A stretch of DNA of 39,479 bases from Bacteroidales bacterium (GTDB taxonomy: Bacteria; Bacteroidota; Bacteroidia; Bacteroidales; PWNQ01), in the NCBI GenBank assembly GCA_021738505.1, contig JAIPBW010000026.1:1-39479 (forward strand), given 5' to 3'. Under the pieces are notes generated by a model that had not been told where the DNA came from, ran no database searches, and saw only the letters and a list, made by a program, of their open reading frames with translations. A program made the position numbers and the translations under genes. Positions 1 to 39,479 of this stretch are shown here, piece by piece (within the stretch, counting starts at the first letter, position 1; each line of letters begins with the position of its first letter).

Positions 1-117
1 TGGATTAAAATTATAAAATAGCTAAAAAATGGATTAAAAAAGCAAAAACATATAGAACAATACTATATAACTAACCGGGATAAAACCCCGGAAAAGGAAA
101 ACTGTCAAAATTATCGA

Positions 118-140
118 CATTATTGACAGACTCTAATTAG
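118..140 (+). repeat. Orphan right-end fragment of the interspersed repeat
   Basis: About 23 bp ending in GACAGACTCTAATTAG match the right end of the adjacent element (the same 16 bases recur at 302-317) and also the corresponding end of the copy at the window's far end. It abuts, and shares CTAATTAG with, the left end of the full copy. It is either a remnant of a second, head-to-tail copy or a duplicated end. The bases GACAGAC and GTCTGTC across this junction form a perfect inverted repeat. Confidence 0.6.
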
Positions 141-317
141 TGTCTGTCTATTATGTCCGATTTCTGCGTTACGCTCGTTTTTTATCACAGTCATCCCGAT
201 GTTCCAATCGGGACTCCTGATGATAAAAAACTTCGCAAGCCCCCGATAAATGCGGGGCAGGCTTTGAACTCGAACATTATAAACCAGACACTGACTTTAT
301 GGACAGACTCTAATTAG
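133..317 (+). repeat. Interspersed MITE-like repeat, copy 1
   Basis: This non-coding element of about 185 bp has imperfect terminal inverted repeats of about 25 bp. The left end begins CTAATTAGTGTCTGTC and the right end, read in reverse, begins CTAATTAGAGTCTGTC. Inside is a long hairpin (arms near 178-235) that contains ATCCCGAT...ATCGGGA, followed by the conserved block CCCCGATAAATGCGGGGCAG near 241-260. Two more copies lie at 11415-11594 (same orientation) and 39328-39479 (inverted, cut by the window end). No reading frame is conserved, so it is probably mobilised in trans or acts as a structured repeat. Confidence 0.8.
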
Positions 318-578
318 AAGTCAAACCAACTTAATCATAGCAAATATTAAAATCTAATTTCCTGAAAAAAGCCATTTCTACCAGAAGTACACTCTCCTTT
401 AATAGCCAGCCAATTATATTATTTATCTGTTATTAAAGGATATCGGTGCAAACTAATGATAATAATTCCATATTTTTTCTAATCCATTTTTTTGCAATAA
501 TATACTTCCGCAGAGCCCTATTTAAAGGTAATCGAACTGTTTTTGGGCTATACATTGTAAAAAAACATCAAAAAAGAC
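318..578. other. Intergenic region, nothing recognised
   Basis: This AT-rich stretch lies between the repeat and the promoter of the downstream lipoprotein gene. I see no credible reading frame, structured RNA or repeat in it. The first 117 bases of the window are also featureless, apart from a short CCGGG/CCCGG hairpin near 77-93 with no T-tract. Confidence 0.5.
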
Positions 579-609
579 TTGCATAAATTTCTCATTTACA
601 TTATATTTG
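579..609 (+). promoter_or_regulatory. Bacteroidota-type promoter for the 629-1261 gene
   Basis: A TTG at 579-581 and TATATTTG at 602-609 are separated by 20 bases. This fits the Bacteroidota primary-sigma consensus (TTTG or TTG, 19-21 bases, TAnnTTTG). The -7 box ends about 20 bases before the ATG, giving a very short leader. No Shine-Dalgarno sequence is visible, as is usual in this phylum. Confidence 0.55.
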
Positions 610-628
610 AGATGTTATACCATAATTT

Positions 629-1261
629 ATGAAATCCTACAAAGGATACATATTAATTTTAGGTGTTTTACTGACAATACTCTTTTTGTCTCAGTGTACT
701 GAAAAAAAGACAAAACGAAATCCCTATTTAGGTAAAATGCCACAGCTTTTCACCGAATACCGGAAAGCAAAAGCCCCGCTTATTCAAAAAATTAAAACTA
801 CAAACCAGTTTGGTAAAGAACTTGAATTAAAGGAAGAAATTGAAAAGCTTGATCGTAAATATCAAAGGAAATTTGAAAGAGAATACAAAAAACTGGATTT
901 CCCGCTTCAAGTGCCTTATGATGGTCAACTTGAAACACAAAACCTAACTTTACAAAACATATATATTAAAGACATAACCTCCAAAGGCCGGCTAATATTA
1001 ACAGCTAAGGTGAAGGCAAAGAAAGATAATATTTGTTCCTTTATGTTTGCCCGCTTCACGGATAACGATAAAAACCCCATCAACACAAGCAGATATATTA
1101 TTCTTACTCCTCCCACATATAATAAAGGGGAAATTAGAACAGATACCATCACAAAAGGAAAAACTTTCAATCTTAAAGGCTTCTATAATTGCGACAATAC
1201 ACTGGCCTATGCTGAAAAAATTGTCATCAAAAGCGAACGAGAATATCTCAACAACAATTAA
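629..1261 (+). CDS. Putative lipoprotein of unknown function
   Basis: This 210-residue protein begins with a short positively charged segment and a hydrophobic stretch (residues about 7-20), then the lipobox-like LSQC with the candidate lipidated Cys at about 23. It should therefore be membrane-anchored on the periplasmic or outer-membrane side. The first half of the mature part is rich in Lys and Glu and probably helical (about 45-90). The second half looks like a small beta domain of the kind seen in extracytoplasmic DUF4352-like modules, but I see no diagnostic motif and do not claim a family. The gene has its own promoter just upstream and is monocistronic, because a TPP riboswitch leader for another gene starts after it. 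Short antisense frames within it are not real. Confidence 0.7.
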   Translation: MKSYKGYILILGVLLTILFLSQCTEKKTKRNPYLGKMPQLFTEYRKAKAPLIQKIKTTNQFGKELELKEEIEKLDRKYQRKFEREYKKLDFPLQVPYDGQLETQNLTLQNIYIKDITSKGRLILTAKVKAKKDNICSFMFARFTDNDKNPINTSRYIILTPPTYNKGEIRTDTITKGKTFNLKGFYNCDNTLAYAEKIVIKSEREYLNNN

Positions 1262-1387
1262 TCCTTTGTAGTTGTTATGGTTATGAAACTCATTCTATAT
1301 AAAATAGATGGTTTCCAGGTAAATAAAATCCAAAGATTACAGCTCTAAAAATTCTTGTGGAAAACAACAAAACAAGAAAAAAGCTGT

Positions 1388-1395
1388 TATATTTG
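1388..1395 (+). promoter_or_regulatory. -7 element upstream of the TPP riboswitch
   Basis: TATATTTG matches TAnnTTTG and lies about 20 bases before the first conserved riboswitch base, so a transcript starting just downstream would include the whole aptamer. No TTG or TTTG is present at the usual 19-21 base distance, so the assignment rests on the -7 box and its position. Confidence 0.4.
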
Positions 1396-1412
1396 TCGCA
1401 GATTTCACAAAA

Positions 1413-1492
1413 TAGGGGTGCCCTAAATAAACGGGCTGAGATCAAACCCTCAACACCTGATCCGGGTAATACCGGCGAAGGGAAAAGGATAA
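1413..1492 (+). promoter_or_regulatory. TPP riboswitch (THI element)
   Basis: The sequence contains the hallmark TPP aptamer blocks in order: GGGGTGCCC at the start, GGGCTGAGA near 1433-1441, ACCTGATCCGGGTAATACC around 1455-1473, and the closing GCGAAGGGAA near 1474-1483. TPP-bound aptamers reduce expression of thiamine synthesis and transport genes. It sits about 70 bases upstream of the TonB-dependent receptor ATG. I did not see a clear terminator hairpin with a T-tract between aptamer and ATG, so control may act at translation initiation. Confidence 0.93.
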
Positions 1493-1559
1493 CAACAAAT
1501 GAACAGATTTTCCACCCCTTTTGGCTGTTCTAAGTTGAATTAATCAAACAAAAGTTATT

Positions 1560-3929
1560 ATGAAAAGATTAAGTTTGGTAATGAGTATTATGCTCATATC
1601 CATTATTGCTAATGCTCAATTTAGTATCAGTGGAATTGTAAAGGATTCAAAATCCGGAGAAACTTTACCAGGAGCCCATATTCTTTTGGGGAAAACGTTA
1701 AAATCAACCGTAAGTCATTCAGATGGCACATTTCGTTTCAAAAATCTCAGCGCAGGAACCTATAAGCTTTCAATAAGCTATGTGGGCTATCAGACCTGGA
1801 AGAAAGAAATCGACTTAGAAAAGAACACGAAACTAACCGTCGAACTAAAGCCGAAGGCGGTAATGGAAGATGAGGTCATAATTTCATCAACACGAGCAAC
1901 AGAACGCACACCGGTTACACACCAAAACATCGAAAAGCAAGAAATCGAAACCCGCAACCTTGGGAAAGATATTCCTATGTTGCTCGAAACAACCCCATCT
2001 GTTGTTACCACCTCAGATGCCGGAACAGGTATTGGATATACAAGTATGCGCATTCGTGGCACGGGCTTACAACGAATTAATATGACCATTAACGGCATTC
2101 CTTTAAATGATGCCGAATCGCACGGGGTATTTTTCGTTAATCTCCCGGACATGGCCAGTTCTGTCAGTAACATTCAAATCCAACGCGGTGTTGGTACCTC
2201 CACAAATGGAGCTGCAGCTTTTGGAGCTAGTGTGGACATACAAACCCTTGAGTTACGAGACGAGCCTTATGCACAAATTACCGGTGGCGCCGGTTCCTTC
2301 AACACATTACGCAGCACTATAGAAACAGGCACCGGTTTGATCAACGATCACTGGGCCCTTGATGCTCGTCTTTCTCGTATTCATTCAGATGGATACATTG
2401 ACCGCGCTTTTTCAGATTTGCGCTCTTTTGAAATTAGCGGAGGATATTATGGGGAAAATGATATTTTAAAATTTACCATATTGTCCGGTAAAGAAAGAAC
2501 ATATCAGGCATGGTACGGTGTTCCTAAAGACTCGCTGGAAACCAACAGAACCTATAATCCCTATACTTACGAAAACACTGTAGATGACTATCAACAAGAC
2601 CATTACCAACTTCATTACTCCCATCGCTTTAACAAAAAACTACGGTTAAATGCAGCCTTGCATATGACTACCGGAGAAGGGTTTTATGAAAATTATAAAG
2701 ACAACCGTTCGTATACCGATTACACATTGCAACCACCCGTTGTTGGCAATGACACAATGAATACAACAGATCTTATCCAACAAAAATGGCTGGATAATAC
2801 GTTTTACGGTCTTGTCTATTCCCTGCATTATAATGACCAAAACAAACTTTCAGCGACATTAGGTGGCAGTGCAAACATTTATGACGGCGACCATTTTGGT
2901 GAAGTCATTTGGTCTGAAAAAGGTCATATCCCGAAAGATTATCAATGGTATGAAAACACAGGTGTGAAAAAAGACATTAGTGTTTACGGAAAAGCCAACT
3001 ACCAGCTAAATGGTGTTTTCTCGTTGTTTGGTGATCTGCAATATCGTCATATCAACTATTCTATTGATGGCATCCATGATGATCTGAGAGATTTAACAAT
3101 GGAAGAGTCTTATAACTTTATAAACCCCAAAGCAGGAGTTTATGTAGATATAAACGGGCAAAACAAAATATACGGAACAGTAGGTGTAGCTCACCGTGAG
3201 CCTAACCGAGGAGCTTTTCGTGATGCCGATCCCGGGGAAAACCCAAAAGAAGAGCAACTTATAGATTATGAGCTGGGATATGAATTCCAATCTACTAAGT
3301 TTGCAGGTATGGCCAACCTATACTACATGGATTACAATGATCAATTGATCATGACGGGAGAAATTAACAATGTGGGAAACCCGATCATGAGGAATTTCCC
3401 TAAAAGTTACCGTGCGGGTTTAGAGCTTAGTGGCCATTTAAAACCCACAGAATATTTAGACTGGAATGTAAATGCCACGTTCAGCCGCAACAAAATCATA
3501 GATTATACGGCTTACGTGGATAATTACGATACGTGGCCGGAACAAAACAAAGAATATTTGGGAACGACCGATATTTCCTTTTCACCGGAAATTATTGCCA
3601 ATAGCAATCTGAGCTGGTCTATCAACGATCACTTTAATGTAAACCTTGTTTCACAATATGTAGGACGTCAATATATCGATAATACAGCTAGTGAAGAGCG
3701 CAGCATAGATCCTTATCTGGTAAATGACGTACAGTTTATTTATACTGTCAAAACCAAAGTTATTCCTGAAATTCAGGTTAACTTAATGGTCAATAATGTC
3801 CTGGATGAAGAATATGAAACCAATGCCTGGGTATATCGTTATTATAGCAATGGAAAAGAATATTCATCAAACGGATATTTTCCACAGGCAGGAATACATT
3901 TTATGTCACGATTAGCATTGAAGTTCTAA
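1560..3929 (+). CDS. TonB-dependent outer membrane receptor, predicted thiamine transporter
   Basis: This 789-residue protein has a signal peptide ending near ANAQ (residue about 20) and a carboxypeptidase-regulatory-like beta domain (about 22-105; the GxVKDxxxGExLPGA pattern is visible). A plug domain follows (about 115-230, including RIRGTGLQRINMTINGIPLN), then a 22-strand-type barrel ending in a terminal Phe. The architecture is a Bacteroidota TonB-dependent receptor that imports a ligand across the outer membrane using TonB-ExbBD. The substrate is inferred from the TPP riboswitch in the leader: in Bacteroidetes such receptors are predicted thiamine or thiamine-precursor importers. No inner-membrane partner such as PnuT follows; the next gene is on the opposite strand, so the riboswitch controls this gene alone. 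The receptor call is firm; the substrate is inference. Confidence 0.92.
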   Translation: MKRLSLVMSIMLISIIANAQFSISGIVKDSKSGETLPGAHILLGKTLKSTVSHSDGTFRFKNLSAGTYKLSISYVGYQTWKKEIDLEKNTKLTVELKPKAVMEDEVIISSTRATERTPVTHQNIEKQEIETRNLGKDIPMLLETTPSVVTTSDAGTGIGYTSMRIRGTGLQRINMTINGIPLNDAESHGVFFVNLPDMASSVSNIQIQRGVGTSTNGAAAFGASVDIQTLELRDEPYAQITGGAGSFNTLRSTIETGTGLINDHWALDARLSRIHSDGYIDRAFSDLRSFEISGGYYGENDILKFTILSGKERTYQAWYGVPKDSLETNRTYNPYTYENTVDDYQQDHYQLHYSHRFNKKLRLNAALHMTTGEGFYENYKDNRSYTDYTLQPPVVGNDTMNTTDLIQQKWLDNTFYGLVYSLHYNDQNKLSATLGGSANIYDGDHFGEVIWSEKGHIPKDYQWYENTGVKKDISVYGKANYQLNGVFSLFGDLQYRHINYSIDGIHDDLRDLTMEESYNFINPKAGVYVDINGQNKIYGTVGVAHREPNRGAFRDADPGENPKEEQLIDYELGYEFQSTKFAGMANLYYMDYNDQLIMTGEINNVGNPIMRNFPKSYRAGLELSGHLKPTEYLDWNVNATFSRNKIIDYTAYVDNYDTWPEQNKEYLGTTDISFSPEIIANSNLSWSINDHFNVNLVSQYVGRQYIDNTASEERSIDPYLVNDVQFIYTVKTKVIPEIQVNLMVNNVLDEEYETNAWVYRYYSNGKEYSSNGYFPQAGIHFMSRLALKF

Positions 3930-3962
3930 TCTGACTTCTTAATGATGAGATGATTTCCCGTT

Positions 3963-4805
3963 TTACCTTTGCCGGGTAAACCGGTCATCTTCGGCGAACT
4001 CCAGCGTATTTTCAAACCGATTGTAATGGAGATAATAACGGGGTTTCATCTCATCATTTCTCATTTTGGCCTTTATGTATTGATTCATAAGAAAATCAAA
4101 CATATAACGAGCATGAATACGACCTGCTTTTCGGATCATTTCTTTCACTTCACTTACGCTAAGATCATCCCTTTTATAAGAATATTTAACCTTTCCGGTC
4201 AGTTGATTTTGATGAAAATACCCATCGATTTTATCCGTTTTAGATAGCTCTGCAAATAAAAGCACCGGCTTATTATCCGAGGCATTCACTCTTTGTAGTT
4301 CCACCCATGCATTTAAAAGTATGCCATCAATTGTATGTCTTTTGTAATAGGTCTCCCGCCCGATAATATCATAATCATAAATTTTCTCCGAATATTCCTG
4401 CAGTTGAATCTGTGCTATCTCGAATATATAGGCATTCGAAGTCGTATCGGAAAAAAATTCCCGGGGTGGTTTATTAAAGGTTACATTCAGTCCTAAAGAG
4501 TCTAATTCTTCATTCATCGCCGGAAGATAAAGACTAAAAAACATTTCATCAGGAATGTTTTGAACAAATTCACTTTCCAGAAATGCCAGCGAATCCTTTT
4601 TACGTTGCGATACATCTTCAAGCGTAGTATCACTAAGTGGTTTCAGGCTTTCTTTTAAAACAAAATCCGGAGTGATAATTAAAAACTTATTGGATGGTGG
4701 ATTATCAATAAAATTACGAGCCAGCCGCTTTTCGGGAACACACGATGATAATAGTAGGACCGTTAAAAATAATAAGATGTACGAGCGTTTGTTCAAGTAT
4801 TTCAT
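3963..4805 (-). CDS. Putative lipoprotein of unknown function
   Basis: This 280-residue protein has an N-terminal hydrophobic stretch (about 10-20) ending in LLSSC, a good lipobox with Cys at about 22, followed by a PEKRLAR segment. The mature part has no motif I recognise. It contains mixed alpha/beta segments, a Tyr-rich region (residues about 145-165) and an Arg- and Tyr-rich C-terminus (about 255-280). It faces the TonB receptor gene convergently with only about 33 bases between the stop codons, without an obvious shared terminator. Its length and lipobox suggest a Bacteroidota-specific envelope lipoprotein. It starts at the ATG immediately before the signal peptide. Confidence 0.7.
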   Translation of the reverse strand: MKYLNKRSYILLFLTVLLLSSCVPEKRLARNFIDNPPSNKFLIITPDFVLKESLKPLSDTTLEDVSQRKKDSLAFLESEFVQNIPDEMFFSLYLPAMNEELDSLGLNVTFNKPPREFFSDTTSNAYIFEIAQIQLQEYSEKIYDYDIIGRETYYKRHTIDGILLNAWVELQRVNASDNKPVLLFAELSKTDKIDGYFHQNQLTGKVKYSYKRDDLSVSEVKEMIRKAGRIHARYMFDFLMNQYIKAKMRNDEMKPRYYLHYNRFENTLEFAEDDRFTRQR

Positions 4806-5202
4806 ACTGACTCAAAGTTTGTTTTTATTCTATACAGTAATTTTTAATTGGTTTGGCTAGAAATTTTTTAAGCCTTTTGCCTAAAGTTGGAGTTTCCAAC
4901 CACCTCTTAGTTTACTATAATTTAAGAACGTGACACACGAATTATTTATTTCCACAAATAAAGCAGATCACAAGTAAATGGTTCATAAACTAAGGCAACC
5001 TTCAATGATTTATATGCTTTATAGGTTTCCTTTGCGCACGATCTTTCGAGCTTTCCGCAATTTAAGTAAAACTCATGCAGTTTCAAAATAATTCTTTATG
5101 ACTTATCGTAAACCAATAATCCGATACGTGTATTAAAGCAATTATATCAATACAGGCAAATACTATACTTGTCTTTAAAAGGATAACATATAACCTTTGC
5201 AA
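4806..5202. other. Intergenic region between two minus-strand genes
   Basis: About 400 bases separate the flavodiiron gene from the downstream lipoprotein gene. A perfect 6-bp hairpin (GTTGGA-GTT-TCCAAC, near 4885-4899) is present but has no T-tract on either strand, so I do not call it a terminator. I see no reading frame, RNA gene or repeat copy. Confidence 0.4.
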
Positions 5203-6417
5203 TTAGTTCTTTAGTAACTCCTCACCAAATTCTTTTCCATACTGAAAAGCCTTATCAAGCTCTTGATTATCAGGCGTAAACTTAACAAAAACACCTTCTT
5301 TAAAATATTTCATTTTCAGTGATGTCAACCCATTCTTAATCAGAGAAGCGCCTTCTCCGCTCCAGCCATAAGAACCAAATCCACCGCTCAATTTTTTCAT
5401 ATCCCGTAATGGGGTCAATACACCGAAGAGTTTATATATTGGAAGAAGGATATTTTGATTGATCGTTGGAGATCCAACAATAATCCCGTTCGCTTTGGTT
5501 ATTTCCGACTCCAGGTCGCCCAGGGACACTAATTCAATATCCATAGGATTCGCTTCAACCTCACCAGCAGTTCGAATACCTTCTGCAATTTTTGCCGCTA
5601 AAAGGGCGGTTTTATCATAAGCAGATACATAAGGTATAAAAACACGATGCTTTTGAGGATATTCGAGAAACTCCTCAGACCATTTGCGGGAAAGCTCTAC
5701 ATATTTTTGCCAATTCGAACGTAATATCGGGCCATGACCGGTAGCTATTGCGTCAATCTCCAGATCCTTAATCTTATCAATCGCTTTTAGCATAAATTTA
5801 CCAAAAGGCTTTAGAATAACATTAAAGTAATACCGGAATGCATCATCATATTTTTCCTCATCAACCAGGTCATCAAACATCTTCTCATCGCAATAGTGTG
5901 CACCGAAAGAATCACAGGTGAAAAGGACTTTATCTTCTTCCAAATAGGAATACATCGTATCTGGCCAATGCAAGTTTGGAGCACTGATAAAACGAACCGT
6001 CTTATTACCTAAATCCAATGTATGCCCATCTTTAACCGGTACATATTCAAAGTCAGAATCCTTAAAAAGATCTTTCAGGTATCGAATGGCATTCGGGCTG
6101 GCAACAACTTTTGCATTTGGGGCAAGCTCTTTAAGGTTTTTTAAATTCCCGGAATGATCGGGTTCCGTGTGATTTAATATAATGTACTCGATTTCTTCAG
6201 GATTTGTAACCTGTAGTATTTTCTCTTTGTAGACGTCCCAAAACTTTTCCTTGGAGGTTTCTACTATAGCTTTTTTCTCCGCATTAATAAAAAATGAATT
6301 ATAAGTGGTCCCATATTCTGTTTCCATAACGACATCAAACGTCTCCAGCTCTTCATCCAAAACGCCGATCCACTTTACATCATCTGTTACATTTAGTACT
6401 TGATTGTCTTTATCCAT
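5203..6417 (-). CDS. Flavodiiron protein (FprA/A-type flavoprotein), O2 or NO reductase
   Basis: This 404-residue protein has the two-domain layout of class A flavodiiron proteins. The metallo-beta-lactamase-like domain (about 1-250) carries the diiron ligand motif HTEPDH at residues 83-88 (H-x-E-x-D-H), further ligands in NLHWPDTM, CDSFGAHY and ATGHGPIL, and a C-terminal flavodoxin-like FMN domain (about 255-400) contains GSPTINQNILLP and GSYGWSGEG. These cytoplasmic enzymes reduce O2 to water and/or NO to N2O with electrons from reduced rubredoxin, NADH oxidoreductases or F420, and protect oxygen-sensitive enzymes. That suits a genome carrying an [FeFe]-hydrogenase, though the hydrogenase genes are 14 kb away. 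No rubredoxin domain is fused. It appears monocistronic. Confidence 0.93.
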   Translation of the reverse strand: MDKDNQVLNVTDDVKWIGVLDEELETFDVVMETEYGTTYNSFFINAEKKAIVETSKEKFWDVYKEKILQVTNPEEIEYIILNHTEPDHSGNLKNLKELAPNAKVVASPNAIRYLKDLFKDSDFEYVPVKDGHTLDLGNKTVRFISAPNLHWPDTMYSYLEEDKVLFTCDSFGAHYCDEKMFDDLVDEEKYDDAFRYYFNVILKPFGKFMLKAIDKIKDLEIDAIATGHGPILRSNWQKYVELSRKWSEEFLEYPQKHRVFIPYVSAYDKTALLAAKIAEGIRTAGEVEANPMDIELVSLGDLESEITKANGIIVGSPTINQNILLPIYKLFGVLTPLRDMKKLSGGFGSYGWSGEGASLIKNGLTSLKMKYFKEGVFVKFTPDNQELDKAFQYGKEFGEELLKN

Positions 6418-6499
6418 AATATTTCAATTTTATCGTTATTCTCCTAATTCAATAAATTCTTTCAATGTTAACCAACACCATAAAAATAAAATCGCCTGC

Positions 6500-9181
6500 T
6501 TAATCAAAAAGTGTACGTTGACTTAATTCATCCGGCTTTCCATTATTGTCATCATGTTCTTTATCCTTTTGACTTTCATTGCGCTCATCCATTCCTTCTG
6601 TCTCTTGTAACTGTATATCCGACTGCTCATCTGAGTTTTCCGAATTTGTATCTTCCACATCTTCAGGTTCCGGCATCTCGGGTTCAATCAATTCTAAATT
6701 ATTGATACCATAAGATGTTAACCGTTTCCCCTTTGCTTTATGGCTCTTTTCGGCAATAAACTCATTTACTTCTACCAATTCTTCATCTCTGTTGCGCGGC
6801 CCTTTTTCAGGATCAAACGCAATTTTAACCTGTGGAGAAGAATTCCCTGACAGATAAACAAGTTTTGAGCTTTCATGTTCTGTTATGAGCGAAATTCTTT
6901 TAGCCGAATCAAAAAGCTTAAAGCGTTTTACGTAATAGTAGCCGCTTTCTCCCTCATAATATATAGCTGTCCAAATTTTCTCAGGATCAAATTTTTCCAG
7001 ATAAAACATATCCTCATCAAAATGGGTTGTCAGATCATAGCCATAACACATAAAATCTCCATTTTCCATAAAGCCTAAGATCCGGTCATTCCCTTTAAAA
7101 GCACCCAGGTACTTTCCGTTTTCATCCATGTTAAGCCTTCTCACGCTTTCATCAAACCAAATATCAATAGCTCCCAGGGTAGAGACACCATCTTCTTTTT
7201 TCTTGACTGTAGAAACCGCATTCTTTGTAAGGATATTCCCTCTTGCCTGTTTTCCTTTAATCTGATATTCACTAAAATCTGCTTCGAAATATAGTTTTCG
7301 TAATCGAGGGCGGGGCCTGAGCCGAACTTTAACAATCTCGGCTTCACCGTTGGGGTTAGCTGAAAAATACAGAACTTTTGTTCCTGCTGTTCCCAGCGTA
7401 AAATTATAATCCTTGTTCCGTTGCACACTCACAACCGGAAACCGTTTGATATAGGTTACATTAGACTTTCCGTCCTGATAAACGACATTGTATACAGTAC
7501 GTTCATCATTGCGCTTATACACATCAACATGTATAATATCTTTCCCTACAAATGATTTGTCAGATACTTTGGTCACCTTATAAGTACCATCGCTCTGAAA
7601 AACAATCAATTCATCCAGATCGGAACATTCCATAACAAATTCATCTTTGCGCAGCGATGTTCCGACAAAACCTTCTTTCCGGTTTACATATAATCTGACA
7701 TTTGCTACGGCAACCTGACTTGCATTAATATTTTCAAAGTTCCGGATTTCCGTACGTCTCTCCCGCCCTTTTCCATATTTCTTCTTAATCCGTTTAAAGT
7801 ATTCAATCGCATATTCTATCAGATGTTCCAGCTTATAATTCACATCCTGAATATCATCTTCGATCGAACGAATAATCTCATCTGCTTTATAGGAATCGTA
7901 TTTCGATATCCGTTTAATGCGAATTTCTGTCAGCCGGATAATATCTTCTCGTGTAATCTCCCGTTTAAACCTGTCTTTGTATGGCTCAAGGCCTTTATCT
8001 ACAACATCAATAATAGCTTCATAAGTCTCAGCTTCTTCAATGTTGCGATATATTTTTTCTTCTATAAATATTTTTTCGAGGGATGAAAAATGCCATTGCT
8101 CTTCTAATTCATGCTTTTGAATTTCCAATTCTCGTTTCAGAAGCGCTACCGTTTGATCGGTAGAGTCTTTTAGTATCTGAGTAACACCCAAAAAACGAGG
8201 TTTGTTATTTTCAATCACACAGGCATTAGGCGAAATTGATACCTCACAATTGGTAAAAGCATACAAAGCATCTATTGTCTGATCGGGAGAAACATTATTT
8301 GGGAGATGAATTATAATCTCAACTTTATCTGAGGTGTTGTCTTCTATTTGCTTAATTTTTATTTTTCCTTTTTCATTGGCATTAACAATCGACTCAATTA
8401 AATTCGTCGTATTTGTACCAAACGGGATGTCACTAATAAGCAAAGTTTTTTTGTCTTCTTTTGAGATTTTTGCTCTTATACGGACCCTTCCCCCTCTTTG
8501 TCCATCATTGTAGCGGGAAAAATCAGCTAATCCACCGGCGGGGAAATCCGGTAATACTTCAAAAGGTTCATTTCGCAAATAAGCTATCGAGGCATCAATA
8601 AGTTCGTTAAAATTATGAGGCAGCACTTTCGAAGCAAGTCCCACAGCAATCCCTTCCACGCCCTGAGCTAACACCAAAGGAAACTTGACAGGTAAAGTAA
8701 CCGGCTCTTTGTTACGTCCGTCATAAGACAATTGCCAGTCTGTAGTTTTAGGATTAAAAACCACTTCCAGTGCAAATTTGGACAGGCGCGCCTCAATATA
8801 ACGTGGCGCAGCCGCCCTGTCACCGGTAAATGTATTTCCCCAATTTCCCTGCGTTTCTACTAACAAGTCTTTTTGTCCCAGCTGCACAAGAGCGTCTCCG
8901 ATCGAGGCATCTCCATGAGGATGATATTTCATTGTCTGCCCAATAATATTGGCAACTTTGTTAAACCGTCCATCATCCATTTCTTTCATTGCATGAAGAA
9001 TCCGGCGGTGAACCGGTTTTAATCCATCCCGGATATCAGGCACAGCACGTTCTAAAATAACATAGGAGGCATAATCCAAAAACCAACTCTCGTACATGGC
9101 ATCCAGGTGTGTACTCTGAGATACCCCCTGGGAATCACGCTCCGGTGTCCACTCATTTTGTTCTATATTCTGATCGCTCAT
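6500..9181 (-). CDS. parC: DNA topoisomerase IV subunit A (type IIA topoisomerase, ParC/GyrA family)
   Basis: This 893-residue protein has the breakage-reunion core at the N-terminus. It includes VPDIRDGLKPVHRRILHAM (about 46-64), KYHPHGDASIGDALV (about 86-100) and the active-site tyrosine in AAPRYIEARLS (about 123-134). A long coiled-coil tower region is followed by a beta-pinwheel C-terminal domain (about 500-800), then a Glu/Asp/Gln-rich tail (from about 835) that looks disordered. It decatenates and relaxes DNA together with ParE. I prefer ParC to GyrA because the paired B subunit in this window is also topoisomerase-IV-like in length, and the canonical GyrA-box of gyrase is not evident. 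The gene lies 6 bases downstream of the BatA-domain gene, so the two are probably cotranscribed. Confidence 0.9.
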   Translation of the reverse strand: MSDQNIEQNEWTPERDSQGVSQSTHLDAMYESWFLDYASYVILERAVPDIRDGLKPVHRRILHAMKEMDDGRFNKVANIIGQTMKYHPHGDASIGDALVQLGQKDLLVETQGNWGNTFTGDRAAAPRYIEARLSKFALEVVFNPKTTDWQLSYDGRNKEPVTLPVKFPLVLAQGVEGIAVGLASKVLPHNFNELIDASIAYLRNEPFEVLPDFPAGGLADFSRYNDGQRGGRVRIRAKISKEDKKTLLISDIPFGTNTTNLIESIVNANEKGKIKIKQIEDNTSDKVEIIIHLPNNVSPDQTIDALYAFTNCEVSISPNACVIENNKPRFLGVTQILKDSTDQTVALLKRELEIQKHELEEQWHFSSLEKIFIEEKIYRNIEEAETYEAIIDVVDKGLEPYKDRFKREITREDIIRLTEIRIKRISKYDSYKADEIIRSIEDDIQDVNYKLEHLIEYAIEYFKRIKKKYGKGRERRTEIRNFENINASQVAVANVRLYVNRKEGFVGTSLRKDEFVMECSDLDELIVFQSDGTYKVTKVSDKSFVGKDIIHVDVYKRNDERTVYNVVYQDGKSNVTYIKRFPVVSVQRNKDYNFTLGTAGTKVLYFSANPNGEAEIVKVRLRPRPRLRKLYFEADFSEYQIKGKQARGNILTKNAVSTVKKKEDGVSTLGAIDIWFDESVRRLNMDENGKYLGAFKGNDRILGFMENGDFMCYGYDLTTHFDEDMFYLEKFDPEKIWTAIYYEGESGYYYVKRFKLFDSAKRISLITEHESSKLVYLSGNSSPQVKIAFDPEKGPRNRDEELVEVNEFIAEKSHKAKGKRLTSYGINNLELIEPEMPEPEDVEDTNSENSDEQSDIQLQETEGMDERNESQKDKEHDDNNGKPDELSQRTLFD

Positions 9182-9187
9182 ATTTTT

Positions 9188-11209
9188 TTACAATTTCCAA
9201 CTTCGCAACAAAATTACTTCCATCAACAAAAAGAATAAAGCTGCTATTATAAACCAGGGCCAAAGCTTATATCCCTCTTTCTGCCTTTGTATATCAGTTG
9301 TTAGTTTGTCCGCGCTATGCTCTATAAGTGCAACATCACCGGGCCGCTCATTCTCAATATCAGCAAGCCTAACATCCGATTCCTGATGGGCATAATTGAA
9401 TGCTACTATATCTTGAATCTTTTCCTTTTCTTTTAATTGCAAATTCCAAAGACCACTTGCATTAACAGAAGAAAAACGTAACCTTAATTCATCCTTTCGT
9501 TGTATTACCCGGGGAACAACTTCCTTTTTATTATTCCTGTTGACTAGCACAGGTACTTGTTCATTTGCAACCTCAAGCCCCGGATTTGAATAAATATCAT
9601 TGTCGCCCAGAACATAATAAAGATCTCCTGTATGAACCCCGTCAAAAATCATTTTGTATAACACAGCAAATAAAGGATGTGTTACAAAATTACTGCTTTT
9701 CTCTGTAGAACTTACTGCAAAAATATAAACAAATCCCTTACTTTCTTTCATCCTTAATAAAAAAGGATTACCATCGGATTGCATTATTAATGGCTCCGCC
9801 AGTGAATTGACATTATAGGATAATTTTACATCGTTGAAGACCGTCGGATATTCCGGATTTTTCGGACGCTCAAGAAAAATCCCTTCAAAAAAATCACTGT
9901 CCCACTCTATTGAACTCACCCGAGTATCTTTATCCTTTTGTGCCTCACCGATCCGTACACCCTGATAATCAACTAACATTTCATTATAGCTTTCCCTGTT
10001 GGCTTCCTTATTCGGAAAAATAACAAGACTTTTGCCTTTTTGAACATAATCGTTTAGTGCTAAGCGTAAACCGGATGGAATAGACTCCAACTGGTCAAGA
10101 ATAACAGCGGAATAGGAAGAGAGATTTTGATAGTCAATCGTTCGATAAGACCTGAATTCAGGTTGAACTAATGAATCGTTTTTAAACAGCGCGGAAAAGT
10201 ATTTGTTCTGTTTCTCTCCTTCACCCAAAACCAACACTTTAACTTTTTCCGGCACATTATAGCGAAAATAAAATGTATTATCAAAATCAATACTATTATC
10301 CTGAATTTCCAATCGTCCGCTGTGGAGACCTGTTTTTCGAATACTCACATTTAACTTGATTGTTTTTATACTCTGCCCGTTAAATTCGGCATTGGCAGCA
10401 ACGCGCTGTTTATCATCAACAAAAAGCTTTAGCGGCACTGATGAGAGATTTCCTTGTTGCTTTATGCGGATATTCAATTCAGCATTTTGATCAAGAAAAA
10501 GTGCCGGGCTGGAAAACCAAACACTATCCAAATAAGCATTCGGTGTATTGAAAGACTGAACCGGAATGTAATTGTAAGATACATTGGAGTCTAATTTTTC
10601 CTGACTTAGGTCATAACTTATTTTTTGAAAATCGGAAATTAAATAAACAGTTGCACTTCTATTGTTATCCTCTTTGATGAGCTGATGCTGACGATTAACA
10701 ACTTCAGACAATTGACGAAACTGCGGGGCAAATTCTACCTCTTCAATTTCTGACTCAAATTGCTCAGGTGTAAGCCACCGTTGTTGCTTTCCCTTTAATT
10801 CATTGGTAAGCAACTGGAATTTCGTGGATGGTTCATAAGCTTCTGCCAAAGCCCTGGCTTTACTTTTTGCTTCATCCAAAAGAATACCTCCCGAAGTTTG
10901 CGCCTGCATGCTAAAGGAGTTATCAAGGTATACACTTACATATTCTCCTGAAGATGCTGATTGATCCTCTTTAGCGACATATGGACTGGCAAAAGCCATA
11001 ACAAGCATGGCAATAGCCAGCATTCTTAATAATAAAATCAACCAATGCCGCAATGTAGACTGTTTCCGTGTTTGTTGCTTTAAATCCGCTACTAAATCCG
11101 TTTGTGTAAAATAAATTTTCTTATATTTTTGAAAATTCAATAAATGGATAATCAGCGGAATGCTAACAGCAAACAATCCATACAATATATTGGGATATAA
11201 AAATTGCAT
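9188..11209 (-). CDS. BatA N-terminal domain membrane protein with VWA-like region
   Basis: This 673-residue protein starts with the typical Bacteroidota BatA double-membrane anchor: FLYPNILYGLFAVSIPLIIH, the basic segment KYKKIYFTQ, then a second helix (about 58-80). The large periplasmic part begins with a VWA-like fold (VYLDNSFSM at about 92-100, the start of a MIDAS-like DxSxS) and is followed by a class-I glutamine-amidotransferase-like or GATase-like region (about 330-420). A final transmembrane helix (WPWFIIAALFFLLMEVILL, about 648-668) ends at a short basic tail. Proteins of this type are linked to envelope homeostasis or aerotolerance-like functions, but the biochemical role is unknown. 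It lies directly upstream of parC with 6 bases between them, an arrangement more likely to reflect shared transcription than shared function. Confidence 0.82.
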   Translation of the reverse strand: MQFLYPNILYGLFAVSIPLIIHLLNFQKYKKIYFTQTDLVADLKQQTRKQSTLRHWLILLLRMLAIAMLVMAFASPYVAKEDQSASSGEYVSVYLDNSFSMQAQTSGGILLDEAKSKARALAEAYEPSTKFQLLTNELKGKQQRWLTPEQFESEIEEVEFAPQFRQLSEVVNRQHQLIKEDNNRSATVYLISDFQKISYDLSQEKLDSNVSYNYIPVQSFNTPNAYLDSVWFSSPALFLDQNAELNIRIKQQGNLSSVPLKLFVDDKQRVAANAEFNGQSIKTIKLNVSIRKTGLHSGRLEIQDNSIDFDNTFYFRYNVPEKVKVLVLGEGEKQNKYFSALFKNDSLVQPEFRSYRTIDYQNLSSYSAVILDQLESIPSGLRLALNDYVQKGKSLVIFPNKEANRESYNEMLVDYQGVRIGEAQKDKDTRVSSIEWDSDFFEGIFLERPKNPEYPTVFNDVKLSYNVNSLAEPLIMQSDGNPFLLRMKESKGFVYIFAVSSTEKSSNFVTHPLFAVLYKMIFDGVHTGDLYYVLGDNDIYSNPGLEVANEQVPVLVNRNNKKEVVPRVIQRKDELRLRFSSVNASGLWNLQLKEKEKIQDIVAFNYAHQESDVRLADIENERPGDVALIEHSADKLTTDIQRQKEGYKLWPWFIIAALFFLLMEVILLRSWKL

Positions 11210-11225
11210 AAATATTTATTTAGGG

Positions 11226-11233
11226 CAAAAGTA
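11226..11233 (-). promoter_or_regulatory. Possible -7 element for the BatA-domain gene/parC unit
   Basis: Read on the minus strand this is TACTTTTG, matching TAnnTTTG, about 17 bases before the ATG of the BatA-domain gene. No TTTG lies at the standard distance upstream, so the call rests on one box and its position. Confidence 0.35.
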
Positions 11234-11414
11234 AAAGGAAACAAACATTCCTTTATGTAAAAGTCAAAAAAGTTTAATTATTTTTACAAAATTAAATTTT
11301 TTGTTCTTTAGTGGGTATAAAAGTTTATTTGATGACTCTGGGAGTACTTAAAAGCAAATACAATTATGACAAGAGAAACGTATTTTAGGTTAATAAATTA
11401 TCCTACTATATAAA

Positions 11415-11594
11415 CTAAATAATGTCTGTCTATAATGGCCGATTTCTGCGTTGTTGCTCAAATTTTAAATCCTCTAATCCGCCGGCTGGCGGATACTGCG
11501 GTTTAAAATTTTCGCACGCCCCCGATAAATACGGGGCAGGCTTTGATCTCGAACATTATGAACTAACCACTTACTTTATAAACATACACTAAAT
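11415..11594 (+). repeat. Interspersed MITE-like repeat, copy 2
   Basis: This copy shares the left end (TGTCTGTCTATAATGGCCGA), the block CCCCGATAAATACGGGGCAG and the right-hand CTCGAACATTATGAACTAAC with the copy at 133-317. Its internal hairpin has a different sequence (AAATTTTAAA...TTTAAAATTT with an inner GCCGGC core) but still pairs. Its terminal repeats are more decayed than in copy 1. It sits in the 580-base gap between the divergent BatA-domain gene and the duplicated secreted-protein genes. The rest of that gap is AT-rich and contains nothing else I recognise. Confidence 0.8.
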
Positions 11595-11792
11595 TTTAGA
11601 GCGCATTAAACCTTTTAAAAAAAACTACATCAAAAACAGGATATCTTATGAGAGATATAAACATATATATATATTTAGCCCAAATAATGATATTATTACA
11701 TCTCTTTTAAGGCCAAATATAATTTTGATTTTAAACGATTACTTAAACAATATATCAATAAAAGGATTAACTATAGGATAAAATAAAAAGCC

Positions 11793-12239
11793 ATGAAAAA
11801 ATTAACATCAACAATCATTGCAACTGCTGTTTTATTCATTTTGCTTGCCCCTCGGTTAGATGCTCAGGAAAGTGAATGGAAACTGCACAAAGAAGTAAAC
11901 GGAATTCAGATTTATGAAAAAACAACAGAATGTCATGATGAAGCCAACGGGTTACATCAGGAAATGATTCTGTTAAAATTTGTCAATACAACGTCTCAGG
12001 ATTTTAAAATGACATGGACATTAGAAGCTTGGTACGACGGCAACTGCACAACATGTCATGACCCTGACAATCCGGAATACCAATTCTCCACTAAACTCAA
12101 AGCCGGAGAAAGCATTCAGGGAACCTGCGATATTCAGGAAGGAAAGACGTTACGTATTTTTAAAGGTTTTCTTGATAAAGACGATACCGCTACTCTTACT
12201 AAATTCGAGTTGAAAAACATTGAAGCTAACCCGCTTTAA
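11793..12239 (+). CDS. Small secreted Bacteroidota protein, duplicate copy 1
   Basis: This 148-residue protein has a clean signal peptide (hydrophobic to about residue 20, cleavage near LDAQ at 25). The mature part is a single compact beta-rich domain of a type I recognise as recurrent but uncharacterised in Bacteroidota: a TECHDEANGLHQEMILLKFVN segment, then WYDG, a CxxC pair and the ending LTKFELKNI. Cysteines at TECH, GNCTTC and GTC are kept in the second copy, suggesting disulfides. It lies 58 bases upstream of a Reelin-like/PKD T9SS substrate, an arrangement preserved in the duplicate, so the two products may act together at the cell surface. The near-identical paralogue is at 14590-15036. 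Confidence 0.8.
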   Translation: MKKLTSTIIATAVLFILLAPRLDAQESEWKLHKEVNGIQIYEKTTECHDEANGLHQEMILLKFVNTTSQDFKMTWTLEAWYDGNCTTCHDPDNPEYQFSTKLKAGESIQGTCDIQEGKTLRIFKGFLDKDDTATLTKFELKNIEANPL

Positions 12240-12297
12240 AATATTGTAAGGTATTGCCATTTTTATGTTATTTTAATAATAAAAAAAATCAAACCAA

Positions 12298-14232
12298 ATG
12301 TATAAAATATTTAAATCCAAACTATTAGCCATACTTCTATTAACCACAGGAGCATTGGCTATAAACATTAATCAGAGCAACGCACAGTGTCAGGTTTCAG
12401 CGAACGCTTTTCCGCAGGTAGTATGTGCCGGTGATGCTGTAACATTATCAGCTACCGGAGGATGTGGCCTGCTTATGATGAACACTTTTGACAATGGAAC
12501 CATCGGAACAGGATGGTCTTCGACAGCGGCTAATCCGGTATTTACTAATCCTTGTGGTCCCGGGCCAAGTGGAGCACATTTGTGGGTCGGGACAACGAGT
12601 TCTCAAACCCGGACACTGGTTACAATCGATTATGATGTTTCCATCGGAAATTGCTCTGTCAACTGGTGGATGCGCTACGGTGAAATTTCAAGTTCCGGAG
12701 ATTGCGAAGACCCGGACCAACCCGATGAAGGAGTGCACTTGCAATGGTCAACAAACAACGGTGCAACATGGACTGATTTCCCGGGACCAAACTCAGACCC
12801 TGTAGGGCCAAACTCTACGACCCCTCCATTTAATACAACTACACCGGGTACAGGTGGTTATTGGGAGCCGGTTGGTGTTCCTCCCAGTCCTCCAACACAA
12901 TCAGTCTATTACTGGCATGAATACGACAGCGATGTGCCTCCTATTGCTTCCACAAGCAGCACAAAATTTCGTTTTGCTCAGTTAACTACATCAAATCAGG
13001 GCTTTGATGCCTGGGGTATTGATGAAGTTGAGATCAAATGTCCTACCGGTAATCTTACGGTAAACTGGAATCATGGCCCGACACAATTAAATCCATCAGC
13101 TGTTACCCTGCCTTCGAAAGGAACATCATCCTACGATACATGTTTTGTTGTTACCGTTTCCGATACAATAAACAGTGCTACAGATTCGGTTTGTGTTACT
13201 GTTAATCCTATACCGGATTCCGATTTCTCCTTATCCGATTCAAACCTTTGTGGCAATGATCCTTTAACAGCTAATTATACCGGAAATGCAACCTCAGGCG
13301 GAATATACAACTGGGATTTTGGTGGTACATCTGTTAACGGACAGGGACCTCATACACATAACTTTAGTTCAGCAGGTCAGAAAAATGTATCCTTAGTAGT
13401 GCAGGAAAACGGTTGTCAATCTACCAAAACAACAAAGACCGTGGAAGTTCACCCCTATCCAAGTGTAAATGCAGCTCCCAACCCGATGGAGGCATGCCTG
13501 AATGATACTATATCTTTTAACAACGGAACACAACCCGATAGTGCTACAACATGGAAATGGAAGTTTGGTGATGGCAATACAAGCAGCCAAAAAAGTCCGG
13601 CACATCTTTATACTGCTGCCGGAACATACAAGGTAGACTTAACTGCTACTACCGCTTATGGATGCAGCGACAGTTTATCAGGACTTCCCATAACTATCAA
13701 TCCTTTACCCAAGGCATCTATTGATACCAATTGGATTGATTACGCAAACAATGAACTGGAATTCAATGATGCATCTCAGCCCGGCAACTCCACATCAAGC
13801 ATTTCAAACTGGGCATGGAGTTTCGGCGGTGGAGCGACCCCTTCTTCCGGATCCAGTTCATCTGAAAATGTAACATACAGTGGACAAGGAAAATACACGA
13901 CCACTTTAATTGTAACTAATAACCACGGGTGTACAGACACAACAGATATTGGTATTACAATCTACAAACTTAAAATACCCAATATCATCACTCCGAATAG
14001 CGATGGATATAATGATGTATTTAAAATTCAGGCCATTGAGGATGGCGTCCTTGAAAATGTATCTTTAGTTATTTATAACCGATGGGGTAAAAAAGTGTTT
14101 GAAACATCAAACTATCAAAATGACTGGGATGCCGATAATTTGGCAGACGGAACCTATTATTATGTCCTTAGCTTTGTTTCACCAAGAGGGGAAGAAAAGT
14201 TCAACGGCACCATTACTGTTCTGAGAAAATAA
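12298..14232 (+). CDS. Reelin-like and PKD-domain T9SS type B substrate, copy 1
   Basis: This 644-residue secreted protein has a signal peptide to about NAQ (30). A jelly-roll domain of the Reelin-repeat kind follows (about 62-250; NTFDNGTIGTGW, CEDPDQPDEGVHLQWS and a final WGIDEVEIKC). Then come an Ig/PKD-like linker (about 255-305), three PKD-type domains (about 308-390, 392-475, 478-560; FGDG and W-x-F patterns), and a C-terminal domain of about 85 residues starting IPNIITPNSDGYNDVF with NRWGKKVFE and WDADNLADGTYYYVL. The last matches the gliding-motility-associated, T9SS type B sorting domain, so the product should be exported across the outer membrane and be surface-attached or released. 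It is probably an adhesin or surface-layer-like protein. It follows the small secreted protein gene and ends at its own terminator. Confidence 0.9.
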   Translation: MYKIFKSKLLAILLLTTGALAININQSNAQCQVSANAFPQVVCAGDAVTLSATGGCGLLMMNTFDNGTIGTGWSSTAANPVFTNPCGPGPSGAHLWVGTTSSQTRTLVTIDYDVSIGNCSVNWWMRYGEISSSGDCEDPDQPDEGVHLQWSTNNGATWTDFPGPNSDPVGPNSTTPPFNTTTPGTGGYWEPVGVPPSPPTQSVYYWHEYDSDVPPIASTSSTKFRFAQLTTSNQGFDAWGIDEVEIKCPTGNLTVNWNHGPTQLNPSAVTLPSKGTSSYDTCFVVTVSDTINSATDSVCVTVNPIPDSDFSLSDSNLCGNDPLTANYTGNATSGGIYNWDFGGTSVNGQGPHTHNFSSAGQKNVSLVVQENGCQSTKTTKTVEVHPYPSVNAAPNPMEACLNDTISFNNGTQPDSATTWKWKFGDGNTSSQKSPAHLYTAAGTYKVDLTATTAYGCSDSLSGLPITINPLPKASIDTNWIDYANNELEFNDASQPGNSTSSISNWAWSFGGGATPSSGSSSSENVTYSGQGKYTTTLIVTNNHGCTDTTDIGITIYKLKIPNIITPNSDGYNDVFKIQAIEDGVLENVSLVIYNRWGKKVFETSNYQNDWDADNLADGTYYYVLSFVSPRGEEKFNGTITVLRK

Positions 14233-14260
14233 TCCTTACAACTTAATCACTATTATAAAA

Positions 14261-14294
14261 AACCAGATGTTCCTCGTAACATCTGGTTTTTTTT
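14261..14294 (+). terminator. Rho-independent terminator after copy 1
   Basis: The 11-bp perfect stem AACCAGATGTT/AACATCTGGTT (14261-14271 and 14278-14288) with loop CCTCGT is followed by a run of eight T. It closes the first duplicated unit. Confidence 0.9.
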
Positions 14295-14329
14295 ATGTCA
14301 TTTGGACAATGATATATAAAATACACTAA

Positions 14330-14455
14330 CCACATATGTAAAAAGTCCACTTTCTCTTCCCGGGATAAAGACATTTCTGATTGATTTTTTTCTTAAATTC
14401 ATCTAAAACGGAAATCATCTGAGATAAACCATCCGCTGGAGTATATATTCCGTAA
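14330..14455 (-). pseudogene. Decayed fragment of the parE 3' end
   Basis: Read on the minus strand this non-coding stretch aligns with the last 40 or so codons of parE at 17110-17240. The clearest block encodes KNQSEMSLSREEKVDF against [16 protein letters not shown] in the intact gene (about 47 of 57 bases match by eye). Upstream, DDFRF-LD matches DNLRFELD and YTP matches NTP. A stop codon and a 2-base length change interrupt the frame. It lies after the terminator of the first duplicated unit, in the position and orientation parE occupies after the second. It is best explained as parE DNA carried along by the tandem duplication. Confidence 0.82.
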
Positions 14456-14589
14456 TAATATTCCATGCATAAACATAAAAGGTTAATCTCCAATTGAAAA
14501 TAAGCAAAAAATTAAATAAGATATTAAACGATCCATAAAAAATCGCATCATACTAAAAAACAAAATCCTAACTAAAAAATACTATAATC

Positions 14590-15036
14590 ATGAAAAAATT
14601 AACCTTAACAATCATTGCAACTGCGGTTTTGTTCTTTTTACTTGTCCCACGCTTAAATGCTCAGGAAAGTGAGTGGAAATTGTACAAAGAAGTAAACGGA
14701 GTTCAGATTTATGAAAAACCAACGGAATGTCACGATGAAGCCAATGGTTTACATCAGGAAATGATACTGTTAAAATTTGTCAACACAACCTCCCGGGATT
14801 TTAACATAACATGGACATTAGAAGCCTGGTATGACGGAACTTGCACAACATGTCACGATCCTGACAATCCGGAATACCAATTCTCCACTAAACTCAAAGC
14901 CGGAGAAAGCATTCAGGGAACCTGCGACACAGAGGAAGGAAAGACGTTACGTATTTTTAAAGGTTTCCTTGATAAAGACAATACGGCTACGCTCACCAAA
15001 TTTGAGCTAAAAAACATCAAAGCCAACCCGCTTTAA
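14590..15036 (+). CDS. Small secreted Bacteroidota protein, duplicate copy 2
   Basis: This 148-residue paralogue of the 11793-12239 product has the same length, signal peptide, four conserved cysteines and LTKFELKNI ending. Differences are mostly conservative (for example VNGVQIYEKPTE against VNGIQIYEKTTE). Its leader is unlike that of copy 1 beyond the first bases upstream of the ATG, so the two copies may be expressed differently. It is 50 bases upstream of the second Reelin-like/PKD gene. Function is unknown, and the conserved pairing with that gene is the only functional hint. Confidence 0.8.
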   Translation: MKKLTLTIIATAVLFFLLVPRLNAQESEWKLYKEVNGVQIYEKPTECHDEANGLHQEMILLKFVNTTSRDFNITWTLEAWYDGTCTTCHDPDNPEYQFSTKLKAGESIQGTCDTEEGKTLRIFKGFLDKDNTATLTKFELKNIKANPL

Positions 15037-15086
15037 AATTATACGGTATAGCTTAAACTATTTTTACAAAACTAAAAACCAAAGCC

Positions 15087-17027
15087 ATGATACAACTATT
15101 CAAACCCAAACTTATCGCTATTCTTATATTAACTACCGGAGCATTGGCCCTAAACATAAACCCTAGTAAAGCTCAATGTGAGGTGTCTGCCAATGTTTTT
15201 CCACAGGTTATATGTGCAGGTAATACGGTAACTTTATCAGCAACCGGAGGATGTGGTTTATTAATGATGAACACTTTCGACAATGGCACCATCGGAACGG
15301 GATGGTCTTCTACAGCAGCTAATCCGGTATTTACCAATCCCTGCGGTCCCGGACCAAGTGGTGCACATCTTTGGGTGGGAACAACTCCTTCAAATATCCG
15401 AACACTTGTAACCATCGATTATGATGTCTCTATCGGAAACTGCTCTGTCAATTGGTGGATGCGTTATGGCCAGGAGAAATCATCAGGCGATTGCGAAGAT
15501 CCGGATTTAGTTGATGAAGGGGTACACCTTCAGTGGTCAACAGATAACGGAGTGACCTGGACTGATTTCGCGGGTCCAAATTCAAGCCCTGTAGGTCCTA
15601 ATACGAACACCCCTCCTTTCAATACAACGACCCCTGGAACAGGAGGTTACTGGGCTCCTCCCAGTGGAGGAACGCATGGTAATTATCCGCCAACTCAAAG
15701 TGTCTATTACTGGCATGAATATGAAAGTGATGTCCCTCCGATTGCTTCCACGAGCAGCACAAAGTTTCGCTGGGCTCAATTAAACACCTCTGACCAGGGT
15801 TATGACGCCTGGGGTATTGATGAGGTAGAGATCAAGTGTCCGACCGGTAATCTTAATGTAAGCTGGGATCATGGACCAACAAGCCTGGATCCTCCACCGG
15901 TTACGTTACCGCCTAAAGGAACAACATATGATACATGTTTTGTTGTTACGGTTTCCGACACGATCAACAGTGCTACAGACTCGGTTTGTGTAACTGTTAA
16001 CCCTATACCGGATTCCGATTTCTCTTTATCAGATTCAAACGTTTGCGGAGATGATCCTGTCACGGCAACTTATACAGGAAGTGCTAGCTCAGGCGGAATA
16101 TACAACTGGGATTTCGGAAGCACTTCAGTTAATGGACAGGGGCCCCACACACATAACTTTAGTTCTTCAGGACAAAAAGAAGTCTCTTTAGTCGTACAAG
16201 AAAACGGTTGTCAGTCTAATAAAACAACCAAAACTGTAGAGGTTCATCCATATCCAAGTGTAAACGCTGCTCCCAACCCGATGGAGGCATGCCTGAATGA
16301 TACTATATCTTTTAACAACGGAACACAACCTGACAGTGCTACAACATGGAGTTGGGATTTTGGTGATGGCAATACCAGTAACCAAAAAAGTCCATCACAT
16401 CTTTATACGGCTGCCGGAACGTATAAAGTGGATTTAACCGCTACTAGTGCTTATGGGTGCACCGACAGTGTAACAGGACTTCCGATAACAATTAATCCAA
16501 ACCCAACGGCAGCTATTGACACAAACTGGATTGATTACGAAAATAATGAGCTGGAATACAATGATGCATCACAGCCCGGCAACTCCACATCAAGCATTTC
16601 GGACTGGACATGGAGTTTTGGCGGTGGAGCTAACCCCTCTTCCGGATCCAGCTCTTCCGAAAGCGTCACATACGATGGACAAGGAAATTACACAACTACT
16701 TTGATTGTAACCAATAATCATGGCTGTACAGACACTACAGATATTGGTATTACAATTTACAAACTTGAAATCCCCAATGTCATCACGCCAAATAACGATG
16801 GATATAATGATGTGTTTAAAATTCAGGCCATCGAAGATGATGTGCTTCAAAATGTATCTTTAGTTATTTATAATCGATGGGGTAAAAAAGTGTTTGAAAC
16901 ATCAAATTATCAAAATGACTGGGATGCCGATAATTTGGCAGACGGAACCTATTATTATGTCCTTAGCTTTGTCTCGCCAAGAGGCGAAGAAAAATTCAAC
17001 GGATCGGTTACCGTTCTTAGAGAATAA
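15087..17027 (+). CDS. Reelin-like and PKD-domain T9SS type B substrate, copy 2
   Basis: This 646-residue paralogue of the 12298-14232 product has the same domain order: signal peptide to about KAQ (30), Reelin-like jelly roll (about 62-252), three PKD-type domains and a type B T9SS sorting domain starting IPNVITPNNDGYNDVF. A small difference in a Pro/Gly-rich loop (about 190-200, PPSGGTHGNYPP against EPVGVPPSPP) accounts for the 2-residue length change. The second PKD domain keeps the common WDFGDG where copy 1 has WKFGDG. It should be exported by T9SS to the cell surface. It is followed by a terminator and faces parE. Confidence 0.9.
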   Translation: MIQLFKPKLIAILILTTGALALNINPSKAQCEVSANVFPQVICAGNTVTLSATGGCGLLMMNTFDNGTIGTGWSSTAANPVFTNPCGPGPSGAHLWVGTTPSNIRTLVTIDYDVSIGNCSVNWWMRYGQEKSSGDCEDPDLVDEGVHLQWSTDNGVTWTDFAGPNSSPVGPNTNTPPFNTTTPGTGGYWAPPSGGTHGNYPPTQSVYYWHEYESDVPPIASTSSTKFRWAQLNTSDQGYDAWGIDEVEIKCPTGNLNVSWDHGPTSLDPPPVTLPPKGTTYDTCFVVTVSDTINSATDSVCVTVNPIPDSDFSLSDSNVCGDDPVTATYTGSASSGGIYNWDFGSTSVNGQGPHTHNFSSSGQKEVSLVVQENGCQSNKTTKTVEVHPYPSVNAAPNPMEACLNDTISFNNGTQPDSATTWSWDFGDGNTSNQKSPSHLYTAAGTYKVDLTATSAYGCTDSVTGLPITINPNPTAAIDTNWIDYENNELEYNDASQPGNSTSSISDWTWSFGGGANPSSGSSSSESVTYDGQGNYTTTLIVTNNHGCTDTTDIGITIYKLEIPNVITPNNDGYNDVFKIQAIEDDVLQNVSLVIYNRWGKKVFETSNYQNDWDADNLADGTYYYVLSFVSPRGEEKFNGSVTVLRE

Positions 17028-17057
17028 CGCTTGCTCCATAAGAAATGAACAACAAAA

Positions 17058-17090
17058 AACCAGATGTTCAACATGACATCTGGTTTTTTT
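17058..17090. terminator. Bidirectional terminator between copy 2 and parE
   Basis: The stem AACCAGATGT/ACATCTGGTT (17058-17067 and 17076-17085) is preceded by a run of A and followed by a run of T, so it can stop the plus-strand unit and also the converging parE transcript. The stem is a diverged duplicate of the one at 14261-14288. Confidence 0.85.
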
Positions 17091-17109
17091 ATTCAGCAAA
17101 TTAATCCAA

Positions 17110-19002
17110 TCACGTATTCACAAAATTAACTTTCTCTTCCGGGGATAATGGCATTTCCGATTGATTTTTTTCGATTACATCCAATTCAAATCTCAAATTA
17201 TCAATGATAAAGTCCTGCCGTTGTGGTGTATTTTTGCCCATATAAAACTTGAGTGTCTTATCCGTAGACACATTATCTTTAAGGATGATGGGTTCCAACC
17301 GAATATCTTTTCCGATAAGGTGCACGAACTCATCCGGAGAAATCTCCCCTAATCCTTTAAATCGTGTGATTTCCGGTTTGCCTTTCAATTTTTCAATGGC
17401 CTCACGTCTTTCGGGTTCGCTATAACAATAAAGTGTCGTTTGCCTGTTCCGGACACGGTATAAGGGTGTCTGTAAAATATACAAATGCCCTTTTTTGACA
17501 AGTTCCGGGAAAAATTTCAGGAAAAAGGTCAAAAGCAACATACGGATATGCATGCCATCCACATCAGCATCTGTAGCAATAACAATATTATTATATCTTA
17601 AATTTTCCAGGCTGTCTTCAATATTAAGTGCCGTTTGAAGTAAATTAAACTCTTCATTTTCATAGACAATCTTTTTGGAAAGTCCAAAGCTATTCAAAGG
17701 TTTTCCTTTCAGGCTAAAAACAGCCTGTGTACGGACATTACGCGCCTTTGTAATAGATCCACTGGCAGAGTCTCCCTCGGTAATAAACAAAGTAGACTCC
17801 AGGCGGTCATCATGTTTGGAATTGTAATGGACTTTACAATCTCTCAGTTTTTTATTGTGTAAGCTGGCTCTTTTGGCTGTTTCCCGGGCTTTCTTTTTTA
17901 TCCCGGCCATTTCTTTGCGCTCCCGCTCATTAAGCTGTATTTTTTGAAGCAAAAGATCAGCAGTTTCCGGATGGCGGTGTAGGTAATTATCCAAATTCCG
18001 TTTAACGATGTCGGTCACATAATTGCGCACAGTTTGTCCATTAGGACTCATGTGCTGTGAACCTAATTTTGTTTTTGTCTGAGATTCAAAAACGGGTTCC
18101 TGAATTTTAATACTAAACGCTGAAGCAATAGATCCCCGTATATCTGAAGGTTCGAAGTCCTTTTTATAAAATTCCCTTATCGTTTTTACAATAGCTTCCC
18201 TGAAAGCCGCCTGATGAGTACCTCCCTGTGGGGTATACTGCCCATTGACAAACGAATGATAATCTTCACCATATTTCCGGGAACAATAAGAAAATGCACA
18301 TTCAAAATCCCCTTCGGAAAAATGAATAATCGGAAAGATAAATTCCTCATCAACTTGATCCTGAAGCAAGTCAAGCAATCCATTTTCGGATCGGATAAGC
18401 TGTCCGTTAAAATTTAAGGTCAATCCCTTATTCAGATAGGCATAATTCCAAAGTAATTTTTCAATGTATTCAGAAATATACCGATAATTGCCAAAAATTT
18501 CTTTATCAGGCACGAACTGAACAAAAGTTCCATTACGTTCAGTCGTTTCTATTAATTCTTCAGAAATCAACTCCCCTTTCTTATACTCGATGACCTTAGC
18601 TTGTCCTTCTCTGACCGATTTGACTATAAATTCTTCGGAGAGAGCGTTTACAGCTTTAGTTCCAACGCCATTTAAACCCACGGATTTTTTAAAGGCCTGG
18701 GAATCATATTTTGCTCCCGTATTAATTTTGGAAACACATTCCAAAACTTTACCTAATGGTATACCTCGACCATAATCCCTTATTGAGACACGAGTACCTT
18801 CTACTTTTATGTCTATCTTTTTTCCATGGCCCATGACAAATTCATCAATGGAATTGTCAATGGTTTCTTTCACTAAAACATAAATTCCATCATCCTTGGA
18901 AGAACCTTCTCCTAATTTTCCAATATACATTCCCGGACGGGTTCTTATATGATCCTTCCAGTCTAATGACTTTATACTTTGCTCATTATATTCTGCCTGC
19001 AT
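17110..19002 (-). CDS. parE: DNA topoisomerase IV subunit B (ParE/GyrB family)
   Basis: This protein of about 630 residues has a GHKL ATPase domain (RPGMYIG, then the N-box-like [10 protein letters not shown] and the loop [15 protein letters not shown]) and a transducer domain. A TOPRIM domain follows, with the acidic catalytic residues in TEGDSASGS and [10 protein letters not shown], and [11 protein letters not shown] between them. It supplies ATP hydrolysis and part of the cleavage centre for topoisomerase IV with ParC. I chose the ATG at 19002 (protein starting MQAEYNEQ), which has GGAGAG 7 bases upstream; a longer frame would need a TTG at 19023. parC lies 8 kb downstream on the same strand, with the duplicated secreted-protein genes between them in opposite orientation. 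Confidence 0.9.
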
Positions 19003-19228
19003 TTTCTCTCCAATTTTATGCAAAAATAATCACCTAAACATTAGAAAAGCATGTCCATTAAATAAACTTATCAAGAATCGTTTGTTAAATACTGATAACC
19101 ACATATATTAAAAAGCTTAAAACCTGCTTTTTTCTCCTGATATCCAGTTTCAGGTTTACTAACAAACAAACCCAGTAAAGATTACAAGAAATTAGCAACT
19201 TCCGCATTTACACCATAATATTATAATA

Positions 19229-19981
19229 CTATAAAAACAGATGCTCAGGATAGTTTATTTTGCATAGAAATAAGCCTTTGCCGGGAACAGATTTGCCCGC
19301 ATATTGACGATTTTTATAAGACATTATTTTCTCCACATCTTCTACTTCAATCTGTCCTCTGCCAACATCTATTAACGTACCAACAATAGCTCGTACCATA
19401 TTACGTAAAAAGCGGTCGGCAGATATATGAAAAACCAGTAATTTATTATCGGAAAACCACCTGGCTTTTCTTACATCGCAAATAAAATTATTAACATCAG
19501 TTCCGGAACGGGCGAAGCTACTAAAATCGTGTGTCCCGATTAAGTATTTTGCCGCTTCATTCATTTTAGTCAAGTCCAATGGTGCTAAAAAAATATGTGC
19601 ATAGTCATTCAAAAATGGATCCTTCACGGTTGTAATATAATATTTATAGGATCGCTCAATAGCATCAAAGCGCGCATGTGCATCTTTTTTAACAGGATGT
19701 AGGTTATGCAGAACAACAGACGAAGGTAAAAAACGATTCATTTTATAAACAAAGTCGTTTATATCTAGGTCTTTCATATCAATATCCGTATGAGCAAAGA
19801 AGTTTTTTGCATGCACACCTGCATCTGTTCTTCCCGCCCCCATAACGGCAACATTTTGTTTTAAGAAAACAGACATGTGATCTTCCAGACATTGTTGCAC
19901 TGTATAATGTGCTTTCTGGCGCTGCCAGCCATGAAAAGGTCCTCCATCAAAAGAAAGTTCTATAAAATAGCGGCTAACCAT
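19229..19981 (-). CDS. truA: tRNA pseudouridine synthase A (TruA)
   Basis: This protein of about 250 residues matches TruA throughout. It starts MVSRYFIELSFDGGPFHGWQ, has the catalytic aspartate motif GAGRTDAGVHA (about 47-57) and the later FLRNMVRAIVGTLIDVGRG (about 190-208). It converts uridine to pseudouridine at positions 38-40 of the tRNA anticodon stem. I prefer the ATG at 19981 because the family's conserved region begins there. The frame stays open for 13 more codons upstream (to 20020), but those residues do not look like TruA. It is a housekeeping gene, not linked to the hydrogenase operon transcribed in the other direction. Confidence 0.93.
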   Translation of the reverse strand: MVSRYFIELSFDGGPFHGWQRQKAHYTVQQCLEDHMSVFLKQNVAVMGAGRTDAGVHAKNFFAHTDIDMKDLDINDFVYKMNRFLPSSVVLHNLHPVKKDAHARFDAIERSYKYYITTVKDPFLNDYAHIFLAPLDLTKMNEAAKYLIGTHDFSSFARSGTDVNNFICDVRKARWFSDNKLLVFHISADRFLRNMVRAIVGTLIDVGRGQIEVEDVEKIMSYKNRQYAGKSVPGKGLFLCKINYPEHLFL

Positions 19982-20101
19982 AATTTTGATTTGCGGCAAA
20001 ATTACGAATAAATTAAACAATCAGGATCAGGCACGGTTGCAAAGCGAACAATTTAATTTAGACTACCTATAAATTAGCAAAAACAACGAAAAAAAGCACC
20101 A

Positions 20102-20119
20102 TTGTTATTCAGCTAACAA
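20102..20119 (+). promoter_or_regulatory. Rex-like operator 1 upstream of hydCBA
   Basis: The 18-bp dyad TTGTTATTCAGCTAACAA has perfect 6-bp arms TTGTTA/TAACAA around a 6-base spacer. This is the size and symmetry of the operator bound by Rex, the NADH/NAD+-responsive repressor (TTGT-N10-ACAA). It lies 10 bases upstream of the likely -7 box, so binding would cover the -33 region. Confidence 0.65.
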
Positions 20120-20129
20120 AACTCTTTCT

Positions 20130-20137
20130 TATCTTTG
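20130..20137 (+). promoter_or_regulatory. -7 element of the hydCBA promoter
   Basis: TATCTTTG matches TAnnTTTG and lies between the two Rex-like dyads, 65 bases before the hydC ATG. The nearest upstream TTG (20102-20104) is 25 bases away, longer than the usual 19-21, so the -33 box is uncertain. Confidence 0.5.
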
Positions 20138-20145
20138 AACCTTCA

Positions 20146-20163
20146 TTGTTATTCTAATAACAA
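20146..20163 (+). promoter_or_regulatory. Rex-like operator 2 upstream of hydCBA
   Basis: The 18-bp dyad TTGTTATTCTAATAACAA has perfect 8-bp arms (TTGTTATT/AATAACAA) around a 2-base centre. It shares nine leading bases with operator 1 and starts 44 bases downstream of it, just after the predicted transcription start. A bound repressor here would block initiation or early elongation. Confidence 0.68.
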
Positions 20164-20202
20164 ACCAAAAAAACAAAACTACAATCAATAAAGGAGGTTA
20201 AA

Positions 20203-20670
20203 ATGTCGAATACACAACAAATGGTCAAAGAGCTTGTAGAAAAACATGGCCGGGAAAGAACCAATCTGATGGCTATTCTACAAGGTGTTGTAGATCAACA
20301 GAATCATTTAGATGACCAGGCTATAATCGAAATTGCCAGAGAAATGGATTTATCTGCAGCTCAGGTTTATGGCACTGCATCTTTTTACACATTTTTGGAT
20401 ATTAAACCCAGAGGGGAATATGTAATCCGCCTATGCAGAACAATTACATGCGATATGAAAGGTAAACGGGAGATTCTACATACATTGGAAAATCTTCTCA
20501 AAGTTAATATCGGGGAAACCACACCTGATAATAAATTCACATTACTGGAAACCAACTGTTTGGGATGGTGCCATAAAGGGCCTGCAATGCTAATTAACAA
20601 CAAAGCATATACTGAACTTACACCGGAAAAAGTGAAAGAAATCATCACAGAAATCAAGCACAAAAGCTAA
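20203..20670 (+). CDS. hydC: NAD-linked [FeFe]-hydrogenase gamma subunit (NuoE-like, HydC)
   Basis: This 155-residue protein has the thioredoxin-like [2Fe-2S] fold of NuoE. After an N-terminal helical bundle (about 1-70), the four cluster cysteines appear as CRTITC (about 81-86) and CLGWC (about 121-125). In HydABC-type hydrogenases this subunit passes electrons to or from the FMN subunit. A strong AGGAGG Shine-Dalgarno (20192-20197) sits 5 bases before the ATG, unusual for this phylum. It is the first gene of hydC-hydB-hydA, with 13 bases to hydB and two Rex-like dyads in its promoter. The product is cytoplasmic. The only reasonable alternative, a complex I subunit, is excluded by the neighbouring [FeFe]-hydrogenase. 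Confidence 0.9.
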   Translation: MSNTQQMVKELVEKHGRERTNLMAILQGVVDQQNHLDDQAIIEIAREMDLSAAQVYGTASFYTFLDIKPRGEYVIRLCRTITCDMKGKREILHTLENLLKVNIGETTPDNKFTLLETNCLGWCHKGPAMLINNKAYTELTPEKVKEIITEIKHKS

Positions 20671-20683
20671 AACGGAGGTCATT

Positions 20684-21850
20684 ATGGCAGATACAAAACA
20701 ATTGAAAAGAGTTGATATAATTTTTACAGAAGATTGTAATTATAAAGACATATTATCTGAAGCGCTACAATCCAGCAATGAAGATATCGTCCAGTCCCTG
20801 CTTAATTCAGGACTGCGAGGGCGCGGTGGAGCTGGCTTTCCAACCGGGATGAAATGGAAATTCACAGCTCAGGAAGAATCCGATGAGAAATTTATCATTT
20901 GTAATGCAGATGAGGGCGAACCGGGTACCTTTAAAGACCGTGAAATTCTGTTTAAAGTTCCCTTCAAAGTTTTTGGCGGGATGGCTGTCGGAGCTAAAGT
21001 CATCGGCGCTAAAGAAGGGTATATTTATTTACGCGGAGAGTACAAATTCTTGCTCGATGATTTACAAAAACATCTGGACGAGTTTCATAATGTTTTAGAT
21101 GAATTAAATTTTGATTTCAGAATTAAAATTGTCACGGGCGCCGGTGCTTACATTTGTGGCGAAGAAAGCGCATTATTCGAATCCATGGAAGGTAAACGCG
21201 GAGAGCCCCGCAACAAGCCACCCTATCCTACCACTTATGGATACAAAGGAAAACCAACGGTTATCAATAATGTGGAAACATTGGTTTATGCATTAATGAT
21301 TTGCCGTTTAGGAGGAGAGAAGTTTAAAGAACTTGGTACTGATGATTCCAGAGGATCAAAAGTATTTTCTGTCTCCGGTGATACGCCTATACCTGGCATT
21401 TATGAACTTGAGTTGGGAATGACTCTTGAAAACTTTGTGGAAGAATTTGGCGATGGAGACACAAAATCAGTACAAGTAGGTGGTGCCGCAGGCTTTTGCG
21501 TTCCCCGTAAACATTTCAAGGATACCATTATTGGATTTGAAGGTGTTCCTACCGGGGGATCAATGATGATATTCAACAGTTCCCGTTCTATGTATAATGT
21601 CATACATAATTATCTGGAATTTTTTGAAGAAGAATCCTGTGGACAATGTACTCCTTGCCGCGTAGGTTGTCAGCAGCTACTACTCGGAGTTGAAGCAGTG
21701 AAACGTGGAGACAAACCCATTGAGTACCTTAATGAACTGCTTAAACTTACAGAAACGATGAAAATGACATCCAAATGTGGTTTGGGACAGTCTGTAGCAA
21801 ACTCATTTGCTTCTATCGTTGATAACTTCAAAGAAGAAATGATCTATTAA
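20684..21850 (+). CDS. hydB: NAD-linked [FeFe]-hydrogenase beta subunit (NuoF-like, HydB), short form
   Basis: This 388-residue protein contains the complete NuoF core. The FMN/NADH-binding motifs are LRGRGGAGFPTGMKW (about 45-59), CNADEGEPGTFKDRE (about 72-86) and GAGAYICGEESAL (about 149-161). Near the end it has the [4Fe-4S] ligands of cluster N3 (CGQCTPC, about 323-329, and a later Cys in SKCGLG). It oxidises NADH or reduces NAD+ for the hydrogenase. Classical bifurcating HydB subunits (about 600 residues) have an extra N-terminal [2Fe-2S] domain and a C-terminal 2x[4Fe-4S] domain. Both are absent here, and the protein ends shortly after the N3 helix. GGAGG (20674-20678) precedes the ATG by 5 bases. 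Confidence 0.92.
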   Translation: MADTKQLKRVDIIFTEDCNYKDILSEALQSSNEDIVQSLLNSGLRGRGGAGFPTGMKWKFTAQEESDEKFIICNADEGEPGTFKDREILFKVPFKVFGGMAVGAKVIGAKEGYIYLRGEYKFLLDDLQKHLDEFHNVLDELNFDFRIKIVTGAGAYICGEESALFESMEGKRGEPRNKPPYPTTYGYKGKPTVINNVETLVYALMICRLGGEKFKELGTDDSRGSKVFSVSGDTPIPGIYELELGMTLENFVEEFGDGDTKSVQVGGAAGFCVPRKHFKDTIIGFEGVPTGGSMMIFNSSRSMYNVIHNYLEFFEEESCGQCTPCRVGCQQLLLGVEAVKRGDKPIEYLNELLKLTETMKMTSKCGLGQSVANSFASIVDNFKEEMIY

Positions 21851-21884
21851 TTTACCGCTTGTCGAATTGAAAACAAGAAAATAT

Positions 21885-23672
21885 ATGTCTAAAATGATAA
21901 ACTTAAATATAGATGGAATTGATGTCAGCGTTGAAGAAGGGAAAACAGTACTCGATGCTGCCAAAAAAATAAAAGTTAAAGTCCCCACGCTGTGTTTCCA
22001 TGAAGACCTTTGCGTTGCCGGAAATTGTCGCGTTTGCGTTGTCGAACAAGAAGGAAAAGGATTAATTGCTTCCTGCGCGATGCCTGCGCAAGAAGGTATG
22101 AAAATCCATACCAACACACTGAAAGTACGACGCTCAAGAAAACACATTATCGAGTTATTGCTCTCAGAGCACAATGCCGATTGTACAAAGTGTTTCAAAA
22201 ACGGAAATTGCGAACTTCAGGAATTAGCCAATGAATATCGCACAGGTAATCAGGTTTTTCTGGATCTTGTTCCGGAAAAAAACTATACCGTCGATCAATC
22301 CTCTCCTTCCATTATGAAAGACGACAGCAAATGTATCCGCTGTCAACGTTGTGTAAGGACCTGTGAGCAATTGCAAGCTGTTAGTGCATTGGCTGTTGCT
22401 AACAAAGGAGGCAACATGAAAATATCCAGCTTTTTCGATCGCCCGATGCATGAAGTGGTTTGTACCAATTGCGGGCAATGTATCAATCGTTGTCCTACAG
22501 GTGCTCTCATTGAGGTTAATGACATCGAAAATGTATGGGATGCAATTTATGATGAAAGCAAACATGTTATTATCCAAACAGCCCCTGCAGTGCGCATCGG
22601 TTTAGGTGAAGAACTTGGCTTTGATCCCGGAAAACGTGTTACGGGAAAAATGGTTACCGCCCTTAAGCGTCTTGGTTTTGACTCTGTACTGGACACCCAG
22701 TTTACGGCTGACCTGACAATTATGGAAGAAGGTACCGAGTTGCTTACAAAGCTGAAAAAAGCACTTGTAGACGGTGATGAATCCGTACACCTGCCAATGA
22801 CGACCTCATGCTCACCAGGCTGGGTTAAATTTATAGAGCATACATTCCCTGAATTACTGGACAATGTATCCTCCTGTAAGTCACCACAACAAATGTTTGG
22901 TACGTTAGCCAAGACCTATTACGCTCAAAAACGTAATCTGGACCCGAAAGATATAATTTCTGTATCTGTCATGCCGTGTACGGCGAAAAAGTTTGAAGCC
23001 GATCGTCCGGAAATGACCGATAGTGGTTATAAAGATGTGGATTATGCAATTACCACACGGGAACTGGCCATTATGGTTAAGCAAGCCGGGCTTGAATTCC
23101 TTGAGCTTGAGGATCAAAAATTTGACAGCCTCATGGGCGATTCTTCCGGAGCAGCAACTATTTTCGGAGCCACAGGAGGTGTAATGGAAGCTGCCCTGAG
23201 AACAGCTTATGAAATTGTTACCGGCCGTGAAGTTCCGTTTAAAAACTTAAATATTGAACCGGTCCGTGGTTTTGGCGGAGTGCGCGAAGCTACCATTAAA
23301 ATAGAAGATCCGGTTGAAGACTGGAAGTTTCTTGATGGTGTAGAGTTACGATGCGCTGTTGCACATGGATTAGCGAATGCCAAAGAGCTGATGCAGGCTG
23401 TAAAAGATGGCAAGGCCAATTATCATTTCATCGAAATCATGGCTTGTCCGGGCGGTTGTCTTGGAGGCGGAGGTCAGCCTATACCAACCAATCAGGCTAT
23501 TCGGGATAAGCGTGCTAAAGCCATTTATGAAGAAGACATGGACCTTCCAGTTCGTAAATCACATGAAAATCCGGAAATCGTTAAGATATACGAAGATTTC
23601 TTAGGTGAGCCATTAGGCCATAAATCTCATGAACTCTTACACACGAAATATGTAGCTCGTGAACGTTATTAA
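21885..23672 (+). CDS. hydA: [FeFe]-hydrogenase catalytic subunit (HydA)
   Basis: This 595-residue protein has, in order: an N-terminal [2Fe-2S] domain (C at CFHEDLCVAGNCRVC, about 30-44, and ASC); a His-containing [4Fe-4S] motif (H-x3-C-x2-C-x5-C around DCTKCFKNGNC); two [4Fe-4S] motifs (CIRCQRCVRTC and CTNCGQCINRC); the H-cluster domain with L1 TSCSPGW, L2 MPCTAKKFE and L3 EIMACPGGCLGGGGQP; and a C-terminal small-subunit-like tail (HELLHTKY). It catalyses reversible proton reduction to H2. L1 has Ser where the textbook TSCCPxW has its second Cys. I start at the ATG at 21885 (MSKMINLN); an in-frame TTG at 21867 is less likely. Maturases HydE, HydF and HydG are not nearby. A terminator follows. 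Confidence 0.95.
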   Translation: MSKMINLNIDGIDVSVEEGKTVLDAAKKIKVKVPTLCFHEDLCVAGNCRVCVVEQEGKGLIASCAMPAQEGMKIHTNTLKVRRSRKHIIELLLSEHNADCTKCFKNGNCELQELANEYRTGNQVFLDLVPEKNYTVDQSSPSIMKDDSKCIRCQRCVRTCEQLQAVSALAVANKGGNMKISSFFDRPMHEVVCTNCGQCINRCPTGALIEVNDIENVWDAIYDESKHVIIQTAPAVRIGLGEELGFDPGKRVTGKMVTALKRLGFDSVLDTQFTADLTIMEEGTELLTKLKKALVDGDESVHLPMTTSCSPGWVKFIEHTFPELLDNVSSCKSPQQMFGTLAKTYYAQKRNLDPKDIISVSVMPCTAKKFEADRPEMTDSGYKDVDYAITTRELAIMVKQAGLEFLELEDQKFDSLMGDSSGAATIFGATGGVMEAALRTAYEIVTGREVPFKNLNIEPVRGFGGVREATIKIEDPVEDWKFLDGVELRCAVAHGLANAKELMQAVKDGKANYHFIEIMACPGGCLGGGGQPIPTNQAIRDKRAKAIYEEDMDLPVRKSHENPEIVKIYEDFLGEPLGHKSHELLHTKYVARERY

Positions 23673-23699
23673 TCAAGCTATCTATATCTAACTAAATCC

Positions 23700-23728
23700 A
23701 GAGCTGCCTTTTAGGGCAGCTCTTTTTT
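23700..23728 (+). terminator. Rho-independent terminator after hydA
   Basis: The 9-bp stem AGAGCTGCC/GGCAGCTCT (23700-23708 and 23715-23723) is followed by a T-tract. It separates the catalytic operon from the signalling genes, which then have their own promoter. Confidence 0.9.
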
Positions 23729-23736
23729 AGCCCTGC

Positions 23737-23754
23737 TTGTTATATTATTAACAC
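23737..23754 (+). promoter_or_regulatory. Rex-like operator 3, upstream of the DRTGG operon
   Basis: TTGTTATATTATTAACAC is an 18-bp dyad, TTGTTA-N6-TAACAc, differing from a perfect arm pair only in the last base. It has the same form as the two dyads in front of hydC, and lies between the hydA terminator and the -33 box of the next promoter. Confidence 0.58.
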
Positions 23755-23771
23755 TGTTATTTTTTTAACAT
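23754..23771 (+). promoter_or_regulatory. Rex-like operator 4, upstream of the DRTGG operon
   Basis: The core TGTTA-N6-TAACA (23755-23770) directly follows operator 3, with start points 17 bases apart. The outermost bases of an ideal TTGTTA/TAACAA pair are missing, so this is the weakest of the four dyads. It ends 4 bases before the TTG of the promoter. Confidence 0.48.
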
Positions 23772-23775
23772 TTTC

Positions 23776-23807
23776 TTGCATTTTGTGTTGTGTAATTCGT
23801 ATATTTG
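23776..23807 (+). promoter_or_regulatory. Promoter of the DRTGG/ATPase/Fe-S operon
   Basis: TTG (23776-23778), a 21-base spacer and TATATTTG (23800-23807) fit the Bacteroidota primary promoter consensus. The -7 box ends 20 bases before the ATG at 23828. Confidence 0.6.
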
Positions 23808-23827
23808 TCTCATCAAACAAAAAATAT

Positions 23828-24202
23828 ATGAGCCTGAAAACAAAAAACATAAACCACCTGACCGTGCATTCTATAGCCCAAGTTGTAAATGGTACGATTT
23901 CCGGTGCACCTGTTGATACAGAGCAAAAAATAGAATATGCATTTGCTTCCGATTTGATGAGCGATGTGCTTATGTTAGATACTAACGATATCACTCTTAT
24001 CACAGGTTTAGCCAACCCACAAGTTATCCGCACCGCTGAGATGTCGGATATTAACCTGGTTATCATTGCAAGAGACAAAAAATGCAGTAGTGAAATGATC
24101 AATCTGGCACGGGAAAATAACATAACCATTATTGAAACTCCCTACTCGGTTTTTAAAGTCAGTGGGTTATTGTACAATCAAGGAATCAAACCAATCTTTT
24201 AA
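23828..24202 (+). CDS. DRTGG-domain protein 1 of the hydrogenase locus
   Basis: This protein of about 124 residues consists almost entirely of one DRTGG-type alpha/beta domain. Recognisable segments are an N-terminal strand-helix (VHSIAQVVNGTI), then FASDLMSDVLML, a hydrophobic strand (LVIIARD) and a final TPYSVFKVSGLLY. DRTGG domains occur next to CBS domains or phosphotransacetylase and are thought to bind a small ligand, but their role is not established. In many fermentative bacteria such proteins are encoded with HydABC hydrogenases. I start at the ATG at 23828, 20 bases after the -7 box; a longer frame begins upstream of that promoter box. The next gene follows after 3 bases, so this is the first gene of an operon. 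A second DRTGG gene is at 25973. Confidence 0.8.
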   Translation: MSLKTKNINHLTVHSIAQVVNGTISGAPVDTEQKIEYAFASDLMSDVLMLDTNDITLITGLANPQVIRTAEMSDINLVIIARDKKCSSEMINLARENNITIIETPYSVFKVSGLLYNQGIKPIF

Positions 24203-24205
24203 ATT

Positions 24206-24622
24206 TTGAATATAAAATTTGACATAGAAGGGGGAAATTTTAGCTCAGCCGGATTAGCCTCCAGTGAGGTAAAAAGGCTATTAAAACAGCTCAATATAGA
24301 CATAAAAACTATAAAACGGTTAGTTGTAGCCATGTATGAAGCTGAAGTTAACATCGTGGCTCATGCTTATCAGGGAGAAGCTGATGTTGAGATCAACGAA
24401 GATCATATAAAGGTTGTGTTTACAGATCATGGCCCGGGAATAGACGACATTGATCTGGCTATGCAAAAAGGATATTCCACTGCCAGCGAACAAGTGCGCG
24501 AAATGGGATTTGGCGCAGGGATGGGATTACCAAACATAAAATCACACGCTGACAAACTCAATATAACAAGTGAAGTAGGAAAAGGAACACGAGTAGAAAT
24601 AATCTGTTATTTGAACGCTTAA
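24206..24622 (+). CDS. GHKL ATPase related to anti-sigma-factor kinases (RsbW/SpoIIAB-like)
   Basis: This 138-residue protein is a single HATPase_c domain. The N-box is YEAEVNIVAHAY (about 47-58), the G1 box DHGPGI (about 77-82) and the G2 region MGFGAGMGL (about 102-110), with KGTRVEIICYL at the end. Stand-alone domains of this size act as serine kinases of anti-sigma-antagonists in partner switching. No STAS-domain partner or SpoIIE-type phosphatase is seen nearby, so the target is unknown. The only plausible start is TTG at 24206, 3 bases after the previous stop; the next Met would delete the first quarter of the domain. The following gene starts after 5 bases. The pairing with DRTGG and Fe-S proteins suggests a redox-responsive switch around the hydrogenase (inference). 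Confidence 0.82.
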   Translation: MNIKFDIEGGNFSSAGLASSEVKRLLKQLNIDIKTIKRLVVAMYEAEVNIVAHAYQGEADVEINEDHIKVVFTDHGPGIDDIDLAMQKGYSTASEQVREMGFGAGMGLPNIKSHADKLNITSEVGKGTRVEIICYLNA

Positions 24623-24627
24623 AAACT

Positions 24628-25968
24628 ATGACAAAACAAGCTTTTCATCACGCCCTTAAAATAGATAAAGACCTTTGCATTGGATGTGCTAACTGCATGA
24701 GAGTTTGCCCGACAGAAGCAATACGGGTAAGAGAAGGCAAAGCTAATTTGGAAGCTAATCGCTGCATTGATTGTGGTGAATGTTACAGACATTGCCCGGT
24801 AAATGCCATCATTATCGAACAAGATGATTTTACGAATATTCACAATTTCCAATACAGAGTTGCCTTAGTCCCTTCGATTTTTTTCGGCCAGTTTCCTGAG
24901 GATGTACAAACAGAAGAGATCCACAGTAGTTTGAAACAACAAGGCTTTACTCATGTCTTTGAAGTTGAAAACTCTACAGAAATTGTATGGCGTAAACAGC
25001 AGGAAGAGCTGAAAAACCAGGAAAACACCAGACCGTTAATATCTGCTTTTTGCCCGGCTATTGTTCGGCTAATACAAGTGAAATTCCCTTCCTTAATCCC
25101 AAATCTGTTATCCATCAAACCTCCTTTAGATGTAAGTGCTTTATACTTCAAGAAAAAGTTAATCGACCAGGGTATAACGGAAGATAAAATTGGAATTTTT
25201 TATATAACGCAATGTGCAGCTAAGATCGCAGCAATAAAAAGTCCTGTAGGTGAAGACAAATCGGCTATTGACGGGGTTATAAACATGGATTACCTTTATA
25301 ACAAGGTATTTACTTTTATCAAACAACATAACAACGATCGTTGCGCCCTTCCCGACCGGCAGCACCTTAGCTCGCGAGATATACTGTGGAGCTTAACCAA
25401 CGGAGAAAAAGACCACAATGGGCAACGAAGCCTGGCCATAGATGGTATTAACAACGTAATGGCCATTCTTGAACGCGTCGAAAACGAAGAGATGAGTAAT
25501 ATCGATTTTCTGGAACTACGCGCTTGTGATGAAAGTTGCGCCGGAGGAGTGTTAACAAGCGGAAACCGTTTCTTAACAGTAGAAAGAATGAGAAACCGGG
25601 CCGAAAATGCGACTGAGCAAAAAAATGAAGAGTTTTTATCTTACAGAGACTATTTGCTTAACAATATTACTATAGGCCCCGTAGAGCCTCGTTCTATGAT
25701 GAAACTTGACAATGATCTCTCCATAGCTTTACGCAAAATGCGACAAGTCCAGATGACAATGGAACGACTCCCCAGGGTAGACTGTACAGTGTGTGGAGCG
25801 CCCAGTTGCAGAGCTCTTGCTGAAGATATTGTGCAAGGAAAAGCAAGCATAAACGATTGCATTTTTATTCAAAAACGGAAAGAACAAAAAGAATTAATGA
25901 GTAAAGAAGAATCCCTGGAAATTATGAAATCCATCTGGGGAAAACCCAAACTTGATAAAAACCGTTAG
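24628..25968 (+). CDS. Fe-S protein with a modified [FeFe]-hydrogenase-like domain
   Basis: This 446-residue protein starts with a 2x[4Fe-4S] ferredoxin domain (CIGCANCMRVCP about 17-28, CIDCGECYRHCP about 47-58). Then comes a region of about 270 residues homologous to the H-cluster domain of HydA, and finally a [4Fe-4S] motif C-x2-C-x4-C-x16-C (CTVCGAPSC about 389-397, ending at NDC). In the hydrogenase-like part, L1 reads FCPAIVRL, L2 TQCAAKIAA and L3 ACDESCAGG. The four cysteines that could hold the cubane are present, but the proton-relay Cys and the GGGQP end of L3 are gone. It is therefore unlikely to make H2 and more likely to be a redox sensor or electron-transfer scaffold. It sits between two DRTGG genes and is translationally coupled to the next one. 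Confidence 0.85.
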   Translation: MTKQAFHHALKIDKDLCIGCANCMRVCPTEAIRVREGKANLEANRCIDCGECYRHCPVNAIIIEQDDFTNIHNFQYRVALVPSIFFGQFPEDVQTEEIHSSLKQQGFTHVFEVENSTEIVWRKQQEELKNQENTRPLISAFCPAIVRLIQVKFPSLIPNLLSIKPPLDVSALYFKKKLIDQGITEDKIGIFYITQCAAKIAAIKSPVGEDKSAIDGVINMDYLYNKVFTFIKQHNNDRCALPDRQHLSSRDILWSLTNGEKDHNGQRSLAIDGINNVMAILERVENEEMSNIDFLELRACDESCAGGVLTSGNRFLTVERMRNRAENATEQKNEEFLSYRDYLLNNITIGPVEPRSMMKLDNDLSIALRKMRQVQMTMERLPRVDCTVCGAPSCRALAEDIVQGKASINDCIFIQKRKEQKELMSKEESLEIMKSIWGKPKLDKNR

Positions 25969-25972
25969 TGTT

Positions 25973-26332
25973 ATGACGATAGAAGAAATTAAAAATAAAT
26001 TGGATTTATCTGTTTTCTCAGGCCAGGACGGACTTAGCAAAACAGCAACAGGCGGCTACGTTTCCGACCTCCTCAGCGATGTTATGGGAAATGCCAAAGA
26101 GGGCCAGGTATGGATTACACTGCAAACCCATAAAAACATAATGGCTATTGCCTCTTTAAAAGATATCGCGGCTATTATTATTGTAAAAGACCTGCAACCG
26201 AGTGAAGAAACTATTGAGTTCAGCAACAAAGAAAACATTCCGTTGTTATCTACATCAAAATCTGCCTTTGAAATCACAGGCCAATTATATGAAACCTTCA
26301 TGTTTGCCAAAAGCACACAAGAGAATGATTAA
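25973..26332 (+). CDS. DRTGG-domain protein 2 of the hydrogenase locus
   Basis: This protein of about 119 residues is a second single-domain DRTGG protein. GGYVSDLLSDVMGNA (about 25-39) aligns with ASDLMSDVL of the first, followed by a strand-rich AAIIIVKDLQ and TSKSAFEITGQLYE. It is clearly a paralogue of the 23828-24202 product, but low identity suggests old divergence and separate roles. I chose the ATG at 25973, 4 bases after the stop of the Fe-S protein gene; the frame also reaches back to a TTG inside that gene. The function of these single-domain proteins in hydrogenase loci has not been established as far as I know. A 300-base gap with a periodic repeat follows. Confidence 0.78.
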   Translation: MTIEEIKNKLDLSVFSGQDGLSKTATGGYVSDLLSDVMGNAKEGQVWITLQTHKNIMAIASLKDIAAIIIVKDLQPSEETIEFSNKENIPLLSTSKSAFEITGQLYETFMFAKSTQEND

Positions 26333-26363
26333 ATATGCTGGGCGGGTTGGATAATGCAAAGAA

Positions 26364-26449
26364 ACCAATGACATTTATTGTTATTAGTAGTCATTGGTTG
26401 TCATTTGTTGTCATTGATGGTCATTGGTAGTCATTAATGGTCATTTTCT
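26364..26449 (+). repeat. Six 10-bp tandem units of GTCATTNNTN with an inverted lead copy
   Basis: Starting at 26390, 26400, 26410, 26420, 26430 and 26440, each 10-base unit begins GTCATT, followed by four variable bases. An inverted copy, ACCAATGAC at 26364-26372, can pair with GTCATTGGT at 26390-26398. The rest of the 302-base gap between DRTGG protein 2 and the PHP gene (26333-26634) holds nothing else I recognise. Confidence 0.85.
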
Positions 26450-26634
26450 ATACTTGTGTGTCCGGCTGCTGTCAAATATAACCGTCTCAGAAAGCTCTGA
26501 AGTAAATGACTTAGAATATAGTAAAGCAAAATGACGCGCGAAGCAAATGACAGTAAGAGATAAAAGAAAGAAAACATAATAATGGCATTACCAGTATTTT
26601 GAATAATTCAATTATATAAAATTCTAAAATAATT

Positions 26635-27369
26635 ATGAACCGGTATCGCGCTGACCTCCATATACACACAGTTCTATCCCCTTGCGGCGATCTAAGCATG
26701 AGTCCGCATAATATACTGGAGCATGCAGCACGAAAAAGTATTGATATTATTGGCATTGCCGATCACAACAGTACTTTACAAGGTCAAATTATTGCCGATC
26801 TGGCCGGAAGGTACGGGATCACGGTGCTTTGCGGTGCCGAAGTTACTTCAATGGAAGAAGCCCACTGCTTATGTTTTTTTCCGGAAAATAAACTTACTGA
26901 ATTCCAAAGCTATCTTGATAAGCATCTGATAAAATATCCCAACGACCCGGACAAACTCGGCTATCAGGTTGTGGTGGATGCAGAAGAACAAATATTACAG
27001 CAACTTGACTATTCGCTGTTTACATCTCTCGACCAAAGCATTGATCAGATTAGCCAGAAAGTTCATGAATTAGGCGGCATATTCATCCCGGCACATATTA
27101 ATAAATCCAGATTTAGTTTACTTAGTCAGCTTGGTTTTATACCGGAGGATCTAAATGAAGATGCTCTGGAAATTTCTTTCCACACTACGAAAGAAAAATT
27201 TACAAATGAATATCCTATACTTCATGACAAGACATTTATTCAGTCATCTGACGCCCACTATCCGGAAGACATCGGTAAGATCCATACACTTTTTAAAATG
27301 AACAACAGAAGTTTTGATGAAATAAAGCAAGCCCTCCATAATAAAAATGGACGAAACATATACATTTAA
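26635..27369 (+). CDS. PHP-domain metal-dependent phosphoesterase of the hydrogenase locus
   Basis: This 244-residue protein carries PHP-domain metal-binding motifs: DLHIHT at residues 7-12 (H-x-H), IADHNS (about 41-46), CGAEVTS (about 66-72), PAHINKS (about 157-163) and SSDAHYPED near the end (about 204-212). Members hydrolyse phosphate esters or phosphodiesters using two or three metal ions. The substrate here is unknown. PHP proteins of this size recur next to HydABC genes in anaerobes and may remove a phosphoryl or nucleotide signal. It follows DRTGG protein 2 after a 300-base gap, so it may have its own promoter, and precedes the second ATPase gene by 88 bases. The start is the ATG directly before NRYRADLHIHT. 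Confidence 0.85.
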   Translation: MNRYRADLHIHTVLSPCGDLSMSPHNILEHAARKSIDIIGIADHNSTLQGQIIADLAGRYGITVLCGAEVTSMEEAHCLCFFPENKLTEFQSYLDKHLIKYPNDPDKLGYQVVVDAEEQILQQLDYSLFTSLDQSIDQISQKVHELGGIFIPAHINKSRFSLLSQLGFIPEDLNEDALEISFHTTKEKFTNEYPILHDKTFIQSSDAHYPEDIGKIHTLFKMNNRSFDEIKQALHNKNGRNIYI

Positions 27370-27457
27370 CATATCTAAATTTTTCGATATCTACTGCTTA
27401 AGCGCATAGTCAGCATAAAGTCACATCTGACAATAAAAGCATAAAATATTTCCACCG

Positions 27458-28012
27458 ATGAAAACTTTATCATACCATATTCTTGACATAACCGAAAATT
27501 GTTCCCGCGCGAATGCAACGGTCATAAAGCTGGATATCACAGAAAACCAATCCTCTGACACCTATTGCATACAGATAGAAGATAACGGAGACGGCATGTC
27601 AGAGGAAATGTTAAAAAAAGTACATGATCCATTTTTCACTTCCCGAACGACCAGAAAAGTAGGGCTTGGCATCCCGCTTTTTAGGCAAAATGCGCTTCAA
27701 GCCGGTGGTGATTTTTCTATAGATTCCAAACTTAACAAAGGGACAGTTGTTAAGGCTATTTTTGGATTATCAAATATTGATCGGCCGCCTGTAGGAGATC
27801 TGCCCGATACAATTGTTTGGTTAATTGCTTCATTTGACAAAGATATCCGGTTTGTTTATACCCATCGAACAGATTCCGGAGAATATATTTTTGACACAGA
27901 CCAAATTAGAGAAGCTTTGGATAATATCTCTTTTTCTCATCCGGAAATAAAATCCATGCTAAAGGAAATGATAAAGGAAAATCTTGAAGAGATTAAAGCT
28001 ACAAAAAATTAG
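27458..28012 (+). CDS. GHKL ATPase, histidine-kinase-like catalytic domain only
   Basis: This 184-residue protein begins at the N-box of a histidine-kinase ATPase domain (HILDITENCSRANAT, about 7-21). It has G1 EDNGDGM (about 43-49), the F-box-like DPFFTSRTTRKVGLGIPLF (about 57-75) and KGTVVKAIF (about 101-109). There is no dimerisation helix with a phospho-accepting His and no sensor domain, so it cannot be a normal sensor kinase by itself. The C-terminal 70 residues (about 115-184) have no match I recognise. It is the last gene of the hydrogenase signalling cluster and is followed by a strong terminator. In related loci of anaerobes such genes lie next to the NuoE-type subunit, suggesting a link to HydC (inference). 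Confidence 0.8.
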   Translation: MKTLSYHILDITENCSRANATVIKLDITENQSSDTYCIQIEDNGDGMSEEMLKKVHDPFFTSRTTRKVGLGIPLFRQNALQAGGDFSIDSKLNKGTVVKAIFGLSNIDRPPVGDLPDTIVWLIASFDKDIRFVYTHRTDSGEYIFDTDQIREALDNISFSHPEIKSMLKEMIKENLEEIKATKN

Positions 28013-28025
28013 CAAGAAAAAAAAA

Positions 28026-28050
28026 GCCCTCATCTGAGGGCCTTTTTTTT
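28026..28050. terminator. Bidirectional terminator closing the hydrogenase region
   Basis: The stem GCCCTCA/TGAGGGC (28026-28032 and 28035-28041) has a run of A before it and eight T after it. It can end both the ATPase transcript and the converging T9SS propeller gene, whose stop lies 20 bases further on. Confidence 0.9.
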
Positions 28051-28070
28051 ATCTTTACTTACCTATCGAA

Positions 28071-31052
28071 TTAATATACAATGAACTTCTTAGAAGTTGT
28101 CTTATTGCCATCGTATATCATCTGTAAGATATAGTTTCCTTTTTCCATGTTACTCACGTCAAATTTCAGGGAATGTTTACCTGACGAAAGTTTCTCTTCG
28201 CGTACATTCATCAATCTTCCGTTGATATCATAAACACGTAACAGAACATCAGAAGGTTTATCCAGTTTGAAGTCTGCAGTTGCCTGGTCAGAAACCGGGT
28301 TTGGATAAAGATTGATGTTTAGCTTTTGTACTTCACCAAAGCTTTTCGATTTTTCCTGAACACCTGTGTATTTATCGGTTGAATAGAATCCACGTCCGTA
28401 GGTGGCAGCATAAACTTTTCCGTAATTGGAAACACCGGGATAAACAGTAGTAAACTGTTGCCCTTCGACTGTTTCAGTGATTTCCATATATGGAAGATTC
28501 ATTGTTTGCTGTCCAAGCATATAAACCGGTACGCGGTCAAATCCGTCGTTTTCTTCCACCCATGTGACAGAAGAAGCGGTTATATCATCTGTAGCATAAA
28601 TACCATACTCCGTACCCAAAATGACGCTATTGGAATTAAACATCGGGACAAGTGAAGCATAAATCGGCATTGCAGGAAGGTCTCCCTGTACAGACTGGAA
28701 TGTAGGATTAGTACTCATAGCATTCGTGGAACGATAGACATAATTACTTTCACCATAATTACCAAGCGTAACTATAATATGATCTTTATCTTCCGGATCC
28801 AACGCTATTGAAGTAACCCAACGGCCCTGGGCAAACTCTTTTATTAAATCTACCTCAATAGATTGCTGTGAACTTGTTACATCTGCATAAGTAGAGTCCC
28901 ATGCAGACATAATATTGTTAATGCGATAAATACGGCCAGTGCTATTAGTTCCACCCTGCGTTCCAACATACATTACATCTCCATCCTCAGAAACCTGCAT
29001 ACGTTGAACGGTTCCGTTGATGTTAGCAATCTTAAACCATTCCGGAGTTACCGAAAAGTCAAGTGCATCACGGGTCATCCATACAGCATTATGAGTACCT
29101 AAGTAATATCTTGACTGAACCGGGTCAGCAACTTGCACAGAATCTCCCTGATTCAACGGTTGATTCAATATATGTTGGAATGGATAATCATTAATTTGAC
29201 TTCTGACAATAAGGGTATCTCCTGCTGAGTGGCTATTCACAGTATCTTTATACCAGACAGAGTCTCTTGAATTACTCACACTAACACTTTCCCACAACTT
29301 AATCGGCGTAACAAAAGAACCATCATAACCTTCATCAATCAAGCGTTGACTATAATACCCAGGCACTTCATTATCCTCTGAGTCTCTCTCGGATTGTCTT
29401 TCCCAGGTATTGCCTTTATCCAGTGAACGGCCTGAAAGACCATAATAAGAACTAGCAAAAAAGATATCCTGATCTAAAACACTAAAAGCTGCATGGCCAC
29501 CGTCACCATAAAATAAAACTTCTGCATCGGTAGGTGTATTCCCATGACCGCTTACGTATGGAGTACTGTTATCCTGTGTTCCACCCATAACTCCACCTCT
29601 CGGGCCAATTGCAAGGGTGTAAAACTGAGTTACATTATAATTTTTATTCAGGGAAGTAAACGTATTTCCTTTATTTGTAGTCCGGAATATTCCGCCATCC
29701 GTTCCGGCATACATAACGCTGGAATTATTCGGATGAAATTTATATACATGATGGTCCACATGAGCATAATGTGATGTTTGTGCTCCACCTAACTGGTCAA
29801 GATACCCTTGTGTAATTTGCTGCCAGGCAAAAGGTTGACCTGGATTAACCTGTGTACCTTCCCACATGTTGATTCCACCTACAAATACGTGATGTGGATT
29901 ATCAGGGTCTACAGCAATAACATTATCATAGGCTCCCTGATTATTGGAACCAAAAATTGCAAAACTCTCACTTCCGCCCGGGCCGACAACACTCCAGGTA
30001 TCGCCTTTATCATCTGACATATAAATGTTCTTTAAAGATCCTCGTAAGGGATCATCCAGAGGACCACCCTTTGCCATTACCGCATAGATCGTCTGATTGT
30101 TATGCGCCATAGCCAATTCAACCCTGGAAATATCAGACCCCGGCAACATATTCGGATCACCTGTGGAAACATTCGTAAAGTCATTGATTCCTCCGGTTTT
30201 ACTAATATAAACCGAAGTACCAACAACAGCAGCAACCATACCATTAGGAGAAATTTTAACATCCATGGAATTACCAGTTAGTGGTTGACCATTGGGTAAC
30301 AATGGCGGGTCTTGCCATGTTGAACCACCATCATCGGAATATTTAAGGCCATTATTGGTCGCAGCCCAAACATCACCATCGGTTGTATCAACGGCAATAC
30401 GATTAACAAATGCCCATGCCACTGATGAGGAATTGGATGCACTCGGAATAGTTGACGGAATTAGATCAAAGTTTGTACCGTCTGTAGATTTATAAATCCC
30501 CGTTCCGATAACACCGGGCGTGGAATAATTATTTCCCAATACATTAGCAAATTGTTCACCGGTTCCAACGTAGATTTCTCCGTTAGGTCCCATTTCCACG
30601 GAAGATATGGAAAGATTCTCATCCACGTCTGTTAACAATGTCCATGAGGATCCGCCTGTGGTAGTCTTCCAGAGACCACCGGAAACACCTCCGGCATACA
30701 TAGTATTTGGGTTGTCGGGATCGATACACAATCCACGTGTACGTCCTCCCACATTCCCCGGGCCTATATTATCCCACTGAAGACCTAAAGCTTTTTGTCC
30801 GGAGGCATTGTTTTTAAGCTGTAAGCGCGCTTTAACAACTTCTCTCGGGTCAATATGACCGCTCATACGCTCCCCTTTCATAGAAGCTAAATATTCCATG
30901 GCTTTTTTAATACCTTTGGTATGTTCCATGAATTTCATGCCACGCTCATCATACCGTGCCCTGGGATCGTCATTTTTTTGATTTACCTGAAAAATCGCAA
31001 CCCCAACAATCAAAAGGGCTGCCATACTGATCAATAGTTTTCTAAACTTCAT
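28071..31052 (-). CDS. Secreted Asp-box beta-propeller protein with T9SS type A sorting domain
   Basis: This protein of about 993 residues has an N-terminal hydrophobic signal segment (about 5-22), then a long series of BNR/Asp-box repeats of sialidase/VPS10-type beta-propellers (for example SDDGGSTW, SDDKGDTW and SLDKGNTW). Many GTxxGGxxxT-type turns are present. The C-terminal 85 residues (from about VQKLNINLYPNPVSDQATADF) match the T9SS type A (Por secretion) sorting domain. It should be secreted or surface-anchored, and may be a glycan-binding or hydrolytic protein. The sialidase active-site residues are not evident, so I do not call it a sialidase. I start at the ATG at 31052, directly before a signal peptide; a longer frame to 31112 adds a charged, non-signal stretch. 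Confidence 0.87.
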   Translation of the reverse strand: MKFRKLLISMAALLIVGVAIFQVNQKNDDPRARYDERGMKFMEHTKGIKKAMEYLASMKGERMSGHIDPREVVKARLQLKNNASGQKALGLQWDNIGPGNVGGRTRGLCIDPDNPNTMYAGGVSGGLWKTTTGGSSWTLLTDVDENLSISSVEMGPNGEIYVGTGEQFANVLGNNYSTPGVIGTGIYKSTDGTNFDLIPSTIPSASNSSSVAWAFVNRIAVDTTDGDVWAATNNGLKYSDDGGSTWQDPPLLPNGQPLTGNSMDVKISPNGMVAAVVGTSVYISKTGGINDFTNVSTGDPNMLPGSDISRVELAMAHNNQTIYAVMAKGGPLDDPLRGSLKNIYMSDDKGDTWSVVGPGGSESFAIFGSNNQGAYDNVIAVDPDNPHHVFVGGINMWEGTQVNPGQPFAWQQITQGYLDQLGGAQTSHYAHVDHHVYKFHPNNSSVMYAGTDGGIFRTTNKGNTFTSLNKNYNVTQFYTLAIGPRGGVMGGTQDNSTPYVSGHGNTPTDAEVLFYGDGGHAAFSVLDQDIFFASSYYGLSGRSLDKGNTWERQSERDSEDNEVPGYYSQRLIDEGYDGSFVTPIKLWESVSVSNSRDSVWYKDTVNSHSAGDTLIVRSQINDYPFQHILNQPLNQGDSVQVADPVQSRYYLGTHNAVWMTRDALDFSVTPEWFKIANINGTVQRMQVSEDGDVMYVGTQGGTNSTGRIYRINNIMSAWDSTYADVTSSQQSIEVDLIKEFAQGRWVTSIALDPEDKDHIIVTLGNYGESNYVYRSTNAMSTNPTFQSVQGDLPAMPIYASLVPMFNSNSVILGTEYGIYATDDITASSVTWVEENDGFDRVPVYMLGQQTMNLPYMEITETVEGQQFTTVYPGVSNYGKVYAATYGRGFYSTDKYTGVQEKSKSFGEVQKLNINLYPNPVSDQATADFKLDKPSDVLLRVYDINGRLMNVREEKLSSGKHSLKFDVSNMEKGNYILQMIYDGNKTTSKKFIVY

Positions 31053-31487
31053 ATTTATTAATTGTTTGTTATACTCATTATTATTTTCGACAAAAATATA
31101 ATCCTTTTCCAAATTTTTGATGTTCCTTGATCATAATTTGTAAGATTTATTCCATCGGTTTTCGTTATCAATTTATTGCTAATATCTTATGCCAGATATT
31201 AATTCCTGTGCTTTGCTTTTAAAAACCGGTGCAAGATACAGCTTTTTAATGTATTGACAAGTCCCATAAAAAACATTATGCACAAATATAGTCTATCGGC
31301 TGTGTTTTATAAACAAGGAACCAGCATAAGGATGTTTTCAACCAGTTAAAGGCTTCATTTATATAATCTAACCCTGAATTAAAATTACGACTTGTCAATT
31401 ATCAACCATTAAACTACCAACAAATTTGTGACATACATGTTTTATTTATCTCATGCATAGTTTGTTTCACGATCTATCAAAACCAAA
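31053..31487. other. Intergenic region, nothing recognised
   Basis: About 435 AT-rich bases lie between two minus-strand genes. On the minus strand TATTTTTG (about 31092-31099) could be the -7 box of the propeller gene. I see no other feature. Confidence 0.35.
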
Positions 31488-32237
31488 TCAATTATATCTG
31501 CCTCCAATATAGAAACTAATATAAAACGACAGAAACAATTGCTTATTTTGATTCTTAGCCATAATAGGAATCTTGTCAGGATAGATATCCAGAACAGTAC
31601 CCGCCTCGAGTGCTCTTATTTTACTTCTTTCCTGGGCAAACTCAAAGTTAAATGCGAACTTTCCATAAGCCCCGGGATAGAAACCAAGTTCACCAAACCC
31701 TTTGGTAATAGGGCCTCTTCCCTGAATATCCCAGATACCGTGTTTATCTGGTTTATATTTTTCCAATGTATAGCTAAAACTACCTGAATATCCTGGTCTG
31801 TCGGTGATAATATATAGGTAGACGGGTTTGGTAAATCCAAGAGATGTTCCGACACTGTATAACATTCGAACCTCCAGTCCTTTTCCCCAAAAAGGTTCAC
31901 GATTTAACAATCGCTGCATTCCAACTCCCAGTCGCGTTATAAAAAATGAATTCTTTTTCCCGTAAATAAAACTTTTAGTATTCGGATAATAGGCATTCGA
32001 AGTTTTAACTTCTTTCGGGTGTTTCATGATAACGATATCAGCCTCATAAAACCATTTTCTATAATATGTTATCGAACGGACATTACGGCCGCTTATCCCA
32101 AAACCGTCAATATGAAGTAAGCCACCGGCATCCCATTCATGCCGAAGCAATTCATCTCCTGTACCTTCCTCTTGTTCCTGTGAAAACAAGCCAAAGGTTC
32201 CCAGCATCAAAGCCAAAAGGATAATATGGCGTTTCAT
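31488..32237 (-). CDS. Predicted outer-membrane beta-barrel-like protein of unknown function
   Basis: This protein of about 249 residues has a signal peptide (MKRHIILLALMLGTFGLFSQ, cleavage after about 20) and then many alternating aromatic and polar strands (WYEADIVIM, FFITRLGVGMQRLL, GLEVRMLYSVGTSLGF, LFLSFYISFYIGG). The pattern suggests a small outer-membrane barrel, although the last residues (GGRYN) lack the usual terminal aromatic. I recognise the general type in Bacteroidota but no named family. An ATG three codons upstream (32246) is possible, but the one at 32237 directly precedes the signal peptide. A 45-residue lipoprotein gene lies 34 bases upstream on the same strand, so the two probably form one transcript. 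Confidence 0.75.
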   Translation of the reverse strand: MKRHIILLALMLGTFGLFSQEQEEGTGDELLRHEWDAGGLLHIDGFGISGRNVRSITYYRKWFYEADIVIMKHPKEVKTSNAYYPNTKSFIYGKKNSFFITRLGVGMQRLLNREPFWGKGLEVRMLYSVGTSLGFTKPVYLYIITDRPGYSGSFSYTLEKYKPDKHGIWDIQGRGPITKGFGELGFYPGAYGKFAFNFEFAQERSKIRALEAGTVLDIYPDKIPIMAKNQNKQLFLSFYISFYIGGRYN

Positions 32238-32271
32238 TATTATCATAGAAAACCAGTGTATGAAAATAAAA

Positions 32272-32409
32272 TTAGCTTACCTGTTCTGTTTTTTGATTGT
32301 CGGTCTGGCCGTATACCCCGGGGCATCTTTTCTGGTTATTGCATGATGAAAGAATAATACCTCCGGCAAACACAAGCACAAGCAAAATAGTTATCTTTTT
32401 TTTCTTCAT
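32272..32409 (-). CDS. Tiny lipoprotein (45 residues)
   Basis: Translating the minus strand gives an ATG-initiated frame of 45 codons with a textbook lipoprotein signal: MKKKK, a hydrophobic core, and the lipobox LSSC with Cys at 23. The mature peptide is only 23 residues long and includes NNQKRCPGVYGQ. Many Bacteroidota encode comparable tiny lipoproteins with a Cys-Pro-x-x-x-Gly-like core. The frame is too short for usual length cut-offs. It sits upstream of the outer-membrane-barrel-like gene in the same direction. Function is unknown; it may be an envelope accessory peptide. The reading frame and signal are clear, expression is not shown. Confidence 0.72.
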   Translation of the reverse strand: MKKKKITILLVLVFAGGIILSSCNNQKRCPGVYGQTDNQKTEQVS

Positions 32410-32576
32410 ATCTTTATTTTTTTTGCAAAGTAACTTCATTTTTCGTCTTTATAATAACGTCAAACGTATAACAATAGTTTATATATTTTTGTCAAAAATA
32501 ATTCCAATACATAAAAAAAACAAGGGAACAAATGATTTGTTTGTTTTTATCTTCTGCCGATTTAGGGATTTTCTTT

Positions 32577-32584
32577 TATATTTG
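32577..32584 (+). promoter_or_regulatory. -7 element of the ung promoter
   Basis: TATATTTG matches TAnnTTTG and lies 24 bases before the ung ATG. A matching -33 box at the usual distance is not clear (only TTTG motifs further upstream). Confidence 0.45.
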
Positions 32585-32608
32585 CTTCATCTATAACAAA
32601 AACATTAC

Positions 32609-33286
32609 ATGACACCGGATATTCATCTAGAAGAAAGCTGGAAAGACATTCTGTCAGATGAGTTTGACAAAGAATACTTTCGAAAATTAAAAACCTTTTT
32701 AGCATCAGAACGCCAAAAGCATTTGGTCTATCCACCCAAAGATAAAGTTTTTGAAGCTTTTCGGCATACGCCATTTTCTAAAGTAAAAGTCATCATTTTA
32801 GGACAAGACCCCTATCATGGGCCGGGACAGGCTCATGGATTAAGTTTTTCCGTACCCGAAGGAATTGCTATTCCTCCTTCCCTTCGTAATATTTTTAAAG
32901 AGCTTCAACAGGAGTTCGGCTTAAACATCCCTCAAAAAGGAAATCTGGAAGCCTGGGCAGATCAGGGCGTTTTTTTACTAAATGCTACGTTAACTGTTAG
33001 AGCTAATGAACCCGGTTCACATCAGAAAAAAGGATGGGAGATCTTTACAAATGCAGTTATTCAAAACCTATCAGAATATCGTTCAAATCTGGTATTTTTA
33101 TTATGGGGAAATTTTGCACGTTCAAAAAAAGAATTAATTGATACCAAAAAGCATTACGTTCTGGAAGCGCCTCATCCCTCCCCTTTCTCTGCCAGAAAAG
33201 GATTTTTTGGATGCAATCATTTTAAGAAAACCAATGAAATTTTACAACAGCAAGGACAAAAACCGATTGACTGGCAAATTGAGTAA
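32609..33286 (+). CDS. ung: Uracil-DNA glycosylase, family 1
   Basis: This 225-residue protein has all family-1 motifs: the catalytic water-activating loop GQDPYHGPGQAHGLSFSV (about 65-82), the uracil-recognition segment FLLNATLTVR (about 121-130) and the Leu-intercalation loop HPSPFSA (about 188-194). It removes uracil from DNA to start base-excision repair. The length equals the bacterial norm. Its 3' end overlaps the start of the next gene, an Omp85-family protein, in a different frame. Confidence 0.95.
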   Translation: MTPDIHLEESWKDILSDEFDKEYFRKLKTFLASERQKHLVYPPKDKVFEAFRHTPFSKVKVIILGQDPYHGPGQAHGLSFSVPEGIAIPPSLRNIFKELQQEFGLNIPQKGNLEAWADQGVFLLNATLTVRANEPGSHQKKGWEIFTNAVIQNLSEYRSNLVFLLWGNFARSKKELIDTKKHYVLEAPHPSPFSARKGFFGCNHFKKTNEILQQQGQKPIDWQIE

Positions 33287-34946
33287 ACCAATCGTCTTAT
33301 CGATTTTATTTCTCCTTTTATCTTGTTATGGGCAAGCTCAACATAAACTTGTTTTTACCAAAGCTGATACAGTAATTAAGGAAACAGCACTTAAAAACGG
33401 CAATGCTGAAGTTTTTGAGAAAGTAAGCAAAAGAATCTCAGCAATCCGCCAAAAAGGTTTTTTTCAGGCAGAGTCCCATATCCGAAACCTATCGAAAGAC
33501 AGCACTGTCGTTGCCTTAAATTATGGCACCCAATATACTATCAACGCTCGTTTAAAAACGTACATTCAAGATGGAGAGGAATTAAAACAATTGGATTTTC
33601 AGAATTATGAACAGTTAGATCAAACCATAGAAAAAAAATTATCAACGTACCGGAACAATGGATTTCCATTTGCTTCAGCCAGATCAACTGTAACTGAAAT
33701 ATCAGACAGTACCGTTTCATTAAAGATTAATCTTAATCGCGGAGCTTTTATAGAAATCGACACTATCATTTTAGATCAACCGGATCCTCCGGTGTCCGTT
33801 AGCTTTTTAATGGCTTATCTGGAAATACAAAAAGGCGATGCTTTTAATAATCAAAAAATTCAAACAATACCGGAAAAAATAAGCAAACTGGAGTTTTTAG
33901 AATGTGTAAATGGTCCATTTGTTCGTTTTCAGGATAATAAATCAATTATAAGATTAAAGTTAAAATCTAAAGCTTCCAATGCTTTTGATGGCATTATCGG
34001 TTTCAGCACGCAAAATAACAATAAACTAGAGTTGACGGGTAATGCCATGATCGATTTAAATAATACATTACGTTCCGGTGAAAATTTATATTTAAACTGG
34101 AGAGCTCCGGGAAGGGAAAGCCAGTCGCTAGCGCTAAGAAGCAATTTTCCCTATATCATGCAAACTCCTTTTGGAGTTGAATTGCAATTTGAACTTTATA
34201 AGCAGGACAGCAGTTATCTAAACCTGGATTTTAGAGCAGGAATGCAATACAGATTTACTTTTTTTAATGTTGTTTCATTTTTCCTTAAGCATCAATCATC
34301 CAATATATTATCACAGAAAACCCCAATCAACAATCAAAACCTGGACTATGTATTCAATGGTTTAGGCGTCTCCTACCAATATGAATCCATTGACAGTAAA
34401 ATCCTGCCGCATCAGGGCTGGAGATTTAAAGCAGAATTCACCGGGGGACAAAAAAACATTCAGCGAAATGATTCACGAACTGAAGAGTTTTATGACTCTC
34501 TAAGTTTACAGTCCAATCAGGCAGAGGTGTTTTTATTGACAGAACGCTATTGGAAACCCTTCCCCCGCTCCGTATTCTTTGTTAAAAATGAAACAAAATA
34601 CATACAAAACGACCAACCACTGGAAAATCAATTATTTCGACTGGGAGGAATAAAAAATCTCAAAGGGTTTGATGAAGATGCGATGCGCGTAAAAGCGTAT
34701 AGCTTACTAAATCTTGAATATCGTTTTCTGTTGGAGCAACGTTCATTTCTTTCTGCTTTTTGGAATGGTGCTATTACCCGTGACATCAATAAAACTACAA
34801 ATTACCCCATGGGCTTTGGAGCAGGAATAGCCTTTCAAACCAAAACAGGGATTTTTCAACTATATTATGCATTAGGTAAAAAAGAAAACAATCCCGTTGA
34901 TTTTCAGAACTCCAAAATCCATTTCGGTTTTACCAGTCGGTTTTAA
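33234..34946 (+). CDS. Omp85/BamA-family outer membrane protein
   Basis: This protein of about 570 residues has a signal peptide, POTRA-like alternation of helices and strands in the first half (about 50-240) and a 16-strand-type barrel in the second, ending in Phe (GFTSRF). The L6-loop motif typical of the Omp85 superfamily is visible as LGGIKNLKGFDEDAMR (about 465-480). The family inserts proteins into, or translocates them across, the outer membrane. BamA itself is longer with five POTRA repeats, so this is a shorter relative such as a TamA-like or ShlB-like protein, exact role unknown. The ATG at 33234 overlaps ung by 53 bases. A TTG at 33279, overlapping the ung stop, would yield a compact signal peptide (MSKPIVLSILFLLLSCYGQA) and is an equally reasonable start. 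Confidence 0.8.
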   Translation: MKFYNSKDKNRLTGKLSKPIVLSILFLLLSCYGQAQHKLVFTKADTVIKETALKNGNAEVFEKVSKRISAIRQKGFFQAESHIRNLSKDSTVVALNYGTQYTINARLKTYIQDGEELKQLDFQNYEQLDQTIEKKLSTYRNNGFPFASARSTVTEISDSTVSLKINLNRGAFIEIDTIILDQPDPPVSVSFLMAYLEIQKGDAFNNQKIQTIPEKISKLEFLECVNGPFVRFQDNKSIIRLKLKSKASNAFDGIIGFSTQNNNKLELTGNAMIDLNNTLRSGENLYLNWRAPGRESQSLALRSNFPYIMQTPFGVELQFELYKQDSSYLNLDFRAGMQYRFTFFNVVSFFLKHQSSNILSQKTPINNQNLDYVFNGLGVSYQYESIDSKILPHQGWRFKAEFTGGQKNIQRNDSRTEEFYDSLSLQSNQAEVFLLTERYWKPFPRSVFFVKNETKYIQNDQPLENQLFRLGGIKNLKGFDEDAMRVKAYSLLNLEYRFLLEQRSFLSAFWNGAITRDINKTTNYPMGFGAGIAFQTKTGIFQLYYALGKKENNPVDFQNSKIHFGFTSRF

Positions 34947-34972
34947 CCTTTACTCTTTATTCTTCTTACTGA

Positions 34973-35728
34973 TCAGGATGAAGTCTCTTCCGTAAAAACG
35001 AAATTAAACCGCTTTACATTAAAATCTGCATAGCATTCGGATTCCCCGTCAATCACCCAGTGTGCCTTTATGCGCCCCGGGATCATCATGTTTTCTGTTT
35101 TTTGATAATTATGAAAAGTACCTTCCCATTTTTCAAGTTTTTCCCCTTTATACCGTTCCGTTTCTATTTTTGCAACAGCCCCGTTTGCCTGAAAGTGCAC
35201 AATATAATAACAATAAAAATGTAAGTAACTCATCTCCAATTTAGCTGTATACTCATCAATCGGTTGCCAGGAAATATATTTACCGGGCAATAAATTTGTG
35301 GGCATCCAAAATGACTCTCCCAACCATCGCAAGAGTTCGGCATGGTTTATTTTGTCTCCTTTAAATCGAATAATAGGTATAATTGAAAACAAATAAATTT
35401 TCAACTCACCAGAAGCATTAACAAAACTATCAACAGCAGTAAACTTCTTAGTCTTTCCTATCCAGACAAAACCGGGTTTGTTGCAGGTAAAATACTGTTT
35501 TCCTTTAATTTTTTCAAATGGTTTATCCAGGCTGGTTCTAAAAAAGCCCTCTTGTTCAAGATCAAGAGAAGAAATTACAGGTTGTCCTTCTTGCAAAGCA
35601 AATTGAAAATAACGCTGAACTATTTTAGGTAACTCAGTCAACTTTTCATGAGAAAAATGTGTCTGCTGAAGAGACTGTTGATTTTCATACAACTTTTTTA
35701 CCTTTTTGTTTCCGGCAAATTGTAACAT
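34973..35728 (-). CDS. DUF6544/DUF6920-like protein of unknown function
   Basis: This 251-residue protein has an N-terminal segment LPKIVQRYFQFAL (about 34-46), followed by a beta-rich domain with a QEGFFRTS strand (about 58-66), GFVWIGKTKKF and a C-terminal region ending VKRFNFVF. I recognise this pattern from an uncharacterised Bacteroidota and proteobacterial family (DUF6544, formerly DUF6920), but cannot verify it here. No signal peptide is obvious. The gene is convergent with the Omp85-family gene, 26 bases apart, and divergent from the Reelin-like T9SS gene. The start is the ATG at 35728; no better start is visible upstream. Confidence 0.65.
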   Translation of the reverse strand: MLQFAGNKKVKKLYENQQSLQQTHFSHEKLTELPKIVQRYFQFALQEGQPVISSLDLEQEGFFRTSLDKPFEKIKGKQYFTCNKPGFVWIGKTKKFTAVDSFVNASGELKIYLFSIIPIIRFKGDKINHAELLRWLGESFWMPTNLLPGKYISWQPIDEYTAKLEMSYLHFYCYYIVHFQANGAVAKIETERYKGEKLEKWEGTFHNYQKTENMMIPGRIKAHWVIDGESECYADFNVKRFNFVFTEETSS

Positions 35729-35819
35729 TTAAGATATCTTTTATTTACATCGAATACCATTAATAAATTTAGTCAAAACAAATACAAGTTTGTAAACTGC
35801 AATAATATGGAACTTTTAG

Positions 35820-35827
35820 TACATTTG
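35820..35827 (+). promoter_or_regulatory. -7 element of the third Reelin-like gene
   Basis: TACATTTG matches TAnnTTTG and lies 55 bases before the ATG at 35883. The following TTGTTAT...ATAACAA dyad spans 24 bases, not the 18 of the Rex-like sites, so I treat it separately. Confidence 0.35.
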
Positions 35828-35882
35828 TTATAGGTTTTCCAATAACAAAATTGAAATCATAAAACCCAAAAACACATAAATC

Positions 35883-37307
35883 ATGAATAAAAAATTACGC
35901 TTCCCTTTTAATAACCGTTCATTAGCTTTATTTCTAATCTTTCCGGCCTTATTTTTCTTCAACACAACTACAGCCAGGGCACAATGTGATATAACAGCTT
36001 CTGCTTCCGCAAATGTAGTTTGTTCGGGAGATACTGTAAGCTTATCAGCAGACGGGGTTTGTTATGATCTATTAGCAGTGAGCACTTTTAATAATGGAAC
36101 CATCGGAACAGGATGGTCTTCTTCAGAAGCTAATCCGGTATTTACAAATCCCTGTGGCCCCGGACCAAACGGTGCACATCTTTGGGTCGGAACAACAAAT
36201 TCTCAAGTTCGGACACTTGTTTCTGTGGATTATGATGTTTCCATTGGAAATTGCACTATAAACTGGTGGATGCGATATGGTAAAGTTTTATTACAAGGAG
36301 ATTGCGAAGACCCTGATGAACCTTATGAAGGCGTACATCTGCAATATTCAACAAATAATGGTACCACATGGACAGATTTTCCCGGCCCGGATAAGGACCC
36401 GGTAGGCCCGAATGACACAGTCCCGCCATTCAACACAGATACTGCAGGGACAGGGGGTTACTGGGAACCCGATGGAGTTCCACCTAATCCACCAACACAA
36501 TCAGTATATTACTGGCATGAATATGAAAGCGATGTGCCTGCTGTTGCTTCAACAAGCAGCACACGTTTTCGCTGGGCTCAATTATCCACTTCCGCTCAAG
36601 GTTATGACGCTTGGGGAATCGATGAAGTTGAGATCAAATGCTTCACTGATAGCAATTTAGTCGTAAACTGGGATCATGGTCCTACACAATTAAGCCCTCC
36701 CTCGGTTACTTTGCCTTCTCAAGGGACAACACCTTACGATACTTGCTTTATAGTTACGGTTTCCGATTCAATTAACAGTGCTACAGACTCAGTTTGTATT
36801 ACCGTAAACCCCAACCCGGATGCAAGTTTACCAGACACAATCCTTACTGGTAACGACACGTTGGTGTTAGATCCCGGTAGCGGATATGACACTTATTTTT
36901 GGAATACAGGCAGCTACAAACAAATACTCAAACTCTACGGCAGTCAAATGAGTACAGGCACCTATAACTATTGGGTAGAAGTAACTAACGCACACGGCTG
37001 CCCGGATACCGCCTATAGCACGATAGAATATTCAAGTGTCGGTATTCATAATCATAATTCAGGCAAATGGAATGTCTATCCTAACCCTACGAAAGATATC
37101 ATTACAATTGAATTATCCAATGTGATTCAAAACAGCAGTGCGGAATTCCGTCTTTTGAGTTCTGATGGCGCTCTTATCCGGCGTTATGAATGGCCTGAAC
37201 AAGCCAAAGAACACCAGATAAACTTATCCGGGCTAAGCAAAGGTATTTACTGGCTGGAACTTGAATTAGAAAACAAAACGCTTAAAAAGAAACTAATAAA
37301 GAGATAG
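35883..37307 (+). CDS. Reelin-like domain protein with T9SS type A sorting domain
   Basis: This 474-residue protein shares its N-terminal 310 residues with the two products at 12298-14232 and 15087-17027: signal peptide to about ARAQ, the jelly-roll segment NNGTIGTGWSSSEANPVFTN, CEDPDEPYEGVHLQYS, the WGIDEVEIKC end and the DSINSATDSVCITV linker. It then lacks the PKD domains and the type B domain. Instead it has a short beta domain (about 315-380) and a type A sorting domain (KWNVYPNPTKDIITIELS ... GIYWLELEL ... KKKLIKR). It should thus be recognised by the same T9SS machine but with a different sorting class. It appears monocistronic and is not next to a copy of the small secreted protein gene. 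Confidence 0.88.
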   Translation: MNKKLRFPFNNRSLALFLIFPALFFFNTTTARAQCDITASASANVVCSGDTVSLSADGVCYDLLAVSTFNNGTIGTGWSSSEANPVFTNPCGPGPNGAHLWVGTTNSQVRTLVSVDYDVSIGNCTINWWMRYGKVLLQGDCEDPDEPYEGVHLQYSTNNGTTWTDFPGPDKDPVGPNDTVPPFNTDTAGTGGYWEPDGVPPNPPTQSVYYWHEYESDVPAVASTSSTRFRWAQLSTSAQGYDAWGIDEVEIKCFTDSNLVVNWDHGPTQLSPPSVTLPSQGTTPYDTCFIVTVSDSINSATDSVCITVNPNPDASLPDTILTGNDTLVLDPGSGYDTYFWNTGSYKQILKLYGSQMSTGTYNYWVEVTNAHGCPDTAYSTIEYSSVGIHNHNSGKWNVYPNPTKDIITIELSNVIQNSSAEFRLLSSDGALIRRYEWPEQAKEHQINLSGLSKGIYWLELELENKTLKKKLIKR

Positions 37308-37333
37308 CGCGAACACTGGTTTAAAGTTTTCTG

Positions 37334-38584
37334 TTATTGCTTGTTTTTTACGGCTTTCACATCCAAAGCATCCCGCAAGCCGTTTCCGACAAGCATAAAA
37401 GCCAGAACCATCAACATAATGGCAATGCCGGGCAAAATGGCAAGATATGCCGAGTCTAGAATAATATAGGCATAATGCTCTTTAATCATGGTTCCCCAGG
37501 AAGGCATGGGAGGTTGCACTCCTATGCCCAGAAAACTCAGGCCGGCTTCAATAAGTATAGCTGAAGCAAAATTAGCAGCAGAGATTACGATTACTGCCCC
37601 CATAACATTAGGAAGGATATGGCGGATAATAATCCGTGAATTCCGAAAACCTAAGGCCTTTCCGGCTTCTACAAACTCTTGTTCGCGCATACTGATGACC
37701 TGCCCGCGAACAACACGGGCTACTTCCACCCACATCGTCATGCCTACGGCAACAAAAATCTGCCAGAAACCTTTACCAAGTGCAAAGGTGATTGCTATCA
37801 CCAACAATAAAGTAGGTATAGACCAGACGACATTAATAAACCAAACAATTAAATCATCGATCCATCCGCGGAAAAATCCGGCAACAGCGCCCAGAGTAAT
37901 TCCAATCATTAAAGAAATAAAAACGGAAATAAACCCTACGGATAAGCTTACCCGTGTTCCGATCAACAACCGACTTAACAAATCTCTGCCAAAGCGATCC
38001 GTACCTAAAAGATACTTTTTATGTTCGATGTGCTCCTTCTTAATTGTATTTTTCAGATCGCTCAAACGAATCGTTTGCTTTTTACCGTCAATTGTCGTAA
38101 ACGTTACCCTGTCATTATCGACCTGTATCTTTTTGTCCTTATCTACAGGATACACAATATCAACAAAATCGTACGACTCCACAATTCCGTTATTGGGCTT
38201 ATCACCTGTATACAGTTCAATATTCAGTTTGTCTTTTTGAAAATCCGAGTTGTAAAAAGGTATCTGTTTGTGAAGTCTTTCTTTGCCCCAAACCATAGTT
38301 TTCAGAAAACCACCCTGTTCAATATTCCGGTTTTTTCTGATTTTTAGCATGTCCACCTCAAACCCGGGGGACGCTGCCGAAAGTTCCAAGTGTTGATCAT
38401 TGGCAAAATGAGTCTTATCCGGAGTAAGTAAATACCCTAACACAGCCACCAACACACCAAGTATAATAAAACTAAAGGCTGACATCGCAAGACCATTGCG
38501 TTTAAATTTTTGCCAGGCAATCTGGCCAAGCGAGCCGGAATAATCAATTGGCCTTCGAATAAATAATTTTCTGATAAACTGCAT
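37334..38584 (-). CDS. ABC transporter permease, oligopeptide/nickel (OppC/DppC) family
   Basis: This 416-residue protein has a first transmembrane helix (about 35-52), a large periplasmic insert (about 55-195) and then the OppC core: GTDRFGRDLLSRLL (about 195-208), five more helices and the EAA loop GKALGFRNSRIIIRHILPN (about 308-326), ending AFMLVGNGLRDALD. It forms a channel with an OppB-type partner and takes energy from OppD/OppF ATPases. None of these partners is adjacent, which is common for Bacteroidota opp genes. The large insert appears typical of the phylum's OppC proteins. It is an import system for peptides by family, substrate unproven. Confidence 0.9.
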   Translation of the reverse strand: MQFIRKLFIRRPIDYSGSLGQIAWQKFKRNGLAMSAFSFIILGVLVAVLGYLLTPDKTHFANDQHLELSAASPGFEVDMLKIRKNRNIEQGGFLKTMVWGKERLHKQIPFYNSDFQKDKLNIELYTGDKPNNGIVESYDFVDIVYPVDKDKKIQVDNDRVTFTTIDGKKQTIRLSDLKNTIKKEHIEHKKYLLGTDRFGRDLLSRLLIGTRVSLSVGFISVFISLMIGITLGAVAGFFRGWIDDLIVWFINVVWSIPTLLLVIAITFALGKGFWQIFVAVGMTMWVEVARVVRGQVISMREQEFVEAGKALGFRNSRIIIRHILPNVMGAVIVISAANFASAILIEAGLSFLGIGVQPPMPSWGTMIKEHYAYIILDSAYLAILPGIAIMLMVLAFMLVGNGLRDALDVKAVKNKQ

Positions 38585-38807
38585 TAGCTTAATTTTGCAA
38601 GGCCAAAGGTAGAAAAATTCATTTTAAAGCCGCATTACTCCCAATTTTTTTGATCAGACTCATCCTCTTCACAAAAACACCTGATAGTCAAACCGAAACA
38701 TGTTTTTTTTGAAAATTAGCTCTTTCCTCTGAAAATCAAAATAATGAATGGAGACAATTACCTATGGATTATCTTAAGGCTACACACTTTATCAAATTCA
38801 AAAAAAA

Positions 38808-38815
38808 TATCTTTG
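38808..38815 (+). promoter_or_regulatory. -7 element of the cupin gene
   Basis: TATCTTTG matches TAnnTTTG and lies 17 bases before the ATG at 38833, giving a very short leader. No clear TTTG lies 19-21 bases upstream. Confidence 0.45.
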
Positions 38816-38832
38816 CAAAAAGGCATTAAATT

Positions 38833-39300
38833 ATGATAACTATAAATGATAACTTCTTAGACCAACTAAATGCAAAAGCCAAAGCTTCCAGCCGTCTGAG
38901 AAGCACATTTAATTTTCACAAGGAAGCCAATGACCCAATGCACCGCATGCTCAATGCCATGGAGCCGGGAACCTATGTTCCACCCCACAAACATGAAAAC
39001 CCGGACAAGCGTGAAGCATTTTGGGTATTGAGAGGCAAAATTGCTTTATTCACTTTTTATGACGACGGAACGGTTAAAAGCGCCACAATTCTCGGGCCTG
39101 AAACGGGGAACTATGGTATCGAATTGCCTCCCAAAACCTGGCACAACTTAATTTGCATTGAAAAAAACTCTGTTGCTTATGAAGTAAAAGACGGCCCCTG
39201 GGATCCGGATAACGATAAAATCTTTGCTCCCTGGGCTCCAAAGGAAAGTGATAAAGAAGCCGAAAAATATATGGAGCAATTGATTGCGCAATTGCAATAG
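38833..39300 (+). CDS. WbuC-family cupin-fold protein
   Basis: This 155-residue protein has the compact cupin fold of the WbuC family: HRMLNAMEPGTYVPPHKHENPDKREAFWVLRG (about 37-68), with metal-ligand-like His in PPHKH and a Glu in REAFWV, and LPPKTWHNL (about 98-106) with another His. Related genes lie in O-antigen clusters, where the role of WbuC is not settled, but no polysaccharide genes are seen here. Homologues also occur alone in Bacteroidota. It is transcribed divergently from the OppC-like gene and has its own promoter box. Confidence 0.85.
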   Translation: MITINDNFLDQLNAKAKASSRLRSTFNFHKEANDPMHRMLNAMEPGTYVPPHKHENPDKREAFWVLRGKIALFTFYDDGTVKSATILGPETGNYGIELPPKTWHNLICIEKNSVAYEVKDGPWDPDNDKIFAPWAPKESDKEAEKYMEQLIAQLQ

Positions 39301-39327
39301 ACACTCCGTATTTAATTTAACTCTGCA

Positions 39328-39479
39328 CGAATTAGAGTCCGTCAATAAAGTAAGTGTTTAGTTCATAATGTTCAAGTTCAAAGCCTGCCCCGCATTTATC
39401 GGGGGCTTGCGAAGTATTTAAAACCAAGGAGTCCCGATTGGAACATCGGGATGACTGTTTTAAATACGAGCATAACGCA
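39328..39479 (-). repeat. Interspersed MITE-like repeat, copy 3 (inverted, truncated by window end)
   Basis: Reading the minus strand from the window end, the order is the same as in the copy at 133-317: TGCGTTATGCTCG, a hairpin with the same ATCCCGATGTTCCAATCGGG core, CCCCGATAAATGCGGGGCAG, then CATTATGAACTAAACACTTA and the terminal GACGGACTCTAATT. Only the last part of the element (its left end) is missing. The hairpin arms differ from both other copies (TATTTAAAAC against GTTTTAAATA) but still pair. Confidence 0.82.

Follow-up and report, generated by a model that had tools for sequence, protein, structure and literature searches.

A conserved six-gene set around a group D-type HydS as a candidate signalling module of NADH-linked hydrogenases

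Six neighboring genes in a 39,479-nucleotide stretch of Bacteroidales DNA (hereafter the window, meaning the whole stretch analyzed) may work together as a signalling module, conserved among relatives, that serves NADH-linked hydrogenases and the related complexes of the NuoEF type, and in which the putative sensory hydrogenase HydS would set a kinase/phosphatase switch. Our confidence in this interpretation is evenly balanced. The evidence is genetic and comprises composition, gene order, motifs, fusions, splits, losses, neighbours and operators; the biochemical steps, from sensing through phosphorylation and dephosphorylation to an influence on hydrogenase, are proposed as what such a gene set could carry out. 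A sequence-only reading of this DNA had suggested a conserved, hydrogenase-linked signalling set that has no established role as a whole, and this description was borne out. Among 99 HydS loci read (98 from Bacteroidota and one from Clostridia, Subdoligranulum, L042), which are nearly all from one phylum and mutually non-independent, the order DRTGG1-RsbW-HydS-DRTGG2-PHP-GHKL was exact and consecutive in 77, far more often than chance would give. The searches were centered on Bacteroidota, with other phyla represented by L042 and by published locus tags; a first scan of genome contigs with one sequence had yielded four loci. The HydS class and its neighborhood are already known. A full-text literature search (DRTGG with hydrogenase, PHP, anti-sigma and gene neighborhood) found nothing describing the module as a unit, and we did not find the complete six-gene set and its layout described.

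In the window, the module consists of six intact open reading frames on the forward strand (23828-28012), downstream of hydC-hydB-hydA, and Pfam and NCBIfam profiles support the name used for each protein. The two DRTGG proteins, DRTGG1 (23828..24202, 124 aa) and DRTGG2 (25973..26332, 119 aa), match PF07085 with 26.8 and 28.7 bits, both above the cut-off of 25.2, and DRTGG2 also matches PF02603 (31.2 bits). The motif SDLMSDVL is invariant in DRTGG1 over 94 sequences, and around SDLxSDV both proteins have invariant D, S, T and A residues; the conserved S and T are candidate phosphorylation residues. Structure searches with the DRTGG proteins gave weak matches only, and the top PDB rows were designed repeat proteins, which we judged to be spurious.

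The second gene (24206..24622, 138 aa) codes for an RsbW/SpoIIAB-like GHKL ATPase of the Ser/Thr kinase type, which matches HATPase_c in Pfam and SpoIIAB/RsbW structures in a PDB search. Its ATP-binding and catalytic motifs, namely E44/N48 of the E/N box, D73-x-G75 and the G2 loop, are intact and invariant. The PHP-family phosphoesterase (26635..27369, 244 aa; PF02811 and PF13263, PHP_C) has all of the expected metal ligands (HxH, DH, E, H and DxH), and H9, H11, D43, H44, E69, H154, D206 and H208 are invariant in 87 sequences. The last gene (27458..28012, 184 aa) codes for a second GHKL ATPase (PF02518, 54.2 bits). The sequence-only reading had taken it for a kinase-like ATPase that lacks a phospho-acceptor domain, and indeed HATPase_c alone was matched, with no DHp domain carrying the phospho-acceptor His of two-component histidine kinases. 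This reading frame starts at the N box. Its C-terminal part is modeled as alpha-beta-beta-alpha-alpha (pLDDT 80), for which a fold search gave no clear fold. The gap between DRTGG2 and PHP is unusual, 302 bp in the window versus a median of 3 bp at the same junction in relatives, and contains an imperfect GTCATT repeat array (26372..26445).

The third gene (24628..25968, 446 aa) had been read as an Fe-S protein with a hydrogenase-like domain in an undescribed system. The domain is there, but the protein belongs to a known class: all features tested point strongly to HydS, the putative sensory [FeFe]-hydrogenase of group D (M2e), an assignment based on domain layout and residue criteria. The protein has two N-terminal [4Fe-4S] motifs (Fer4), the H domain (Fe_hyd_lg_C, PF02906, 91.3 bits) and a C-terminal FeS domain (PF04060), and the Pfam search gave no PAS match. 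The H-cluster ligands C142, C196, C300 and C304 are invariant in 99/99 HydS loci, as is E296, the equivalent of TamHydS E289. The relay residue C299 of CpI is replaced across the loci by F, Y or A (F141 in the window), and the position of CpI M353 is mostly Thr or Ser (T194 in the window). In addition, TamHydS R30, E392 and D393 correspond to R33, E399 and D400, and R32 and R42 also have counterparts. The structural model matches [FeFe]-hydrogenases in the PDB, with low model confidence (pLDDT 60). HydG and HydF are present in the genome of the window. Group C and D HydS have been proposed as H2 sensors (PMC10055695, PMC8163306), and how group D HydS transmits its signal is a stated open question (PMC8163306). 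It was also published that M2e genes lie near bifurcating hydrogenases (PMC3561251 Table 6, PMC8163306), at a distance of five loci in Caldicellulosiruptor and Thermoanaerobacter (PMC3561251 Table 6), and that group D HydS adjoins a histidine-kinase-like ATPase (PMC8163306).

The module is compact and well conserved in relatives, with median intergenic gaps of 12, 9, 4, 3 and -1 bp and mean protein identities of 43-59% (45% for HydS), and the kinase-like, PHP and GHKL proteins show little or no variation in their catalytic or metal-binding motifs. Two halves, [DRTGG1-RsbW-HydS] and [DRTGG2-PHP-GHKL], can be told apart from the fusions, splits and losses. DRTGG1 is naturally fused to RsbW in L218 (272 aa) and PHP to GHKL in L171 (427 aa). 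In L194, L197 and L198 the second half precedes the first; L186, L193, L199 and L209-L211 have the first half alone within the stretch read; and in L042 and L196 GHKL is on the opposite strand together with hydrogenase genes. RsbW and PHP are missing genome-wide, and DRTGG1 is lost along with them, in G245 and G250, two genomes of one genus that perhaps represent a single event, and here HydS and GHKL stay beside HydC/HydB. Such a co-loss would be expected if RsbW, DRTGG1 and PHP were a kinase, its substrate and a phosphatase, and the retention of the remaining pair would be expected if HydS and GHKL were closer to the hydrogenase.

These observations suggest the following model. HydS, whose family, cluster ligands and conservation are described above, would read H2 or electron pressure through its several Fe-S clusters and act via the SpoIIAB/RsbW-type kinase, the direct partner of which may be DRTGG1, as adjacency, fusion and joint loss suggest. 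The kinase might phosphorylate the invariant Ser or Thr of the DRTGG proteins. PHP, with its intact metal site and its loss together with RsbW and DRTGG1, could be the opposing phosphoesterase, DRTGG being its presumed substrate; the co-loss and the fusions fit both steps. DRTGG2-PHP-GHKL would then be the output half: GHKL is found beside HydC/HydB, was kept with HydS after the loss of RsbW and PHP, and is fused to PHP once. We propose that GHKL attaches to the NADH core and modulates how active it is. It should be noted, however, that the C-terminal cluster of TamHydS is not reduced by H2 (PMC13104023), which makes the output side of HydS uncertain and was counted against this model.

The enzyme encoded next to the module in the window is probably not of the electron-bifurcating type. 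It consists of HydC (20203..20670, + strand, 155 aa), a NuoE-like [2Fe-2S] subunit (PF01257, 156 bits); HydB (20684..21850, +, 388 aa), a short NuoF-like subunit with the motif EPGTFKDR; and the catalytic subunit HydA (21885..23672, +, start codon uncertain), assigned to NCBIfam group A6 (NF040763, 873 bits, cut-off 765). HydB aligns to residues 169-553 of the 626-residue T. maritima HydB and is devoid of its N-terminal and C-terminal Fe-S domains. By the residue criteria that separate the two types (PMC7311640), bifurcating enzymes have a C-terminal 2x[4Fe-4S] domain and A/M at T. maritima positions 232/234, whereas the window protein, 388 aa long, has T/K; the window NADH hydrogenase is therefore predicted to be non-bifurcating. 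In relatives, T/K was found in 25/28 short HydB (< 430 aa) and A/M in 69/70 long ones. In 21 loci the module is flanked by both kinds, with a predicted non-bifurcating HydB to one side and a predicted bifurcating one to the other; the window has the short HydB only, and a bifurcating-type set is found on contig C49 of the same genome (G000). Because many relatives flank the module with both types of enzyme, its likely use would be in balancing NADH versus ferredoxin as electron sources for H2. A third hydrogenase set of this genome, on contig C66, includes two group C-like HydS and a SpoIIE-like phosphatase.

Co-occurrence with hydABC, on which the sequence-only reading had made its proposal depend, was checked in two ways. 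Among the 70 loci in which 7 kb or more of sequence flanks HydS in each direction, 55 have a HydB/NuoF gene within 12 kb. In a sample of 294 genomes of one order, the module occurred in 84, HydG in 177 and both in 73, so that HydG was found in 73/84 genomes with the module versus 104/210 genomes without it (odds ratio 6.8, Fisher p 7e-10, relatedness ignored). In some loci, e.g., in Parabacteroides distasonis (L041), no gene for a hydrogenase subunit lies within reach of the module, and such modules were also present in five HydG-negative genomes of this sample; a target other than HydABC is thus possible. The hydrogenase link that had been claimed stands, but not as a link to [FeFe]-hydrogenase as such.

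Another argument against a link to [FeFe]-hydrogenase as such comes from organisms in which [FeFe] maturation is missing. In the order of genome G172, the module was detected in 14/98 genomes and HydG in 0/98 (search threshold 1e-90); in all 14, HydS was the sole protein with the [FeFe] domain, and HydF was absent in both HydG-less genomes of this type in which it was searched for. HydG is also absent in G180, outside this order, yet one HydA was found there near a contig end. Module neighbors in the HydG-less order are NuoE, NuoF, a NuoG-like Fe-S protein with no H domain, HdrA/B/C-like proteins, MvhD and [NiFe]-hydrogenase subunits. Here HydS keeps the four H-cluster Cys and E296, and the first cluster motif has R, H, D or Q instead of its second Cys in 13/13 HydS read from this order or G180, whereas 85/86 others keep this Cys. 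Since this order keeps the module beside NuoEF/Hdr/[NiFe] genes, the constant partner of the module is the NADH/Fe-S core rather than the H-cluster, and the retention of HydS in organisms that have no HydG cautions against taking every HydS for an H2 sensor. A more specific form of the model is possible, though we consider it doubtful: the switch would act directly on the NADH core of the hydrogenase and read the Fe-S redox state, not H2; in the HydG-less order, HydS would lack the diiron site, along with one ligand of an N-terminal cluster, and yet still run the switch beside a NuoEF-Hdr-[NiFe] complex, and elsewhere the switch would choose between the non-bifurcating and the bifurcating hydrogenase.

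The six genes had also been said to follow hydA in one direction. They do, but an intrinsic terminator (23700..23730, + strand, hairpin 23700-23723, -17.7 kcal/mol) and two adjacent Rex-like palindromes at the presumed module promoter (23737..23771, found by motif search) intervene, so that the module is probably transcribed as a unit separate from hydCBA. A strong hairpin followed by a T-run is present in most relatives that have the hydA/DRTGG1 junction, although its sequence is not conserved, and a further terminator is predicted at the end of the module (28026..28049, + strand). Two other Rex-like palindromes are located upstream of hydC (20102-20119, TTGTTATTCAGCTAACAA; 20146-20163, TTGTTATTCTAATAACAA), each with 2 mismatches to TTGTTAANNNNTTAACAA. 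Across the whole window, Rex-like sites are no more numerous than expected by chance; what speaks for them is their position and their recurrence in relatives. With the pattern TTGTKA-N6-TMACAA and at most one mismatch, sites occurred upstream of DRTGG1 in 39/82 non-[NiFe] loci; shuffles gave 1.1 on average and 4 at most. Upstream of RsbW, HydS or PHP, such sites were almost absent. CRP/FNR-type proteins bind palindromes similar to the Rex operator, and Rex is thus a candidate binder only. The hyd operon of C. bescii, which begins at Athe_1295, two genes ahead of hydABC, is regulated by Rex, with binding upstream of the operon (PMC8579813). Judging from the sites found here, transcription of both the module and the hydrogenase is probably controlled by a Rex-like repressor that responds to NADH.

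Several other explanations were considered. The DRTGG proteins could bind a nucleotide and the GHKL proteins could be ATP-dependent conformational switches, with PHP hydrolyzing a small phosphorylated signal; no protein would then be phosphorylated. DRTGG is found in the regulatory part of CBS-DRTGG pyrophosphatases, which bind nucleotides, and a profile search related PHP weakly to nucleoside bisphosphatase and RNase families. However, no synthetase for a signal nucleotide recurs beside the module in the sampled loci, and a set of kinase, substrate and phosphatase accounts at least equally well for RsbW, DRTGG1 and PHP having been lost jointly; we consider the nucleotide explanation unlikely. 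Somewhat less likely still is a role in assembly, in which the GHKL ATPase and its partners would build NuoEF-type Fe-S complexes on HydS as a scaffold. It would account for the constant link to NuoEF-type subunits in [FeFe] and [NiFe] settings alike, and in a fold search the GHKL model also matched the MutL/PMS2 and topoisomerase VI ATPases. On the other hand, an RsbW-type kinase and a phosphoesterase would be odd members of a chaperone set, and in the sampled order of G201 the module is present in ~29% of genomes versus 60% for HydG, i.e., active hydrogenases manage without it.

Classical partner switching is suggested by the kinase, whose nearest known family is SpoIIAB/RsbW; it would then be an anti-sigma factor, and HydS, DRTGG and PHP would control the release of a sigma factor transcribing hydrogenase genes. 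In relatives (L140), the parallel group C HydS does come with SpoIIE-type phosphatases, and, by sequence likeness, it does so in the same genome as well (L039). Yet the SpoIIAB score (TIGR01925, 72.7 bits) is well under the equivalog cut-off of 135, and within 11 kb of the module the sampled loci show no recurring gene for a sigma factor, a STAS antagonist or a DNA-binding protein; given the lack of a sigma or STAS neighbor, we lowered this reading to very unlikely. The least probable explanation is that HydS alone functions, as an H2 sensor feeding transcription in line with the published proposals for groups C and D, and that the other five genes are operon passengers. Order and composition have been kept at a mean HydS identity of 45%, the catalytic motifs of all module enzymes are intact, and HydS persists in organisms with no HydG, all of which argue against passengers.

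If the kinase/phosphatase switch proposed above does act on the NADH core, it would provide post-translational control of the sharing of electrons among NADH, ferredoxin and H2 in fermenting anaerobes, which would be relevant to H2 and methane formation. Independent of this, with the partners, the two-part layout and a likely kinase/phosphatase pair named, the question of how HydS signals can be tested with six defined proteins.

Among known systems, S. wolfei Hyd1ABC, which is non-bifurcating (PMC5626996, PMC7311640), resembles the window enzyme at the sequence level, in that the window HydB has no extra Fe-S domains and has T/K. In SpoIIAB/SpoIIAA and RsbW/RsbV, as in the module, a SpoIIAB-type kinase adjoins a small partner protein and a phosphatase is present; unlike them, the module has no sigma factor or STAS protein, the partner is a DRTGG protein, and the candidate phosphatase is PHP rather than PP2C. 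TamHydS and the window HydS share the domain order, the H-cluster Cys, the lost C299 proton relay, Thr/Ser at the M353 position, the conserved E289, R30, E392 and D393 equivalents, and a location near an NADH-linked hydrogenase and a histidine-kinase-like ATPase. The differences are that HydS is found here in a Bacteroidota lineage with the complete six-gene set, and that in one clade of relatives HydG is missing and a ligand of the N-terminal cluster is altered. Group C (M2f) HydS, such as T. maritima HydS, that of the hfs operon and R. albus HydS, likewise combine an H domain with Fe-S clusters in a sensor encoded beside hydrogenase genes, with a phosphatase present; relatives of this group also occur elsewhere in the genome of the window (C66). 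Group C has PAS and a SpoIIE-type phosphatase, and the module has neither; in their place are an RsbW-like kinase, two DRTGG proteins, PHP and a second GHKL protein.

The locus is syntenic with those of related genomes, since TruA lies on the same side of it in 12 relatives; in the window, truA (19229-20020, minus strand) adjoins hydC, which is located on the opposite strand. Within the six-gene module, DRTGG2 and PHP are separated by a 302-bp gap (26333-26634), inside which an array of 5-6 copies of a GTCATT repeat was detected. This gap looks like a local insertion, because the median gap at the DRTGG2-PHP junction is 3 bp.

In relatives, a bifurcating-type ferredoxin-HydB-HydA-HydC set is found directly 3' of the module. 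In the window's genome (G000), such a set occurs on its own, without the module, on another contig (locus L219, G000:C49, 1906-6425), and therefore was probably split from the module in this lineage. A third HydABC-like set of this genome is encoded at locus L039 (G000:C66:15000-34000), together with two HydS proteins of group C-like type, 631 and 673 aa long, and a SpoIIE-like phosphatase (393 aa), in a divergent arrangement.

Five loci (L128, L130, L133, L137 and L138) from an order without HydG contain NuoEF-type, HdrABC-like, MvhD and [NiFe]-hydrogenase genes in a single cluster, a candidate for an NAD-linked bifurcating [NiFe] complex.

HydA of the window (21885-23672) has the motif TSCSPGW, whereas prototypical enzymes have TSCCPGW; the Ser at this point takes the place of a usual cluster ligand.
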